Assembly: GCF_000092845.1 (NCBI RefSeq)
Contig: NC_014150.1
Span: 682,001-746,000 of the forward strand
Direction: 5' to 3'
Source: Brachyspira murdochii DSM 12563
Lineage (GTDB): Bacteria > Spirochaetota > Brachyspiria > Brachyspirales > Brachyspiraceae
DNA length: 64,000 bases
Positions 1 to 64,000 of the stretch are shown here, piece by piece. Within the stretch, counting starts at the first letter, position 1. The number at the start of each line of letters is the position of its first letter. The position numbers were made by a program, and so were the translations under genes. A model generated the notes under the pieces. It saw only the letters and a list, made by a program, of their open reading frames with translations, made no database searches and was not told where the DNA came from.

Positions 1-770
1 AAGAAATACAGGGACTTGCAGAATCTATAAGAGAGAACGGACTTATAAACCCTATTACTTTAAGAGAAAAAGACGGTCAGTATCAGATTATATCAGGCGA
101 GCGAAGATTCAGAGCATTTAAATTTTTAAATAGAGATAAAGTACCTGCATTAGTGCTGGAAAATATAGATGACTCAAAAATGCTTGAACTTACGCTTGTA
201 GAAAATATACAAAGAGCCGATTTAAATGCTATAGAAATAGCAAGAAGCTACAAAAAATTAATATACGATTTAAATATCAAACAGGAAGAATTGGCAAATC
301 GTGTTGGAAAAAGCAGAAGCACAATATCAAATTCAATGCGTATATTAGATTTGAGTGAAAATATACAAAACTTAATATTAGAATCTAAAATTACAGAAGG
401 TCATGCTAGAGCTATATTATCATTAACTGATGAAAATGAAAGAGAAGCATTTGCAAAAGAAATAGTAGAAAACGGATATTCAGTAAGAGAATGTGAAAAA
501 ATAGCAAAAGAAAGAAAAAATGAAAATAACCAACAGGAAAATAATCAAAAAGATACAAAAAAAGAAATAAAAAAAGACCCTAATATAAGACAATTAGAAA
601 ATGATTTGGAAAAAATATTTTCTACGAAAGTTAATGTTATAGATAAAAACGGCAAAGAAGGGAAAATAGTTATAGAATACTACAGCAGCGATGATTTATC
701 AAGAATTATGGATATGCTTGATAAAATACATGAAAGAGAAAACAGTACAATACCTACTCTTGAATATTAG
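1..770 (+). CDS. parB: Chromosome-partitioning protein ParB, 5'-truncated by window edge
   Basis: The reading frame is open from base 3, so the true start lies outside the window; a GTG at 153 is internal. The visible N-terminal part carries the ParB nuclease-fold (CTPase) signature GERRFRA near bases 99-120, followed by the KorB-like helix-turn-helix (LTLVENIQRADLNAIE, then QEELANRVGKSRSTISNSMRIL). A lysine/asparagine-rich linker and a short C-terminal dimerisation domain end the protein. ParB binds parS sites and loads as a sliding clamp for ParA-driven chromosome segregation. Its partner parA would be expected just upstream. The next gene starts 9 bases after the stop, so the two may be co-transcribed. 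Confidence 0.93.
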   Translation, partial: EIQGLAESIRENGLINPITLREKDGQYQIISGERRFRAFKFLNRDKVPALVLENIDDSKMLELTLVENIQRADLNAIEIARSYKKLIYDLNIKQEELANRVGKSRSTISNSMRILDLSENIQNLILESKITEGHARAILSLTDENEREAFAKEIVENGYSVRECEKIAKERKNENNQQENNQKDTKKEIKKDPNIRQLENDLEKIFSTKVNVIDKNGKEGKIVIEYYSSDDLSRIMDMLDKIHERENSTIPTLEY

Positions 771-779
771 GGAGAAAAT

Positions 780-2000
780 TTGAAGTCAAAATTTTTTTTA
801 TTATATATATTTCTTACATCATTATTAATAACATCAAGCCTTTATTCAAGGGAGAGAATGCCTATAGCAACTATAGACTTGGATCATAGTTTAAGAGCTA
901 ATGAACCTTTAAGAAAAGAAATTGTGAGAACTATAAACAGATTTGCATATTTAAAACAAAAAAACTCTATATCAGTAGACAGAGAGAAAAAAAAATTATT
1001 CTCTACTAATGAATTAACACTTGAACAAGGATTAACAGTAGCTTCTAATCTTAATATAAAAGCAGCTATTATAATGGACAGCGAAAAAGTATTAAAAAAT
1101 ACAAATAATTCAATGTCAAATAATATGACAATTAATTCTACAATGCTTAGCAATTATAATATTACAAATAATATGGTAAGTAATGATATAGTTATTACAA
1201 ATGGTCTAACTCTCACGAATGAAATTAAAGATTTAGGAGATTTAATAGAATACGGCATAGGAAAAAAAACTGAAGGTACAGACAAAGCTGCTGATGAGAA
1301 GAGCGATGAAGAACTTTATGATATAAAATATAATTTTAAAGTTATTGATGTTGAAACTATGGAAACATTGAAAGAATATGAACTTAAAACATCATCAGAA
1401 ACCATATCTGTAATACAAGAAATATGCACATATTTAGAATTTTACTTTTCAAACTATATATTCAGTTCCTTTGAACCTCCTATAAATGGAATTAATTTAA
1501 CTTTAAGAATAGACAGAATATCATTAGAAAATAAAACCAACTCAATATATGAATCAGGAGAAATAATAGAAGGAGAATCATTTACATTAAACTTCAGATC
1601 AAACACAGAAGGATATATATACATATTTGCCTTTCAAAATGACGGCACTGTAATACTAATGCATCCTAACGATTTTAATAATTACATAGATAATCAATAT
1701 CATAATAAAATAGAAGCAAGAAAAAATTATATAATCCCTCCCAAAAACTCAATATTTAAAATAGTAAGCAGACCTCCTTTAGGCAAAGATTCATTTTACT
1801 GCATCTATACCAAAAAAGAACAGAAATGGATTACTGGAGTATATTTTTCAGGCGACGGATTTAAAATATGCAGTAAAAATAAAACAGCCGAGTTTACAGC
1901 CAAATTAAAATCTACACTTAAATATATGAATAAAGATAATTGGCAGATATCTTCAATTTATTTAAAATCTATAGCTGAAATACAAGAAACAGAAAAATAG
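780..2000 (+). CDS. Exported DUF4384-type envelope protein
   Basis: The start is TTG, preceded by GGAGA at the parB stop. Residues 1-23 form a signal peptide. The region around residues 100-145 is unusually rich in Asn, Ser, Thr and Met and looks like a low-complexity linker. The C-terminal half (about residues 235-360) has the pattern of DUF4384: a GESFTLNFRSNTEGYIYIF strand pair, then HPNDFNN and IPP motifs. In other bacteria this domain occurs in exported proteins of unknown role. An N-terminal segment (residues 27-100) resembles those that precede such domains in spirochaete proteins. Function is unknown; periplasmic or envelope location is inferred from the signal peptide. Confidence 0.75.
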   Translation: MKSKFFLLYIFLTSLLITSSLYSRERMPIATIDLDHSLRANEPLRKEIVRTINRFAYLKQKNSISVDREKKKLFSTNELTLEQGLTVASNLNIKAAIIMDSEKVLKNTNNSMSNNMTINSTMLSNYNITNNMVSNDIVITNGLTLTNEIKDLGDLIEYGIGKKTEGTDKAADEKSDEELYDIKYNFKVIDVETMETLKEYELKTSSETISVIQEICTYLEFYFSNYIFSSFEPPINGINLTLRIDRISLENKTNSIYESGEIIEGESFTLNFRSNTEGYIYIFAFQNDGTVILMHPNDFNNYIDNQYHNKIEARKNYIIPPKNSIFKIVSRPPLGKDSFYCIYTKKEQKWITGVYFSGDGFKICSKNKTAEFTAKLKSTLKYMNKDNWQISSIYLKSIAEIQETEK

Positions 2001-2016
2001 AAAAATAATTCTAAAT

Positions 2017-2036
2017 CTAAAAAATTAATTTTTTAG
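2017..2036. terminator. 20-base perfect palindrome after the DUF4384 gene
   Basis: CTAAAAAATTAATTTTTTAG is its own reverse complement and begins 17 bases after the stop codon. It is followed by a small AGAC/GTCT hairpin and a T-rich stretch. It may be a weak transcription terminator, but its stem is nearly all A-T. Confidence 0.35.
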
Positions 2037-2248
2037 ACATTCGTCTGACAATTATTTTGCAAACTAAATTGGAACAACGAAATTGATATGTAATCATTAT
2101 AGAATATTACATTTAAATTACAATATATAAAAAACCACTGTATATTTATATAAAAACATAATACCTTTAATAAAAAATAGCTATCACCTTATAGTAAAGC
2201 AATAGCATTTTTTATTCGTTAATAAAACTTATTAAATTAAGAAATTAT

Positions 2249-2938
2249 CTATCTGTAAATATACTTACTGTTATAAAAAGGCTGATAACGATTAACTTTA
2301 TCCAAGAAAGAGTTTTGATATGAAGGATATAAAACAACCGTACCATCCTCATTTACATGTCCTACAGGATCATACTCATAGAAAGGAAGAAGAGATCCTT
2401 TATAAACTACAGTATCAGAAGGTCCCCATCTTAATGGAACTTCCACTCCGAATACAGTATCCTCTTCTACTGGTATGCCGTATATATAAACATATTTTGT
2501 GTATATATCAACAGCAACCAATGTATTATCTAATGATATTATTCCGCCGCCTTTCCCAGTAAATCTATAGAAATAAAAACGTTTCATAGCATCAGCATTA
2601 TCTCTGTTTCTTTTCACTGTATACAAAGGATTATAGCCTCTGTATTGATAATATTTCATACTTGATATAAAGAATATACCTGCTTTTGAATTTTTACCGC
2701 TGTACATATATTCTTTAGTATCTGCATTATTAAGCTCCCAATATTTATCCTCTGTTTTATCTATAAACTTAAAACTAGGAATATTATTTTTATCAAATGT
2801 AGCTACTAAAAGCCAATCTTTAAACTTTGAAGAGCTAAAATTCGGATTATCTGAAGCTGGTCTTTCAACAGTTTCTTTTGAAAATAATAATAAACTATTT
2901 ATAAATATAATTGCTATATAAAAAAATATTCTTTTCAT
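2249..2938 (-). CDS. Uncharacterised exported protein
   Basis: A 229-residue protein with an N-terminal signal peptide (KRIFFYIAIIFINSLLLFS) and no lipobox cysteine. The mature part is rich in Tyr, Asp and aromatic residues (for example MKYYQYRGYNPLY and YPSYQNSFLDKVNRYQPFYNS), as in secreted or periplasmic beta-rich proteins. I do not recognise a family. It stands alone between a convergent neighbour and a 225-base gap. Codon use matches its neighbours. Confidence 0.65.
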   Translation of the reverse strand: MKRIFFYIAIIFINSLLLFSKETVERPASDNPNFSSSKFKDWLLVATFDKNNIPSFKFIDKTEDKYWELNNADTKEYMYSGKNSKAGIFFISSMKYYQYRGYNPLYTVKRNRDNADAMKRFYFYRFTGKGGGIISLDNTLVAVDIYTKYVYIYGIPVEEDTVFGVEVPLRWGPSDTVVYKGSLLPFYEYDPVGHVNEDGTVVLYPSYQNSFLDKVNRYQPFYNSKYIYR

Positions 2939-3163
2939 AATGATATCTTCAAATTAAATTATTTTTATATATTTAATAATACACTAAATACCATATAAGT
3001 AAATATAATAAGTTTTGAAATACAAACTAAATTTACAATAATTGAACAAAAAACGATATTTTTTATATAAGTATTATACATTTAATACATTTTACACTAC
3101 ATTTCATTATTATTGTTGATAAATTACTGGACATTTTAAACTTTTTGTCTTATTAATAAAATT

Positions 3164-4204
3164 TTACTTTTTATCAGAATCATCATTTTCAGGAGTAAGT
3201 TCTATAACTTTAATATCTCCCTCTTCTATTTTATCATCATCAGGGTTAATTTCTATAACTTTTATTTCATTATAATCATTATTTTCTGTATTAATATCAT
3301 CTGTTTTTTTGCATCTATTCTTTAATTTGCCGTAGAATAATACAAATATAAGACAGTAAATAATTACCATTAAAACAGCTGATAAACTATACGGTATTAA
3401 AGCCATATTATTATTATAAACTGTATTGAATATATAATTATAACCATAAGGGAAAGCTATATAAATTATTAAAATAAGAGGTATAGTAAGCAGAAGCCAC
3501 CATTTATTTTTGTATACTTTATTAGCAAATGAATAGGATATAATTATAGTTAATATAGATATAGTGCTTAGATATGAAATAGTACCTCTATCTAATTTGG
3601 CGTCTTGATAATTTAATTCTAGGAAATTCATAATAATTATAGCACATACAGAAGTTAAAAATATACCAAACATAGTATAGATAACAGAAAGAAATATTTT
3701 AACTAAAAATTCCCTGTTAGAAAATTCTTTTTCACTATGCGGTATAATTTCAGCCACCCATAATATAAGAGAAAATGATAAAGTCTGCATCAATGCTTCA
3801 GGAAGAGAAATTATATGAAATTTAATAGGAAGCTGTGTATATATTATTCCTTCTATAGAGCTTGGAGCCGAAACAGGAGAAGATATAATACCTATACAAA
3901 TAAATATAAGCCATACAATAAGCCAGCCAAATTTAGAGGCTATAATCCTTCTAATAGGAAATAAAGCTATGGCTATAAATATCGCTCTTATAGGCTGTAA
4001 AAAAGATCCTATAACAGTTAGAGGCGATTCAAAACCTCTCATAAAATTTATTATTATAGGGTCATTATAAACAGATGTATAGTCAAATAAATTAGAAAAC
4101 AACAAACCAAAAACTATATATGTAAGGGTATGTATAACAGCTACTTTTATATAAAAAATAAAAAAATGCCTTAAAAATATTTTTGGTGAATTATCATTTT
4201 CCAT
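3164..4204 (-). CDS. Polytopic membrane protein with acidic cytoplasmic tail
   Basis: A 346-residue protein with about eight hydrophobic segments between residues 13 and 295, then a charged tail. The tail holds an imperfect duplication: IKVIEINPDDD followed by IKVIELTPEND. No transporter motif is recognisable. It lies 27 bases downstream of the YmdB-like gene and 3' of rny, so it is probably the last gene of that transcript. Function unknown. Confidence 0.65.
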   Translation of the reverse strand: MENDNSPKIFLRHFFIFYIKVAVIHTLTYIVFGLLFSNLFDYTSVYNDPIIINFMRGFESPLTVIGSFLQPIRAIFIAIALFPIRRIIASKFGWLIVWLIFICIGIISSPVSAPSSIEGIIYTQLPIKFHIISLPEALMQTLSFSLILWVAEIIPHSEKEFSNREFLVKIFLSVIYTMFGIFLTSVCAIIIMNFLELNYQDAKLDRGTISYLSTISILTIIISYSFANKVYKNKWWLLLTIPLILIIYIAFPYGYNYIFNTVYNNNMALIPYSLSAVLMVIIYCLIFVLFYGKLKNRCKKTDDINTENNDYNEIKVIEINPDDDKIEEGDIKVIELTPENDDSDKK

Positions 4205-4231
4205 AATATAAGTCTTTAAAAAATTATTTTA

Positions 4232-5047
4232 TTATTTTTCCTGCCTTTCTACTATATCATTGTGATACACAGAATTTATTCTTTTAATAGATAAAGCTTT
4301 TCCAGTAATACTATCAACCTGCACTATAATGCCATTAATCATAGGACTTACCGTTTCAACTTCAAATCTATGCGGCATTTTAGTAACAAATCTTGCAATT
4401 GCCGCATCTTTTTTCATACCTATAACAGAATAGTAGCTTCCGCACATACCAATATCAGATATATAAGCTGTATGAGAAGATAATATCTTTTCATCTGCTG
4501 TCTGTACATGAGTATGAGTACCAAAAACGCAGGAAACAAGACCTTCCAGATAATATGAAAAAGCTATTTTTTCTGCTGTAGCTTCAGCATGGAAATCTAC
4601 AAATATAAGATTAGTTCTTTCTTTCATATGCTTAATTGCAAGATTAGCTTTTTTAAAAGGACAATCCAAAGGATCCATAAATGTTCTTCCCATAAGATTA
4701 AGTACGCCAATCTTACAATCCAGCATCTCATATATATAATAGCCAAGACCGGGAGCATCATTTGGGTAATTATACGGACGAAGCAGACGATGCTCATTAC
4801 CTATAAGGGCAAATACATCTCTATTGTTCCATATATGATTACCAGAAGTGAGTACATCCACCCCAGAGTCAAAAAGCTCAGCTGCCGTATCTCTAGTAAT
4901 ACCTATACCATTAGCAGCATTTTCACCATTGGCTATTACAAAATCTATATTATTTTCTAATTTTATCTCTTCTAAATGCCTTCTTACAGCATAACGTCCT
5001 GTAACACCAATTACATCACCAAGACATAATATATTTTTTATAGACAT
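4232..5047 (-). CDS. YmdB-family metallophosphoesterase (TIGR00282 type)
   Basis: A 271-residue protein of the size and pattern of YmdB. Metal-binding motifs are visible: GDVIG at residues 10-14, NGENAANG around 40-47, SGNHIWNN around 66-73 and GTHTHVQTAD near the C-terminal third. YmdB in Bacillus hydrolyses 2',3'-cyclic nucleotides and influences RNA turnover and biofilm decisions. The gene follows rny by 25 bases; rny-ymdB adjacency is a known arrangement in Firmicutes and supports a shared role in RNA metabolism. An AAAGG ribosome site precedes the ATG. Confidence 0.9.
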   Translation of the reverse strand: MSIKNILCLGDVIGVTGRYAVRRHLEEIKLENNIDFVIANGENAANGIGITRDTAAELFDSGVDVLTSGNHIWNNRDVFALIGNEHRLLRPYNYPNDAPGLGYYIYEMLDCKIGVLNLMGRTFMDPLDCPFKKANLAIKHMKERTNLIFVDFHAEATAEKIAFSYYLEGLVSCVFGTHTHVQTADEKILSSHTAYISDIGMCGSYYSVIGMKKDAAIARFVTKMPHRFEVETVSPMINGIIVQVDSITGKALSIKRINSVYHNDIVERQEK

Positions 5048-5072
5048 TTTTAATTTACCTTTAATTTAAAAA

Positions 5073-6602
5073 TTATCTGGCAACCTCAACTGCCCTAGTC
5101 TCTCTAATAACTGTAACCCTTATTATACCAGGATATTTTAACTCATCTTCTATACGTTTAGCAATATCTCTGGCAATCTGTTTAGCCTGAACATCATCTA
5201 CCATATCACTTTTAGCCATTACTCTAAGCTCTCTTCCAGCCTGTATAGCAAATGATTTTTCAACACCCTCTATACTGTCAGCTATTTTTTCAAGATTGTC
5301 CAAACGTTTTATATAACTTTCAAAAGATTCTCTTCTAGCTCCGGGTCTCGCCGCACTAATAGCATCAGCTGCTTTTACTATAACAGCTTCAACAGTCTGC
5401 GTATCAACATCATTATGATGTGCCCTTATAGCATTAACTACCTCTTCTTTTTCTCCGCATCTTTTAGCCAAATCAGCACCGCTCATAGCATGAGAACCTT
5501 CGCCTTCAGTTTCTATAGCTTTACCTATATCATGAAGAAATGCACTTCTTTTAGCCAAATCAACATTTGCCCCTATTTCAGCTGCTATCATAGCGGCAAT
5601 ATTTGCAACCTCTTTACTGTGAAGAAGCATATTCTGTCCGTAACTAGTTCTGTACTGAAGTCTTCCCATATGCCTTATTAATTCATGATGCATAGTTGTA
5701 AGATTTAAATCTGTAATGGCATTTTCTCCAGCCTCCATTATAGAATCTTCAACTTCTCTTCTAGTTCTTTCAACAACCTCTTCTATTCTGGCAGGGTGTA
5801 TTCTTCCATCTAATATAAGTTTTTCTAATGAAACTTTAGCAATATGCTTTCTTACAGGATCAAAACATGATATAACAACAGCTTCCGGAGTATCATCTAT
5901 AATAATATCAACACCAGTAAGTGTTTCAAGCATTCTTATATTTCTTCCCTCTCTTCCTATAATTCTTCCTTTCATCTCTTCGCTAGGCAAAGATACAGAA
6001 GTTACAGAAGTTTCCTGAGCTACCTCGCTTGAAAGACGCTGTATGGTTTGAACTATTATCTCTCTTGCTTTTCTTTCTCCTGTCTCTATAGCATTTTTTT
6101 CTATATTGTCTACTATTTTAGTGGCAGATTTTTTGGCATCTTCCTCTATATCTTTTATCAAATTGGTTTTAGCTTCTTCTCTTGTAAGACCTGCTATTTT
6201 CTCCAATTCTTTTTCAGCTTCTTCTATCACAGAAGAGAGTCTTTCTTCCTGTTCTTTAATTTTTTTCATTTTATTCTCAATATTATGTTCTTTATTTTCC
6301 AAATACTGAGATTTTTTATCAAGATTGGCCTCTCGTTGTAGTACTCTATTTTCTAATTTCTGAATCTCTGCTTTTCTATCTCTATTTTCATTTTCTAATC
6401 TACTACGTTCTTTTTGTATTTCAGAATTAGCTTCAGAAAGTATAGTCTTTCTTTCGTTTTCTGCTTGTTCTCTTGCACTTTGAAGCAGCTTGTGTGTTAT
6501 TATTTCCGTAGAGTTAAGCTTTATTTTCGCTATAACAAAACGGGTTATATATCCAAAAACAAACGCAACTACAACGAAGGTGATTATTAAAGGTATGTTC
6601 AT
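5073..6602 (-). CDS. rny: Ribonuclease Y
   Basis: A 509-residue RNase Y, close to the usual 510-520. Domains in order: an N-terminal membrane anchor (residues 4-24), a long coiled coil (about 30-200) rich in Glu, Lys and Arg, a KH domain with GRIIGREGRNIR, an HD phosphohydrolase domain with LHDIGKA as the metal site, and the C-terminal region ending in YPGIIRVTVIRETRAVEVAR. It is a membrane-bound endoribonuclease that starts mRNA decay. The start follows a GAGGTG ribosome site. It is the first gene of the rny-ymdB-membrane protein transcript. Confidence 0.97.
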   Translation of the reverse strand: MNIPLIITFVVVAFVFGYITRFVIAKIKLNSTEIITHKLLQSAREQAENERKTILSEANSEIQKERSRLENENRDRKAEIQKLENRVLQREANLDKKSQYLENKEHNIENKMKKIKEQEERLSSVIEEAEKELEKIAGLTREEAKTNLIKDIEEDAKKSATKIVDNIEKNAIETGERKAREIIVQTIQRLSSEVAQETSVTSVSLPSEEMKGRIIGREGRNIRMLETLTGVDIIIDDTPEAVVISCFDPVRKHIAKVSLEKLILDGRIHPARIEEVVERTRREVEDSIMEAGENAITDLNLTTMHHELIRHMGRLQYRTSYGQNMLLHSKEVANIAAMIAAEIGANVDLAKRSAFLHDIGKAIETEGEGSHAMSGADLAKRCGEKEEVVNAIRAHHNDVDTQTVEAVIVKAADAISAARPGARRESFESYIKRLDNLEKIADSIEGVEKSFAIQAGRELRVMAKSDMVDDVQAKQIARDIAKRIEDELKYPGIIRVTVIRETRAVEVAR

Positions 6603-6652
6603 ATTTCACCTCGTCATTATTTTTTGTATTTAATACATTTTTTACACCAATA

Positions 6653-6681
6653 TTATTAACATGATTTTTATATAAAGTCAA
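6653..6681 (-). promoter_or_regulatory. Predicted sigma-70 promoter of rny
   Basis: Read on the minus strand: TTGACT (6681-6676), a 17-base spacer, and TAATAA (6658-6653). It lies about 50 bases before the rny start codon. Confidence 0.5.
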
Positions 6682-6723
6682 TAATATTATTTGATTGTAA
6701 AAGTATATAAATAAATTAATGCA

Positions 6724-7263
6724 TTAATATTTTTGGAACATCTTTCCAGAACCGCCGCAAGTTTCACAGGTTTCAGGTGCTTTATCTCTGTATATATTGC
6801 CGCAGCTAGGACAGAGATAAAAAGTTACATCTGCATCCTTATTTAAAAAGTTATCTATAATATCTTGGAATAATTTAGCATGTTCTGTTTCTACTTTTCC
6901 CAATGAATTGACTGTTTCACTTACTAATTTATTTTTTTGTTCTACAGCTACCTGAGCTAACTGAGGATAAAGTATAGTAGATTCATATACTTCGCCTTTT
7001 ATACCGGCTTCCAAATTTTCTCTGTCGCTTGCAGGAGCTACAGGATTAAGTTCCGGAACAAATTTACTCATATCCAATCCGCTTCTTAAAGCTAATTTTC
7101 TCATTTTTTCAGCATGTATTTTTTCAGCCAAAGATGTTGTTGAAAATACTTTCTGAACAGCTTTATTGCTTGATGCTTTTCCAAATGAACTATATCTATT
7201 TGCAGCATTAGATTCACCTTGAAATATTGAATATAAAACTTCTTCTAATGTTTTTGCAGCCAT
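6724..7263 (-). CDS. Rubrerythrin
   Basis: A 179-residue rubrerythrin. The ferritin-like four-helix domain carries the diiron ligand pattern (GESNAANRY near residue 16, AEKIHAEKM, EVYESTILYP and VETEHAKLF). The C-terminal rubredoxin-like domain has two Cys pairs, CPSCG and CETCG, for one iron. Rubrerythrin reduces hydrogen peroxide in anaerobes using electrons from reduced rubredoxin or NADH-linked reductases, in the cytoplasm. A perfect GGAGG ribosome site lies 9 bases before the ATG, implying strong translation. The gene is monocistronic and divergent from the cytidylate-kinase-like gene. Confidence 0.95.
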   Translation of the reverse strand: MAAKTLEEVLYSIFQGESNAANRYSSFGKASSNKAVQKVFSTTSLAEKIHAEKMRKLALRSGLDMSKFVPELNPVAPASDRENLEAGIKGEVYESTILYPQLAQVAVEQKNKLVSETVNSLGKVETEHAKLFQDIIDNFLNKDADVTFYLCPSCGNIYRDKAPETCETCGGSGKMFQKY

Positions 7264-7320
7264 ATTTATTTTCCTCCAATTGTATGTATATATTTATTAA
7301 TAAAAAATAATTCTTATTTA

Positions 7321-7339
7321 TGAAATTAATTTCATTATA
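7321..7339 (-). promoter_or_regulatory. Palindrome next to a -10 box upstream of rubrerythrin
   Basis: TGAAATTAATTTCA (7321-7334) is a perfect 14-base palindrome 58 bases upstream of the rubrerythrin start. Read on the minus strand, a TATAAT (7339-7334) abuts it, so the palindrome would lie near the transcription start. This is a plausible repressor site. No convincing -35 box is seen at the right distance. Confidence 0.3.
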
Positions 7340-7482
7340 TAATATCAATTAGTAAAAAAAAATCAAACTTTTTTTTTAAAAATATATTAAAAATCACAAT
7401 ATATAATGAATAAATTTTATTTTATAATATAATACTTCAGATAAAACATATAAATCAGATAAAATATATTAAAAAGGCAAAT

Positions 7483-8097
7483 ATGAATAACATAATAACT
7501 ATAAGCAGACAATATGGAAGCGGAGGAAGAAATATAGGAGAAATGATCTCTAAAAAACTCAATTTTAATTTTTATGATAAAGAATTAATAGAAATAGTGG
7601 CTAAAAGAACAGGCATTAACAAGCAGTATCTCGAATCAAAAGAAGAAAAATTTACTAATGACAACCTTTTTTTTAGTGCATTTCATAAAGAAATTTTTTC
7701 GAGTCCGTTCGCCTCAAAAACAAGAGATTCAACTCTTGATAAAATATTTGAAATACAAAGAGAAGTGATAATAAATATAGCAAATAAAGGAAACTGCGTA
7801 ATTATTGGAAGATGTGCAAGTTTTATACTTAAAGACTGTCATAAATGTTTCAATATCTTTGTTCATGCTCCAAATGAAAGAAGAATACAGAGAATAACTG
7901 ATGAATATGGAATAAAAATGGAAAATGCAGAAACTCAGCTTAAAAATACTGATAAATATAGGGCAAATTATTATAAATACTATACTGGAGCTGATTGGGG
8001 AGATATGACTAATTATAACCTCACCATAGACAGCGGATACTTCAATGATGAAGATATATGCTCTATAATAATAAATGCTGTAAAAAAAACTATATAA
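7483..8097 (+). CDS. Cytidylate kinase-like family protein
   Basis: A 204-residue P-loop protein. The N-terminus ITISRQYGSGGRNIGEMISKK is the signature of the cytidylate kinase-like family (PF13189), where GSGGR replaces the classical Walker A of Cmk. Further matches are YDKELIEIVAKRTG, VIIGRCASFIL and the lid region APNERRIQRI. Family members are predicted nucleoside-monophosphate kinases, but few have been tested. The true CMP kinase Cmk is a different, longer subgroup. It is followed closely by an unknown gene on the same strand. Confidence 0.85.
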   Translation: MNNIITISRQYGSGGRNIGEMISKKLNFNFYDKELIEIVAKRTGINKQYLESKEEKFTNDNLFFSAFHKEIFSSPFASKTRDSTLDKIFEIQREVIINIANKGNCVIIGRCASFILKDCHKCFNIFVHAPNERRIQRITDEYGIKMENAETQLKNTDKYRANYYKYYTGADWGDMTNYNLTIDSGYFNDEDICSIIINAVKKTI

Positions 8098-8173
8098 AAA
8101 CTTGAAAATTGATAATATATTACTATATTTAATTAATAGCTATAATATGATATTTAGAGAAAAGGATTTATTT

Positions 8174-8674
8174 ATGAAGAATAAAGATATTAAAGATTTT
8201 TATGAAAATGACTACTTCTCGTACGAATCTGATTGTGATTTATGGAATGATGAAAAAATATCATTATTAATAGATTTTGGAGAAGAAGCTGATAAATCAA
8301 AAATGCTTATGAAATATTTACATAAAATTAATGAAATATTAAAATGGATTGATGAGCATAAAAAAGATGTTTCAGATTTTCTTATAAACAAACAGTGTTT
8401 GGCATTAGCTGAAGAATGGGTTATTACAGGCGAACAAATAGATGAAAATGCTTATAAAAATCAGTCTGGAGAAATTATAAATATACCTATTAAAGATGAA
8501 GATTTCTTTGATGCTATGTATATAGATACCATATTAATAGATTTTGATGAAGATGAAACAAGGCCTGATACTACACTGCATATACTATTTGAACCTGATT
8601 ATTTTAAACATCACTCATTGATAGTTTATATAGACGGTGAAAGAAAGATAGAATACGGTGATATAGCCGGATAA
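8174..8674 (+). CDS. Uncharacterised acidic cytoplasmic protein
   Basis: The frame is open from a TTG at 8102, but ATG at 8174 has an AAAGGA ribosome site 8 bases before it, giving 166 residues. The protein is acidic and has no signal peptide or membrane segment. The C-terminal half has the pattern IDTILIDFDEDE-LHILFEPDYFKHHSLIVYIDG, recalling small DUF2004/DUF2262-type proteins often found near toxin-immunity loci, but I cannot assign it firmly. It lies 76 bases after the cytidylate-kinase-like gene. Confidence 0.6.
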   Translation: MKNKDIKDFYENDYFSYESDCDLWNDEKISLLIDFGEEADKSKMLMKYLHKINEILKWIDEHKKDVSDFLINKQCLALAEEWVITGEQIDENAYKNQSGEIINIPIKDEDFFDAMYIDTILIDFDEDETRPDTTLHILFEPDYFKHHSLIVYIDGERKIEYGDIAG

Positions 8675-8760
8675 TACAAATAATAAATATATCTAATTAA
8701 ATACATGTATTTTTCAATCTAAACTTCAAATCATAATCGGCATATTACAGGAGAATATAG

Positions 8761-9381
8761 TTGAAAGACTACATTAAAAATTTAGAAAAAGAATTTTCAA
8801 AAATAACCAACGGATTTAAACAAATAGAAAAAAAGGCATTATATGATTTAAAATCTAATAATAATTCTTATATTAAAGAATTAGCATACACAGCTTATAA
8901 ATCAGATTTATATCAAGTAAGAATGTATTCAGTGTTTTTATTTGGTTATTTATCTGAAAAAAAAGAAATTCTTAATTTTATGAAAGATGTAGTTTCTAAA
9001 GATAATAATTGGAGAGTTCAGGAAATATTGGCAAAGTCTTTTGATGAACACTGTAAAATGTTAGGATATGAAAAATCTACATCAATTATTGATGAATGGT
9101 TAAATAATAGTAATCCTAATACAAGGCGTGCTGTAACTGAAGGTTTAAGAATATGGACAAATAAACCATATTTCAAAGAAAATCCTAGTGAAGCAATTAA
9201 AAGATTATCAAATCTAAAACATGATAATAGTGAATATGTTAGAAAATCTGCAGGTAATGCTTTAAGAGATATAAGCAAAAAATATCCAAAATTAATTGAA
9301 GAAGAATTAAATAGCTGGAATTTAGAAATAAAAGAAATAAAACAAGTTTATAAATTAGCAAACAAATTTATAAAACAATAA
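8761..9381 (+). CDS. HEAT-repeat protein, DNA alkylation repair (AlkD)-like
   Basis: A 206-residue, all-helical protein. It starts with TTG, chosen because CAGGAGA lies 5 bases upstream. The helical repeats (YQVRMYSVFLFGYLS, NWRVQEILAKSFDEHC, NPNTRRAVTEGLRIW, SEYVRKSAGNALRDISKKYP) match HEAT repeats. The WRVQE and NPNTRRAVTEGLR spacing is that of the AlkD/DNA alkylation repair family, which removes bulky or cationic alkylated bases. Catalytic Trp/Asp residues cannot be placed with certainty, so it may be a non-enzymatic HEAT protein. Confidence 0.7.
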   Translation: MKDYIKNLEKEFSKITNGFKQIEKKALYDLKSNNNSYIKELAYTAYKSDLYQVRMYSVFLFGYLSEKKEILNFMKDVVSKDNNWRVQEILAKSFDEHCKMLGYEKSTSIIDEWLNNSNPNTRRAVTEGLRIWTNKPYFKENPSEAIKRLSNLKHDNSEYVRKSAGNALRDISKKYPKLIEEELNSWNLEIKEIKQVYKLANKFIKQ

Positions 9382-9915
9382 AGTTTATAATTTTTATTAT
9401 CAATTTTTTTGCTGCGGATTAGCCAAAGCTGATGTCGGCATGATTAAGAAAGACACAGATATTAAAAACAAAATATAACTCTATTTTTAACAAACTATAT
9501 TTATATTAGGTATATAATATAAGATTATAAAAAATATAGTTTAATCAGCATATTCCTGAAAAAGCATTATTTACTCTTATTAGATATCAGTAAAACTTAA
9601 ATGTGAGAAAGAATGCTGTAAGAGTATGCATCTGATTACCTATTATTGTACAAAACAAATAATTTATTTTATATTTAAAATATATTTATAAGTTTATAAA
9701 AATATTTTATATTATTAATAAACTATAATAGCATTTACAAATAAATAAAACCTTACAAAATATAACTGATTAGTTATATACAAAAATAAAAAATTATAAT
9801 TGACTTTTTATTTTATATTTATACAATTCATCTGTCAAAGATTATTAAAAAATTTAAAAAAGAACAAAAATTGTCAGAATATTACAATTAAAAAATAAAC
9901 AAGAGAGAGGAATCT
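9382..9915. other. 534-base intergenic region
   Basis: No gene is supported here. A short open stretch (9407-9478) would read GLAKADVGMIKKDTDIKNKI before a stop and may be a decayed coding remnant. The rest is AT-rich with scattered stops. Its right end holds the promoter of the NagD-like gene. Confidence 0.5.
9800..9827 (+). promoter_or_regulatory. Predicted sigma-70 promoter of the NagD-like gene
   Basis: TTGACT (9800-9805), 16-base spacer, TACAAT (9822-9827). The implied leader before the start codon at 9916 is about 80 bases. Confidence 0.5.
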
Positions 9916-10686
9916 ATGATTAGTATAATATCAGATATGGACGGAGTTATATACAGAGGAAATAATTTAATAGACGGAGCAGAAGATTTTATAAGAATGT
10001 TATTATATAAAAATGTGCCTTTTTTATTTTTAACAAATAATGCAGAGCAAACTCCAAGAGATTTAAAAAGAAAATTAGAATCATTGGGGGTAAACGGACT
10101 TGAAGAAAAACATTTCTTTACAGCAGCACAGGCAACGGCGATATTTTTACAAAGACAGCTTGAAAACGGAACTGCATATGTTATAGGTACAGGCGGACTT
10201 GTAAGCGAACTTTATAATGTAGGATATAGTATCAATGATGTTAATCCAGACTATGTAGTTGTTGGTAAAACAAGTGCTTTTAATTTTGATATGCTTCAGA
10301 AGGCTGTTCATCTTATAAATAAAGGAGCAAGATTTATAGGATGCAATCCAGATATAGTAGACCCAGCACCAAATGGTGAATTAATACCTGCTGTAGGACC
10401 TATACTTGCCGCTATAGAAACTGCTACAGGAAAAAAGCCTTATATTGTAGGAAAGCCCAACCCCATTATGATGTCTATTGCCAAAAACCAGATTAATGCT
10501 CATAGTGAAAATACACTTATGGTTGGCGACAGAATGGATACTGATATACTAGGAGGACTTGGAGCCGGAATGAAAACCGCTCTTGTACTTTCTGGTGTTA
10601 CAAACAGAGAAATGATAGAAGGATTTCCTTACAGACCAAATTATATATTTAATTCTGTAGCTGATATAAATATAGACAAATTTTAA
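9916..10686 (+). CDS. HAD-IIA family sugar/nucleotide phosphatase (NagD-like)
   Basis: A 256-residue HAD phosphatase of subfamily IIA. Motif I is SDMDGVIYRG (nucleophile D7, D9), motif II LTNNAEQTP, motif III lysine in GKPNP, and motif IV GDRMDTDILGG. The C2B cap lies between residues about 80 and 180. E. coli NagD dephosphorylates UMP and GMP, and others act on p-nitrophenyl phosphate or sugar phosphates; the substrate here is unknown. A GAGAGAGG site precedes the ATG. It is monocistronic, with a promoter upstream and a terminator downstream. Confidence 0.9.
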   Translation: MISIISDMDGVIYRGNNLIDGAEDFIRMLLYKNVPFLFLTNNAEQTPRDLKRKLESLGVNGLEEKHFFTAAQATAIFLQRQLENGTAYVIGTGGLVSELYNVGYSINDVNPDYVVVGKTSAFNFDMLQKAVHLINKGARFIGCNPDIVDPAPNGELIPAVGPILAAIETATGKKPYIVGKPNPIMMSIAKNQINAHSENTLMVGDRMDTDILGGLGAGMKTALVLSGVTNREMIEGFPYRPNYIFNSVADINIDKF

Positions 10687-10725
10687 TTTACAAATCATAT
10701 TTTAGATATATAATAATTTCTATTA

Positions 10726-10754
10726 AAGCTGTTTAATCTTAAATTAGGCAGCTT
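10726..10754 (+). terminator. Rho-independent terminator after the NagD-like gene
   Basis: AAGCTGTTTAAT (10726-10737) pairs with ATTAGGCAGCTT (10743-10754) over 12 positions with two G-U pairs. A T-rich tail follows. Confidence 0.65.
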
Positions 10755-10806
10755 ATTTTATTTATTATTCTTTATTAAATAAAAAATAACAATCAGGAAT
10801 TTTTAT

Positions 10807-11934
10807 ATGTCTAATTTATTATTTATTATAATGACGCTTTTATGGCTGTCATTATATGTTTATATACCATATCAGGTTACATATTTGTCTTCTATCAATG
10901 TAAATACATCTATGATAGGAATTATCATAGGTGTTTACGGTGCTGCTCAGATGTTTTTAAAATTTCCTTTCGGGCTTCTTAATGATTATATAGGAAAATG
11001 CCGTTCACTCATAATATTAGCAGGATTTCTAACTTCGCTTGGCGGAGTAATAAGATTATTAAATACAAATCAATACGGCTTTTTAATAGGCGGAACATTA
11101 TGCGGAATATCAGCATCTATTTGGACAGTATTTATGGTCTTATATGCTTCGTATTTTGATAAAAATGAAGAATACAAAGCTACAAGCAAAGCATTAGTTG
11201 CAAGTGTTCTTGGTATGTTTATTGCTTTTTTAATAGCGGCTATTTCTTATAATAAACTTGGAATTAAATTTATTCTTCTTGTAAGTGCTGTATCTGGGGC
11301 ATTGGTATCATTACTAGGACTATTCTTAAAAGACAGTAAGCATAATAAAAAAATGTCATTTAATGATTTATTTTCAGTTATAAAAAATAAAAGATTAATA
11401 GTATTTTCTCTGCTTGCTGCAGTTATGCAGGGAGTGCAGATGTCTGCTGTAATTTCTTTTACTTTAAATAGAATAAAAGAATTAGGCGGAAGTGATAATA
11501 ATGTGGGAATGGCTTCTATAATAAGTATGTTCTTTGCTATAGTTGGTGCCTTTGTACCAAGTAAAATAAAAAATGAAAATAATATAAAGAAATACATACC
11601 TATATCATTTATAATGATGGCTTTGTACTGTATCATAGTTATATCAGTAAATAATGTATTAATAGTTACAGCTTCTCAGATTTTAGGAGGTTTTTCTTCC
11701 GGCATACTCGCATCGCTCCTTACAAGCGAGTCTGTAAAAGAAATAGATATAGATAAAAAATCATCTGCTATGGGATTTTTTCAATCAATATATTCATTGG
11801 GAATCTTTATATTTCCTATAATAACAGGCAAATTAATAGAATTATATTCTATAAACTTAGCGTATATTGTACTTGCAGTAATTGCTTTTTTATCATCTGT
11901 AATATCAATCTCTTATTATATTACAAGCGAATAA
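10807..11934 (+). CDS. Major facilitator superfamily transporter
   Basis: A 375-residue integral membrane protein with about 11-12 transmembrane helices. The loop between helices 2 and 3 carries the MFS motif A variant FGLLNDYIGKCRSL (G-x-x-x-D-x-x-G-x-x). A central charged loop (SKHNKKMSFNDLFSVIKNKRL) separates two six-helix halves. Substrate cannot be told; the short length and motif fit sugar or drug efflux MFS groups. The next gene, another transporter, begins about 100 bases later on the same strand. Confidence 0.88.
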   Translation: MSNLLFIIMTLLWLSLYVYIPYQVTYLSSINVNTSMIGIIIGVYGAAQMFLKFPFGLLNDYIGKCRSLIILAGFLTSLGGVIRLLNTNQYGFLIGGTLCGISASIWTVFMVLYASYFDKNEEYKATSKALVASVLGMFIAFLIAAISYNKLGIKFILLVSAVSGALVSLLGLFLKDSKHNKKMSFNDLFSVIKNKRLIVFSLLAAVMQGVQMSAVISFTLNRIKELGGSDNNVGMASIISMFFAIVGAFVPSKIKNENNIKKYIPISFIMMALYCIIVISVNNVLIVTASQILGGFSSGILASLLTSESVKEIDIDKKSSAMGFFQSIYSLGIFIFPIITGKLIELYSINLAYIVLAVIAFLSSVISISYYITSE

Positions 11935-12038
11935 AATAACAAAAAACAATTGCAAAAAAATAGTTTTATAATAATATATTAGATTTATCAAAATACTATT
12001 ATATTTTCACAATCTAACAAACAAAACTAGGAAAAATT

Positions 12039-12962
12039 ATGTCAGAAAATAAAACATCAAACAGTAATAATGCTGGATATATACTTGCAATACTTGCAGT
12101 TATAATATGGAGCGGAAACTTTGTAGCAGCAAGATTTCTAACTCATCTAACACCAATAGAAATATCTTTTTACAGATGGATTGTAACATTTATAGTTCTA
12201 ACACCATTTTGTATGAAAAAATTGATAAAAAACATAAAATATATAAAAGGCAGATGGATTAAAGTTATAATAATATCTATACTTGGTGTAACAGTATTTA
12301 ATACATTTGTATATTTAGCAGCACATACAAGCAATGCTACAAATATGTCTTTGCTTGCCACATTATCACCAATCATAATGGCAATAATAAGCAGAATAGT
12401 ATGGAAAACTAAATTGACTATTAATCAAAAATTGGGACTTCTTATCGTTATAATTGGTGTTGTTATACTAATAACAAAAGGAAGTATAGATGTGCTTATG
12501 AATTTAAAATTTGCCGTAGGAGATTTATACATGCTGTTTGCTGTTATATTATTTGCTGTATATACTTTAACTCTAAAAGTAAGACCTAAGGAGATTTCAC
12601 AGTCAGCATTTTTTTATCTTATGGTAATAATAGGACTTATACCTCTGATAGCAGCAATGATTTTTAAATACGCTTCAAACAATGCACATACTTTAGATAC
12701 AAAGTCAGCATTGATATTAATATACGTAGGAGTATTTCCTTCTGCTTTGGGTTTTATACTATGGAACATGGCTATTGCCAAAATAGGTGCTATAAAGGGA
12801 GGTATAATATATGATGCTATACCGTTTTTTTCATCTTTAGAAGCTGTTATACTTTTGCATGAAAATCTGTTAATATCTCAGGTTATAGGCGGAATATTAA
12901 TACTTGCCGGAATAATATACAGTACAATAGGAGATAAAATCAAAAAGCAGAATGATATTTAA
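12039..12962 (+). CDS. EamA/DMT family transporter
   Basis: A 307-residue protein with ten predicted transmembrane helices in two EamA repeats (about 13-145 and 165-300). Typical EamA patterns are ILAVIIWSGNFVAARFL in helix 1, the TPIEISFYRW turn, and FPSALGFILWNMAIAKIGA in the second repeat. Family members export amino acids, nucleotides or other metabolites; the substrate is unknown. An ACTAGGA ribosome site precedes the ATG. It is convergent with the DUF2147 genes. Confidence 0.9.
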   Translation: MSENKTSNSNNAGYILAILAVIIWSGNFVAARFLTHLTPIEISFYRWIVTFIVLTPFCMKKLIKNIKYIKGRWIKVIIISILGVTVFNTFVYLAAHTSNATNMSLLATLSPIIMAIISRIVWKTKLTINQKLGLLIVIIGVVILITKGSIDVLMNLKFAVGDLYMLFAVILFAVYTLTLKVRPKEISQSAFFYLMVIIGLIPLIAAMIFKYASNNAHTLDTKSALILIYVGVFPSALGFILWNMAIAKIGAIKGGIIYDAIPFFSSLEAVILLHENLLISQVIGGILILAGIIYSTIGDKIKKQNDI

Positions 12963-13020
12963 TATTTAATTTTTATATTAATAAAAAATCTGAATCAAAA
13001 AATATAATACTTATTTTATT

Positions 13021-13037
13021 ATACTTACAGTAAGTAT
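13021..13037. terminator. Palindrome between convergent genes
   Basis: ATACTTAC-A-GTAAGTAT is an 8-base inverted repeat around one base, lying between two convergent stop codons. It may act as a weak bidirectional terminator; the stem is short and no long T tract follows. Confidence 0.3.
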
Positions 13038-13051
13038 AGTTATAGTGTATT

Positions 13052-13558
13052 TCAGTTAAACTTTCTCAAATCAGACCTATTTAAAGGCTTGTACTGTGAT
13101 TTTTCAGAATCAGGCACTTTAGTCCATTTCATAGACTTACCAAATACACCTGCTTTATCTAAAGAACCTCTTACAGTGAGAGTTTTTTTATCTTCTGATA
13201 AAGACATTTTGCCGTTATATGTTTTACCATCATAAGGATTATATATTTTTCCGCCTTTCCACTCTCCGTTTTCAAAAGAAAGTCCCATTAAATAAACTAA
13301 ACCTTTTAAAGGAAGTTCTCTTAATTCTTTATTAGGATTTTTTACATCTTTTTTTTCAGGTCCATTGTATCCGCCTTTATAATCGAAAAAGTAACCATAG
13401 TATTTACCATTTTCTTTATAAATTTCTACAACGGGTATCAAACCTTGTGAATCTTTCTCAGAATACCAAAGCCCTACAACATCATCAGCACTTTGAGCTA
13501 AAAGCAGTAAATTTGAAAAAACTAAAAGTACCAATAAAATAAAAATTTTTCTCTTCAT
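13052..13558 (-). CDS. Exported DUF2147 protein (copy 1)
   Basis: A 168-residue protein with a signal peptide ending in LLLLAQSA. The mature part is a DUF2147 domain: DDVVGLWYSEKDSQGLIPVVEIYKENGKYYGY at the start, GLVYLMGLSFENGEWKGGKIYNPYDGKTYNGKMSL in the middle, and a basic tail ending RSDLRKFN. The family is a lipocalin-like beta barrel of unknown function, often periplasmic or outer-membrane associated. The product closely resembles the neighbouring DUF2147 protein, indicating a local duplication. Confidence 0.88.
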   Translation of the reverse strand: MKRKIFILLVLLVFSNLLLLAQSADDVVGLWYSEKDSQGLIPVVEIYKENGKYYGYFFDYKGGYNGPEKKDVKNPNKELRELPLKGLVYLMGLSFENGEWKGGKIYNPYDGKTYNGKMSLSEDKKTLTVRGSLDKAGVFGKSMKWTKVPDSEKSQYKPLNRSDLRKFN

Positions 13559-13663
13559 AATTTAACTTAATTCTTAAAATATTATTACATATATAAAATT
13601 CTTACTTAATATAACACAATTTTTTATTATTTGGTAAAATTATTTTTTACTTTTATTGCTTTA

Positions 13664-13724
13664 GCCTGTAAATACATACGGTATATACAGGCCAAGACAA
13701 TTTAATTTAATTTAATTTAATTTA
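13664..13724. repeat. Inverted repeat and TTTAA microsatellite
   Basis: GCCTGTA (13664-13670) and TACAGGC (13686-13692) form a short stem. It is followed by about 4.8 copies of the pentamer TTTAA at 13701-13724. Both lie between the two DUF2147 genes. Role unknown. Confidence 0.5.
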
Positions 13725-13823
13725 TCAACAAGGGATCATAAAACCTAAACTGCTATTTTATAAAAATTAATAATCGCCATATAGTTATCTTTTTACACAT
13801 CAATCTTATAAATCAATCAGCAA

Positions 13824-14324
13824 TTAATTTAACTTTCTTAATTCACCTTTATTTAGAGGTTTGTATTTAGCAGCATCACTGCTTGACAATTTCTTCCATG
13901 TTATGGTTTTTCCAAATATTCCTGCTCCGTCAGCACTAGCTCTTATTTTTATTTCTGTACCATTATCTGATAAAGTTACCTTGGCATGATAAGTTTTACC
14001 ATCATCTGGATTGTATATTTTTCCATTTTTCCATTCCCCATTAACAAACTCTAAATCATATAAATAAACGAGTCCTTTTAAAGGTAAGTTTCTTAACTCT
14101 TTTTTTGGATTATTAACATCGTTTACTATATCATTTGAATTTTTATAAGCAAATGAATAAGCATAATATTTGTTATTTTCTTTATATATTTCAACTACAG
14201 ATACTCTATTTTGAGAATCTGCCTGACTGTACCATAAACCTGTTATATCATCAGCATTCTGAGCAAAGGCTAATACATTAAACAAAAATGTAAAAATTAA
14301 TATTGTAATTATTTTATTTTTCAT
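13824..14324 (-). CDS. Exported DUF2147 protein (copy 2)
   Basis: A 166-residue paralogue of the downstream DUF2147 protein with the same layout: signal peptide ending FAQNA, then DDITGLWYSQADSQNRVSVVEIYKEN, GLVYLYDLEFVNGEWKNGKIYNPDDGKTYHAK and a tail ending KGELRKLN. A GGAGAA ribosome site precedes the start. The 265-base gap between the copies suggests separate transcription. A 32-base palindrome lies just upstream and could be its operator. Confidence 0.88.
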   Translation of the reverse strand: MKNKIITILIFTFLFNVLAFAQNADDITGLWYSQADSQNRVSVVEIYKENNKYYAYSFAYKNSNDIVNDVNNPKKELRNLPLKGLVYLYDLEFVNGEWKNGKIYNPDDGKTYHAKVTLSDNGTEIKIRASADGAGIFGKTITWKKLSSSDAAKYKPLNKGELRKLN

Positions 14325-14354
14325 TAAATTCTCCTTTTTTAGTGATTTTGGTAT

Positions 14355-14386
14355 AAGTGATAAACTAATATATTAGTCTATCACTT
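14355..14386. promoter_or_regulatory. 32-base near-perfect palindrome, candidate operator
   Basis: AAGTGATA, one base, ACTAATATATTAGT, one base, TATCACTT: all positions pair except one symmetric A/C mismatch. It lies between the oxidoreductase stop and the DUF2147 copy 2 start. No T tract follows directly on the minus strand, which argues against a simple terminator and for a protein-binding site. Confidence 0.45.
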
Positions 14387-14404
14387 CACTCAAACATATT
14401 TTTG

Positions 14405-16033
14405 TTACTTAAACAAATTAATTAAGGCTGGTATCCATTGATAAGCTGTACCTATAGCAGCTCCAACAACACCGCATAATAAAAATCTAAGCACTATATA
14501 AGGTTTTAATGGGAATAATATATTGCGTGCTGCTAAATATCCGCTTAATAAAGCACCTGTGAATCCTCCGCCTGGGAAGTTCCAAGCACTAGCAAAATGT
14601 AAGTTTTTCACTGTAGGCGATACTCTTACGCATCTGCTTTTTTTCAAGTAAGTATCCTGTACAAATCCGTAAGGAGTACCGTCTGGAGTTTTTATGTATC
14701 TCTTAATTGTTTTAGGAGTAGCTACTTCATAATACTCTATATTATCTCTAAATCCCGGATAATGCTGTTCTGCTCTGTCAATTAATTTTTCAGCCATCTC
14801 CTTTTTTCTTGCTTTATATTCTTCATCGCTCAAATCTTTCCATTCGTCTAAGAATGAAGGTCCTGTAAGTACGGCAAATGAGCGGTTATCACCCTCCTCT
14901 ACAAGTCCGCTGTCAATAGCAGAATAATCTACAAATACAAAGTTTCTGTCTTCTACTGGTATATGTCTCTGTCCTTTGCCATCTTCTTTGAAGTTTGTAT
15001 TTAAAGTTTTTTCTGTAGTTATAAATGTGGAGTATGCATTATTAGGATAAAGCTCTGAGAATTTTTTCTTAAATATTATGTAAACTGTATAAAGTGATAC
15101 TGAGTTTTTAAGTTTCTTTATTCTCTTATCTTCATATCCTTTAGGTAATAATTCATCATAAACTATTTGAGGAGCTGCATTTGCTATTACATAATCAGCA
15201 TTAACTGTAATTTCCTCTTTTGCTCTTTTATCATAATAAGTTACTCCCTCAGCAATATTTCCTTTTACATTTATTTTCTTAACTTCTGAAGAAACTTTTA
15301 TCTCCCCTCCGTTTTCTTTTATTATATCAGCTAAAGCATTTGATAAGTTCTGACTGCCTCCTTTAATAAAATAAGCAGAGTTATAATAAGCACCCTGAGC
15401 ACAAGCATGATAATACCAAGTAAACTCATATGGGTTTTGGTGATAGTAAGTAATATTTATATTCAATATTCTTTTTAACTTATCACTTTTTATTATAGAA
15501 TCCAAAACATCTCCAGTATTTTTCTGCTTAAACAATTGATATAAAATCATAGGAAGTGTTGTTACTGGAAAGAAGAAATAATCCCAAAACTTCAAGTCAT
15601 AAGGTACTCTTCTTATCATATACATCATTCTTGAAAGTCCTGAAAAATATTTTTTTATGCCTTCTTTCTCTTCTGGAAACTCTTTTTCTAAAGTATTTAT
15701 AGCATTCTCATAGCCTTCAGGTATAACCAAGTCTGTAGATTCTGTTTTTATTCTCCAAGTTTGAGGAAGCTGTACTAGATCAACTCTGTCATAAAGACCT
15801 AATTTGCTGAATATTACATGCTTCATCTCTCTGTTTTTTTTAGCCATATCCAATTCATGAAGCCCTACTTCAAATTTTACATTTTTTCTTTTGTATCCTG
15901 TAGCACATCCTCCTACTATATTATGGCTTTCTAATACTAATACTTTTTTTCCTTGTTTTGCTAAATAGGCTCCTGAAGTTAATCCTCCCAAACCAGAACC
16001 TATTATTACTATATCATATTTATTGTTAGTCAT
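14405..16033 (-). CDS. Phytoene desaturase/carotenoid isomerase-like FAD oxidoreductase
   Basis: Start placed at ATG 16033 (542 residues), 9 bases after an AAGGAG site; ATG 16039 is also possible, and the open frame extends to 16138. The N-terminus YDIVIIGSGLGGLTSGAYLA is the FAD-binding dinucleotide fold, followed by VLESHNIVGGCATGYKRKNVKFEVGLHELD. The C-terminal FAD motif is LHFASAWNFPGGGFTGALLSGYLAARNI. A single hydrophobic helix (LRFLLCGVVGAAIGTAY) anchors the C-terminus. The family includes phytoene desaturases, carotenoid cis-trans isomerase and retinol saturase. No carotenoid genes lie nearby, so the substrate is unknown; a polyprenyl or fatty lipid is possible. Confidence 0.85.
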   Translation of the reverse strand: MTNNKYDIVIIGSGLGGLTSGAYLAKQGKKVLVLESHNIVGGCATGYKRKNVKFEVGLHELDMAKKNREMKHVIFSKLGLYDRVDLVQLPQTWRIKTESTDLVIPEGYENAINTLEKEFPEEKEGIKKYFSGLSRMMYMIRRVPYDLKFWDYFFFPVTTLPMILYQLFKQKNTGDVLDSIIKSDKLKRILNINITYYHQNPYEFTWYYHACAQGAYYNSAYFIKGGSQNLSNALADIIKENGGEIKVSSEVKKINVKGNIAEGVTYYDKRAKEEITVNADYVIANAAPQIVYDELLPKGYEDKRIKKLKNSVSLYTVYIIFKKKFSELYPNNAYSTFITTEKTLNTNFKEDGKGQRHIPVEDRNFVFVDYSAIDSGLVEEGDNRSFAVLTGPSFLDEWKDLSDEEYKARKKEMAEKLIDRAEQHYPGFRDNIEYYEVATPKTIKRYIKTPDGTPYGFVQDTYLKKSRCVRVSPTVKNLHFASAWNFPGGGFTGALLSGYLAARNILFPLKPYIVLRFLLCGVVGAAIGTAYQWIPALINLFK

Positions 16034-16138
16034 ACTCATAATCTCCTTTAATAAATTTAAATTGTCTTTATAAGTTATAAGCGTTTTTATTTGTTTTTGC
16101 TTATATATTAATAATAATATAAAAAATAAAAAATACAA

Positions 16139-16232
16139 GCAATTTTTATAAAAAATGCGTATATATAGTTCCTTTTTTTGAGAAATTTAATATTTTTTTA
16201 CAATTTTGTATTACATGTATGATAAATTTAAA
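16139..16232. other. AT-rich gap upstream of the OLD-like locus
   Basis: Nothing recognisable beyond possible AT-rich promoter sequence for the divergent transcripts. Confidence 0.3.
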
Positions 16233-16570
16233 ATGTTTATTTGTTATTTTAGAATAAATTATGATGAGACACTCTATATTATAAATCTAATAATTTTAAC
16301 TAAATAAAAGAAAATATCAGCGAAACAGAAAAGAAAAAAATACAAATAAGAAATTTATTAAAACATCAAAATAAAACAAAAGAAGATTTTATATATCTTA
16401 TTTCAGAAGATAATTTCTTTGACCCTATTTTAGATTATTTGATAAAATGCAGAAATATGGTTGATAAAAAAATCACAGAAGAAGAATATGAGTTTATAAA
16501 GCCTTTAGAAGAACTATATAAAACTCAAGGCTTTAAAATAAAAATAAATAAAAAAAGGAGCGATAAATGA
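16233..16570 (+). pseudogene. Frameshifted small gene upstream of the OLD-like gene
   Basis: From base 16304 to the TGA at 16568-16570 there is an open frame of 88 codons with coding character (rich in Lys, Glu, Asn; reads ...KITEEEYEFIKPLEELYKTQGF...). It has no ATG, GTG or TTG start near its beginning. A second frame beginning at ATG 16233 runs MFICYFRINYDETLY...ILTK and stops at 16305-16307, overlapping the first by three bases. Joining them gives a smooth ILTK-KENISE reading. The stop overlaps the next start (ATGA), as in translational coupling. I read this as a small gene of about 112 residues broken by a frameshift, or a fragment; no family recognised. Confidence 0.45.
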
Positions 16571-18549
16571 ATAGAAGATTTTTAAAAATACAAAACTTTA
16601 GAAATATAGGAGTTACAAAAGACTTGGAAGAATACCAAACACTTTATTTAAATAACACATTGAATAAAGATGAAATGGGCGAACTTATAATACTTATAGG
16701 CGAAAACAATGTCGGTAAATCAAATATACTGGATGCTGTTAAAATAATAACACCTATAGAAAATATTGAAAGCATAGATTTAGAAAAAGATATTCCAGAC
16801 TTTATGGACTATGAAGATGCAAAGACTAGAATAAAACTTATTTATGCTGATGAAAACGAAAGCAAAGAAATAGAATATTTTTTAGATGATAGTGATAAAA
16901 CCGCATATAAAACTAATTTTGAAGAAACAGAAAATAAAACTATTATAACTAAAAAACTTCTAAAAAATCAATTCAGCCTCGAAAAAATAAAAAAAGAATT
17001 TAAAAGTAAATTTAATTCATATTCTACAGAGATGGATACTTATAGAAGAAATAGAAGCTCTTCATACTATGATAGTATATCAAAATTGCAATGGCAATTT
17101 AATAATATATTAAAAAATAATAATGATAATATATTTGAAGAATTAAAAAACTTGTATTCTCAGCTGCAAAATATTTTTGATAAATTCGTAAATGATTATA
17201 ATTATTATTATAGTAGTAGAATAGATAAATTAAATTTTATCGATTTGGAAACAATAGCTTATGAAGATAAAATGGCAGAAGTAAAAGCGGTTATAGAAGT
17301 ACCTAAAGATATTATTAAAGAAAAATATGAAATTAGCTTCATACCTAAAATAATATACTACAAAGAAGAAGAGGTTAAAGACAGCGATTTAATTACTACA
17401 CCTAAAGATATAAAGAATTCAAAATTCTTTAACTCCTTATTAAAAGCCATAGGCAGAAGCATATCTACAGTTGAAAAAGCTTATGAAAAAGCAGGCATTA
17501 ATCCGGGATATAAAGACCAGTATCAAGAAACTATAAATGATAAATTAATAGAAATTGTTAATAAAAAATTTAATGATTTATATTTTCAAGGTTTGGGTAC
17601 TCAGGAATATAATTTTCATATCAAATTTGAAAAAGATGAAATATATTTATCTATGAAAAAAAATGGAAATATTATTTCATTAAAACAGCAGTCTGTAGGC
17701 TTCAAATGGTTTTTTAATTTCTTCTTTAATTTTTTACACTCTAATGAATTAAATCCCGGAGATATAGTTTTGATGGATGAGCCAGAAATACATTTATCAA
17801 TACCGGGCAGAAGAGATTTAAGAAATTTCATTAAAAACTTTGCTAGAAATCATGGCGTAACATTTATAACTACTACTCATAATCCTTCATTTATAGATGT
17901 TGATTATTTAGATGAGCTTAGAATTGTAAGATTCAAAAAAGATAAAATAGGCGTTGAAATACAGAATGATTTTTCTGCTATAGGTGAAGATGAAGTTGAT
18001 ACATTAAATGAAATAGTAGACGGTTTCGGAGTGCTTCATAGAGATATAATAACCAATCCTAATAATAAAGTAATATTTGTTGAAGGACTTATGGATTATA
18101 ATTATCTTACAGCTTTCAAGAAATTAAAAGAAGCAAAAGAAAACAAAAAAATTAATTTAGTATTTCTTCCTATTCATGGACTTGGAAAAGATGATAAGGA
18201 GATGAACAATAAATTAAAACAGTTGGTACAGTTTAGGGAGGCTATTATATTAACAGACAGCGATGAGAGGGCTAATTTATTCAAAAAGGCTTCAGAATCA
18301 AATACTTTAATGAAAGAGAGATTAACAGTATTTCAATTAAAAGAAGCGGATCAATCTTTCAGAGAAATAGAAAGTCTATTCAGTGATAATGACAAAGAAA
18401 GATATAAGGAAATGATACAAAATAAAAGCGGAAGCCTTTCTTCATTATTCAAAAATAATATTTTTAAAAGAGAATTAGATGGAAAAACCATAAATAATTT
18501 TAATAAACTTCTTGACTATTTAAGCGAGATGCTATTAACTAATAAGTAA
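16567..18549 (+). CDS. OLD-family ATPase/TOPRIM nuclease-like protein
   Basis: A 660-residue protein. The ABC-type ATPase half has Walker A GENNVGKSN (residues 45-53), a long charged coiled-coil insertion (about 130-230), Walker B IVLMDEPEIHLS (about 400-411) and a TTTHNPSF sensor loop. The C-terminal third is a TOPRIM-like domain: VIFVEGLMDY (acidic Glu near 505), ILTDSD (near 562) and an IESLF acidic segment. This order is that of overcoming-lysogenization-defect (OLD) nucleases, known in phage P2 and in defence systems such as Gabija. No UvrD-type helicase is adjacent, so it is closer to stand-alone class 1. The ribosome site is AAGGAG. Confidence 0.85.
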   Translation: MNRRFLKIQNFRNIGVTKDLEEYQTLYLNNTLNKDEMGELIILIGENNVGKSNILDAVKIITPIENIESIDLEKDIPDFMDYEDAKTRIKLIYADENESKEIEYFLDDSDKTAYKTNFEETENKTIITKKLLKNQFSLEKIKKEFKSKFNSYSTEMDTYRRNRSSSYYDSISKLQWQFNNILKNNNDNIFEELKNLYSQLQNIFDKFVNDYNYYYSSRIDKLNFIDLETIAYEDKMAEVKAVIEVPKDIIKEKYEISFIPKIIYYKEEEVKDSDLITTPKDIKNSKFFNSLLKAIGRSISTVEKAYEKAGINPGYKDQYQETINDKLIEIVNKKFNDLYFQGLGTQEYNFHIKFEKDEIYLSMKKNGNIISLKQQSVGFKWFFNFFFNFLHSNELNPGDIVLMDEPEIHLSIPGRRDLRNFIKNFARNHGVTFITTTHNPSFIDVDYLDELRIVRFKKDKIGVEIQNDFSAIGEDEVDTLNEIVDGFGVLHRDIITNPNNKVIFVEGLMDYNYLTAFKKLKEAKENKKINLVFLPIHGLGKDDKEMNNKLKQLVQFREAIILTDSDERANLFKKASESNTLMKERLTVFQLKEADQSFREIESLFSDNDKERYKEMIQNKSGSLSSLFKNNIFKRELDGKTINNFNKLLDYLSEMLLTNK

Positions 18550-18569
18550 ATATAAACAGGAGAAATAAA

Positions 18570-18845
18570 ATGACTAAAATATTAAAATTTAATAATGCTA
18601 TTTTAAATTTAGACAATTTAGACGTTATACAAAAATTTGGAGAATATTATGAAAATGGAAAATGTTATGAAAATATTTATAATTATGACTTATATTTTAC
18701 TACATGCTTAGTACGAGTTGTACTTACTGAAGAAGAATTTCAATATCTAACAGAGTTTTTAAAAAGCGATTTTAAATTCCATGAAATTAATAAAGATATT
18801 AATAGTCTTTTTGACAATAATGAAAGTATTCATAATATGATATAA
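18570..18845 (+). CDS. Unknown 91-residue protein next to the OLD-like gene
   Basis: A small acidic protein starting 20 bases after the OLD-like gene, with an AGGAGA ribosome site 6 bases before its ATG, so it is very probably translated from the same mRNA. It reads as alternating strands then helices (LKFNNAILNLDNLDVIQKFG, YNYDLYFTTCLVRVVLTEEEFQYLTEFLK). There is no membrane segment. No family recognised. Its position allows a role as a partner or regulator of the ATPase, but nothing proves this. Confidence 0.6.
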   Translation: MTKILKFNNAILNLDNLDVIQKFGEYYENGKCYENIYNYDLYFTTCLVRVVLTEEEFQYLTEFLKSDFKFHEINKDINSLFDNNESIHNMI

Positions 18846-18870
18846 AAATATTAAAAAATACTCAAAAAAA

Positions 18871-18908
18871 TATAAAAGGGACTGTTTATTACAACCCTTT
18901 TTTTATAT
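18871..18908 (+). terminator. Rho-independent terminator of the OLD-like operon
   Basis: A TATAAAAGGG arm (18871-18880) can pair with CCCTTTTTTATA (18895 onward). The loop is about 14 bases and a T-rich tail follows. Confidence 0.5.
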
Positions 18909-19038
18909 AATAAATTCTTTACAATTATAAAAAATCAAATTTTTCTTATAAAAAATAAAAAAAATACATCTTTTGGGAACTTTTACAAAAAATATTCGTC
19001 TAATTAGTAAATTAAATATACTTATAGGGAGTACACCT

Positions 19039-19461
19039 ATGAAAAGAAATCTTTTTATTATTTTCACACTATTATTAACAGCAGTTATGAGCAATGCTCA
19101 AACAGCAAAAAACGAATCATACGAACTTGACAATATAAAAGTTGTCAACCAAAACGGATTAGCACTTAATGACTTTATATCATTACTTAATGCTGACCCT
19201 AACATAGTATTAGTCGATGCTAGAACACCAGAAGAGATTAAAGAAACAGGAACTATAAAAAATGCTATAAACATCGATTATAGAGCTAAAGGCTACAGTA
19301 AAAAATTATTATCATTAGACAAAAACAAAAAATATATGTTTTACTGTAAAAGCGGAGTACGCTCTGGAAGAAGTGTTCAGTATATGCTTGATAACGGATT
19401 TAAAAATGTTAATTATCTAAAAGATGCAGGATACGCCGAACTTTCAGCTGCTTTAAAATAA
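19039..19461 (+). CDS. Secreted single-domain rhodanese-like protein
   Basis: The frame is open from 18973, but ATG 19039 has AGGGAG 8 bases upstream and begins a signal peptide (KRNLFIIFTLLLTAVMSNAQ), giving 140 residues. The mature part is one rhodanese domain: VLVDARTPEEIKETGTIKNAINIDY, then the active loop YCKSGVRSGRSVQYM with the catalytic Cys, then GFKNVNYLKDAG. Rhodanese domains carry persulfide sulfur. A periplasmic location is inferred from the signal peptide. The partner is unknown. Confidence 0.9.
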   Translation: MKRNLFIIFTLLLTAVMSNAQTAKNESYELDNIKVVNQNGLALNDFISLLNADPNIVLVDARTPEEIKETGTIKNAINIDYRAKGYSKKLLSLDKNKKYMFYCKSGVRSGRSVQYMLDNGFKNVNYLKDAGYAELSAALK

Positions 19462-19483
19462 GTATAATTATTAATCAAATATA

Positions 19484-19512
19484 GGGGTTGTTATTCACAG
19501 CCCCTTTTTTAA
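19484..19512 (+). terminator. Rho-independent terminator of the rhodanese gene
   Basis: GGGGTTG (19484-19490) pairs with CAGCCCC (19498-19504) with one G-U pair and is followed by six T. Confidence 0.8.
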
Positions 19513-19564
19513 TTATATATTATACCTAAAAAAATAAAATCGTTTCTATATACATTACAATTTT

Positions 19565-21079
19565 TTAATTAAATATTATACGCTCTCTATTATCAATAGC
19601 ACTCTCTGGAACATTTTTATATTCTTTTAATTTTTTTATTATTAAATCTCTCATATCAAGCCCGGTATGTATAGTATTTTCTCCGTATTGAAATAAAGGC
19701 TTACCATTAGAATCGATATATTTTTCGCCTCCATTAAATATATAGTCGGCAACAGCTACGATATATTTTTCATTATCATTTATAGGTTTTCCTTTTATAT
19801 ATGATTCTAAAAGTTTTCCGTTGCTGTCAAAATTAATAATGCAGTCTTTTGAAACCTGTAAGAATGCTCCCTCGCCTACTCTTGAAGCCGAAAGCTCTAG
19901 TATACTTTTTAATTCACTTCCGCTTAAAGTGGTTAGTATTATAAGATTATCAAAAGGAAAAAACTCATAAATATTTCCTAATGTAACTTTTCCGCTTGGA
20001 AGCTCTCCTCTTAAAGAACCAGAATTAATTAATGCTATATCAATACCCTCCTGTGAGGAAGAGACTATATCCGAAACAAAATTACCCAAAGCTGCAGATT
20101 TATTTCTTATATCTTCATCAGTCAAAGCATATGGAAGAACAGCTATTTCAGTATTAAACTCTTTATCAACTTCTTTTTGCATCTCATCTATTTTTGCAAG
20201 TATAGTTTCATCTTCTTTTATAGTTTCATCTAATCTTGTAAGTTTATAATTAGGATAAGCATATTTTCCATTTTTAAACATCACATCTATAGTACCAATA
20301 TACTCTCCGTACTCTCCAGCCTGCACTATAGTGGTATTTCCTATAATCACTGGTTTTTCAATCAATGTATGAGTATGTCCTCCTATTATAATGTTAAATA
20401 CATTAGGCAGACTCTCTGCTATTTTTTTGTCAGTATCAAATCCTGCATGACTTAATAAAATTGTCATGTCATTTGTTGTATTTATAGGAGTAGTATTAAG
20501 AAGATTTTTTAAAGATAATATTTCATCTTCTATATCTATATAATCAAGCCCCTGAGTAATATTCATTTTCTCACTTTGCAAAACTCCTACTACAGCAACA
20601 TTTATACCTTTAATATTAGTTATCATATAAGAAGGCACATAATTTTCACCAGTAGCTATAACTTTTACATTGCATGCTATTGTAGGAAAGTTTCTGTTAC
20701 TTATAATATTATTAAGCTGATTTATACCAAAATCAAATTCATGATTTCCAAGTGCAGATACATTAACCCCCAAATCATTCATAAGTTCAACCTCGTCCAT
20801 TCCCTGATAAACAATAGAAAAAACACTTCCCGTAATAGTATCGCCCGCATGCATAACTATAACATTTTCATTAGTCTTTTTTATATTATCAATAAAAGTT
20901 TTTCTTCTAGCAGCTCCGCCGTATCTATTGGTACTGCCGTCTTCTTTTGATACTAATTCCTTATTTTTTGAATGTGTATCATTCATATGAACTATTGTAA
21001 AAACTTTTACAGCATTATAATCAGAACATGAAATAATAAAAACAATAGAAATTATAAATGTAAGAAATATTTTTTTCAT
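19565..21079 (-). CDS. 5'-nucleotidase/UDP-sugar hydrolase family lipoprotein
   Basis: A 504-residue UshA-like protein. The signal peptide ends in a lipobox (VFIISC), so it is probably a membrane-anchored lipoprotein. The metallophosphatase domain shows HMNDTHSK, HAGDTITGS, LGNHEFDFG, LLSHAGFDTD and GGHTHTL metal-ligand motifs. The C-terminal nucleotide-binding domain (about 325-500) has IALINSGSLRGELPSG and FPFDNLIILTTLSGSELK. Such enzymes strip phosphate from extracellular nucleotides for salvage. It has its own promoter and no operon partner. Confidence 0.93.
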   Translation of the reverse strand: MKKIFLTFIISIVFIISCSDYNAVKVFTIVHMNDTHSKNKELVSKEDGSTNRYGGAARRKTFIDNIKKTNENVIVMHAGDTITGSVFSIVYQGMDEVELMNDLGVNVSALGNHEFDFGINQLNNIISNRNFPTIACNVKVIATGENYVPSYMITNIKGINVAVVGVLQSEKMNITQGLDYIDIEDEILSLKNLLNTTPINTTNDMTILLSHAGFDTDKKIAESLPNVFNIIIGGHTHTLIEKPVIIGNTTIVQAGEYGEYIGTIDVMFKNGKYAYPNYKLTRLDETIKEDETILAKIDEMQKEVDKEFNTEIAVLPYALTDEDIRNKSAALGNFVSDIVSSSQEGIDIALINSGSLRGELPSGKVTLGNIYEFFPFDNLIILTTLSGSELKSILELSASRVGEGAFLQVSKDCIINFDSNGKLLESYIKGKPINDNEKYIVAVADYIFNGGEKYIDSNGKPLFQYGENTIHTGLDMRDLIIKKLKEYKNVPESAIDNRERIIFN

Positions 21080-21106
21080 TTGAGTATCCTAAAAGTTTAT
21101 AGGCTT

Positions 21107-21135
21107 ATGATATAATTATTAATTTTTTAAGTCAA
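21107..21135 (-). promoter_or_regulatory. Predicted sigma-70 promoter of the 5'-nucleotidase gene
   Basis: On the minus strand, TTGACT (21135-21130), 17-base spacer, TATCAT (21112-21107), about 30 bases before the start codon. Confidence 0.5.
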
Positions 21136-21251
21136 TAATAGACTGTATGTAAATATGTAAAATAAATAATTCATATGTTAATAATTTGACTAAAATATAA
21201 ATAGGTTTATCATATTACAAGTTTATCAAAAATTATTATTCGGAAATAACT

Positions 21252-22652
21252 ATGGAAAGTGAAGCAGTATTAAACAATTCAAATACAGATAAAAAAACTA
21301 ACGATCTGGCAAATAAGCCAGTAGGAAAATTATTATTTCAATTGGCAATTCCAGCAATAGCAGCTCAGATAATAAATGTATTATACAATGTAGTAGACAG
21401 AATGTATATAGGTCATATTAAAGATATTGGAGCTACGGCTTTAACTGGTGTAGGAGTAACAATGCCCGTAATTATAGCAGTATCTGCATTTGCATATCTT
21501 GTAAGTATGGGAGGTTCTCCTCGGGCATCTATTATGATGGGAAAACAGGATTATAATAAAGCAGAAGAGATACTCGGAAACTGCACTATGACTTTAATCA
21601 TAATCTCTATAACTTTAACTATAATACTAATAATATTTGCAAAACCTATACTTATGCTTTTTGGTGCAAGCGAAAACACTATCATATACGCATTAAGATA
21701 TTTAAGAATATACTCTATTGGAACAATATTTGTACAGTTAGCACTTGGACTAAACGCTTTTATAACAGCACAAGGTAAAGCAAAAACAAGTATGTTCACG
21801 GTATTAATAGGAGCTTTAGTTAATATTATATTAGACCCTATATTCATATTTGTATTTAATATGGATGTAAGAGGTGCTGCACTTGCTACAATTATATCGC
21901 AGGCAATATCATGTATATGGATTCTCTCATTTATGACATCAAAAAGAACAATTTTGAAATTGAAAATAAAAAACTTCAAAATAAAGCCTAATGTAATACT
22001 TCCTTGTTTAGCTTTGGGATTTTCTCCGTTTATAATGCAGTTTACCGAAAGTATTTTGTCAGTATCTTTTAATACTTCTCTTTTAAAATACGGAGGAGAT
22101 TTGGCAGTAGGAGCTATGACAATATTAAGCAGTATTATGCAGTTTTCTTTTCTCCCTATAATGGGTCTTACTCAGGGAGCTCAGCCTATTATAAGCTATA
22201 ATTATGGAGCTGGAAATATGCAAAGAGTAAAAAGCACTTTTAAAATACTTCTTATAAGCTGTTTATCATTTTCTGTATTAATGTGGACAATATCGATATT
22301 TTTCCCCTATTTATTTGTAGGAATATTTACAAGTGATGAAGAGTTAATAAATTATAGTATATGGGCTTTAAGAATATATATGGCAAGCTCTTTAATATTT
22401 GGAGCCCAAACTGCATGTCAGCAGACATTTGTTGCTTTGGGCAATGCAAAAATATCAGCATTTCTTGCTATATTAAGAAAAGTTATACTATTAATACCGC
22501 TTATATTTATACTTCCATTATTTTTTGATAATAAAGTTATGGCTGTATTACTAGCAGAACCTATAGCTGATTTTTTAGCAGTATGTACAACTGTTACATT
22601 ATTCAGATTATATTTTAAAAATATAATGAAATATACAAAAACAAATACTTAA
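21252..22652 (+). CDS. MATE family efflux transporter
   Basis: A 466-residue protein with twelve predicted membrane helices in two MATE halves. Characteristic patterns are KLLFQLAIPAIAAQIINVLYNVVDRMYIGHI in helix 1, GVGVTMPVIIAVSAFAYLVSMGGSPRASI in helix 2, and GLTQGAQPIISYNYGAGN after the midpoint, the last typical of the DinF/NorM branch. MATE proteins export cationic drugs or metabolites with Na+ or H+ exchange. It is monocistronic. Confidence 0.94.
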   Translation: MESEAVLNNSNTDKKTNDLANKPVGKLLFQLAIPAIAAQIINVLYNVVDRMYIGHIKDIGATALTGVGVTMPVIIAVSAFAYLVSMGGSPRASIMMGKQDYNKAEEILGNCTMTLIIISITLTIILIIFAKPILMLFGASENTIIYALRYLRIYSIGTIFVQLALGLNAFITAQGKAKTSMFTVLIGALVNIILDPIFIFVFNMDVRGAALATIISQAISCIWILSFMTSKRTILKLKIKNFKIKPNVILPCLALGFSPFIMQFTESILSVSFNTSLLKYGGDLAVGAMTILSSIMQFSFLPIMGLTQGAQPIISYNYGAGNMQRVKSTFKILLISCLSFSVLMWTISIFFPYLFVGIFTSDEELINYSIWALRIYMASSLIFGAQTACQQTFVALGNAKISAFLAILRKVILLIPLIFILPLFFDNKVMAVLLAEPIADFLAVCTTVTLFRLYFKNIMKYTKTNT

Positions 22653-22767
22653 TAAAACAGAAATATTAAAGTGATGCATATATATATAATATTATAAAAT
22701 AAATATAATAATATATATTTTCTAACATATAAAACTAATAAATTTCTTTTAAAATAATCTTTAATTA

Positions 22768-22796
22768 TTGAAATATGTAAACAAATTATATATAAT
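22768..22796 (+). promoter_or_regulatory. Predicted sigma-70 promoter of the frameshifted chemoreceptor
   Basis: TTGAAA (22768-22773), 17-base spacer, TATAAT (22791-22796), about 35 bases before the start codon. The promoter looks intact although the gene is broken. Confidence 0.6.
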
Positions 22797-22829
22797 AATT
22801 ACTGCTATTAAAATATCAGGATTTTTATT

Positions 22830-24777
22830 ATGTTTAAAAAATTTAGTCTCCAAATAAAAATTAGCTTATCAATATTAATACCTTTGCTAATTATGCTTAT
22901 TATTTCAAACACTATTAATGTTATCTATGTAAAAGAAGCCAGTAAAAAACTATCATACAAAATTTTGGAGGAAAGTTCTAAGGGAGAAACAGCTACATTA
23001 CAATCATTTATGGAAGATGATCTTTATTACACAATCGGACTTGGAAAAGTTATAGAAGGTTTTTACAGCGACGGAATGACAAACAGAAATTTTTATGAAA
23101 CAACAGTATACAATTTCTTCACAAAACTTTCTCAAAGAATTAGTTCTATACATATAGCATTTGAGCCTAATACTTTAGATAACGATTCTAATTATATTAA
23201 TTCTCTTAAATACTCAAAAGCAAATGGACAATTCAATTACTCTGTTTCAAGATCAGTCGGAACTAGCATACTTGAATCATATTCAGATGCCTCAATATTT
23301 CAGAATGATTATTATGTAAATGCTTTAAAGACAGCAGAAATATATATTACAGATATATAAATCTTCTTCTGGAAATATTTTATATACTTGGGCAATACCT
23401 ATCAAAAACAGCAGAAATAAAGTTATTGGGGTCATAGGATTAGATGTATTGGCTAATTCTCTTAATAATCTGCTTTCTAAAATAAAAACTTTTGAAGGCA
23501 CAACTGTTACATTATTTGATAATGCCGGAAATATAGTATATGACAGTGATAATACAAATTATATATATAAATCTCTTGACAGCATATATCCATATTATAA
23601 AGAACATGATGTTTATAATAAGATAAAAAGCGGAGAAAATTTAATATTTGAAAATTTCAGCGGCACATTAAAAAAATATTATACATACTCTTTCACGCCA
23701 TTAGAGATGTCTAAAGGCAGATATTGGGGATTTAAATTAACTGCTCCTAATGATGTTATATTAAGAGACAGCAATACAATAAGAAATATTATGATTATTA
23801 TATCAGCAGTTATAGTAGTTATAAGTGCTGTAATAGTACCTTTTATCATCAAAAGAAAAGTAACAAGTATGATAGCCGGTCTTTCTAAAGATATGTACAA
23901 AATATCAAGCGGAGACATATCATTCCATATAGGACATAAGTTTTTAAATATGAATGATGAATGGGGAGACATAGCTAAAAGCTGCGAAAATATTTTGAAT
24001 AATTTAAACAAAGTAGTTTCAACAGTAAAATATTCAGCAGAACAAGTTTCTACTGCCGCAAATGAAGTACTGACTGGAAACAATGACTTATCTGACAGAA
24101 CAGAATCCCAAGCATCTAGTTTGGAAGAGACAGCCGCTTCTATGAATGAAATGGCAAGTGCAATAAAGGAGTCAGCAGAAGGCGTTGCTCAAAGTACAAG
24201 TATGGTAACTGACGCAAAAGAATATATAAATAAAGCCGGCAGTATTATAGAAGATAGCGTAAATAAAATGAATGATGTACATGAAGCTAGTACTAAAATA
24301 ATGGACATCACCAAACTCATAGAAAATATTGCATTTCAAACTAATATACTTGCTCTTAATGCTTCAGTGGAGGCAGCAAGAGCAGGAGATAATGGAAGAG
24401 GTTTTGCTGTAGTAGCCAGCGAAATAAGAAACCTAGCACAAAATACTCAGGAATCTGTAAAAAGTATTACTTCATTAATAACAGACAGCAATAATAAAAT
24501 AAAATTAGCTGCAAATAGTGTACAAGAATCGCAGGAAATATTCGGAGAAATATTAGAAAAAATGGATAATACTTCCATTGTAATGGCTAAAATAAATACA
24601 GCAGCTCAGGAACAGGAAAAAGGAATAGATCAGGTTAATATTGCAATAAGCAATATGGATAGTGCTGTACAAAAGAATGCTGCTTTGGTATCTGAAGCAG
24701 CTTCAGCTTCAGAATCATTACTTAGTGAAGCTAATGAATTAATAAAAACTATAGAATATTTTAAATTAAAAAATTAG
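22830..24777 (+). pseudogene. Methyl-accepting chemotaxis protein, frameshifted in the sensor domain
   Basis: Two frames together encode one receptor. The first (22830-23360, 176 residues) has the N-terminal membrane helix and half of a dCache sensor, stopping at ...EIYITDI. The second continues without loss from about 23356 (YKSSSGNILYTWAIPI) to 24777. It holds the rest of the sensor, a second membrane helix, HAMP, and a complete signalling hairpin with the tip EVIAFQ-type motif IAFQTNILALNASVEAARAGDNGRGFAVVASEIRNLAQ split here as IAFQTNILALNASVEAARAG. The shift is in GATATATAAATC; adding one AT pair restores the frame, giving about 649 residues. It could be a pseudogene, a phase-variable gene or a sequencing error. 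Confidence 0.85.
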
Positions 24778-25165
24778 TAAAAATAAAAAGTTCATATTAT
24801 GATTTAAGAAAGTGAGTTTGCAAGTATAGATTAGTTTGGTTATATTGATTGTACTTTTAATAATGATGGGCGTATACAATATAATAAATATTGATTAAGC
24901 AAAATACTATCTTAAATAAAATTTCACAGGAGTTTGCCAAAGAATGAACAAGGTAATAAATTAAGTTTAGTTGTAAAATAATACTTATATCAAATAACAT
25001 AGATTAATAAATATAAATTAGAAAATACGGAATTTCTAAAAGAAAATAATATGAATAGGATATTTCAAATTAAGAAATTAAATAACAAATTTTATATTCA
25101 AATTTTTCTTATTATATATAATGGTTTATTTTATAAGAAAAATTCTAAATTAAGAGGCGTTTTTT
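24778..25165. other. 388-base gap between two chemoreceptor genes
   Basis: No gene is supported. A short open stretch near 24828-24897 would read FGYIDCTFNNDGRIQYNKY and may be coding debris. Otherwise AT-rich, with an AGAGG ribosome site for the next gene at its right end. Confidence 0.4.
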
Positions 25166-26560
25166 ATGAATGATAAGGTAAGCTTAAATATAAAAATAAG
25201 TTTATTCATTATAATACCTATTATAGTAATAATATTGATATTTGGTATTATAAATACAATACATACATACAATATGACAAAAGAAATGTCATTATTCACA
25301 ATATTTCAGATGTCTCAAAAAGAAGTATTTGAAATAGAATCTATAATCAATGTGGAAGTAAACTATCTTAATAATATAAAATATTCTGTAGAAAATCTAT
25401 ATAATTATAATATCAGAAATAGAGAAATATATGAGGATTTAATGAAAAGATTTGCAAATGATATGAGTACTAATGCTGTTTCTATATCTTTAATATTTTT
25501 AACTAATGCTCTTGACAATGACAGTATGTATATTAACAATCCTCTTTACAAAAATATTGACGGAAGATTAGGAATATATTTACTCAAAGATACAAATAAT
25601 AATATAGACAGAATTAATATGGAAGAAGCAGATTTGCAATACAGCTATTTAGATACTACTATAAAAAGCAAAGAACCTCATATTACACCTTTAAACTATT
25701 ATCCAGTACAGGGAAAATACAGACCTATGTATACATACTCAATACCAATATTTTCCAAAGACAATAAAATAGTTGCTGTATCTTCTTTAAATTTATCTTT
25801 AGATAATATAATATTCTATGAAGATACAAATGGATTTACAATTTCATTATTTAATGAAAAAGGGAATATTATTTACTGTACTACAGATAAATACCGTATT
25901 GGGGAAAATATTACTAATTCATCTGATATATACGGATATAATAATTTATTAGAAACTATATGTTCAAATAACACTGTATTTAAAGAATCATATAATAAAA
26001 AAACATCTAGTAAATATTTCCATATATTCAGACCAATACATATGTTTGATGATGTGTATTGGGCAATAGAATTAGCCGTATCTGCAAAAGCAGAATTTTT
26101 CAGTAATTATAAAATTATAATAATGATGTGGATTATAATATCGTCAATCATTATTATAATAGTCATTATAGTACCGTCTATTATTAATAAGAGAGTATTA
26201 TCAGTAATGAATGATTTAAATGATAATATTACCAAAATAAAAGATGGAGATATATCTTGGAGTGTTTCTGAAGATTATTTGAAATTAAATGATGAGATAG
26301 GGGATATGAGCAGAGGAATTAACAATACGGTTGAATATTTAAATGATTTGGTTACTGCGGTAAAAGGAAAAGTAGATAAAATTTCTGAAAATTCAAATGA
26401 TATATCAGATTTTGTAGATAAAATTAACGATAAAGACAACAAAATAATAAAAAATCAAAACTACCAATTTGTAAGTCAGGTTACTGAAACTTCAAAATCT
26501 CTTATAGAAGAATCAAAAGAACTTCAAAAAATTATAGAATATTTTAAACTTAGAGAATAA
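25166..26560 (+). CDS. Chemoreceptor-like protein lacking the signalling hairpin
   Basis: A 464-residue paralogue of the preceding receptor. It keeps the N-terminal membrane helix (about 9-31), a dCache sensor (about 35-310), the second membrane helix (MWIIISSIIIIIVIIVPSII) and a HAMP domain. After HAMP it has only about 70 residues and ends in LIEESKELQKIIEYFKLRE, which matches the extreme C-terminus of the intact receptor type (LLSEANELIKTIEYFKLKN). The roughly 220 residues between, including the conserved CheA/CheW-contacting tip and methylation helices, are absent. This looks like an in-frame internal deletion. It could still bind ligand or dimerise with other receptors, but it should not signal to CheA by itself. 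Confidence 0.85.
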   Translation: MNDKVSLNIKISLFIIIPIIVIILIFGIINTIHTYNMTKEMSLFTIFQMSQKEVFEIESIINVEVNYLNNIKYSVENLYNYNIRNREIYEDLMKRFANDMSTNAVSISLIFLTNALDNDSMYINNPLYKNIDGRLGIYLLKDTNNNIDRINMEEADLQYSYLDTTIKSKEPHITPLNYYPVQGKYRPMYTYSIPIFSKDNKIVAVSSLNLSLDNIIFYEDTNGFTISLFNEKGNIIYCTTDKYRIGENITNSSDIYGYNNLLETICSNNTVFKESYNKKTSSKYFHIFRPIHMFDDVYWAIELAVSAKAEFFSNYKIIIMMWIIISSIIIIIVIIVPSIINKRVLSVMNDLNDNITKIKDGDISWSVSEDYLKLNDEIGDMSRGINNTVEYLNDLVTAVKGKVDKISENSNDISDFVDKINDKDNKIIKNQNYQFVSQVTETSKSLIEESKELQKIIEYFKLRE

Positions 26561-26641
26561 ATTGTACAAAAATATTATTTGACATTAAACTATATAGAAT
26601 ATATACTAAAAACAATATTAAAATATAACTTGGGTAGTAAA

Positions 26642-28276
26642 ATGTTTAGTAAAAATTACCATATTTTATTTATAGGATTGATATCTCTAATTGTTAATAT
26701 ATCCTGTTCAAAAATAGAAGAAACTGTATCTCAAAATCAATCTTCAAAATATTTTGCTTTACAAATAAATATAGGTTCAGAACCATATACTATAGACCCA
26801 AGTTTTAATGTAACATCAGATACTTTGATATATTTAAGACATATATTTGAAGGCTTAGTTACAAAAGATAAAGACGGAAAAATAATACCTGCTGTAGCAA
26901 AAAGCTGGACTATAAGCAGCGACGGATTAGTATATACTTTTAATCTCAGAGACAATGCGTATTGGAGTGATGGAAAAGGGGTAGTAGCTCAGGACTTTGT
27001 ATATTCATTCAGAAGATTATTTGACACAAATACTAAAAGCAAATACGCTTATCAGTATAATATGATAAAAAATGCTAAAGATATTAATATTGGAAAAATA
27101 GAGCCTAAATATCTTGGTGTAGAAGCTATTGATGATTATACTTTGAAAATTATGTTAGAAATGCCATTAACATATTTTCTTGAAATTTTAGCCTACCCTA
27201 CTTTTTATCCATTAAGAGAAGATATAATTAAAGCATATGGAGAAAAATGGACTGACAGCCCGCAAACTTTAATAGGAAACGGACCTTTTAAAGTTGTTGA
27301 AAGAAAATTTAATGAATATATTATTATGGAAAAAAATGAATTATACTGGAATACAAAAGAAGTAATACCAAGCAGATTAGAGTTCATACTTAGAAATGAC
27401 AATGAATATTCTCTAAGCTCTGTAAAAAGCGGACTTCTTCATTTTTCTAGGAACTTCCCAAGAGAATATATTTCTTCATTAGAAAAAGCGGGATACATAA
27501 AAAATGTTCCAAGAATATCTTCATATTTCTATTTTATAAATACAACAAACAAAACATTATCAGATTCTAATGTAAGAAAAGCATTATCTCTTGCCATAGA
27601 TAGAAATTACATAGTTGAAAAAATCACAAAAAGCGGAGAAAGACCAGCAGCCGCTTTAGTACCTTACGGAGTACCAGGATTTTTTGGAGATTTCAGAGAA
27701 AACGGCGGAGACTATATTGATATTACAAGAAATAATTATGAAAATAATATCAAAGAAGCAAAAAAACTTATGATGCTTGCAGGATATCCTAATGGAAATA
27801 ATTTTCCTACATTAACTTTTAAAACAACTCATGGAGTGCATATATATATATTTGAGGCTGTTCAGAAAATGTGGAAAGAAAATCTTGGTATTGATGTAGT
27901 TATCGAAGAGTTGGAATGGTCTGATTTACTGAAACAGAGATTTGATAAAAATATAGATATTGCAAGCGGAGGCTGGAATGGAGATTTCAATGATCCTATC
28001 AACTTTTTATCGATATTTTTAAGCTCATCTCCTAATAATAACAGCGTTTACAGTAATTCAAGATATGATGATCTTATAAAAACAGCAAGTTTAATAGGAG
28101 ATGTCTCTCATAGAATGATGACTATGCATAAAGCCGAAGAAATATTAATATCAGATATGGCAATAATACCTATTTATTTTTATAATGAACCTCTTTTAGT
28201 TTCGCCTAAACTAAAGGGAGTAGAATATGATCCTATGGGACAATATAATTTCTCTAAAGCATATTTATTAGAATAA
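26642..28276 (+). CDS. oppA: Oligopeptide ABC transporter substrate-binding lipoprotein (OppA, copy 1)
   Basis: The frame is open from 26579, but ATG 26642 begins the signal peptide with lipobox IVNISC, giving 544 residues. It is a family 5 solute-binding protein: GSEPYTIDPSFNVTSDT, the KSWTISSDGLVYTFNLRDNAYWSDGK signature region split around residues 85-115, and ALSLAIDRNYIVE. It captures peptides outside the inner membrane for an OppBCDF importer. No permease or ATPase genes are nearby, so it probably shares a transporter coded elsewhere. It is closely similar to the next gene, a tandem duplication. Confidence 0.93.
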   Translation: MFSKNYHILFIGLISLIVNISCSKIEETVSQNQSSKYFALQINIGSEPYTIDPSFNVTSDTLIYLRHIFEGLVTKDKDGKIIPAVAKSWTISSDGLVYTFNLRDNAYWSDGKGVVAQDFVYSFRRLFDTNTKSKYAYQYNMIKNAKDINIGKIEPKYLGVEAIDDYTLKIMLEMPLTYFLEILAYPTFYPLREDIIKAYGEKWTDSPQTLIGNGPFKVVERKFNEYIIMEKNELYWNTKEVIPSRLEFILRNDNEYSLSSVKSGLLHFSRNFPREYISSLEKAGYIKNVPRISSYFYFINTTNKTLSDSNVRKALSLAIDRNYIVEKITKSGERPAAALVPYGVPGFFGDFRENGGDYIDITRNNYENNIKEAKKLMMLAGYPNGNNFPTLTFKTTHGVHIYIFEAVQKMWKENLGIDVVIEELEWSDLLKQRFDKNIDIASGGWNGDFNDPINFLSIFLSSSPNNNSVYSNSRYDDLIKTASLIGDVSHRMMTMHKAEEILISDMAIIPIYFYNEPLLVSPKLKGVEYDPMGQYNFSKAYLLE

Positions 28277-28358
28277 TAAATATTTACTATATAAACAATA
28301 CTATCAAAAAAATAATACATTATAAAGTATTTTTTAATAAAAATTGAGGAGAACAAAA

Positions 28359-29963
28359 ATGAAAAAAATAAATGTTTTATTTATTTTTATAATTTTTTTA
28401 TTTGTATTATCTTGTTCAAATACAAATAAAAAAGACGAAGGAATATCAATATACATAAATACTGGTCCGGAACCAAATACTATAGACCCTAGTATTAATG
28501 TTACTTCAGATGCTGTATTTTATTTAATTCATACATTTGAAGGATTAGTTGAAAAGGATATGAACGGAAAATTATCTCCTGCCGTAGCAGAAAGCTGGGA
28601 AATAAGCGATGACGGACTTACATATACTTTTAAACTAAGAACAAATGCTAAATGGACTGATGGAAAGCCTGTTACTGCAAATGATTTTGTATATTCTTGG
28701 CAAAGAGTTGTAGACCCTGCTACTGGAAGTCAATACGGATATCAGCATGAACCTGTAAAAAATGCTAAAGCAATTACGGCAGGTGAAATGCCAAAAGAAA
28801 ATTTGGGTATAAAAGCAATAGATGATTATACTTTAGAAGTAACTTTAGAAGCTCCTACTGCTTATTTTTTAGAGCTTTTAAGTTTCCCTACTTTTTATCC
28901 ATTAAGAAAAGACATAATAGAACAATATGGAGATAAGTGGACATTAAATGCTGATACATATATAGGAAACGGTGCTTTTAAACTTATTGAAAGAAACAGA
29001 GATGAAAGTCTTGTAATGGTAAAAAATACCAATTATTGGAATATAGAAAATATAGTACCTGATAAAATTACATTTGTACTTATGGAAAATGAAACAGCTT
29101 CTGTAGCTGGAGTTAAGGCTGGTACTTTGCATTTTGCAAGATCATTCCCTAGACAGGATATACAAACTCTTCAAAAAGAAGGACTTATAGTAATAAAACC
29201 TAGAATATCATCATACTACTATTGTCTAAACTTAACTAATGATGTATTAAAAGATGTAAGAGTAAGAAGAGCATTATCTCTTGCTATAGACAGAAACTAC
29301 ATAGTAGAACAAGTAACAATGGGCGGAGAAAAACCTGCAGGTGCTTTAGTTCCTTATGGAATATCTGACTATGATGGAGATTTCAGAGAAAACGGCGGAG
29401 AATATATTGATATAACTAAAGAAGGATATGCTAAAAATGTAGAAGAGGCTAAAAGATTAATGGCGGAAGCAGGATATCCTAATGGAGAAGGTTTTCCTGT
29501 TATGGAGTTTAAAGCGGATCCAGGAATACATGTAAAAATATTTGAAGCTGTTCAGCAAATGTGGAAAGAAAATTTAGGTATTGATGTTACTTTAACACAA
29601 GAAGAATGGGCTGTATTTCTACAAACTAGATATGACAGAAATATCACAATGGCTAGAGGAGGCTGGAATGGGGATTTTGATGATCCTGTAAACTTTATGA
29701 CTTTATGTATAAGTTATTCTCCAAACAATTACAGTGTTTATAGTAATAAAGCCTATGATGATATGATTAATCAGGTTATGCTTTCAGGAGACCAAAAGTT
29801 CAGAATGGAAACTATGCATAAAGCAGAAGATTTATTAATGAAAGAAGAAGCCATAATACCTATATATTATTATACAGAACCTCTTTTAGTATCGCCTAAA
29901 CTTAAAGATGTTTATTATGATTCATTAGGTTTTCATAGATTTCATAGATGTTATTTAGAATAG
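28359..29963 (+). CDS. oppA: Oligopeptide ABC transporter substrate-binding lipoprotein (OppA, copy 2)
   Basis: 534 residues from ATG 28359, preceded by GAGGAG; the signal peptide ends at FVLSC. Family 5 solute-binding signatures are clear: GPEPNTIDPSINVTSDA, AVAESWEISDDGLTYTFKLR, WTDGKPVTANDFVYSWQRV and ALSLAIDRNYIVEQV. Residues lining the peptide pocket differ from copy 1 in several segments, so ligand range may differ. It is a stand-alone binding protein and ends in a strong bidirectional terminator. Confidence 0.95.
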   Translation: MKKINVLFIFIIFLFVLSCSNTNKKDEGISIYINTGPEPNTIDPSINVTSDAVFYLIHTFEGLVEKDMNGKLSPAVAESWEISDDGLTYTFKLRTNAKWTDGKPVTANDFVYSWQRVVDPATGSQYGYQHEPVKNAKAITAGEMPKENLGIKAIDDYTLEVTLEAPTAYFLELLSFPTFYPLRKDIIEQYGDKWTLNADTYIGNGAFKLIERNRDESLVMVKNTNYWNIENIVPDKITFVLMENETASVAGVKAGTLHFARSFPRQDIQTLQKEGLIVIKPRISSYYYCLNLTNDVLKDVRVRRALSLAIDRNYIVEQVTMGGEKPAGALVPYGISDYDGDFRENGGEYIDITKEGYAKNVEEAKRLMAEAGYPNGEGFPVMEFKADPGIHVKIFEAVQQMWKENLGIDVTLTQEEWAVFLQTRYDRNITMARGGWNGDFDDPVNFMTLCISYSPNNYSVYSNKAYDDMINQVMLSGDQKFRMETMHKAEDLLMKEEAIIPIYYYTEPLLVSPKLKDVYYDSLGFHRFHRCYLE

Positions 29964-29986
29964 AATAAAAAGTTATCATAAAAATA

Positions 29987-30025
29987 AAGGCTTGAACTTA
30001 AATAATAAAGTTCAAGCCTTTTTTA
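29987..30025. terminator. Strong bidirectional terminator between oppA copy 2 and fruA
   Basis: AAGGCTTGAACTT (29987-29999) and AAGTTCAAGCCTT (30008-30020) are perfect 13-base inverted repeats. A T tract follows on the plus strand and an AAAATAAA tract precedes on it, giving a T-rich tail on the minus strand too. It serves both convergent genes. Confidence 0.9.
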
Positions 30026-30039
30026 TTAAGATATATGTA

Positions 30040-31920
30040 TTAATTATTATTAACAGGCTTTTTAATAAATCCTAGTATTATTGCTGTTATAACAGAGCCT
30101 ATTACTATAGCAAGAAGATATAGAGGAGGATTATTAACTATAGGAAGTACAAATATTCCGCCATGAGGGGCTCTTAATTGTATGCGAAAAGCCATAGTTA
30201 AAGCTCCAGCAATAGCAGCACCAATCATACAGGAAGGAATAACTCTTATAGGGTCAGAAGCAGCAAATGGTATAGCTCCTTCAGTGATGAATGAAAGTCC
30301 CATAACATAACAAGTTTTACCAGCATCTTTTTCATCGGCGGTGAATTTATTTCTAAATATTGTAGTAGCTAATGCTATACCCAAAGGAGGAACCATACCT
30401 CCAGCCATAACAGCAGCATGAGGAGCATAATCACCTGAAGCTATCATTGCTATACCAAATGTGAAAGCCGCTTTGTTTATAGGTCCTCCCATATCGGTAG
30501 ACATCATAGCTCCGAGTAAAGCACCTAATAATATTAAGTTTCCAGTACCCATATTCTTTAAGAAATTAGAAAGTCCGGAGTTTATTGCAGCTATTGGATC
30601 AACTATGAATAAATACATTACAGCACCTGTAAAAAATATACCAAATAAAGGATATAGTAAAACAGGTTTAATTCCGTCCAAACTTTCAGGCAATTTAGAA
30701 AATACTTTTTTTAGTAAAAGAGTAATATATCCGCCCAAAAAACCGCCTATAAGTCCGCCTAAAAATCCGCCGCCGCTGTTTAATGATATAAGCCCTCCAA
30801 CCATAGCAGGAGCAAATCCAGGTCTGTCAGCAATACTCATACCAATAAATGCCGCCATTACAGGTACCATTAAAAAGAAAGCATTGCCTCCTCCTATATC
30901 ATTTAAAAGTTTAGCAAATGCATTATATGAAGGATCATTAGGATTGCTTGAGTTAATACCAAACATAAATGAAAATGCTATAAGTATACCTCCGCCTACA
31001 ACAAATGGAAGCATATTTGATACACCAGACATTAAATGCTTATATACTCCAGTCTTAGGCTTTTTAGCAAATCTATCTGAAGAGCCGCCTTCAGAATTAA
31101 CATGATATATAGGAGCTGTTTGATTTAAAGCATTTTTTATTAACTGCTCTGGATTTTTTATAGCTTCTTTAACACCTACTATATCAACATTCTTTCCTGC
31201 AAATCTATCCATAGCAACATTTTTGTCCGCTGCTACTATTATACCTTTGGCATTTTTTATTTCATCTTTTGTAAGCTCATTTTTTACACCGCTTGAACCG
31301 TTAGTTTCTACTTTTATAGTAATTCCAAGCTCTTTACCTTTTTTAAGCAAAGCATCAGCAGCCATATAAGTATGTGCTATTCCAGTAGGACATGCTGTTA
31401 CTGCAAGTACCTGATATGAATCATTATTATTACTACTTTCCTGATTTAAAGATGAGTTTTCATTGTCTTTTTCAGCATTTTTCATTAATATATCAAGTAC
31501 TTCTTCTTTGCTTTTTGCATTTAACAATGCTTCTCTTATATCATCTTCAAGAAGAAGAGTAGTTATTTTGGATAATAATTCTATATGAGAGTCATTAGAG
31601 TTTTCTGGGGCTGCTATCATAAAAAATAAATGCGAAGGCTTTCCGTCTAATGATTCATAGTCAACACCTTGTTTAGAAATACCTATAGCAACAGTAGGTA
31701 TCTTTACTGCACTAGTTTTACCATGAGGTATTGCTATGCCTTCCTCCATACCTGTAGAGCTTTGAGCTTCTCTTTTTAATATTTCTTTTTTATACTCTTC
31801 CCTATCATTTAATTTGCCGTTCTTATAGAGAATATCAACCATTTCATCTATAATTTCTGATTTAGTTTTTCCCTTTAGATCAATATCTATACAATCTAAA
31901 GTTATAACATCTTTTAGCAT
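30040..31920 (-). CDS. fruA: PTS fructose transporter subunit IIABC
   Basis: A 626-residue fused enzyme II. The EIIA domain (1-150) has the phosphorylated His in AIPHGKT (H66). The EIIB domain (about 168-270) has ACPTGIAHTYMAADAL with the phosphocysteine C177. The EIIC membrane domain (about 290-620) has the family pattern VVGGGILIAFSFMFGIN and GGMVPPLGIALAT. It takes up fructose and delivers fructose 1-phosphate to FruK. A GGAGG ribosome site precedes the ATG. It is the last gene of fruR-fruK-fruA, 24 bases after fruK. Confidence 0.96.
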   Translation of the reverse strand: MLKDVITLDCIDIDLKGKTKSEIIDEMVDILYKNGKLNDREEYKKEILKREAQSSTGMEEGIAIPHGKTSAVKIPTVAIGISKQGVDYESLDGKPSHLFFMIAAPENSNDSHIELLSKITTLLLEDDIREALLNAKSKEEVLDILMKNAEKDNENSSLNQESSNNNDSYQVLAVTACPTGIAHTYMAADALLKKGKELGITIKVETNGSSGVKNELTKDEIKNAKGIIVAADKNVAMDRFAGKNVDIVGVKEAIKNPEQLIKNALNQTAPIYHVNSEGGSSDRFAKKPKTGVYKHLMSGVSNMLPFVVGGGILIAFSFMFGINSSNPNDPSYNAFAKLLNDIGGGNAFFLMVPVMAAFIGMSIADRPGFAPAMVGGLISLNSGGGFLGGLIGGFLGGYITLLLKKVFSKLPESLDGIKPVLLYPLFGIFFTGAVMYLFIVDPIAAINSGLSNFLKNMGTGNLILLGALLGAMMSTDMGGPINKAAFTFGIAMIASGDYAPHAAVMAGGMVPPLGIALATTIFRNKFTADEKDAGKTCYVMGLSFITEGAIPFAASDPIRVIPSCMIGAAIAGALTMAFRIQLRAPHGGIFVLPIVNNPPLYLLAIVIGSVITAIILGFIKKPVNNN

Positions 31921-31944
31921 TGTTAGCCTCCGTTTTTTATAAAA

Positions 31945-32862
31945 TTAATTAACTTTTTTTATTTCTGTATTTTCTAAAAATTTTTTCATACTATCAAACG
32001 TAGTAAGTCCTTCAGAACAAGCAGTAGAACTTCCGCTTGCTATAGCATATTTATAAGAATCAATTATATTTAAATTATTGCTTAATCCATACACTATACC
32101 GGCCACCATAGAATCTCCAGCACCTACTGAGCTTATCAATTTTCCGTCTGGAGCATTTCCTAAATAAGCCTCATCTTTTGTTACTAAAATAGATCCGTCT
32201 TTACCCAAAGATACTATTACATTCTCACTTCCCTCTTTTATTAACTCTCTAGCATATTTTATTATATCTTCTGTAGTTTCTATTTGTTTATTAAAATATT
32301 CGCTTAATTCTTTTTTATTTGGTTTTGTAAGGAATACTTTTTCTTTTAATCCGAATTTGAATGCCTCATCTCTAGCATCAAGTATTACTTTTATATTTTT
32401 ATTTGCTATTGATATAATGTCTTTATATATGGAGCTTTCTACAGAACTAGGTACGCTTCCAGATAATACTAATATATCATTTTCTTTTATATTAGTTTTT
32501 ATGAAGTTTAATAATTCATTAACTTTTTCTTTTGAAATATTTGGTGATTTGCCTGCTATTTCGCTTTCTGTCTTTGAAGTTTTTAATTTTATATTTATTC
32601 TAGTATCTTCTTCTAAGTATATAAAATGCTCTTTAATACCATATTCTTTAAGATGTTTTTTTATATAATCTCCAGTAAACCCTCCGCAAAAACCTAAAGC
32701 CACAGAATCGATATTAAAGTTTTTTAATACTTTAGAAACATTAATTCCTTTTCCTCCTGCTAATGTATAGGCATTATCAACTTTATTTAATTCTCCCTCT
32801 TCAAAGCTGTTCATGTCTATATAATAGTCAACAGCAGGATTTAGTGTTAAAGTATATATCAT
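31945..32862 (-). CDS. fruK: 1-phosphofructokinase
   Basis: A 305-residue PfkB-family kinase. It opens with MIYTLTLNPAVDYYIDM, typical of FruK and tagatose-6-phosphate kinases. It has GGKGINVSKVLKNF near residue 37 and the anion-hole motif SSVGAGDSMVAGIVYG with the catalytic Asp near residue 250. It converts fructose 1-phosphate to fructose 1,6-bisphosphate. Position between fruR and fruA fixes its role over LacC. The ribosome site is GGGGGA. Confidence 0.95.
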   Translation of the reverse strand: MIYTLTLNPAVDYYIDMNSFEEGELNKVDNAYTLAGGKGINVSKVLKNFNIDSVALGFCGGFTGDYIKKHLKEYGIKEHFIYLEEDTRINIKLKTSKTESEIAGKSPNISKEKVNELLNFIKTNIKENDILVLSGSVPSSVESSIYKDIISIANKNIKVILDARDEAFKFGLKEKVFLTKPNKKELSEYFNKQIETTEDIIKYARELIKEGSENVIVSLGKDGSILVTKDEAYLGNAPDGKLISSVGAGDSMVAGIVYGLSNNLNIIDSYKYAIASGSSTACSEGLTTFDSMKKFLENTEIKKVN

Positions 32863-32879
32863 AAATAATCCCCCGCTTT

Positions 32880-33623
32880 TTATTGATTAACAATAAATAA
32901 TCCTTTTAATTTATTTTTTATATTATCATCTATTTCCTTCGCATTGGTTATCAAATAAGAATCTTCCAAACTGCAAAAGTTTATAAGACTTCTTTTGTTA
33001 AATTTGGATTCATCGCATAAAAAGTAAGTTTTACCTGCCCTTTTAGAAGCCTCACTTTTTATCAATGCCTCCTCACTATCTGGCGTAGAATATCCGTATA
33101 TATCAATACCGTTAGCACCCATAAATGCCAAATCAAAATTAAAATTCTTTAGAGACATCGCAGCAGTTCCTCCAACCAATGCCCCTGTAAGAGTTTTTAT
33201 CTTTCCGCCTATCAAATAAGTTTCTATTCTTTTATTATTAAGTTCATCTATATGGCTTACACCGTTTGTTATCACTTTTATATTCTCAATTCCAGATAAA
33301 TATTTAATCATAGCAAAAACACTAGTACCCGCATCAAGATATATAGTACTTCCTTTCTCTATTAAAGAAGCAGCAAACTTACCTATATTATCTTTTTCCT
33401 CTGAAAATATTTCTCTTCTGTATAATAAACTCTCTTCCTGAGAATCAATTAGTACTGCACCTCCATGAACACGCTTTATCTTTCCAGCCTCTTCAAGAAA
33501 TGTTAAATCACGCCTGATTGTAGCCTCTGATACATTAAGTCTCTCTATTAGTTCTTCTATCTTTATGTTCTTTTTTTCTTTTATAACTTCAAGTATCAAT
33601 TCGTATCTGCTTACTTTTAGCAC
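32880..33623 (-). CDS. fruR: DeoR-family fructose operon repressor
   Basis: A 247-residue DeoR-type regulator. The start is GTG. The N-terminal winged helix reads ELILEVIKEKKNIKIEELIERLNVSEATIRRDLTFLEE, and IKRVHGGAVL follows, as is standard in this family. The C-terminal sugar-phosphate sensor domain has YLDAGTSVFAMIKYL, TNGVSHIDEL, GGKIKTLTGALVGG and ANGIDIYGYSTPDSEEALIKSE. It likely represses its own operon and is released by fructose 1-phosphate or a related metabolite. Phased repeats at its promoter are the probable operator. Confidence 0.93.
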   Translation of the reverse strand: MLKVSRYELILEVIKEKKNIKIEELIERLNVSEATIRRDLTFLEEAGKIKRVHGGAVLIDSQEESLLYRREIFSEEKDNIGKFAASLIEKGSTIYLDAGTSVFAMIKYLSGIENIKVITNGVSHIDELNNKRIETYLIGGKIKTLTGALVGGTAAMSLKNFNFDLAFMGANGIDIYGYSTPDSEEALIKSEASKRAGKTYFLCDESKFNKRSLINFCSLEDSYLITNAKEIDDNIKNKLKGLFIVNQ

Positions 33624-33658
33624 TTCTTTAATATCCTTATTTACTTTCTATATTAATA

Positions 33659-33686
33659 ATTATATAAAAAAATCCGAAAAAATCAA
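33659..33686 (-). promoter_or_regulatory. Predicted promoter of the fruRKA operon
   Basis: On the minus strand, TTGATT (33686-33681), 16-base spacer, TATAAT (33664-33659), about 35 bases before the fruR GTG. The -35 box lies inside the first ATCAA repeat. Confidence 0.5.
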
Positions 33687-33720
33687 TCAATTTCAATCAA
33701 AAATAATCAAAATCAATCAA
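33681..33720. promoter_or_regulatory. Four ATCAA repeats in 10-base phase, candidate FruR operator
   Basis: ATCAA ends each successive ten-base block: 33686-33690, 33696-33700, 33706-33710 and 33716-33720. Extra ATCA copies sit in blocks one and four. Exact helical spacing upstream of a DeoR-type regulator, overlapping its -35 box, suggests cooperative repressor binding on one face of the helix. Confidence 0.55.
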
Positions 33721-33896
33721 AATTTGTTAAAAAATTCTATATCTTGTATAATATGTACTACAATAAATATGAATTATAGTTATGAAAAACTCTTTAATAA
33801 CTTTAAATCTATATCATAAATAATAAGTATTGAAGTTAATAATCAAAAATATATAATATAATAAATACTTAACAAAGTTTTATTAAAGTTTTATTT

Positions 33897-35114
33897 ATGG
33901 AAGAATTAGAATTAATAAAAAGCAAAATAAAAGAAATAAAAGAAGAATTAATAAATATACGAAGAGATCTGCATTCTCACCCTGAACTATCAGAAAAAGA
34001 ATTCCAAACTATGAATACAATTTCTAATCATTTAAAAAAATATAATATAGAACATAAAACAGAAGTTGCTGATACTGGAATTACAGCTGATATAAAAGGA
34101 AAAGATAAAAGTTTTACAGCAGCATTCAGAGCAGATATAGATGCCCTTCCAATTGACGATTTAAAAAACTGCAGCTACAGCTCAAAAAATAAGGGAGTGT
34201 GTCATGCATGCGGACATGATATACATACTGCAATTAATTTAGGAATAGCTTCAGTATTTCAAAATAATAGCAAAGGCATAACACCTCCTTGCAATATAAG
34301 ACTTATATTTCAGCCTGCAGAAGAAACTGTAGGAGGTGCTTTGAGAATGATAAAAGAAAATGCATTGGAAAATGTTAATGTTATATACGGGCTTCATGTT
34401 TCTACACATAGCGATACTGGATTTGTACAGATAAATGATAATATTGTTAATGCATCATGTTTAGACTTTAAGATAAAAGTTTATGGAAGAAGTGCCCATG
34501 CTGCTAATCCTGCAGGAGGAATTGATACTATAGTAATAGCCGCCAAAATAATAGATAGCATTCAGACAATAATAAGCAGAAATGTTCAGGCAGAAGACAG
34601 TGCCGTAATAACAATAGGCACCATAAATGGAGGAACTGCTGAAAATATTATATGCGGTTATACTGAGATGACTGGTACAATAAGAGCTTTGAGAGAAAGC
34701 ACTATGACAAAAATAATAACAAAAATAAAAAAAATAATAAAAGGCATAGCATACTCTTTTGATGCCAATGCTGAGTTTATAGAAACAGTATATTTTGCAA
34801 GTCTTGTTAATTGGAAGGAAGCTTCCGATATTGTGAGAGAGAATGCTGTTAGTTTACTTGGAGAGAAAAACGTACTTGAATTAAAACCTTCTATGGGAGC
34901 TGAAGATTTTTCTTTTTTTATACAAAATAAAGCAGGGGCATTTTTTAATATAGGAGCTAGAAACAAGAAAAAAGGAATAATACATGAAGCTCATAACGGA
35001 CTTTTTGATGCTGATGAAGAATGCATAGAAATAGGGCTTACTTTACAGATAATGAACTTATACAAAAGCTATTCAAAAAAAGATATTTTCTGGCTTGGAA
35101 AAGAGAGGGATTAA
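33897..35114 (+). CDS. M20-family amidohydrolase (N-acyl amino acid/peptide deacylase)
   Basis: A 405-residue metal-dependent amidohydrolase. Motifs are RRDLHSHPELSEKEFQT, AFRADIDALP, the metal site HACGHDIHTA, FQPAEETVGGA and the dimerisation domain GRSAHAANPAGGIDTI, with MGAEDFSFF near the end. This is the subgroup of hippurate hydrolase, N-acetyl-diaminopimelate and IAA-amino acid hydrolases; the exact substrate cannot be told. No ribosome site is evident before the ATG. It is divergent from fruR, so the phased repeats may affect it too. Confidence 0.92.
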   Translation: MEELELIKSKIKEIKEELINIRRDLHSHPELSEKEFQTMNTISNHLKKYNIEHKTEVADTGITADIKGKDKSFTAAFRADIDALPIDDLKNCSYSSKNKGVCHACGHDIHTAINLGIASVFQNNSKGITPPCNIRLIFQPAEETVGGALRMIKENALENVNVIYGLHVSTHSDTGFVQINDNIVNASCLDFKIKVYGRSAHAANPAGGIDTIVIAAKIIDSIQTIISRNVQAEDSAVITIGTINGGTAENIICGYTEMTGTIRALRESTMTKIITKIKKIIKGIAYSFDANAEFIETVYFASLVNWKEASDIVRENAVSLLGEKNVLELKPSMGAEDFSFFIQNKAGAFFNIGARNKKKGIIHEAHNGLFDADEECIEIGLTLQIMNLYKSYSKKDIFWLGKERD

Positions 35115-35406
35115 ATATAAATTAATGATAGTTATTTTTTAATATAGCTAAAAAAGATAATTTATAAAAAATGATTTTTCAAAACTGCTAAATACATACA
35201 ATTATTTTTTTAACATGGGAAGCAGCGTTAGTATGCTATCAAAAAGCGATAATACATTTACAAAATATAGAAATTAAGAAATAAAATCATTTCAGTATAT
35301 ATTAACACATAAAAAGCCTTGAAAAATTATTATTTATATTATATTCTATAGAGAATACTGCTAATGATAATTATTTTTTTAATTAAAAACAATAAAGGAT
35401 AATACT
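35115..35406. other. 292-base intergenic region before thrC
   Basis: No gene, clear promoter or strong hairpin is seen. AAAGGA at its right end is the thrC ribosome site. Confidence 0.4.
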
Positions 35407-36462
35407 ATGAAAACATGGAACGGACTTTTAAGAGAGTATAAAGAATATCTGCCTATTACAGATAAAACCCCGCTTATTACATTAAATGAGGGAAATACTC
35501 CATTAATAAAGGCTGAAAAAATAGGAAAAGAACTTGGAGGAATAGAATTATATTTTAAATATGACGGTCTTAATCCTACAGGATCATTCAAAGACAGAGG
35601 AATGGTAATGGCAGTTGCTAAAGCACTTGAAGAAGGTTCAAAAGCTATTATGTGTGCTTCTACTGGAAATACTTCCGCATCAGCTGCTGCTTATGCTGCA
35701 AGAAGCGGTATTCAATGTATAGTAGTTATACCAGATGGTAATATTGCTTTGGGAAAATTGGCTCAGGCTTTGATGTACGGAGCTAAGGTTATAGCTATTA
35801 AAGGAAATTTTGATGAAGCCTTAAAAGCTGTTGTTGATATTACAAATAAATATCCTATTACATTAGTAAACTCAATTAACCCTTTCAGACTTCAGGGACA
35901 AAAAACTTCTGCATTTGAAATTTGCGATGCATTAGGAAAAGCTCCTGATTATTTGGCTATACCTGTTGGAAATGCTGGAAATATATCTGCTTATTGGATG
36001 GGTTTTAAAGAATATAAAGAAAATGGAAAAGTATCAAACTTACCTAAAATGATAGGTTTTGAGGCTGAAGGCTGTGCCGCTATAGTACAAAATAAAGTAA
36101 TAGAAAATCCTCAAACTATTGCTACAGCTATAAAAATCGGTAATCCTGCAAGCTGGAAATTAGCGGTTAATGCTTCTAATGAATCAAACGGATTTATAGA
36201 TTCTGTTACAGATGATGAAATATTAGAGGCTTATAAAATGCTCACAAGAGAAGAAGGAATATTTGCTGAACCTGCTTCTGCTGCTTCTCTTGCTGGAGTT
36301 ATAAAAACTTACAAGGCTGGAAAATTAAACAAAGGCGATACTGTAGTTTCTGTACTTACAGGTAATGGACTTAAAGACCCTGATAATGCTATAAAAATTT
36401 GCTCTGCTCCTATAAAAGTTGATAACAATATAGAAGAAATAAGGAAAGCTATAGGAATATAA
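35407..36462 (+). CDS. thrC: Threonine synthase
   Basis: A 351-residue PLP enzyme of the short class 1 type. It shows [15 protein letters not shown], the PLP lysine in [30 protein letters not shown] and the [15 protein letters not shown] phosphate loop. It converts O-phosphohomoserine to threonine in the cytoplasm. The thrB gene begins one base after its stop, so the last two steps of threonine synthesis are coupled. Homoserine dehydrogenase is not in the window. Confidence 0.97.
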
Positions 36463-36463
36463 T

Positions 36464-37438
36464 ATGAATAAAGCTCAAAAGAAAAACAATAAAGAAAATA
36501 AAAATAATATAACAAATAAAAAACTTGTAACTTTTAAAATACCTGCTACCAGTGCTAATATAGGTTCTGCTTTTGACAGTGTTGGACTTGCTTTAGATTT
36601 ATATAATGAAATACATATATATGAAAATACTAATTCTAAAAAAATAGATTTTGAAATAACAGGCGAAGGAGAAGAAGAAATATCAAAAGATGATAATATG
36701 ATACTTTCTGCTATGAAACTGGTATTTAAAAAATTAAAATCAAAACCTGATAAAGGATATATAATAAAATGCATAAATAGAATACCGCTTTCAAGAGGAC
36801 TAGGAAGCAGTTCTGCTGCTATAATAGGAGGTTTATTATCTGCAAATTACATATTGGGAAATAAGCTTTCTCTTGAAAATGAAATACTAAATATGTCAGT
36901 TCAGCTTGAAGGACACCCAGACAATGTATCTCCTGCTATATTGGGAGGAATAATATCTGGGGTTGTTAGAAAAGATGAAGATTTTAAATATGTTAAAATA
37001 AATCCTCCTAAAGGACTAAAAGCTGTAGTAGCAATACCAAATTTTTATTTAAGCACAGAAAAAGCTAGAAATGCTCTTCCTAAAGAGATTAGCTTAAAAG
37101 ATGCCATATTTAATATTTCAAGAGCAGCACTTCTCACTTCTGCATTATCTTCTAACAGACTTGATTTACTTGAAGTGGCAACTGACGATAAACTTCATCA
37201 GGATTACAGAGCTAAGTTTATACCCGGACTAAAAGATTTATTTAAGCAGGTAAAAATGTCTGGGGCATACTCTGTTACTATAAGCGGTGCTGGCTCTTCA
37301 ATACTTTCTTTAGTTAAAGACGATGAAAAAATAATCAAAAAAGTTTCTAATGCCATGGAAAATAGTTTTTCTAAAAAGAAAATCAAATCCGAAATAAAAG
37401 TTCTTAATATACCTAAAAAAGGTATTATCATAAAATAA
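36464..37438 (+). CDS. thrB: Homoserine kinase
   Basis: A 324-residue GHMP kinase. After a lysine/asparagine-rich N-terminal extension of about 22 residues comes KIPATSANIGSAFDSVGLALDLYN, then the ATP loop PLSRGLGSSSAAIIGG, and LEGHPDNVSPAILGG. The C-terminus has SGAYSVTISGAGSSILSL. It phosphorylates homoserine for ThrC. The N-terminal extension is unusual for the family; an internal start cannot be excluded, but no better ribosome site is visible. Confidence 0.96.
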   Translation: MNKAQKKNNKENKNNITNKKLVTFKIPATSANIGSAFDSVGLALDLYNEIHIYENTNSKKIDFEITGEGEEEISKDDNMILSAMKLVFKKLKSKPDKGYIIKCINRIPLSRGLGSSSAAIIGGLLSANYILGNKLSLENEILNMSVQLEGHPDNVSPAILGGIISGVVRKDEDFKYVKINPPKGLKAVVAIPNFYLSTEKARNALPKEISLKDAIFNISRAALLTSALSSNRLDLLEVATDDKLHQDYRAKFIPGLKDLFKQVKMSGAYSVTISGAGSSILSLVKDDEKIIKKVSNAMENSFSKKKIKSEIKVLNIPKKGIIIK

Positions 37439-37456
37439 TATAAACAAATATTAGAT

Positions 37457-37489
37457 AAGCATGCTGTTTTTTAAATGGCATGCTTTTTA
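37457..37489 (+). terminator. Rho-independent terminator of thrCB
   Basis: AAGCATGC (37457-37464) pairs perfectly with GCATGCTT (37478-37485), loop 13 bases, followed by a T tract. Confidence 0.8.
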
Positions 37490-37577
37490 TTTAATATTTT
37501 TATTGATTTATATATTTTTGATAATATAATGATTCTATAATTACAAAATAATATATCAAAATATTAAAGGAATTATT

Positions 37578-38576
37578 ATGTCAAAAATATTAACGTATCT
37601 TACATTAATAAGCATTATAATAATAAGCTGTTCAAATAATACAGGTAATATAACTACAAAAACATCAGATTATTCGGATAAAAATAATTGGCTTAATATA
37701 GCAGAAAATCAAAATGAAAGAGAAGCAGATGTTTTTTATCTATATCCTACAACTTGGTCAAGAGCAAATACCAATGAAGATATGATATGCTCTATAGATT
37801 ATCCTTCTATGAGAAGATATACTACAAATGTAATGATTGAACAAACTGGAATATTTGAAGAAATAGCAAGTATATATGCTCCGTTTTACAGGCAGGCTGA
37901 TGCTATATATCTTTTAGATAAAAATAACAATATAAGCGAAGAAGAGAAAAATAAATATTTTTATTCTGCTCCAAAAGAAGATGCAATTGCCGCATTTGAT
38001 TATTATATAAAAAATTATAATAATGGAAGACCTTTTATATTAGCAGGACATTCTCAGGGTGCTATGATGATAAAACAAATACTTATAGACTATTTCAAAA
38101 CAAATGAAAACTTAAAAAATAGAATGATTGCTGCCTATATATTCGGATATTCTGTTACAAAAAAAGACATAGAAGAAAATCCCCATTTGAGATTTGCAAA
38201 TAATGAATATGATACTGGAGTTATAATTTCTTATAATACAGAGAGTCCTGATTTTAATGGATATAATCCTACTCTTTTAGAAGATTCAATAGCAATTAAT
38301 CCAATAACTTGGACTACTGAAGAAACTTTGGCCTCAAAAGAGCAGAGTTTAGGAGCTAATATATATACAAATTATGGAACTCCTACAAAAATAGCAGATG
38401 CTAAAGTAGATAAAAAAAGAGGTGTAGTAAAATGCAGCACTATAAATGCTGATGATTTTTATTTCGGAGAACAAAGTATTTTTGGAAAAGGTGTTTATCA
38501 TACTTATGATATATCGCTTTATTATTATGATTTGAAAGAAAATGCCAAGAAAAGACTCAATGCCTTTTGGAAATAA
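37578..38576 (+). CDS. DUF3089 alpha/beta-hydrolase-fold lipoprotein
   Basis: A 332-residue protein with a lipobox (SIIIISC) after a short signal peptide. The body matches DUF3089: ADVFYLYPTTW near the N-terminus, ASIYAPFYRQAD, DYYIKNYNNGRPFILAGHSQGAMMIKQIL with the nucleophile elbow GHSQG, and RMIAAYIFGYSV. Members have an esterase-like fold; activity is mostly untested. It is anchored to a membrane and monocistronic. The ribosome site is AAAGGA. Confidence 0.88.
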   Translation: MSKILTYLTLISIIIISCSNNTGNITTKTSDYSDKNNWLNIAENQNEREADVFYLYPTTWSRANTNEDMICSIDYPSMRRYTTNVMIEQTGIFEEIASIYAPFYRQADAIYLLDKNNNISEEEKNKYFYSAPKEDAIAAFDYYIKNYNNGRPFILAGHSQGAMMIKQILIDYFKTNENLKNRMIAAYIFGYSVTKKDIEENPHLRFANNEYDTGVIISYNTESPDFNGYNPTLLEDSIAINPITWTTEETLASKEQSLGANIYTNYGTPTKIADAKVDKKRGVVKCSTINADDFYFGEQSIFGKGVYHTYDISLYYYDLKENAKKRLNAFWK

Positions 38577-38948
38577 AATTAGACTTGTTTCAAAAGTACT
38601 TGACAAACAATTTTACGAGTTTGCTATTTTATGCTAAATTAAATAATATTAATCATGATTCAATTAAATGTTTTATATGTTGTATAAATTTTATATTTAA
38701 GCTATAAAATGCAGTTCTTTTGGTTCTTTTATACCAATAAAAGAACTGGGGTTTGGCACGACTGTGAAGCCCCAACTATAATTAAAAAATATTAAATAAA
38801 AATTTATAAATATTAATAAATTGAGTTTTGAAACAAGCCTATTATTGAACATAAATAAAAAAATGGGCAAGATAGTAATACAATTATCCTGCCCTAAACA
38901 AGGTTTATAAAATATAAATATACGAAATTGTCTCAATTTAATTAGAAT
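38577..38948. other. 372-base gap holding a repeat element
   Basis: This stretch between convergent genes is filled by the inverted-repeat-bounded element described separately, plus a GC-richer GGGCAAGATAG...TATCCTGCCC hairpin around 38860-38895. Short open frames exist on both strands but I do not count them as genes. Confidence 0.5.
38580..38841. repeat. MITE-like element bounded by 16-base inverted repeats
   Basis: CTTGTTTCAAAA (38584-38595) and TTTTGAAACAAG (38826-38837) are perfect inverted repeats, extendable to 16 bases with one mismatch (38580-38595 and 38826-38841). Inside lie two hairpins: AGTTCTTTT with AAAAGAACT around 38713-38746, and GGGGTTT with AAGCCCC around 38748-38773. A 28-codon open frame at 38709-38795 (begins MQFFWFFYTNKRTG) spans both. 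From memory, similar short frames recur in Brachyspira genomes, so this is probably a dispersed non-coding repeat. No clear target duplication was found. Confidence 0.5.
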
Positions 38949-39518
38949 TTAATTAGCTACAAATTCTTTCCCCCTCTTATCAAGAACATTCAAACTTATA
39001 GCATTAAGCCTTACTGTTTCATAATTATCTATCTCTAGTATTTCTACAACCCCTACAACCTCAATCCATTCCTGAGGATTTGGTATAGTACCATTATAAT
39101 TAAACTCAAAACCAGCCACTCCGTCATATCCGCAGCATCCGGGTCCGTACCTAAATACAAAATTAAGTTTTTCTCCAGTCTCTTCATCAGTAAAGCCGTC
39201 ATATATTCCTTCAAGTTTTATTAATTTTCCTCTATAGTCATCAGGATTGAGATAAACATCATTGCATTGATTGATAAACATTCTCTCTTTAATTTCTATA
39301 ATATTGTTCATATCAATAGCATTCATATTAACTTTTAAAGATGAAGTTTGTTCCTCATTACTTTCTGTCTTATCTCTAGGATTACCGTAATCATATTTTT
39401 TTTGAGGTATATCAACATAATTTTTTTCTATATCAAACCAGCCGTCATTATACTCTTTTTTTGAGCATGATAAAATTAGCATCATTATAAATAAAAATAA
39501 TATATATTTAAAATTCAT
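38949..39518 (-). CDS. Lipoprotein encoded in the zinc transport operon
   Basis: The open frame reaches 39602, but ATG 39518 has AAGGAG 6 bases before it and starts a signal peptide with lipobox MLILSC, giving 189 residues. The C-terminal 110 residues contain a vicinal cysteine pair in YGPGCCGYDG, then IEVVGVVEILE. This recalls the C-terminal part of the DUF1980/TIGR03943 family, which has a CC-A motif and is often near metal-permease genes. It follows the permease gene by 14 bases. A role in metal handling at the envelope is inferred. Confidence 0.7.
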   Translation of the reverse strand: MNFKYILFLFIMMLILSCSKKEYNDGWFDIEKNYVDIPQKKYDYGNPRDKTESNEEQTSSLKVNMNAIDMNNIIEIKERMFINQCNDVYLNPDDYRGKLIKLEGIYDGFTDEETGEKLNFVFRYGPGCCGYDGVAGFEFNYNGTIPNPQEWIEVVGVVEILEIDNYETVRLNAISLNVLDKRGKEFVAN

Positions 39519-39532
39519 TATCATCTCCTTAA

Positions 39533-40351
39533 TTATCTTTTTAATACTTTTCCTATTACAGTAAATATTAAAAGCATAGCCAAATTTACCATAACAATGC
39601 AAGCTCCGGTAGGATATTCTAATTGAAATGAAAGAACTATTCCTACAAAAAAGCAGAACACTGATAATATTGCCGATGAAATTATAACTCCCTTAAAAGT
39701 ATTAAATACTCTCATAGAAGTTAATGCTGGAAATATTATAAGGCTCGATATAAGCATAGCTCCCATCATTCTCATACCTAATACTATAATCAAAGATGTA
39801 AGTATAGATATAAGCATATTATAAAACCCTACATTAATACCAACAGCACGGGCAAAGTTTTCGTCAAAAGTTACTAAAAATATTTTGTTATAAAACAATA
39901 TATAAAGAACTATCACTATTACACTAACTGCTATGCTTATATAAACTTCACTTTTGCTCATAGCAAGTATACTTCCAAACATATAGTTACATACATCTGT
40001 GTTAATACCTGTCTTTACAGTAATAGCTATGATACCAACAGCTAAAGATACGCTTGATATTAAAGCAATAGCAGCATCGCCTTTTATCTTACTGTTTTCA
40101 CTTAATCTTAAAAGCAGTATTGATGCCAAAGCCACTATAGGTATAGAAAGCTGAAGAGTAGAAAAGCCTAGCATCATAGAAAGAGACAAAGCTCCAAACC
40201 CAACATTAGAAAGTCCTATACCTATCATAGAATATCTCTTTAATACCAGATTAACACCCAAAAGTGCCGCACATAATGAAACCAATATTCCAACTATAAC
40301 AGCCCTAATAATAAAGGTATATGAAAAAAGTTCCTGAAGTAAAGCAATCAT
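39533..40351 (-). CDS. znuB: Zinc-type ABC transporter permease (ZnuB family)
   Basis: A 272-residue ABC-3 family permease with about eight membrane helices. Family motifs are VGFGALSLSMMLGF, the GDAAIALISSVSLAVGI loop, ITVKTGINTDVCNYMFGSIL and the C-terminal MRMMGAMLISSLIIFPALTSM. It overlaps the ATPase gene by four bases (ATGA), which indicates coupling. With ZnuA and ZnuC it imports Zn2+; Mn2+ cannot be excluded from the permease alone. Confidence 0.92.
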   Translation of the reverse strand: MIALLQELFSYTFIIRAVIVGILVSLCAALLGVNLVLKRYSMIGIGLSNVGFGALSLSMMLGFSTLQLSIPIVALASILLLRLSENSKIKGDAAIALISSVSLAVGIIAITVKTGINTDVCNYMFGSILAMSKSEVYISIAVSVIVIVLYILFYNKIFLVTFDENFARAVGINVGFYNMLISILTSLIIVLGMRMMGAMLISSLIIFPALTSMRVFNTFKGVIISSAILSVFCFFVGIVLSFQLEYPTGACIVMVNLAMLLIFTVIGKVLKR

Positions 40352-41040
40352 TTCATATCCTCCCCTGATATTCTTTTATATATATCTGTTTTTATATATT
40401 CTTCAGTTGTTCCAAAAAAAAGAATATTTTTATTTAGATGAAGTATTTTATTAGAATATTTTACAGCACTTGCTATATCATGAGAAACCATTATTATAGT
40501 AACTTCATTATTGAGTTTTCTTATTAGATTATATAGGTCGACAGTAGCTATAGGGTCTAATCCAGTAGAAGGCTCATCTAATATAAGCAGCTCTTTAGTA
40601 GAACATAAAGCTCTTGCTAATGCCACTCTTTGCTGCTGACCGCCTGATAAATCTTTATATGACTTATTTTTTAATTTTTCTATATTGAGTTTCTTCAAAT
40701 TTTCTAATGCCGTTTTTTTATCATTATTAGTATAAAAAGGAAGAAATTTTTTATTATTAAGTCTTCCAGAAATCACTACTTCAAATACGCTTGCAGGAAA
40801 TGATTTCTGTACTATTCCCTGCTGCGGTAAATAACCTATTTCATTTTTCTTTATACTATCAAATGTTATGCTTCCTTTTTTAGGTTTCATAAGTCCAAGT
40901 ATAGTTTTTATTAAAGTGGTTTTACCAGAACCATTTTCACCTATTATAGAAAGATAATCTCCTTTTGATAAAGAGAAATTAATATTTGATAATACTTCAT
41001 TACTATCATAAAATACTGATAAATCTTTTATAGCCAACAT
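40348..41040 (-). CDS. znuC: Zinc-type ABC transporter ATP-binding protein (ZnuC family)
   Basis: A 230-residue ABC ATPase. Walker A is GENGSGKTT (about 35-43), the signature LSGGQQQR, Walker B LLILDEPSTGLD and the switch His in VSHDI. The Q-loop context GYLPQQGIVQKSFPASVFEVV fits the metal (Mn/Zn) subgroup. It lies 3 bases after znuA and overlaps znuB. Confidence 0.94.
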   Translation of the reverse strand: MLAIKDLSVFYDSNEVLSNINFSLSKGDYLSIIGENGSGKTTLIKTILGLMKPKKGSITFDSIKKNEIGYLPQQGIVQKSFPASVFEVVISGRLNNKKFLPFYTNNDKKTALENLKKLNIEKLKNKSYKDLSGGQQQRVALARALCSTKELLILDEPSTGLDPIATVDLYNLIRKLNNEVTIIMVSHDIASAVKYSNKILHLNKNILFFGTTEEYIKTDIYKRISGEDMK

Positions 41041-41043
41041 ATT

Positions 41044-42045
41044 TTAATTCAAACCCTTTTTTAAACTTTCCAAATTATCCCTCATAATAGATAAATATGA
41101 AGCTCCATCATCAAACTCTTTTTTAGTTATACTCTGTGCAGAATGAAGCTGTAATTTTTCTGCTCCAGTCTGTTCTATAAGAGTATTTGCTATTTTTTCA
41201 TTACTTAATTCTATATAATAAAGATAAGGTATATTATTATCTTTTATATAGCCTATTAAATACGTTAATGTTTTAGGACTAACATCCGACTGACTGCTGC
41301 ATCCGTTAAAAGGTGCTCGGTAGTTAAGTCCGTATTCATCAGCCAAATATCTAAAAGGAAATCTGTCGCCAAATACTATATCTTTTCTTTTTGATGAGTT
41401 TATTACCTCTCTAAAATCATTATCTAAAGCATAGAGTTCTTTATTATATTTATCAGCATTAGCTTTATATGTATCTGCATTATTAGGGTCTATTTCTGAC
41501 ATAGCTTTGCTTATAGCATTAACCATTAAAACAGCATTTTTCGGAGAAGTCCATATATGCTCATCATAAACTCCTTCATGGGTATGTGTCTCTGAAATAT
41601 TATCATGATCTTCATGATTTGCTTCATCTTCATGATTATGTTCTTCATCATGCTCCATACCTTCAACAATTTCCTCATCTAAAGCATTTACATAATCAAT
41701 TAACTTAATTATTTTTTTGCCGTTGGTATCCATAGAAGAGACTACCTTTTCAGCCCACTCCTCGCTTTCTCCTCCTATATAAATAAATACATCAGCATTT
41801 TGTATATCAATTATATCTGAAGGCGAAGCATTAAATGAATGAATCTCTACTCCCGGTCTTATTATCATTTGAAGGCTTGAATTATCTAATAATATATTTC
41901 TTGCAAAATCATATATTGGAAATATTGTAGTTACTACTTTTATTTTATTGTTTTCTTTACTTGTATCATCATAATTAGATGATTTATTAGTATTACATGA
42001 TAATACTGATATAATAAAAATGAGAATTAATATTTTCTTTATCAT
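41044..42045 (-). CDS. znuA: Zinc-binding lipoprotein of ABC transporter (ZnuA family)
   Basis: A 333-residue cluster 9 solute-binding protein with lipobox IISVLSC. The first metal His lies in GVEIHSFNASPSDI (H69). A His/Asp/Glu-rich loop at residues 132-156 (HDEEHNHEDEANHEDHD and THTHEG) is the hallmark of zinc rather than manganese binders. DEHIWTSPKNAV (H163) and FGDRFPFRYLADEYGL complete the site. It scavenges zinc outside the inner membrane. Confidence 0.95.
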   Translation of the reverse strand: MIKKILILIFIISVLSCNTNKSSNYDDTSKENNKIKVVTTIFPIYDFARNILLDNSSLQMIIRPGVEIHSFNASPSDIIDIQNADVFIYIGGESEEWAEKVVSSMDTNGKKIIKLIDYVNALDEEIVEGMEHDEEHNHEDEANHEDHDNISETHTHEGVYDEHIWTSPKNAVLMVNAISKAMSEIDPNNADTYKANADKYNKELYALDNDFREVINSSKRKDIVFGDRFPFRYLADEYGLNYRAPFNGCSSQSDVSPKTLTYLIGYIKDNNIPYLYYIELSNEKIANTLIEQTGAEKLQLHSAQSITKKEFDDGASYLSIMRDNLESLKKGLN

Positions 42046-42121
42046 AAAAAGTCCTTTATATATAAAAATAAAAAAATTGTTAAATTAAATAATAAATATA
42101 AAACATATAAAGGAAATTAAA

Positions 42122-42415
42122 TCAATTTATCAGTTTTACTTTTAATTTAGTAGGATTATTATTTAAATAAAATATTACTTTCATTATTCTTACAAAAAAA
42201 ATGAAAGAAATTGATAAATATATTATAACTGAATTGTATATATTGCTGAATTTTGCTATTTTAGTTACAGCCTTTACTATAGAAAACATTTCAATACATG
42301 TTGTACAATGTTCATCTGAATGGTGCATATGATAATTGGAGTGATAAAATATGTAGCATACAGGAAAAATATATACAGATATAATAAATGTAAATAATAT
42401 TACAACAAGTTTCAT
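42122..42415 (-). CDS. Small His/Cys-rich membrane protein leading the zinc operon
   Basis: A 97-residue protein with an N-terminal hydrophobic helix, then a metal-ligand-like segment YHSNYHMHHSDEHCTTCIEM (about residues 25-44), and a second helix (IYNSVIIYLSISFIFFVRI). It is the first gene after the operon promoter and 77 bases before znuA. Small proteins with HDC...C-type motifs near Zur-controlled genes are known in Firmicutes, usually without assigned function. A periplasmic metal sensor or chaperone is inferred. Confidence 0.7.
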   Translation of the reverse strand: MKLVVILFTFIISVYIFPVCYIFYHSNYHMHHSDEHCTTCIEMFSIVKAVTKIAKFSNIYNSVIIYLSISFIFFVRIMKVIFYLNNNPTKLKVKLIN

Positions 42416-42424
42416 AATTTTTAT

Positions 42425-42456
42425 ATTATAATTTATAATAAATAATTGTCAATTAT
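42425..42456 (-). promoter_or_regulatory. Zinc operon promoter with overlapping 7-1-7 palindrome
   Basis: On the minus strand, TTGACA (42452-42447), 16-base spacer, TATAAT (42430-42425): a full consensus promoter. ATAATTG-T-CAATTAT (42442-42456) is a perfect 7-1-7 inverted repeat covering the -35 box, the geometry used by Fur-family regulators (Fur, Zur, PerR). A zinc-responsive repressor is inferred. Confidence 0.65.
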
Positions 42457-42539
42457 GAATATTTATTTTTATTGTTCACTATCATATTTATAAAAAGAAG
42501 TTTACAAAAAATATATATTGTAAACCATCTTTAATAAAA

Positions 42540-43148
42540 TTATAACTCAATATACAAAATAGGACTATCTATACCTGAAAACATAGGAATTTCTATTAAA
42601 AATGCATCTTTCAAGTCATAAACATTAACATCTTTTACATCATCATAAGATGAAATATAACAAGAAGTTATTGTAGGTATATAATCTTTTGAAACAATCA
42701 ATTTTACCTTCATAGAACTAAACATAGAAGCATATTCGCTGTAATCCTGAGAATTCTCAGAATAGTTAAAAGGAGTAAACATAAACTTATTTCCACTTCT
42801 AACAGGAACTAATGAACTGTCATCTTCTGTTAAATCTTGAGCTTTTACAATACCATTTATATAAAGCCCTATTTCATTATCATTATTTATTTGTCTGAAT
42901 TTAAAATTTCTAGGATAGCTGTCTCTTGCTTCGCTTTCCATATCCCTAAGTATATCTTCATAATAATAATCCGGAACTCCATCTTCATATCCTTCAGAAT
43001 AAGCAGCTAATTCTACTAAAGACTTGGACATAGTAACTATGGCAACAACTGTGATATTTTTATCATTATCTATAGTTACATACTGAGTATAATCCAAACA
43101 GCCTATAAATAATAAAGAAAATAATAAAACAGGTATAATCTTTTTCAT
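42540..43148 (-). CDS. Uncharacterised lipoprotein
   Basis: ATG 43148 lies 7 bases after AAGGAT and is preferred to a TTG at 43154; it gives 202 residues. The signal peptide ends with lipobox LFIGC. The mature part starts DYTQYVTIDNDKNITVVAIVTMSKSLVELAAYSEGY, a beta-rich pattern common in small spirochaete lipoproteins. No family assigned. It stands alone between the zinc operon and the divergent YedE gene. Confidence 0.7.
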   Translation of the reverse strand: MKKIIPVLLFSLLFIGCLDYTQYVTIDNDKNITVVAIVTMSKSLVELAAYSEGYEDGVPDYYYEDILRDMESEARDSYPRNFKFRQINNDNEIGLYINGIVKAQDLTEDDSSLVPVRSGNKFMFTPFNYSENSQDYSEYASMFSSMKVKLIVSKDYIPTITSCYISSYDDVKDVNVYDLKDAFLIEIPMFSGIDSPILYIEL

Positions 43149-43293
43149 AAACAAAATCCTTAATTTTTTATTATATACATTTTACTATAAAAAAAATAAA
43201 TAACAATATTATGTTTTACTTAAATAATAATATTGATAATTAATTTTTTTTACTATAAAATCATAAAAAATATAATTTAAAAAGGAGTAAAAA

Positions 43294-44379
43294 ATGAAAA
43301 AAGACTTTTTCACAAGCTCTATAGGTATTATAGTCATTGGTGCTGTAATAGGAGCTATAGCTGCTTGGCTCTCTGTAATGGGCAATCCTGCTAATATGGG
43401 AATATGTGTTGCATGTTTTACCCGTGATTTAGCAGGGGCACTAGGACTGCATAGAGCTGCAGCAGTACAATACATAAGACCTGAATTAATTGGGCTTATT
43501 ATTGGTGCTGCAATATCGGCATTAATATCAAAAGAATTTGTTCCTAAAGGAGGAAGTTCTCCTATTATAAGATTCTGTTTAGGTTTCTTTGCTATGATAG
43601 GAGCTTTGGTTTTCTTAGGCTGTCCTTGGAGAACTTTGCTCAGAGTAGCTGGAGGAGATATCAATGGGATATTTGGATTAATAGGAATTATCATAGGAGG
43701 AGGAATAGGTGTTTTCTTCTGGAAACAAAATTTCTCTTTGGGGCAGCCTAAAGCATATAAAAATAAATTAGTAGGATTTCTTCCTTTAGTGATAGCAGTA
43801 ATTCTTTTAATTTTATTATTAAAGCAAACTAAATTCTCTGAAGGCGGAGCAATATTTTTCTCTGAATCAGGTCCCGGAAGCATGAAAGCTCCTATAGCTA
43901 TAGCATTAATAGCTTCTATAGTAATAGGTTTTGTAGCTCAAAAATCAAGATTCTGTACTGTAGGCGGACTTAGAGACGGAATATTTATGAAAGATTTTCA
44001 TATGACTAAAGGCGTTATAGCTTTTATAATTGCTGCTTTTATAGTTAATATAGCTACAAGCAGATTCCATTTATCTATGGAAAATCAGCCAATAGCACAC
44101 ACAAATATTTTATGGAATACCGTATCAATGATTCTTACTGGTTTAGCATTTACTTTAGGTGCAGGATGTCCTGGAAGACAAATGATACAATCTGCTGAAG
44201 GAAATATGGACAGTTTTATATTCGTTATAGGCATGCTAGTAGGAGCAGGATTTGCTCATAACTTTAATTTGGCAAGCTCAACTGCAGGTCCTACAGTATA
44301 TGGAATGGGAGCTGTTATTTTAGGTTTAATATTCTGTGTAATCATAGGATTTACAATGAAAGAAAATACTGCAAGCTGA
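43294..44379 (+). CDS. yedE: YedE-like sulfur/selenium transporter
   Basis: A 361-residue membrane protein with about ten helices, of the YeeE/YedE family. Cysteine-bearing motifs sit in membrane loops: NMGICVACFTRDLAGALGLH, FLGCPWRTLLRVAGGD, KSRFCTVGGLRDG and GAGCPGRQMIQSAEGN. YeeE is a thiosulfate transporter in E. coli; a YedE subgroup (TIGR04112) is tied to selenium metabolism by genome context. The GCPWRTLLR-AGGD form fits that subgroup in my judgement. The TusA-like gene 295 bases downstream is its usual partner. A GGAG ribosome site precedes the ATG. Confidence 0.87.
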   Translation: MKKDFFTSSIGIIVIGAVIGAIAAWLSVMGNPANMGICVACFTRDLAGALGLHRAAAVQYIRPELIGLIIGAAISALISKEFVPKGGSSPIIRFCLGFFAMIGALVFLGCPWRTLLRVAGGDINGIFGLIGIIIGGGIGVFFWKQNFSLGQPKAYKNKLVGFLPLVIAVILLILLLKQTKFSEGGAIFFSESGPGSMKAPIAIALIASIVIGFVAQKSRFCTVGGLRDGIFMKDFHMTKGVIAFIIAAFIVNIATSRFHLSMENQPIAHTNILWNTVSMILTGLAFTLGAGCPGRQMIQSAEGNMDSFIFVIGMLVGAGFAHNFNLASSTAGPTVYGMGAVILGLIFCVIIGFTMKENTAS

Positions 44380-44457
44380 TACGCACTTTATCGTGCAGCA
44401 GGTTGTTGTCATTATATAATAAATATACTGCACAAAATTTTTGGAAGTTATATAATG

Positions 44458-44526
44458 AACTCTGCTTCTGCTATGTATTATTAGAACATATATAAGTTAT
44501 GATAATATACAGCAGAGGCAGAGGTT
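44458..44526. repeat. Large stem-loop between yedE and the tusA-like gene
   Basis: AACTCTGCTTCTGCT (44458-44472) pairs with AGCAGAGGCAGAGGTT (44511-44526) with one mismatch and one bulge; the inner arms ATGTATTATTA and TGATAATATAC extend it. No T tract follows, so it may be an mRNA processing, attenuation or stability element. Confidence 0.5.
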
Positions 44527-44674
44527 ATAATAAAAAATGATATTTAGATATTTTTATTAATTTCTAATGCTTATTATAATAATTACGGCTTCTAACAATG
44601 GTGCTTATTTATTAAATTTAATATATTATATTTTTGTAAAATACACTAATTAATACTAAAATTAAGGAAATATT

Positions 44675-44908
44675 ATGTCTGAAATTATTAAAGTTGATAC
44701 AAGAGGAATGTCATGCTCTCAGGCATCTTTTCAAGCCAAATGTGCTGCTATTAATAATCAGGAGTTAAATACAATAATAGAGGTTTTGGTAAGCGGGCAT
44801 TCAAGCTGTGAAAGTGTAATAAGAGGATGCAAAAAATATGGCTATGAAGGAACTTTTAACCATATAGAAAATGAAGATATATTAGTAACTTTAAAAAAGA
44901 CAAAATAA
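44675..44908 (+). CDS. TusA/YedF-like sulfur-carrier protein, variant motif
   Basis: A 77-residue TusA-fold protein. KVDTRGMSCSQASFQAKCAAI aligns with the family N-terminus, but the usual CPxP motif is CSQA: the acceptor Cys (residue 14) is kept and both prolines are lost. More cysteines lie in SGHSSCESVIRGCKKYGYEG. TusA family members pass persulfide sulfur (or selenium) between enzymes. Pairing with YedE is standard. AAGGAA is the ribosome site. Confidence 0.82.
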   Translation: MSEIIKVDTRGMSCSQASFQAKCAAINNQELNTIIEVLVSGHSSCESVIRGCKKYGYEGTFNHIENEDILVTLKKTK

Positions 44909-45261
44909 TAAATAATCAAAAAATATTTTTTAATATGATAATAATATATACTTAAATCTTAAATAAAGAAAAAAAGATATTATATATTTTAAAAGTAATT
45001 ATGTAATTTTTATATATTGTCATCTGCCATCTATAGTGTCATCAGCATGATATTATACACCGCTGAAAATATCAGATATATGAAATCGTATTATTATTAT
45101 ACAAAATAAATACATTACTTTATATTTTAAACATCTTTTATCAGCTTACAGAAATATTTTTTTCTTATCAATAAATAATAATTAAAAAAATAATTTATGG
45201 TTGACAATACTAAATTATCAAATATAATTCTATTCAAATAACTATACTAAGGTTAGGTACG
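44909..45261. other. 353-base gap before oppA copy 3
   Basis: No gene is seen. The middle (about 45018-45075) is less AT-rich and resembles a stretch near 57511. The right end carries a consensus promoter. Confidence 0.4.
45201..45228 (+). promoter_or_regulatory. Consensus sigma-70 promoter of oppA copy 3
   Basis: TTGACA (45201-45206), 16-base spacer, TATAAT (45223-45228), with both boxes perfect. The leader before the ATG is about 27 bases. Confidence 0.75.
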
Positions 45262-46866
45262 ATGAAAAAGTTTTATTTGATAATTTTTATATTAGCTCTT
45301 TTTATATCCTGCTCTAAAGATAACATATCCCAAAAAAACAGTACAATATATGTTAATCTAGGTTCAGAACCGAAAACTATAGACCCTGCTTTGAACATAA
45401 CATTACAGGGCTCTACCTATGTAACACATTTATTTGAATGTTTAACTACAAAATATAAAGACATAGAAATACAGCCCGGTGCCGCTGAAAGCTGGGATAT
45501 TTCTGATGACGGACTTACATATATATTTCATCTAAGAACAAACGGCAAATGGTCTGACGGGAAACCATTAACAGCTCAGGATTTTGAATATTCTTGGAAG
45601 CGTGTTGTTGACCCTCAAACTGCAAGCGAGCCTAGTTATTTATTTGAACCTATATTAAATTTCTCAAATGTTAATGGCGGATATTTACCTGTAGACGAGT
45701 TTGGAATAAAAGCTATTGATGATTATACTTTAGAAGTAAAACTTGAATACCCTACTGCATACTTTTTGGAACTTGTAAATCTTCCAGTATTTTCTCCAGT
45801 AAGAAAAGATATGGTAGAAAAAGACCCTGATAACTGGACAAGAAATCCTGCAACATGTATAGGAAATGGGGCCTTCTTTTTAAAAGAAAGAAAAACAGAT
45901 GAAAGCATTACTGTAGTAAAAAATACAAATTATTGGAATGCTGATACTATAGTAGCTCAAGAAATAAAATTTGTTCTTATGGATAATCCTAATTCGGCAG
46001 TTGCTGGAATTAAAGAAGGATCTTTACACTTCTCTGACCAATTTCCATATCAGGATATAGATACATTAAAAGCAGAAGGTTTGATTGATACTGCCACAAG
46101 AATAGGAACTCAGTATTATGCCTTAAATACTACAAATGCAGTTCTAAAAGATAAAAGAGTAAGACGTGCATTATCACTTGCTATAGATAGAAACTATATA
46201 GTAGATAATGTATTAAAATCTGGAAGACCTGCTGGTGCCTTAGTACCTTGGGGAGTTACTGATGTTGAAGGATATTTCAGAGATAATGCTGGTGAATATA
46301 TAAGCACAAATAAAGCGGATTATCAAAAAAATGTTGAAGAAGCTAAAAGATTAATGGCTGAGGCTGGTTATCCTAATGGAGAAGGCTTTCCAGTATTAGA
46401 ATTTGCACTTACATTTAGTAATGATATACCTATGTTTGAGGCTGTACAGAATATGTGGAAAGTTAATCTAGGTATAGATGTAAAACTTACTCAGATGGAA
46501 TTTGCACCTTTTATACATTCATTTAGAACGGAAAGAAATTATACTATGGCATCAGCAAGCTGGACTGGAAGTTATAATGATCCTACTACTTTTTTAAGCA
46601 TGTTTGTAAGCTATTCATACAAAAACCACTCTCTGTTTACAAATAAAGAATTTGATAATGCAATAATAACTGCTTCAAAAACTATAGATCAAAATATCAG
46701 AATGAGAGAACTTCATAAAGCAGAAAAAATACTTATAGAAGATGAGGCTGTTATAATACCTATAGCATATTTTGAACCTGCTGTATTAAAAAGTCCAAGA
46801 CTGAAAGATGTATTTTATATTCCGTTTGCTCAGTATAAATTCTCATATTCATATTTGGAAAAATAA
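45262..46866 (+). CDS. oppA: Oligopeptide ABC transporter substrate-binding lipoprotein (OppA, copy 3)
   Basis: A 534-residue family 5 solute-binding protein with lipobox LALFISC. Signatures are GSEPKTIDPALNITLQGS, AAESWDISDDGLTYIFHLR, WSDGKPLTAQDFEYSWKRVVDP and ALSLAIDRNYIVDNV. It is recognisably paralogous to the two OppA genes at 26.6-30 kb but differs more from them than they do from each other. Again no permease or ATPase is adjacent. A consensus promoter suggests strong expression. Confidence 0.95.
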   Translation: MKKFYLIIFILALFISCSKDNISQKNSTIYVNLGSEPKTIDPALNITLQGSTYVTHLFECLTTKYKDIEIQPGAAESWDISDDGLTYIFHLRTNGKWSDGKPLTAQDFEYSWKRVVDPQTASEPSYLFEPILNFSNVNGGYLPVDEFGIKAIDDYTLEVKLEYPTAYFLELVNLPVFSPVRKDMVEKDPDNWTRNPATCIGNGAFFLKERKTDESITVVKNTNYWNADTIVAQEIKFVLMDNPNSAVAGIKEGSLHFSDQFPYQDIDTLKAEGLIDTATRIGTQYYALNTTNAVLKDKRVRRALSLAIDRNYIVDNVLKSGRPAGALVPWGVTDVEGYFRDNAGEYISTNKADYQKNVEEAKRLMAEAGYPNGEGFPVLEFALTFSNDIPMFEAVQNMWKVNLGIDVKLTQMEFAPFIHSFRTERNYTMASASWTGSYNDPTTFLSMFVSYSYKNHSLFTNKEFDNAIITASKTIDQNIRMRELHKAEKILIEDEAVIIPIAYFEPAVLKSPRLKDVFYIPFAQYKFSYSYLEK

Positions 46867-46892
46867 TTAATATATAATAATAATAATATATC

Positions 46893-46930
46893 TGCTGCAA
46901 TTTTTATAATTATATAAAATTGCAGCAATT
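46893..46930 (+). terminator. Terminator hairpin after oppA copy 3
   Basis: TGCTGCAATTTT (46893-46904) pairs perfectly with AAAATTGCAGCA (46916-46927). The following sequence is A/T-rich but not a pure T tract. Confidence 0.65.
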
Positions 46931-47010
46931 ATATTTTATACTCTTGTTTTTTATATAAAAATTCATATATTATATTATTATAATAGAATTTGAACAGAGG
47001 TAACATTTAT

Positions 47011-47451
47011 ATGGAAGATGTGTTTATAGGAAAATTAATAAAAGAGCTTCATACTGCTTTGGATAACAGATTCAATAAATTTTTGGATAAACATAAATTA
47101 ACATCTTCTCAAATGGATATATTAATGTTTCTTTATCATAATGAGCAGAAAATTGTTAATCAAAGGGATATAGAAAATTTCTTAGGTTTAAGTAATCCTA
47201 CAATAGCTGGAACTCTCTACAGATTGGAAAAAAAAGGATTTATAAAAAGAAAAATAAGCAGCGAAGATAAAAGATATAAAGAAATATATTTAACTCCTAA
47301 AAGCAAAAAAGTTAAAGAAATTGTATTTGAAGATATTAAAAAAAATAATGAAATAATGTTTCATAATATGTCATCTGAAGAAAAAGAAACTTTGGTATTA
47401 TTAGTAGAAAAATTATTAAGCAATATACAAAATAAAGATATTGATTTTTAA
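47011..47451 (+). CDS. MarR-family transcriptional regulator
   Basis: ATG 47011 gives 146 residues, with AGAGG 11 bases before it. It shows a MarR winged helix: LTSSQMDILMFLYHNEQKIVNQRDIENFLGLSNPTIAGTLYRLEKKGFIKRKISSEDKRYKEIYLTPKSKK (read in parts around residues 35-105), flanked by dimerisation helices. The ligand and targets are unknown. The nearest possible target is the preceding oppA, but that gene ends in a terminator. Confidence 0.92.
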   Translation: MEDVFIGKLIKELHTALDNRFNKFLDKHKLTSSQMDILMFLYHNEQKIVNQRDIENFLGLSNPTIAGTLYRLEKKGFIKRKISSEDKRYKEIYLTPKSKKVKEIVFEDIKKNNEIMFHNMSSEEKETLVLLVEKLLSNIQNKDIDF

Positions 47452-47474
47452 ATAATGACAAAATACTAAATTAA

Positions 47475-48560
47475 TCATTTAAAATATAAACTATTCATTA
47501 CATCGCAGGCAAATGATATTAAACGATTGCTTACAGTTACAGTAGATGAAATTGTAAGTATTATAGATTCATTTCCTTTACTTATAAGAGCTATAGCATT
47601 AAAAAAGTCATTTTTATTTATCTTTGATGTGAAAATAAACTCAGCAAATAAATCATTATAATTTTCTCTGTTTTTTATAGATATTGGTTTAATAATAGAA
47701 TAAAGCTCCCCTCTTCTATCTCTAAATCCGTCAAATAATTCTTTTATATCCTTTTCGTCATATTTTTCATTGCTGTAGCTTATTATAATTGATATTCTAT
47801 TATCCGGACTTTCTATTTTTAATACAGCACCGTCTGAACCATCTATAGAAGCATTAAAATTTTCTGGTACAAGCAAATGAAATCTATCTGGATTTGCCTC
47901 TATTGATGTGAAATTGTCTATATAAAATTTAGAATTATCTATTAAATATTTTATATTATTAATTCTGTTTATAATATTGACATTATTTTTATTTACGGTT
48001 AATGCCCTTTCCAATATATCAAAAGCCTCCTCATATTTATACATAGTTCTGTATGCTACTGACATATTAATCATAGATAAAACATCGTCATTATCTATAG
48101 ATACAGCCTTTTTGTATTTTTCTATAGCTTCATTATGCTTTCCTTCCATTGAAAGTATAATTCCGTACTGACCGTAAATACTAGAATTAATATCTCCAAT
48201 AGATATAAGTTTTTCTATTACATCTTTAGCTTTATCATATTGATAAGTATTTATAAGTGCTTCAATCTTATTTTCAAGCAAATCCTTATCATCTTTTATA
48301 AAATTAAGACCATTATCCATTAATTCTATTACAGAGTTAAAATCATTTTCTTCATAATATATGTCTGCTAAAACCAAATATCCGTATTTATATTTATTAT
48401 CTTTTTTTATTAATTCTAAAGCTAGTTTTTTAGCATATGAAATATTATTTATATCTATTAAATTATTTATCTTTTCTATAACAATATCATTGCTTTCTTT
48501 TATAATTTCTTTAATATCATCATCTACATTAATATTATTTACACTTTCACTAGCTAACAT
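47475..48560 (-). CDS. TPR-repeat protein
   Basis: A 361-residue protein with at least four tetratricopeptide repeats between about residues 40 and 205 (for example YGYLVLADIYYEENDFNSVIELMDNG and SIYGQYGIILSMEGKHNEAIEKYKKAV). After them lies a C-terminal beta-rich domain beginning FHLLVPENFNASIDGSDGAV. There is no signal peptide. TPRs mediate protein binding; the partner is unknown. It starts 4 bases after the HAD-IB gene, so the two are co-transcribed. Confidence 0.82.
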   Translation of the reverse strand: MLASESVNNINVDDDIKEIIKESNDIVIEKINNLIDINNISYAKKLALELIKKDNKYKYGYLVLADIYYEENDFNSVIELMDNGLNFIKDDKDLLENKIEALINTYQYDKAKDVIEKLISIGDINSSIYGQYGIILSMEGKHNEAIEKYKKAVSIDNDDVLSMINMSVAYRTMYKYEEAFDILERALTVNKNNVNIINRINNIKYLIDNSKFYIDNFTSIEANPDRFHLLVPENFNASIDGSDGAVLKIESPDNRISIIISYSNEKYDEKDIKELFDGFRDRRGELYSIIKPISIKNRENYNDLFAEFIFTSKINKNDFFNAIALISKGNESIILTISSTVTVSNRLISFACDVMNSLYFK

Positions 48561-48564
48561 AATT

Positions 48565-49224
48565 TTATCTCCAATTAACTATAATAAAGCCTTTATCTTT
48601 ATTTTTTAAAGCATGCTCTTTTAATCTCTTATCAGGATTAACACATATTTTAGTGTCGGCAAATTCAAAGAGAGGTAAATCACTTATAGAATCGCTGTAT
48701 GCTATATTTTTATCTCTATGTTTCGGAAAAAAATGCTCTGTAAAGAGTCTGTATCTTTTAGCAGTACCATAGCAGTTTCTTCCGTACATATAACCAGTAT
48801 ACTTTCCCCTAAAAGTCCATAGCTCAGTACCCATACATCTGTCAAAACCCAAATTTTCTGCTATATATTTTGCATAAATCTCAAAACTGGCTGTAACTAA
48901 AACAAGTGTATAACCTTTACTTTTTAATTTCTTTATTTCTTCCAAAGCGTCCCTATAATAAAGAGATGGCACTGCAGTATCTGCAAACTCTTTTCCTATT
49001 TTATCTCCAAACTCTATATCTATATTTTTAAATATATGTGCTATTCTATACTTTACGCTTTCATTATTTATTATTTTTAAACAAAATAAAATAAAATAAG
49101 GAAGCAAAGCTATATAATATATAAAACTTGAAGGATTCTTTTTTAAATAGAATTTCATAAAAGGAACTATTGAATCTTTTTTTAAGATAGTTTTATCCAA
49201 ATCAAAATATGCCGCTTTCATCAT
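48565..49224 (-). CDS. HAD-IB family phosphatase (SerB-like fold)
   Basis: A 219-residue HAD hydrolase of subfamily IB. Motif I is AYFDLDKTIL (D8, D10), motif II LVTASFEIYAKYIAENLGFD, and motif IV YSDSISDLPLFEFA. The TELWTFRGKYTGYMYGRNCYGTAKRYRL stretch is typical of HAD-IB phosphatases near phospholipid and serine phosphatases. The substrate is unknown. It is the first gene of a two-gene unit with the TPR protein. Confidence 0.9.
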   Translation of the reverse strand: MMKAAYFDLDKTILKKDSIVPFMKFYLKKNPSSFIYYIALLPYFILFCLKIINNESVKYRIAHIFKNIDIEFGDKIGKEFADTAVPSLYYRDALEEIKKLKSKGYTLVLVTASFEIYAKYIAENLGFDRCMGTELWTFRGKYTGYMYGRNCYGTAKRYRLFTEHFFPKHRDKNIAYSDSISDLPLFEFADTKICVNPDKRLKEHALKNKDKGFIIVNWR

Positions 49225-49315
49225 AATAATGTTATTCTACTACAAAATAATCATTTGTCAAAGGAATTTAATCAATTTATATAAAAAAATTATGTAAACC
49301 TAATACAAAAATGTC

Positions 49316-49344
49316 TTGACTATAAGCAAAAAATTTAATATTAT
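49316..49344 (+). promoter_or_regulatory. Predicted promoter of def inside a tandem repeat
   Basis: TTGACT (49316-49321), 17-base spacer, TATTAT (49339-49344). The -10 box lies in the first copy of the 19-base repeat; later copies repeat it. Confidence 0.45.
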
Positions 49345-49380
49345 ATAGGAAATTTAATATTATATAGGAAATTTAATATT
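49331..49380. repeat. 19-base tandem repeat, about 2.6 copies
   Basis: AAATTTAATATTATATAGG occurs at 49331-49349 and 49350-49368 without a mismatch. The first 12 bases recur at 49369-49380. It lies upstream of def. Confidence 0.9.
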
Positions 49381-49455
49381 AATTAATAATGAGTATTAAT
49401 TTATAATAATGAATATACAATTTTTACAGATAATTTTTTAGGAGAAAATATAAAT

Positions 49456-50025
49456 ATGCTTAGAGAGTTAGTTATATATGGAGATGAAAGACTTCAGCAG
49501 GTATCAGAAAAGATAGAAAAAATAGATGATGAAATACTTACATTAATAGACGATATGTTTGAAACTATGTATAAAGAAAGAGGTGTAGGACTTGCTGCTG
49601 TTCAAATAGGAATATTAAAAAGACTTATAGTTATATCAGTACCTGATTTTGATGATGAAACTAAACCAGACTTCAAATTAGCCCTTATAAACCCTGAAAT
49701 AATATGGCATGGAGAAGAAAAAGAAATATTAGAAGAAGGCTGTTTGTCATTTCCAGAAATAAGAGATGATGTAGCAAGATATAAAGAGATAAAAGTAAAA
49801 TATTTAGATAAAGAAGGAAATGAGCAGATACTTGAAGCTGAAGGATATATAGCAAAAGTACTTCAGCATGAAATAGATCATACAAATGGAATATCATTTA
49901 TAGACAGACTGGAATCATATCAAAAAAGAAGATTAAAAAGAGAATTAAAAGACCTTAGAAATAATACTGTAAGAGGAATAAAAAAACTACAAAACAGAGA
50001 AAAGCTGCAAAATACTACTAATTAA
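49456..50025 (+). CDS. def: Peptide deformylase
   Basis: A 189-residue peptide deformylase with the three metal motifs: GVGLAAVQIG (motif I), EEGCLSFPE (motif II, metal Cys) and QHEIDHTNG (motif III, metal His pair). It removes the formyl group from nascent proteins. The C-terminus is a basic helical tail (KRRLKRELKDLRNN). The start follows GGAGAAAAT. The HAD phosphatase gene begins 29 bases later and may share its transcript. Confidence 0.97.
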   Translation: MLRELVIYGDERLQQVSEKIEKIDDEILTLIDDMFETMYKERGVGLAAVQIGILKRLIVISVPDFDDETKPDFKLALINPEIIWHGEEKEILEEGCLSFPEIRDDVARYKEIKVKYLDKEGNEQILEAEGYIAKVLQHEIDHTNGISFIDRLESYQKRRLKRELKDLRNNTVRGIKKLQNREKLQNTTN

Positions 50026-50054
50026 TAAAAAAATTAATTAAAAATGGATAAAAA

Positions 50055-50708
50055 ATGATTAAAAACATAATATTCGACTTGGACGGTACTTTGGCAGATT
50101 CTATAGATGATATTTATCATTGCGTAAATGCAGCACTTACACATTTTAACTTAAAAAACATAACAATTGAAGATGCACATAATTTTGTAGGCAATGGTGC
50201 TAGAATGCTTATAAAACGTGCTGTAAATAAATACTATAACAATGAAAATATTGAAGAAGAAGTATACAGCTTTTATATGAAATACTATGAAGAGCATTGT
50301 GCCGATAATACTAAATTATACTGCGGAGTTTATGATACACTAGAACTATTATACAAACATAATATTAATATGTTTATAATAAGCAATAAGCCCAATAAAA
50401 TGGTAAAAAAAACAGCAGAAAAACTAAATATAATAAAATTTTTTAAGGCTGTGATAGGAGATGGTGTTTACCCATACATGAAACCTGATGTTAATATATG
50501 GTACGGTATAAAAAATGATTATAATTTGAAAGAAGATGAAACTATTATGGTTGGAGATGGGGTTCCTGATTATGACTTTGCTGTTAATTCTAAAATAAAA
50601 TGCGTATTAGCATTATACGGCATAACCGATAAAAATATTTTGATAAATCTAAATAATAATGATTATTATTTAAATTCATTTAAAGAAATTGCCGATTATG
50701 CATTATAA
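50055..50708 (+). CDS. HAD phosphatase of the phosphoglycolate phosphatase (Gph) group
   Basis: A 217-residue HAD-IA protein. Motif I is IIFDLDGTLADS (D8, D10), followed by an alpha-helical cap (about 15-80), motif II IISNKPNKM, and motif IV MVGDGVPDYDFAVNS. Gph enzymes hydrolyse 2-phosphoglycolate, and close relatives act on pyrophosphate or sugar phosphates. The assignment to Gph itself is tentative. Confidence 0.88.
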   Translation: MIKNIIFDLDGTLADSIDDIYHCVNAALTHFNLKNITIEDAHNFVGNGARMLIKRAVNKYYNNENIEEEVYSFYMKYYEEHCADNTKLYCGVYDTLELLYKHNINMFIISNKPNKMVKKTAEKLNIIKFFKAVIGDGVYPYMKPDVNIWYGIKNDYNLKEDETIMVGDGVPDYDFAVNSKIKCVLALYGITDKNILINLNNNDYYLNSFKEIADYAL

Positions 50709-50740
50709 GAAAGTAAATTTAAAAAAAGAATATTAAACTA

Positions 50741-50769
50741 TTGACAATACTAAAAAATGTTTGTATATT
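50741..50769 (+). promoter_or_regulatory. Sigma-70 promoter of the M23 peptidase gene
   Basis: TTGACA (50741-50746), 17-base spacer, TATATT (50764-50769), about 50 bases before the start codon. Confidence 0.65.
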
Positions 50770-50819
50770 AGAAGAAATTATTTCTTAATAAAAACAATTA
50801 GTATTAATTTAACGGCGAT

Positions 50820-52058
50820 ATGAAAAATAACAAATTTAAGTACACAAAAATTAGAAAAAGCAAAGGTATATTTCTGCATATAGAAAATATATTTGAAAGT
50901 ATTAAGTCGAAATTTCATAATGATACCCCTAGAATAAGAACTACTTTTGTACACTCGGCAAGGTATAATGAAAAGAAACACAACAAAATGTTTTCAAATT
51001 TAATTAAGAAATTTGCTTTAACTGTTGTATCATTCTCACTATTTCTATTTCTTGCCAATTTCTTAATAATGAATATGCGTCAGACTTCTAATGCCGCTAT
51101 ACTTCCAAAGGATAAACTTCCTTCAAATATTGCATACAATAAAGTATTAGATGAAATGTCTCCTGAGCAGTTATCTAACAATCCTGAATCCAGCTTATCT
51201 GATGTACCTACTGTAACTTCTGCAGTAACAATAGAAAATGCTACAGATATATTTTATAATACTATAACTTCTGATAATACATTGGTAGGAGATGGAACTA
51301 TCGGAATGAAATATGATGAATATATAATAGAAGAAGGAGATAATCTCACTGTTATATCAAGAAAAATAGGTGCTAATTTGGACACTCTAGTAAGTGTTAA
51401 TAAAATAAGCAATGCAAATAGATTAAGACCTGGACAAAAAATCATAGTTCCTAATAGAAACGGACTGTTGTATACTATAAAAAAAGGGGAATCTTTAGAA
51501 GATGTTACAGAAAGATATGATGTTTCATTAAAAAGAGTGCTTACTTTCAATAAAATATCTGATGCTGCTGATATAGAGGCAGGAGACGATATATTCTTAC
51601 CGGGTGCTAAATACACTTTAGATGAAAGAATAGATAAATTCGGACAGATGTTTAGTCTTCCTACAACCATAACTAGAATAAGCAGCGTATTTGGATACAG
51701 AGTACACCCTATTACTGGAGTAAGAACAAAACATATGGGCGTTGATATACCGGGAAGACTTAATACCCCAGTATATGCTGCAAGAAAAGGTAAAGTAATA
51801 TTTGCAGGATACAGCGGCGGATACGGAAATTTGGTAATAGTAAGACATGATAAAGGGTACACTACATATTACGGACACCTTAATTCAATAACTACAAAAG
51901 CAGGGGCAAATGTAGGTGTTGGCGTTATGATAGGAAGAATGGGAAGCACTGGAAGATCTACTGGAAGCCATTTACATTTTGAAGTTAGAAGAAACGGTGT
52001 AGCATTGAATCCAGCTGATTTTATACCTATTAAAAAGTTTTTGAGAGGAAGAAGATAA
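50820..52058 (+). CDS. LysM/M23 cell-wall endopeptidase
   Basis: A 412-residue membrane-anchored protein. A basic cytoplasmic N-terminus (about 1-60) precedes one membrane helix (about 66-86). Then come a linker, two LysM peptidoglycan-binding repeats (YIIEEGDNLTVISRKIGANLD near 168 and YTIKKGESLEDVTERYDVS near 218), and an M23 LytM domain (about 290-395). Zinc motifs are HMGVDIPG and HLHFEV. It cuts peptide crosslinks in peptidoglycan during growth or division, or, if inactive, acts as an activator. The key metal ligands are present, so it is probably active. It has its own promoter and terminator. Confidence 0.94.
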   Translation: MKNNKFKYTKIRKSKGIFLHIENIFESIKSKFHNDTPRIRTTFVHSARYNEKKHNKMFSNLIKKFALTVVSFSLFLFLANFLIMNMRQTSNAAILPKDKLPSNIAYNKVLDEMSPEQLSNNPESSLSDVPTVTSAVTIENATDIFYNTITSDNTLVGDGTIGMKYDEYIIEEGDNLTVISRKIGANLDTLVSVNKISNANRLRPGQKIIVPNRNGLLYTIKKGESLEDVTERYDVSLKRVLTFNKISDAADIEAGDDIFLPGAKYTLDERIDKFGQMFSLPTTITRISSVFGYRVHPITGVRTKHMGVDIPGRLNTPVYAARKGKVIFAGYSGGYGNLVIVRHDKGYTTYYGHLNSITTKAGANVGVGVMIGRMGSTGRSTGSHLHFEVRRNGVALNPADFIPIKKFLRGRR

Positions 52059-52088
52059 TAATATAGTTATTAAACAATATACATATAA

Positions 52089-52116
52089 AAGGATTCATTT
52101 TTATGAGTCCTTTTTT
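52089..52116 (+). terminator. Rho-independent terminator of the M23 gene
   Basis: AAGGATTCAT (52089-52098) pairs with ATGAGTCCTT (52103-52112) with one G-T position, followed by a T tract. Confidence 0.8.
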
Positions 52117-52182
52117 ATTTTTTTAATATTTTTTATTATACTACTATTTACAATTATATCTATTTGAGTATAATACATCATT

Positions 52183-53010
52183 ATGAATGACATTATAAAA
52201 ATTATCGATACATTAAATGAAATACCAGAGCCTTTCTCTGTAGACGGAATAATAAAAACATTTGAAGCAAGTTCAAAAAATGTAATAGAAAGTTTTGCTG
52301 TTTATTTTTACAAAGAAGGAAATGCTGAGGCTAATTTATGGTATATATCTTCAAATAAATCTGTAATAGATAATAAAGATAATAATAAAAAATATAAATT
52401 ATTTGCAAGAGGAAATAATTTCGGCTTTATACTGATTAATAGTGAAAAAGACAGAGAAAAAATTGAAATATTAATAAATTACTTATCTATAATACTTTAC
52501 AGTGAAAAGTTATCATTTTTGGCAAACAGAGATAAACTCACAAATCTTTATAACAGAGGATATATACTAAAATATCTAAATGAAAAAGAAATAAGCGGAC
52601 ATATATATTCTATTGTAATAATAGATTTGGACAAATTCAAACATTATAATGACAGCTATGGGCATAATATAGGCGATCATGTATTAAAGAATGCCTCAAA
52701 AGTGATGAAAGAAGCATTGAAAAGCATTGTACATAAATCTATACTTGGGAGATACGGCGGAGAAGAGTTTATTGTGGTTTTTGATATAAATAATAGAGAT
52801 GAACTTTATAATGCTATGGAGAGAATAAGAATAAGTCTAATGGAAAGCGATTTCTCTACAGATGAATACTCATTGAAAGCTACTGCATCTTTAGGCGGTG
52901 CTGTAAAAGAAGGAAATACAAGTTTAAGAGCTTTTATACATCAGGCAGACCAATCATTATATAATGCAAAAGAAACAGGAAGAAACAAATCTGTTATACT
53001 GAAATTTTAA
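52183..53010 (+). CDS. Soluble GGDEF diguanylate cyclase
   Basis: A 275-residue cytoplasmic protein. The N-terminal 115 residues look like a small GAF-type sensor (strands FAVYFYKEGN, NLWYISSN, FGFILINS). The GGDEF domain starts at NRDKLTNLYNRGY and has IIDLDKFKHYNDSYGHNIGDHVL and the active loop RYGGEEFIVVF. It makes cyclic di-GMP. The RxxD inhibitory site normally just before the loop is absent, so product inhibition may be missing. There is no membrane segment. Monocistronic. Confidence 0.94.
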   Translation: MNDIIKIIDTLNEIPEPFSVDGIIKTFEASSKNVIESFAVYFYKEGNAEANLWYISSNKSVIDNKDNNKKYKLFARGNNFGFILINSEKDREKIEILINYLSIILYSEKLSFLANRDKLTNLYNRGYILKYLNEKEISGHIYSIVIIDLDKFKHYNDSYGHNIGDHVLKNASKVMKEALKSIVHKSILGRYGGEEFIVVFDINNRDELYNAMERIRISLMESDFSTDEYSLKATASLGGAVKEGNTSLRAFIHQADQSLYNAKETGRNKSVILKF

Positions 53011-53426
53011 AATTTAAGAGTAAAATAATACATGTTTTCTATTCTAAGTCAGTCATTTACGAGTTCAAATACTCATTTTTGTATTATACCTTTCATATAC
53101 GAGCATAAGAAGATAAACCGATGTTTTTAATATATCTCTACAGTTATTATATTTTCAATAATATTTAAAAAATATACCATACATTTTTAAGCTTAAAAAA
53201 TTATAATAAGCAAAACTATATCATATAAACACAATATTCAATAAACGTTTATTTTAAGTATACTAACAAAATATAAAAAGCTAGTTATAATGGAGACAGA
53301 GATAAAAAGTCACTTTTATTTAGCTTTAATAATGTAAAGCTAAATAAAAGTGGGAGATTATTTATGAAAAATACTATATATTATAACCATTTATAAAAGA
53401 TATGGTAAAAAATAAATATAAAGTTA
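53011..53426. other. 416-base gap between convergent genes
   Basis: No coding sequence is supported. The only strong element is the perfect 18-base inverted repeat at 53311-53352, described separately. Confidence 0.5.
53311..53352 (-). terminator. Perfect 18-base hairpin downstream of the K+/H+ antiporter gene
   Basis: CACTTTTATTTAGCTTTA (53311-53328) and its exact complement (53335-53352) enclose a six-base loop. On the minus strand it is followed by ACTTTTTATC, so it can terminate the antiporter transcript, though it lies 75 bases past that stop codon. Confidence 0.55.
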
Positions 53427-55022
53427 TTACACATCTCTTAATAATACAATATCTTTATCTCTTATTACAGTATTTCCTCTTGGTATTACAGTTCCGCCCT
53501 CCCTTTTTATCATAACTATCAAATTATTTTTAGGTAAATTTAAATCTTTTAATTCCTTATCCCTCCAAGGATGATGAAGATTTATATGTATTTCTCTCAA
53601 ACTTATATCATAATATTTAGTTCTTTTAGCATTAAGTATAACAACATCTCCAGCCTCAATAACAGTTTTTCCATTAGGTATAATAGTAGTATTTCCTCTC
53701 TCTATAGTTACAATAATAGAATCCTCTGGAAGCTCTATCTCCATTATAGGTCTTCCAACCCAATGATGATGCGGAGGTATTGTTATCTGTATAAGCTCCA
53801 TATCAGAATCATCAACAAAATCGTTGAAAGTTTTAAGTACATTTTCATCAGAATCCACTAAATCCAGTTTTTTAGCTATAATAGGAAGCAGTGTACCCTG
53901 AAATAATACTGATATTATAGCTAGGAAAAATACTATATGAAATATATCATAACTTATAGAATTATTATTAACTATTACAAATATAGCAAATACTATAGAA
54001 GCAGCACCTCTAAGTCCAGCCCACATAACAAGCAGCTGCTTTTTCAATGATATTTTAAAAGGAGTTAGTATAGAAAATACAGCTATAGGTCTTGCCACAA
54101 AAGTTACAAAAAGAGCTACATATATAGCCGTAGGTGCTACATTAAATATTCTTGAAGGGAAAGATAAAAGCCCTAACAAAAAGAAAAGAACCATCTGCAT
54201 AAGTCCAGTAACTCCGTCAAAGAAATGAACCAAAGTAACTTTATTTTTGATGCTGCTGTTTCCAAGCACTATTCCAACTATATAAACAGTTAAATATCCG
54301 TTTCCGCCTATTACAGAAGATAGTGAGTATGAAAGCAATGCAACAGCAAGTACAAATATTGTATCAAGTCCATTAACTGGGAATTTGAATCTCCTAAGCA
54401 TATTATAAGCCATAAATGATACCAAAGCAGCAACCGCCAAAGCAAAAACAATCTGAGCAAAAACCATGTATATAATGGCTAAAGGACTGGTTAATGTTTT
54501 TCCTAAAAGCCCCAAAAATATAACTGTAAGCATATACGACATAGGGTCGTTACTTCCGCTCTCAAGCTCAAGCAATGAAGCTAAACCGTCTTTAAGGTTA
54601 AGACTTCTTGAACGAAGTATAGAGAATACTGAAGCTGCATCAGTAGAACCTATAACAGATCCTATTAAAAAACTTTCAAAAAGTCCGAATTTAAGTACAA
54701 AGTAGCATAATACTCCAGTAACCATAGATGTAATAAAAGTTCCTATAAAAGATAGTAAAAATGCCTTGCTTGCAACAGGTTTTGCCGCTTTCCAATTAGT
54801 TCCAAATCCTCCATAAAACATAATGAATATCAATGTTATAGTACAAAGCTGTTCTGCTATTTTATAATCATCAAAACGTATTTTTAAAACTCCGTCTGTA
54901 CCAAATATCATTCCCAAAACAAGGAAAAGCAAAAGAGAAGGAACTCCCACTTTTGTTGAAATTTTACTCACAATTATACAGAGAATAATTATTATAGATG
55001 ATAATAATATTGAAAAATTCAT
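53427..55022 (-). CDS. Potassium/proton antiporter, CPA1 (NhaP2/CvrA) type
   Basis: A 531-residue antiporter. About 12-13 membrane helices span residues 1-395, with the conserved GSVIGSTDAASVFSILRSRSLNLKDGLASLLELESGSNDPMSYML core (read in pieces around 140-185) containing the ion-binding TD and ND aspartates. Two C-terminal RCK_C/TrkA_C domains follow (IPPHHHWVGRPIMEIELPEDSII near 415 and HHPWRDKELKDLNLPKNNLI near 490). Homologues export K+ or Na+ for protons and guard against alkaline or K+ stress. Nucleotide control through the C-terminal domains is likely. The ribosome site is AAGG. Confidence 0.93.
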   Translation of the reverse strand: MNFSILLSSIIIILCIIVSKISTKVGVPSLLLFLVLGMIFGTDGVLKIRFDDYKIAEQLCTITLIFIMFYGGFGTNWKAAKPVASKAFLLSFIGTFITSMVTGVLCYFVLKFGLFESFLIGSVIGSTDAASVFSILRSRSLNLKDGLASLLELESGSNDPMSYMLTVIFLGLLGKTLTSPLAIIYMVFAQIVFALAVAALVSFMAYNMLRRFKFPVNGLDTIFVLAVALLSYSLSSVIGGNGYLTVYIVGIVLGNSSIKNKVTLVHFFDGVTGLMQMVLFFLLGLLSFPSRIFNVAPTAIYVALFVTFVARPIAVFSILTPFKISLKKQLLVMWAGLRGAASIVFAIFVIVNNNSISYDIFHIVFFLAIISVLFQGTLLPIIAKKLDLVDSDENVLKTFNDFVDDSDMELIQITIPPHHHWVGRPIMEIELPEDSIIVTIERGNTTIIPNGKTVIEAGDVVILNAKRTKYYDISLREIHINLHHPWRDKELKDLNLPKNNLIVMIKREGGTVIPRGNTVIRDKDIVLLRDV

Positions 55023-55192
55023 AAAAATAAAAACCTTATTAAATAATAGAAGTATATTATTATAATACTATTTTGAAAAAATATAAATATGTTAACAAAA
55101 AAATTAATAAATATACTTTTTTATTTATAATAAATTATCATAATAGAATAATTCAATTTTTAATAACCATAATATTTTTTATAATAACACTT

Positions 55193-55200
55193 TCCGATAA
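55193..55200 (+). promoter_or_regulatory. Possible sigma-28 -10 element upstream of flgL
   Basis: TCCGATAA resembles the flagellar sigma-28 -10 consensus GCCGATAA, about 113 bases before flgL. A matching TAAA at the right upstream distance is not seen, so this is weak. Confidence 0.25.
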
Positions 55201-55312
55201 TAAAACAGAATATAAACTGATATACAAAAAACTATATCATAAAAAAATAATAAAAGAATCTATAATTATTACGAGAATAGAAACGATATAATCACTTCAG
55301 GAGATATAAATT

Positions 55313-56566
55313 ATGAGAGTTACTGAACAAGCCCAATTTAATAGAACAGTTAGTACAATAAAAAGAAACTACAGCGAGATGGAAGCTTCTCAAACTAGAT
55401 TATCTACTGGTCAAAGGGTTCAGTACCCTCACCAGAATGTTACTGCCACAATCAATTCTATATACTATAAAACTAGAATGTCATCAGTAGACAGATATCA
55501 GAACAATATAGTTGACGGTAAAGAAAGATTAAGCGTAGCACATGATTCTATGTCAGCAATAACACAAGCATTAAACAGAGCTAGAGATTTGGCTGTACAA
55601 GGTGCAAACAGTACATATGGTGCTGATGACAGAGCAAAAATGGCTATGGAAGTTGAGGAAATGATAGAGAGGATATACGATATATCAAAAACTCAAAGCA
55701 AAGGCGAATTTGTATTTTCTGGAACAAGTATAAAAACTGCACCGTTCAGAGCATTTTACGGACATGATGAAAAAGCAGGACGCTCTATCATAAAATCAGT
55801 TATGTATGAAGGCGATGGAAATCCTCAAAACAGAGAAATAGAAAACGGGCAGCTTATAAATGTTGCTACACCGGGTAATTATGCATTTTGGGGTACTGAT
55901 ATGGAAATAATATCTACAACTGATGCTTCTGCTTATGTAGCTGCTGAAAATCAGGATATTATGATAGATGATATGGTTATTAATATTAAACAAGGCGACA
56001 ATATAGAAACTATTGTTCAAAGAATAAATGATGCTAACGGCAATGTAAGTGCAAGTATTGGAGATTTAAAAGGCGGACAAAAAGTTATACAATTAAAAAC
56101 AGGTACGCCTCATAAAATACTATTACAGGATTTGGCAGGCGGTACTGTTTTACAGGATATAGGCTTGGTAAGAGTTGGAGCTGCCAATACTCCAGAAAAT
56201 AACTATGAACCTAGTGCTTTGGTAACAGGAAAAAGTGTATTTGAAAGTTTAATATACTTAAGAGATGCTATGCTTAATGATGATGTAAGAGCTATAGGCA
56301 GTGAGGCTTTAGGTTATATTGACAGTTCATTAGATAATGTTGCTACCGTTCAGGCTAATGCTTCATCTAAAGTAACAAGACTTGATATGGGTTACACTAG
56401 CTTTGAAGATCAAAAACTAGCTATTGAAGAAGCTTTGGCTAAAAATGAAAATATTGATTATGCAGAAGAAATAGTAAACTTCAATATGTGGCAGTATGCT
56501 CATAATGCTTCTCTTCAAACAGCCGGAAGATTATTAGGCAGAACATTAATGGACTATTTAAGATAA
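55313..56566 (+). CDS. flgL: Flagellar hook-associated protein 3 (hook-filament junction)
   Basis: A 417-residue flagellin-family protein. The N-terminal helices read RVTEQAQFNRTVSTIKRNYSEMEASQTRLSTGQRV, with LNRARDLAVQGANSTYGADDRAKMAMEVEEMIERIYDI. The C-terminal helix region ends LQTAGRLLGRTLMDYLR. The variable middle domain (about 130-310) is replaced by spirochaete-specific sequence. FlgL joins the hook (with FlgK) to the periplasmic filament. flgK would normally lie upstream but is not in the window. A CAGGAGA ribosome site precedes the ATG. Confidence 0.93.
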   Translation: MRVTEQAQFNRTVSTIKRNYSEMEASQTRLSTGQRVQYPHQNVTATINSIYYKTRMSSVDRYQNNIVDGKERLSVAHDSMSAITQALNRARDLAVQGANSTYGADDRAKMAMEVEEMIERIYDISKTQSKGEFVFSGTSIKTAPFRAFYGHDEKAGRSIIKSVMYEGDGNPQNREIENGQLINVATPGNYAFWGTDMEIISTTDASAYVAAENQDIMIDDMVINIKQGDNIETIVQRINDANGNVSASIGDLKGGQKVIQLKTGTPHKILLQDLAGGTVLQDIGLVRVGAANTPENNYEPSALVTGKSVFESLIYLRDAMLNDDVRAIGSEALGYIDSSLDNVATVQANASSKVTRLDMGYTSFEDQKLAIEEALAKNENIDYAEEIVNFNMWQYAHNASLQTAGRLLGRTLMDYLR

Positions 56567-56642
56567 TTAAAATATAAATAAAGAATGCTGACAATTGTAA
56601 AAGTTTATAATTATTAAAGAAAGTGTAAAAGGAAATTATTTT

Positions 56643-57101
56643 ATGCCGGAAATAGAATCTAGGATATTAGGAAAAATAGAGGTTTCTGATAACTCATTGT
56701 ATCATCTTAATGGTACCATATTAGCATTTGAAGATTATGATGAGTTTTATCTGGTTAATATGGACGAAGAGGGAACTTTTAAAATACTACAGTCTAAAGA
56801 CGATAAAAATATATGTTTCATACTTATAGACCCATTTTTAGTATTTAAAAATTATGAACCTGATGTTCATGATGATGACATAAAATATTTAGGTATAGAA
56901 AATAAAGAAGATTTATATCTTCTTACAATAGTAAGCATTCCAAACAGTGATTTAAAAACTATGAGTGCTAACTTAGTAGCACCTGTAGTTTTTAATATAA
57001 AAAATCATAAAGCCAAACAATGTACTGTTTCTGGAGATAAATATACTACAAGACACTCTATCCTATTAGAAGATAATGATTCTTCGGAAAGGAGTTCATA
57101 A
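56643..57101 (+). CDS. fliW: Flagellar assembly factor FliW
   Basis: A 152-residue FliW. Family patterns are [33 protein letters not shown] and [18 protein letters not shown], then [26 protein letters not shown]. FliW binds CsrA and flagellin and frees flagellin mRNA from CsrA repression. It lies between flgL and csrA with csrA one base after its stop, the usual partner-switch arrangement. The ribosome site is AAAGGAAA. Confidence 0.95.
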
Positions 57102-57102
57102 T

Positions 57103-57354
57103 ATGCTTGTACTTTCTAGAAAAATAAATCAAAGCATAGTCATAGGCGACAATATAGAAATAATGTTGGTAGATATAAGAGGCGATCAAATAAAATTAGG
57201 AATTAATGCCCCTAAAAATGTAAAAATATTCAGAAAAGAAGTTTATGAAGAAATAGAAAGCCAAAACTTAGAAGCGTCTAAAGAGGCTACAGCTGATAAA
57301 TTAAATATATTAAGCAATTTTGTTAAAAATAAATTCGGAAATAACAAAAAATAA
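57103..57354 (+). CDS. csrA: Carbon storage regulator, RNA-binding
   Basis: ATG 57103 starts the canonical [20 protein letters not shown], with AAAGGAG 8 bases upstream inside fliW; an upstream in-frame extension is not credible. 83 residues, including a charged C-terminal helix and tail. [22 protein letters not shown] is the RNA-binding half. CsrA represses translation, notably of flagellin, by binding GGA loops. FliW is its antagonist. Confidence 0.97.
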
Positions 57355-57669
57355 TTTTTATTTATCACACAATAAACTTTATTTCATAATTAATTTTTTA
57401 TTTTTATATCTAAGCTTTCTTAATTAAAATAAAGCATTTATTTTATATGATAATAATTTTATATATCAATCAATATATACTGAAAATTTTTAACCTTCCC
57501 GCACAGTATTATCTGCCATTATCTAATGTCAACTATACATGCGGCTGATTACATCTAAAATATATTTTGCTGATTGAAAAATGTATATTATGTTATAAAT
57601 AAAATATGACTGCATTCCTAAATAACTAAAGTTTGGCAAATTATATTTGTTTAGATTATATCTGCCATA
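57355..57669. other. 315-base gap after csrA
   Basis: No gene or clear terminator is seen between these convergent genes. A less AT-rich segment (57490-57555) resembles part of 45018-45075. Confidence 0.4.
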
Positions 57670-58572
57670 TTAAAAAGGATTAATTAGTTTTCCATTTCTT
57701 ATAAGGTTAATAGGTGTTAAAATGATATATGATATTATAAAATTAAATAATGATATTATAGCTGAAAATATTAAAAGCATATTATAAGTTTCAAGCATTC
57801 TATTTATAAAAATGTAAATAGAATCTGGAACATCAAATTTAAAAAATACTTTTATCAAAATCAAAAATGTATTTATAATCAAAGACAAGGCAAATATAAC
57901 AATAATACCCTTCCAAGCATGTGAAATATCGGCAGGACTTAATTCCATATGAGAAGCTATAGAAATAGATAAATATAAAAATATCCAAAATGTGATACTT
58001 TTAAAAGGAGCATAAAGAGTAAAATTTCTTACTATATTCATAAAAATATTGTATGTATAGATAAATATATTAGAAATACTATAATATATAATAGATAAAA
58101 TTTCTGAATTAAACATCTGCTTATATTTAACATTAGGAACAGTAAATATATTATTTTTAAGTTCCGGAGCTAAAAGCATAAAAAGCAAATATACTATCAA
58201 AGTACCAATTATAATTGGTGCAACACCTATAAAGAAATTACCCATTTGCTGATACCAGCTTCTTGAATCATAACTATGAAGAACATACCCTATAGTTTCA
58301 GATTTGCTATTAAAAAGTTTTATATCATTTATTTTATGTTTGAAAATAATGCAAAATAATGCATGCGAAAGCTCATGTATTGGAGTACCTATCCAGCCTG
58401 TTATATAAACCTCTGTCTTTGAGCCTAATGTTTTAGCAAATATTCTTCTTGTTATAGAAGAAAGAATATACAGTATAAATCCGAATATTACAATACTTCC
58501 AAATAATCTGAATAAATCTATTATAGTTTTGGATAAAATAATAACTACAAAATAAATAAAATCTCTTATCAT
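57670..58572 (-). CDS. Polytopic membrane protein with HExxH motif (M50-like)
   Basis: A 300-residue protein with about seven hydrophobic segments. WIGTPIHELSHALFCIIFKHKIN (around residues 60-82) has HELSH in a membrane-entry helix preceded by a glycine-rich turn, the pattern of M50 site-2 proteases. A second M50 motif (xDG or NxxPxPxLDG) is not seen. It may be a degenerate or distant intramembrane metalloprotease, or a membrane protein with a fortuitous motif. It is not in an operon. Confidence 0.65.
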   Translation of the reverse strand: MIRDFIYFVVIILSKTIIDLFRLFGSIVIFGFILYILSSITRRIFAKTLGSKTEVYITGWIGTPIHELSHALFCIIFKHKINDIKLFNSKSETIGYVLHSYDSRSWYQQMGNFFIGVAPIIIGTLIVYLLFMLLAPELKNNIFTVPNVKYKQMFNSEILSIIYYSISNIFIYTYNIFMNIVRNFTLYAPFKSITFWIFLYLSISIASHMELSPADISHAWKGIIVIFALSLIINTFLILIKVFFKFDVPDSIYIFINRMLETYNMLLIFSAIISLFNFIISYIILTPINLIRNGKLINPF

Positions 58573-58781
58573 AACTAAATACTCATATTTACAAATATAT
58601 CGGAAGAAAACAGTATTTAATTTAATAAACTACATAACTATATTTTTATATGATATAGGCACTTGAAAAAATAAGATTTCTACTATACACTACTACGTAA
58701 TATTATAAAAAAATTGTAAAACTATTACATTATTGAATAATATCTGTTTTAAGAACATAAAATATAAGAAGTGGAGAAAAA

Positions 58782-59867
58782 ATGAAAAAAGTTGTATTTA
58801 TTCTATTATTACTGAGCCATTTTGCATTTGCTATAGATGATATAGTAGACAAAGATAATATGCATAATCTTATAGAAGGCGTAACATCAACAAGATTCGG
58901 TTCTGATAGGGTGAGTACAATATATGATTTCGCTCCGCTTATGAACAGCAATACACCTTTAAAACTGGGAGTATCTATATTAGATTTATCACATATAGTC
59001 GATAACAGTTATACAAATCAGGACGGAAAAAGAAAATTAGCATTTCTGCCTAAAGCATTTGTCGGATTAAGTTACGGAATATTTGCTTTCGGATATCAGT
59101 TTAATTTATATAATGATCTTACAGATAAAAACAGACCTATTGCTCACAGCCATTCATTTTCATTCGGATTTGCAAATGACAGATACAGACTCTCTCTTCC
59201 TGTATCATTTTCTTTTGGAGATAAAAACTATTATGGCGGAAAAGTATCTATAAGTACAACTCCGAAATTCAGTTTTATGTTCAGAGGCGGATTATTAGAT
59301 GAGTTTACAATATCTCTTCATTATGGTATTCAATTATCTTCAGTTACAAATACCACTGTAACAGGAACTAATATAGCACCTATGGTTATAGGCGGTTCTT
59401 TATACGGTAATATTATGCTTACAAGATTTGATAATTTCCCTGTACAGATAAGCCTGCCTTTAAAAGTAGCATTTTACTATGGTATAGGAGCCAGATGGGC
59501 TAGTATAGATGCAGGATATGCTGATGATGCTTTAAACAATTATTTATATGATGATAATGGAGAGCGTTCTACTGATAGTATGAGATTCTATGTATTAGTA
59601 CCTGCCAAATTTGAAACAAAACTGGGTGCTTTCTATGCCTATATTATGCCTAGGCTTATGTTTGAGGGTAATATATTTAAAACAGACGGATATTATAATC
59701 TGCATTATGGTATAGAGGGTGAAATGAGAATGACGCTTATAGAAAACCTTACATTCGGTCTTACTGCCTATGCTGAAGGTCAGGGAATAATGAGAAAAAG
59801 TACTGACTTTGAAATTAATAATGCATTCGGAGGCGGTATAGATGTATGGGGAATTTGGAGATACTAA
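58782..59867 (+). CDS. Exported beta-barrel-like surface protein
   Basis: A 361-residue protein with a signal peptide (KKVVFILLLLSHFAFA). The mature part is full of alternating aromatic strands separated by turns (FVGLSYGIFAFGYQFNLYNDL, RYRLSLPVSFSFGDKNYYGGKVS, FYAYIMPRLMFEG, LTFGLTAYAEGQG) and ends in W-R-Y, fitting an outer-membrane beta barrel with a C-terminal aromatic residue. No family is named from memory. A GTGGAGA ribosome site precedes the ATG. Confidence 0.7.
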   Translation: MKKVVFILLLLSHFAFAIDDIVDKDNMHNLIEGVTSTRFGSDRVSTIYDFAPLMNSNTPLKLGVSILDLSHIVDNSYTNQDGKRKLAFLPKAFVGLSYGIFAFGYQFNLYNDLTDKNRPIAHSHSFSFGFANDRYRLSLPVSFSFGDKNYYGGKVSISTTPKFSFMFRGGLLDEFTISLHYGIQLSSVTNTTVTGTNIAPMVIGGSLYGNIMLTRFDNFPVQISLPLKVAFYYGIGARWASIDAGYADDALNNYLYDDNGERSTDSMRFYVLVPAKFETKLGAFYAYIMPRLMFEGNIFKTDGYYNLHYGIEGEMRMTLIENLTFGLTAYAEGQGIMRKSTDFEINNAFGGGIDVWGIWRY

Positions 59868-60033
59868 AAATTATTATAAAGTAATTATATAATGATAAAT
59901 AATTTTTCTAAATCAAAAATAATAGCTGCCGTAGGTTATTTATCTAAGAAATATACCAGACATAATTAATATACTCTTTCTATAGTCTATAGAATAATAA
60001 TTAATTTTTAATTTTATTTTAAAGGATATAATT

Positions 60034-61188
60034 ATGTCTAATAATAACAATTTACCAGAAATTTTTGAAACATTTGCAGAAGCTCGAAAAAAAGGCTTTC
60101 TTACTATGAAAGAAGAAAAAGATAAAGGCAGAAAAGTAGTAGGAACATTCTGTACATATACTCCTAGAGAAGTAATATATGCCGCTGATGCCATAAGCGT
60201 ATCATTATGTTCTACCAATGATGAAACTATACCTGAAGCCGAAAAGTATCTGCCTAAAAACTTGTGTCCGCTAATAAAATCAAGCTACGGATTTGCTATT
60301 ACTGATAAATGCCCTTATATGTATTTTTCTGATATTATAGTAGGAGAAACTACTTGCGACGGCAAAAAGAAAATGTATGAGCTTTTGGGAGAAATAAAAG
60401 ATACTCATGTCATGCAGCTGCCGCATTCTCAAAATAAATTATCATTAGAAATTTGGAAAAATGAAGTAAAAGAACTTATTAAAAAACTAGAAGAAAAGTT
60501 TAATGTAAAAATAACAGAAGAAAAATTAAAAGAAGCCATCAAACTATGTAATGAAGAGAGAAAAACAATAAAAGATTTTTTTGATTTAGGAAAATTAGTA
60601 CCATCTCCTATTAAAGGAAGTGAAATGCATGAAGCTTTGCATTCATCTAATTATAAATTTGACAGAAAACTTTATATGGAAGAAATAAAAAACTTAACAG
60701 ATAATTTAAAAGAAAAATACAATAACGGAGAACATCCTTTTGATGAAAATACACCTAGAATTTTAATAACAGGCTGCCCTACTGGAGGACTTGTTGATAA
60801 AATAATAAAACAGATAGAAGATGTCGGAGCAAGCGTAGTATGCTTTGAAAACTGCGTGGGAACTAAAAACTTTGAAATGCTTGTTGATGAAGAAAATAAA
60901 GATCCTATAGAAGCTATCGCAGAAAGATATTTAAATATTCCATGCTCTATTATGACTCCAAATAATGAAAGAATGAATAGAATAAAGCAATACATAGATG
61001 AATATAATATAGACGGTGTTATAGATGTTACTCTCACAGCATGCCACACATATGCTATAGAAACTGAAAAAGTAAGAAGGACAGTAGAAGGATTAGGTAA
61101 ATCATATTTAGCTATAGAAACTAACTACTCAAACAGCGATGCTCCGCAGTTAAGAACTAGATTAGAAGCATTTGTTGAAATGCTTTGA
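60034..61188 (+). CDS. Double-cubane cluster/2-hydroxyacyl-CoA dehydratase family reductase
   Basis: A 384-residue member of the HgdB/HgdC-substrate family, close to the double-cubane-cluster protein (YjiM) group. Cysteines at 40 (VVGTFCTY), 59, 78, 93 and 108 (ETTCDGKKKMYELL) lie in the typical N-terminal domain. GCPTGG, ENCVGTK and TACHTYAIE follow in the C-terminal domain. Such proteins carry Fe-S clusters and perform ATP-driven reductions with a dedicated activase. Known ones dehydrate 2-hydroxyacyl-CoA or reduce small molecules such as acetylene; the natural substrate here is unknown. The activase is two genes downstream. The ribosome site is AAAGGA. Confidence 0.88.
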   Translation: MSNNNNLPEIFETFAEARKKGFLTMKEEKDKGRKVVGTFCTYTPREVIYAADAISVSLCSTNDETIPEAEKYLPKNLCPLIKSSYGFAITDKCPYMYFSDIIVGETTCDGKKKMYELLGEIKDTHVMQLPHSQNKLSLEIWKNEVKELIKKLEEKFNVKITEEKLKEAIKLCNEERKTIKDFFDLGKLVPSPIKGSEMHEALHSSNYKFDRKLYMEEIKNLTDNLKEKYNNGEHPFDENTPRILITGCPTGGLVDKIIKQIEDVGASVVCFENCVGTKNFEMLVDEENKDPIEAIAERYLNIPCSIMTPNNERMNRIKQYIDEYNIDGVIDVTLTACHTYAIETEKVRRTVEGLGKSYLAIETNYSNSDAPQLRTRLEAFVEML

Positions 61189-61243
61189 TAATATTAAAAA
61201 TATTTAAATAATATTGAATAATAAAATAAAAAACATTTTTTAA

Positions 61244-61281
61244 TAGGTAAACTGGTATTAATTAATATACTAGTTTACCTA
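61244..61281. promoter_or_regulatory. 15-base inverted repeat before the aminotransferase gene
   Basis: TAGGTAAACT (61244-61253) and AGTTTACCTA (61272-61281) pair perfectly. The inner GGTAT (61254-61258) and ATACT (61267-61271) pair too with one G-T. The loop is 8 bases. No T tract follows, so an operator or an mRNA hairpin is likelier than a terminator. Confidence 0.5.
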
Positions 61282-61306
61282 GAATAAAAATCTATCGGAT
61301 ACTTTT

Positions 61307-62452
61307 ATGATTTATTTTGATAATGCTGCAACTACATTAAAAAAGCCTGATACTGTTGCAAAAGCAGTTTTTGAGGCTATAAATAGTTTTGCTAATGCAT
61401 CAAGAGGTTCTTATGAAGCATCATTAAACAGTGAAAGAATAATACTTGAAACAAGAGAAAGAATTGTAAAACTTTTTAACGGATACACTCCAAACTATAC
61501 AGCATTTACAAGTAATTCTACAGAAGCATTAAATACTGCAATTAAAGGTATAATACAAAATCATAAAGATAGTCATATTATAACAACATCATTAGAACAT
61601 AATAGCGTTTTAAGACCTCTTTATGAAATAGAGGAACTTGGAACGGAACTTACAATAATAAATGCGGATATCAAAGGCCAAATAAATTATAATGATATAG
61701 AAAAAAATATAAAACGAAATACAAAAGCAATCATATGTACTCATGCCTCTAATGTTACAGGAGATGTTTTAGATATAGATTTTATAGGCAGTTTATGCAA
61801 AAAACATGATATACTTTTTATACTAGATGCTTCTCAAAGTGCAGGAAATATAGATATAGATATGAAAAAAAGTAATATTGATATTGTATGCTTTACTGGT
61901 CATAAGGGGCTTATGGGACCTCAGGGAACCGGCGGGCTATGTATAAAAAAAGGCATAGATATAAAACCATTAAAAACTGGAGGTTCTGGCATTAAAACTT
62001 ATTCAAAAACTCAGCCTGAAAATATGCCCGTAAGACTTGAGGCAGGTACTTTAAATAGTCATTCTATAGCAGGACTTAATGCTGCATTAAAGTTTATAGA
62101 AGAAGAAGGCATAGAAAAAATAAGAAATCATGAAAGACAATTAGCAAAATATTTTTATGATGAGATAAAAAACATAGAAAATATAAAGTTTTACGGTAAT
62201 TATAATACTGATAAAAGAACATCAATAGTATCTTTAAATATTTCAGATATTGATTCTGCTAAAATATCGGATATACTTTCCTCTGAATACAATATAGCTA
62301 CTAGGTCTGGAGGACATTGTGCACCGCTTATGCATACTTCTCTTAATACTGTCAATCAGGGTATTGTGAGATTTAGTTTTTCTTATTTTAATACAATAGA
62401 AGAAATAGAAAATGGTATTAATGCCATAAAAGAGATAAGCAGGCGTTTTTAA
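61307..62452 (+). CDS. Class V aminotransferase, cysteine desulfurase-like (EF2568 group)
   Basis: A 381-residue PLP enzyme. It opens MIYFDNAATTLKKPDTV. It has FTSNSTEALNTAIKG, SLEHNSVLRPL, DASQSAG and the PLP lysine K200 in FTGHKGLMGPQGTGGL. The active-site loop near the C-terminus is RSGGHCAPLMH, with a Cys positioned for persulfide formation. The form fits TIGR01977, a cysteine desulfurase/selenocysteine lyase-like group found with selenium-related genes. Between the double-cubane protein and its activase it would supply sulfur or selenium. Desulfurase activity is inferred. Confidence 0.88.
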   Translation: MIYFDNAATTLKKPDTVAKAVFEAINSFANASRGSYEASLNSERIILETRERIVKLFNGYTPNYTAFTSNSTEALNTAIKGIIQNHKDSHIITTSLEHNSVLRPLYEIEELGTELTIINADIKGQINYNDIEKNIKRNTKAIICTHASNVTGDVLDIDFIGSLCKKHDILFILDASQSAGNIDIDMKKSNIDIVCFTGHKGLMGPQGTGGLCIKKGIDIKPLKTGGSGIKTYSKTQPENMPVRLEAGTLNSHSIAGLNAALKFIEEEGIEKIRNHERQLAKYFYDEIKNIENIKFYGNYNTDKRTSIVSLNISDIDSAKISDILSSEYNIATRSGGHCAPLMHTSLNTVNQGIVRFSFSYFNTIEEIENGINAIKEISRRF

Positions 62453-62505
62453 ACTTTTAATAAAAATATTAATAAATGATAAATAAAGTATAAAGGAAAA
62501 ATAAA

Positions 62506-63585
62506 ATGTATTATATTGGCATAGATATAGGCTCAACTGCTTCAAAGGTAGCAGTTTTTGATGATGAAAAAAATGATTTGACAGAATTATTTATGATTCC
62601 TACAGGCTGGTCTGGAGTAGAAGCGGCTTCAAAAATATTAGAAATTCTTAAAGAAAAAAATATAAATAAAGAAAACTCATATTTTACAGGTACAGGTTAT
62701 GGAAGAGTAGCAATAGAATATGCAAATAAAACTGTAACTGAAATTACTTGTCATGCCAAAGGTGCTAATTTTTTATTCAATAATTTAAACGGAACTTTAA
62801 TTGATATAGGCGGACAAGATACAAAAATAATAAGCATAAAGAATGGGAAAGTAGACAATTTTATTATGAATGATAAATGCTCTGCTGGTACTGGAAGATT
62901 TATAGAATTAATGGCAAACTCTTTGGGCTGTTCTATACCTACTCTTCTTGAAGAGGCTCAAAAATGTAATGATACTGATGTTGTTATAAGCTCTATGTGT
63001 ACAGTATTTGCAGAAACGGAAGTTATAAGTCTTAAAGCTAGCGGAAAACAAAAAAATGAAATAGCATATGCAATAGTAAACTCTGTTGCAAATAAAGCAG
63101 CATCTCTTTGCGGAAAGTTTAAAGATGATACATACTTTCTTACTGGAGGATTATGTGTATTTGATTATTTAATAAAAACTTTAGAAAAAACATTAGGCGG
63201 AAAAGTTATTACAGACAGCAGAGGTCAATATGCAGGTGCTATAGGGGCTGCTATCATTGGTTTTGAAAAAAATGCATCTAATAAAAATAAAATAAAACAA
63301 AACTCTTCAAATACAGAAAGCAAAGAAAAAAAAGAAGAAATTAAAGACAAAAGATTAATAATAACTTTTAATACCACAACAGATGTTATGAGAGCTGAAA
63401 AATCATTTAAAAATATTATGGAAGAAACGAATGAGCTTCTTGGCAAAATAATATCAATACCTAGCGAAATATCAGCAGGATGCGGAATGTCTTGGGAAAG
63501 TGAAATATATTTAAAAGATAAATTAACTAATATATTAAAAGAAAATGATATAGAATACGACAATTTTTATGAAATATATAAATAG
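62506..63585 (+). CDS. Acyl-CoA dehydratase activase fused to a DUF3343 (Se/S carrier-like) domain
   Basis: A 359-residue two-domain protein. Residues 1-253 are an ASKHA ATPase activase: GIDIGSTASK (6-14), DIGGQDTK (100-107), and the two [4Fe-4S] ligands C125 (NDKCSAGTGRF) and C165 (SSMCTVFAETEV), one cluster per dimer. A charged low-complexity linker (254-281) joins it to residues 283-359, which match DUF3343: RLIITFNTTTDVMRAEKSF and PSEISAGCGMSW with C326. The activase injects electrons, using ATP, into the double-cubane partner. DUF3343 proteins are predicted Se/S carriers. The fusion is continuous in one frame, with no sign of error. Confidence 0.88.
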   Translation: MYYIGIDIGSTASKVAVFDDEKNDLTELFMIPTGWSGVEAASKILEILKEKNINKENSYFTGTGYGRVAIEYANKTVTEITCHAKGANFLFNNLNGTLIDIGGQDTKIISIKNGKVDNFIMNDKCSAGTGRFIELMANSLGCSIPTLLEEAQKCNDTDVVISSMCTVFAETEVISLKASGKQKNEIAYAIVNSVANKAASLCGKFKDDTYFLTGGLCVFDYLIKTLEKTLGGKVITDSRGQYAGAIGAAIIGFEKNASNKNKIKQNSSNTESKEKKEEIKDKRLIITFNTTTDVMRAEKSFKNIMEETNELLGKIISIPSEISAGCGMSWESEIYLKDKLTNILKENDIEYDNFYEIYK

Positions 63586-63782
63586 TTTTTTATAATTAAT
63601 TATAACATACTCGTTTTATATATAATTATATTTCGTCAAAAATAAATTTTTTAATTTAAAATATTTGCAGGACTTTACAGTCATACCTCAGCAGCAGCTT
63701 CGGAAAAAAGTTGATAATTCTATACAAAGTGCATCAGTTGACAAACTTAAAAATTCTCAGTATTTATGCAATACAATTAAAA
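63586..63782. other. Intergenic region after the activase
   Basis: Nothing recognisable. No strong terminator hairpin is seen. The two flanking genes converge here. Confidence 0.35.
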
Positions 63783-64000
63783 TTATTTATCTTTATTTAT
63801 TCTTATTACTTTAGGAGATTTACTTCTTCTAATATAAGTTCCTTTTTTACTGCTTTTATTATTTTTGAAATTAGCTTCTGTAATACTCATATTATTTTGA
63901 TTATTTTCATTTTTTATACCTTCATTATTTTCTATTTCATTAATTTTATCACTTTCTATTTCAAGTATAGTATTTTTAATTTTTTCTATTTTCCAATCAA
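63783..64000 (-). CDS. C-terminal end of an unknown gene, cut by the window edge
   Basis: On the minus strand the frame is open from the window edge to TAA at 63783-63785, giving the last 72 residues. They begin DWKIEKIKNTILEIE, pass through an Asn/Glu-rich stretch (NNEGIKNENNQNNMS), and end in a strongly basic tail (SSKKGTYIRRSKSPKVIRINKDK). Such a tail suggests nucleic-acid or ribosome contact, but the family cannot be told from the fragment. Confidence 0.65.
   Translation of the reverse strand, partial: DWKIEKIKNTILEIESDKINEIENNEGIKNENNQNNMSITEANFKNNKSSKKGTYIRRSKSPKVIRINKDK

What the first reader, a model, noticed from the sequence alone, without database searches (positions are those of the whole stretch)
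25166..26560. Receptor with sensor, membrane and HAMP parts but no signalling hairpin
The C-terminal 19 residues match those of an intact chemoreceptor, so the gene seems to have lost about 220 codons in frame from the middle of the signalling domain. Such a protein could act as a ligand sink, a dominant-negative subunit or a scaffold, or have a new role. Its retention without stops argues against simple decay.
Basis: partly seen in the sequence, partly recalled or inferred. Interest (0 to 1): 0.5.

Follow-up and report, generated by a model that had tools for sequence, protein, structure and literature searches.

The report
Conserved chemoreceptor lacking its signalling hairpin
In one group of gut spirochaetes (Brachyspira), a chemoreceptor gene lost in frame the part that talks to the chemotaxis kinase, yet it has been kept, copied and protected by selection in many species, which suggests that it has an accessory role rather than being a decaying gene.

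Summary
Window 25166-26560 encodes an intact 464-residue protein with TM1, a dCache sensor, TM2, a HAMP-like segment, a short stub and the last ~36 residues of a chemoreceptor, but no MCP signalling domain. Against neighbouring 650-residue receptors, 201 residues are replaced by a 17-residue linker: net loss 186, not 220. It is not a private deletion. Fifteen of 26 Brachyspira genomes carry a full-length SHORT1 of this architecture (others 68-90% identical to the window's), and eight carry a second, hairpin-less paralogue (SHORT2). All 23 form one branch (100/100), so one old loss is the simplest reading. They are under purifying selection (NG86 dN/dS 0.12-0.38), weaker than in neighbouring receptors. 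The locus is syntenic: MATE, 0-3 full receptors, SHORT1, sometimes SHORT2, then OppA-like lipoproteins; Opp1 lies downstream in 17 of 17 genomes. In SHORT2 the HAMP has decayed, yet the last 19 residues are the most constrained region (dN/dS 0.11). The protein lacks the usual CheA/CheW tip and methylation helices. I favour an accessory pseudo-receptor, either a mixed-dimer modulator of full receptors or a docking protein for the Opp lipoproteins. Function is inferred, and these data do not separate the two.

The parts
25166..26560 (+). SHORT1: hairpin-less receptor, 464 aa plus stop
   Evidence: ORF; orthologues; no MCPsignal
25166..25273 (+). N-terminal tail and TM1 (residues 1-36), the part of the N-terminal half most like the full receptors
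   Evidence: alignment, regional identity, long helix 7-80 in model
25274..26083 (+). dCache sensor (residues 37-306)
   Evidence: AlphaFold2, Foldseek to PDB chemoreceptor sensor domains, weak PF02743 match
26084..26197 (+). TM2 with flanks (residues 307-344)
   Evidence: alignment, helix 307-359
26198..26329 (+). HAMP-like segment (residues 345-388)
   Evidence: alignment to receptor HAMP; NCBIfam MCP matches
26330..26398 (+). stub of the N-side signalling helix (residues 389-411)
   Evidence: alignment; helix 377-420 (low confidence)
26399..26449 (+). 17-residue variable linker that stands in place of 201 receptor residues
26450..26557 (+). C-side helix (residues 429-464); the last 19 residues (26501-26557) are the conserved tail (E..L...I.YF.L)
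26642..28276 (+). Opp1: OppA-like substrate-binding protein, probably a lipoprotein, directly downstream of the SHORT gene(s) in 17 of 17 genomes with a SHORT locus (likely start ATG at 26642; the listed ORF starts with TTG at 26579)
28344..29963 (+). Opp2: second OppA-like substrate-binding protein
22830..24777 (+). upstream full receptor, frameshifted by loss of 2 nt in a short AT run near 23352
24800..25082 (+). remnant of a second full receptor that directly precedes SHORT1 in the nearest relative (ends approximate)

Best explanation
SHORT1 is a conserved pseudo-chemoreceptor. A dCache receptor in a tandem array lost, in frame, the four-helix-bundle hairpin from the first methylation helix through the tip to the second methylation helix (SHOWN by alignment; that it happened once is the simplest reading of the tree). 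What is left (dCache sensor, two TM helices, HAMP-like segment, the base of the bundle with its C-terminal tail) can still bind a ligand or a ligand-loaded lipoprotein and probably still dimerise (INFERRED). It lacks the parts that in MCPs bind CheA/CheW and are methylated (SHOWN as absence of the domain; the role of those parts is established knowledge). It therefore most likely works as an accessory subunit at the membrane: it senses the ligand or binding protein of its operon and tunes full receptors through mixed dimers or side-by-side packing at the base of the bundle, without output of its own (INFERRED).
For: Fifteen full-length SHORT1 genes in 26 genus genomes, the 14 others 68-90% identical to the window protein, all without stops. 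Eight of the 26 genomes carry an intact hairpin-less SHORT2. All 23 short proteins are one side of a branch against 18 full receptors, 100/100 (tree on sensor and TM columns only). Purifying selection: NG86 dN/dS 0.12, 0.16, 0.15, 0.38, 0.21 for five SHORT1 pairs and 0.20-0.30 for four SHORT2 pairs. About 5% of neutral substitutions would make a stop, that is about 29 stops expected at 0.4 substitutions per site, and none are seen in the 15. The tail is the most constrained region in SHORT2 (ratio 0.11 against 0.45 for HAMP) and the lowest in SHORT1 (0.20 against 0.43 for the middle of the stub). E449, L453, I457, Y459, F460, L462 are invariant in all 41 short and full proteins, and on an antiparallel register residues 392-400 face 456-464. 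A short hairpin is modelled (H377-420/H430-463). A full receptor lies 13-80 nt upstream in 13 of 17 genomes, and Opp1 follows the SHORT gene(s) in 17 of 17.
Against: Mixed dimers are not shown. SHORT genes persist without an intact neighbouring receptor in the window genome, G003 and G033, so the direct neighbour is not needed. In G012 the Opp pair persists with neither SHORT nor receptor, so Opp1/Opp2 do not need SHORT. dN/dS is about twice that of the adjacent receptors in the three genome pairs where both were measured. SHORT2 is broken in G014 and G037, and nine of 26 genomes have no SHORT at the threshold. The hairpin model has pLDDT under 50 over residues 404-437, and for SHORT2 over 353-426. 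Shared operon and single-locus inheritance mean that synteny is weak evidence for working together.
Confidence: 0.45

Rival explanations
1. SHORT works with the Opp lipoproteins independently of chemotaxis: a membrane docking or holding protein, or a ligand buffer for Opp1/Opp2, that uses mainly its dCache and TM parts.
For: Opp1 follows the SHORT gene(s) in 17 of 17 genomes with a SHORT locus, while an intact full receptor directly upstream is found in 13 of 17. SHORT2 in G003 persists with Opp1 and Opp2 and no local receptor. SHORT2 has lost a recognisable HAMP.
Against: The cytoplasmic tail is the most constrained part of SHORT2, which a purely periplasmic role does not explain. Opp1/Opp2 survive without SHORT in G012. 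OppA-like proteins elsewhere in these genomes are common.
Confidence: 0.3
2. Slow decay: a receptor disabled long ago that survives as an array member under weak selection, with constraint mainly from folding in the membrane without harm.
For: Higher dN/dS than neighbouring receptors; SHORT2 copies broken in G014 and G037; decayed HAMP in SHORT2; the window's own upstream receptors are decaying.
Against: No stop or frameshift in 15 SHORT1 genes where dozens of stops would be expected under neutrality; dN/dS far below 1; a tail more constrained than the sensor in SHORT2; retention across species and duplication.
Confidence: 0.12
3. Dominant-negative receptor (the narrow form of the best explanation): SHORT makes non-signalling mixed dimers that lower the gain of a receptor team, a built-in damper.
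For: Bundle-base, TM1 and HAMP residues shared with full receptors; operon-like spacing of 13-80 nt behind a full receptor in 13 of 17 genomes.
Against: The sensors are only about 23% identical to those of the adjacent receptors; it persists where the adjacent receptor is lost. No interaction data.
Confidence: 0.25
4. Assembly or sequencing artefact, or a private deletion in this strain.
For: None beyond the damaged neighbours in the window genome.
Against: The same architecture in 15 of 26 genomes.
Confidence: 0.01

Closest known systems
dCache methyl-accepting chemotaxis proteins (PF02743/PF22673 sensor, HAMP, PF00015 signalling domain)
   Same: Same sensor fold, two TM helices, HAMP-like segment, base of the bundle and C-terminal tail; same tandem array; ancestry clear by sequence
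   Different: The whole signalling hairpin with tip and methylation helices is missing
Receptor signalling domains that differ by symmetric heptad indels (Alexander and Zhulin classification, recalled, not read here)
   Same: A loss that removes facing parts of both helices of the hairpin, roughly centred on the tip (109 residues on one side, 93 on the other)
   Different: Those retain tip and methylation sites; here everything distal is gone and the register is not exactly balanced
Treponema denticola CheWS, a non-canonical chemotaxis-array protein of spirochaetes (PMC10653840, abstract and outline seen)
   Same: An accessory sensor of a spirochaete chemotaxis system
   Different: A CheW-based SAM sensor; no relation in sequence was tested or is claimed

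Membership tests
Methyl-accepting chemotaxis protein (MCP) | MCPsignal domain (PF00015) with CheA/CheW-binding tip | tested here: not met
   No match in the window protein; 18 of 41 aligned members match, equal to the number of full receptors; 201 residues including the tip absent
Methyl-accepting chemotaxis protein (MCP) | methylation helices | tested here: not met
   Alignment: the columns from the first methylation helix to just before the last 36 residues are empty (place of the methylation helices recalled)
Methyl-accepting chemotaxis protein (MCP) | extracytoplasmic sensor between two TM helices | tested here: met
   Model, Foldseek, alignment
Methyl-accepting chemotaxis protein (MCP) | HAMP domain | tested here: inconclusive
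   Aligned with receptor HAMP in SHORT1 and covered by NCBIfam MCP matches, but PF00672 does not ring in the window protein (2 of 41 members); decayed in SHORT2
dCache_1 sensor proteins | double PAS-like fold after a long N-terminal helix | tested here: met
   PF02743 only below its cut-off (18.2 bits); PF22673 rings in 26 and PF02743 in 21 of 41 aligned members
dCache_1 sensor proteins | universal amino-acid-binding motif (recalled: R-x-W-Y and partners) | not tested
   By eye no R-x-W-Y is seen in the window protein; the motif is from memory and no ligand claim is made
Dominant-negative receptor subunit | forms mixed dimers with a full receptor and lowers its output | not testable with these tools
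   Needs cross-linking or two-hybrid and behaviour assays

The most novel reading that the evidence does not exclude
Brachyspira has evolved a lasting class of kinase-uncoupled chemoreceptor subunits. One old loss of the signalling hairpin made a regulatory co-receptor; it was duplicated, and the second copy went further, shedding a recognisable HAMP while keeping under strong selection a 19-residue cytoplasmic tail, which would be an interaction surface for full receptors or another partner.
Probability: 0.3. Interest if true: 0.72.

Novelty: new variant of a known kind. Interest (0 to 1): 0.5.

Why it matters
Chemoreceptors are usually taken as sensor plus kinase-control hairpin. A family kept across species without the hairpin gives a natural test of what the rest of a receptor can do: whether sensor, TM and bundle base alone can regulate neighbouring receptors, and what the conserved C-terminal tail is for. 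Published MCP counts for Brachyspira may include such proteins, which could not signal in the usual way; I did not check whether they do.

Tried and rejected
Private deletion or artefact: rejected by 15 of 26 genomes with the same architecture. Exact heptad-balanced deletion: not supported, since 109 and 93 residues are lost on the two sides of the tip and linker length varies. Insertion of a mobile element in the G035 copy: I first took large overlapping ORFs in that locus for an insert, then saw that the stretch reads N; the state of that copy is undetermined. Hairpin-less relatives outside Brachyspira: none in 296 genomes of the phylum at E 1e-15; the matches outside the genus are in frames of 656-757 aa. 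That search scored at most 5 candidates per genome, so weak relatives may be missed. Literature: searches (open-licence PMC text only) showed no paper on such a family; subscription papers are not covered. Promoter scan: 39 sites against 42.6 expected by shuffling, so uninformative. SHORT2 structure model: cytoplasmic part too uncertain to use.

Full report
What is there. The ORF at 25166-26560 is intact, 464 aa. It carries TM1, a dCache sensor, TM2, a HAMP-like segment, a helical stub and a receptor C-terminus, and no MCPsignal. The genome (3,241,804 bp, one contig) is of the genus Brachyspira, judging by the named relatives; that it is B. murdochii is my recollection of the genome size and comes from no call.

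Exact anatomy. Against 18 full receptors from the same loci the window protein lacks 201 residues; 17 linker residues stand in their place. Counted from the tip residue of the hairpin (the Asp/Glu of ARAG[DE]QG; its place at the tip is recalled from Tsr), 109 residues are lost on the N side and 93 on the C side. So the break points lie roughly, not exactly, opposite each other in an antiparallel hairpin, and the remaining helices could close into a short hairpin, as AlphaFold2 draws it (helices 377-420 and 430-463), but with pLDDT under 50 for residues 404-437. The membrane-distal half of the sensor is well modelled (blocks mostly above 85), the rest of it less so (blocks 64-94), and the whole matches solved ligand-binding domains of chemoreceptors (best 9heh, E 1.1e-16; 6pzj of Leptospira, E 4.5e-14).

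Not private. Among 26 genomes of the genus, 17 have a match at E 1e-90. Fifteen, the window genome included, have a full-length SHORT1 (the 14 others 68-90% identical to the window protein); G003 has only a SHORT2; G035 has a partial match whose state cannot be judged because part of the locus reads N. Eight genomes have an intact second short gene, SHORT2 (G003, G004, G005, G009, G011, G013, G032, G033), and in two more it is broken (G014, G037). Nine genomes have no SHORT at this threshold. In 296 genomes of the phylum nothing hairpin-less was found outside the genus.

One origin. On a tree of sensor and TM columns only, so without the trait itself, the 23 short proteins are one side of a branch against 18 full receptors, 100/100. 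The tree is unrooted and warns of long branches, and the 18 receptors were a choice of those in the fetched loci, so one loss is the simplest reading, not a proof. The G011 second copy sits apart from the other SHORT2 proteins and its cytoplasmic part resembles SHORT1, and the N-terminus of SHORT1 in G033 resembles SHORT2; gene conversion is my inference.

Selection. NG86 dN/dS for five SHORT1 pairs is 0.12, 0.16, 0.15, 0.38 and 0.21, for four SHORT2 pairs 0.20, 0.20, 0.23 and 0.30, and for three pairs of the adjacent full receptor 0.07, 0.07 and 0.11. So SHORT is under clear purifying selection, weaker than a working receptor. YN00 values are lower but failed for many short regions. About 5% of neutral substitutions in this AT-rich gene would create a stop. 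By region (mean over pairs) SHORT1 gives sensor 0.23, HAMP 0.24, stub 0.42-0.43, tail 0.20; SHORT2 gives sensor 0.24, HAMP 0.45, stub 0.41-0.42, tail 0.11. The last 19 residues are thus kept even where HAMP has decayed; in SHORT2 6 of the 19 codon columns vary only silently, so this is not mere recent identity. In single pairs the tail is noisy (one SHORT1 pair, G013-G005, gives 1.17). Pairs with undefined or very large dS were left out of the regional means (96-105 of 105 pairs used for SHORT1, 20-21 of 21 for SHORT2), and the G011 second copy was left out of both groups. Six of the tail residues are invariant in the full receptors too, which fits packing at the base of the bundle.

Surroundings. 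The order is MATE transporter, full receptors, SHORT1, sometimes SHORT2, Opp1, Opp2, fructose PTS. Opp1 follows in 17 of 17 genomes with a SHORT locus (split in two frames in G004). Opp2 follows as well, except in G017 where none was listed; in G037 the contig ends inside it. A full receptor lies 13-80 nt upstream of SHORT1 in 13 of 17. The exceptions are informative: in the window genome the directly preceding receptor is a remnant and the next one is frameshifted by a 2-nt loss; G033 has a 191-aa fragment; G003 has none; G035 cannot be judged. SHORT is intact in the first three. In G012 the locus has MATE, Opp1 and Opp2 but neither receptor nor SHORT. So SHORT does not need its neighbour receptor, and the Opp pair does not need SHORT. 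All this is one locus in one lineage and weak as evidence for function.

Most likely working. The protein lacks what is needed to contact CheA/CheW or to be methylated in the usual way. What is conserved (sensor, TM1, base of the bundle, tail) is what is needed to sense and to pack with receptor-like partners. I favour an accessory subunit that tunes full receptors, with a docking or holding role for the Opp lipoproteins as the main rival. None of this is shown experimentally.

Known or not. Passages of the Brachyspira genome papers (PMC2650404, PMC2897892) and of the exposed-proteome paper (PMC4955376) count or list MCPs, but the passages I saw say nothing of hairpin-less receptors. [quoted passage not shown] Text searches found no description of such a family, within open-licence papers only.

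Noticed in passing
window 22830-24777: Full dCache receptor broken by loss of 2 nt in a short AT run near 23352; the copy in B. innocens (L031:6365-8314) is intact.
   Followed up: partly
window 24800-25082: Remnant of a second full receptor, mostly deleted in this genome, intact in L031:8336-10288.
   Followed up: partly
L060 (G012), 5257-10036: MATE, Opp1 and Opp2 kept with no receptor and no SHORT between them.
   Followed up: yes
L034:5868-7128 and L051:10759-12077: SHORT2 copies broken into two or three frames.
   Followed up: no
L037:11587-12987 and L054:9951-11354: Apparent gene conversion between SHORT1 and SHORT2: cytoplasmic part in G011, first residues in G033.
   Followed up: no
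L050:7167-8806: Opp1 of G004 is split in two frames.
   Followed up: no
G000:C1:1062677-1064268 and G000:C1:476269-477713 (outside the window): Two more dCache receptors of this genome seem split into a sensor frame and a signalling frame.
   Followed up: no
window 29986-30021: Terminator-like stem of 14 pairs with T runs on both strands between the convergent Opp2 and fructose PTS genes.
   Followed up: no
L031:13475-13703: No Opp2 listed between Opp1 and the fructose PTS gene in B. innocens, unlike the other loci.
   Followed up: no
L055 (G035): Part of the locus that covers the SHORT copy reads N, so its state cannot be told.
   Followed up: partly
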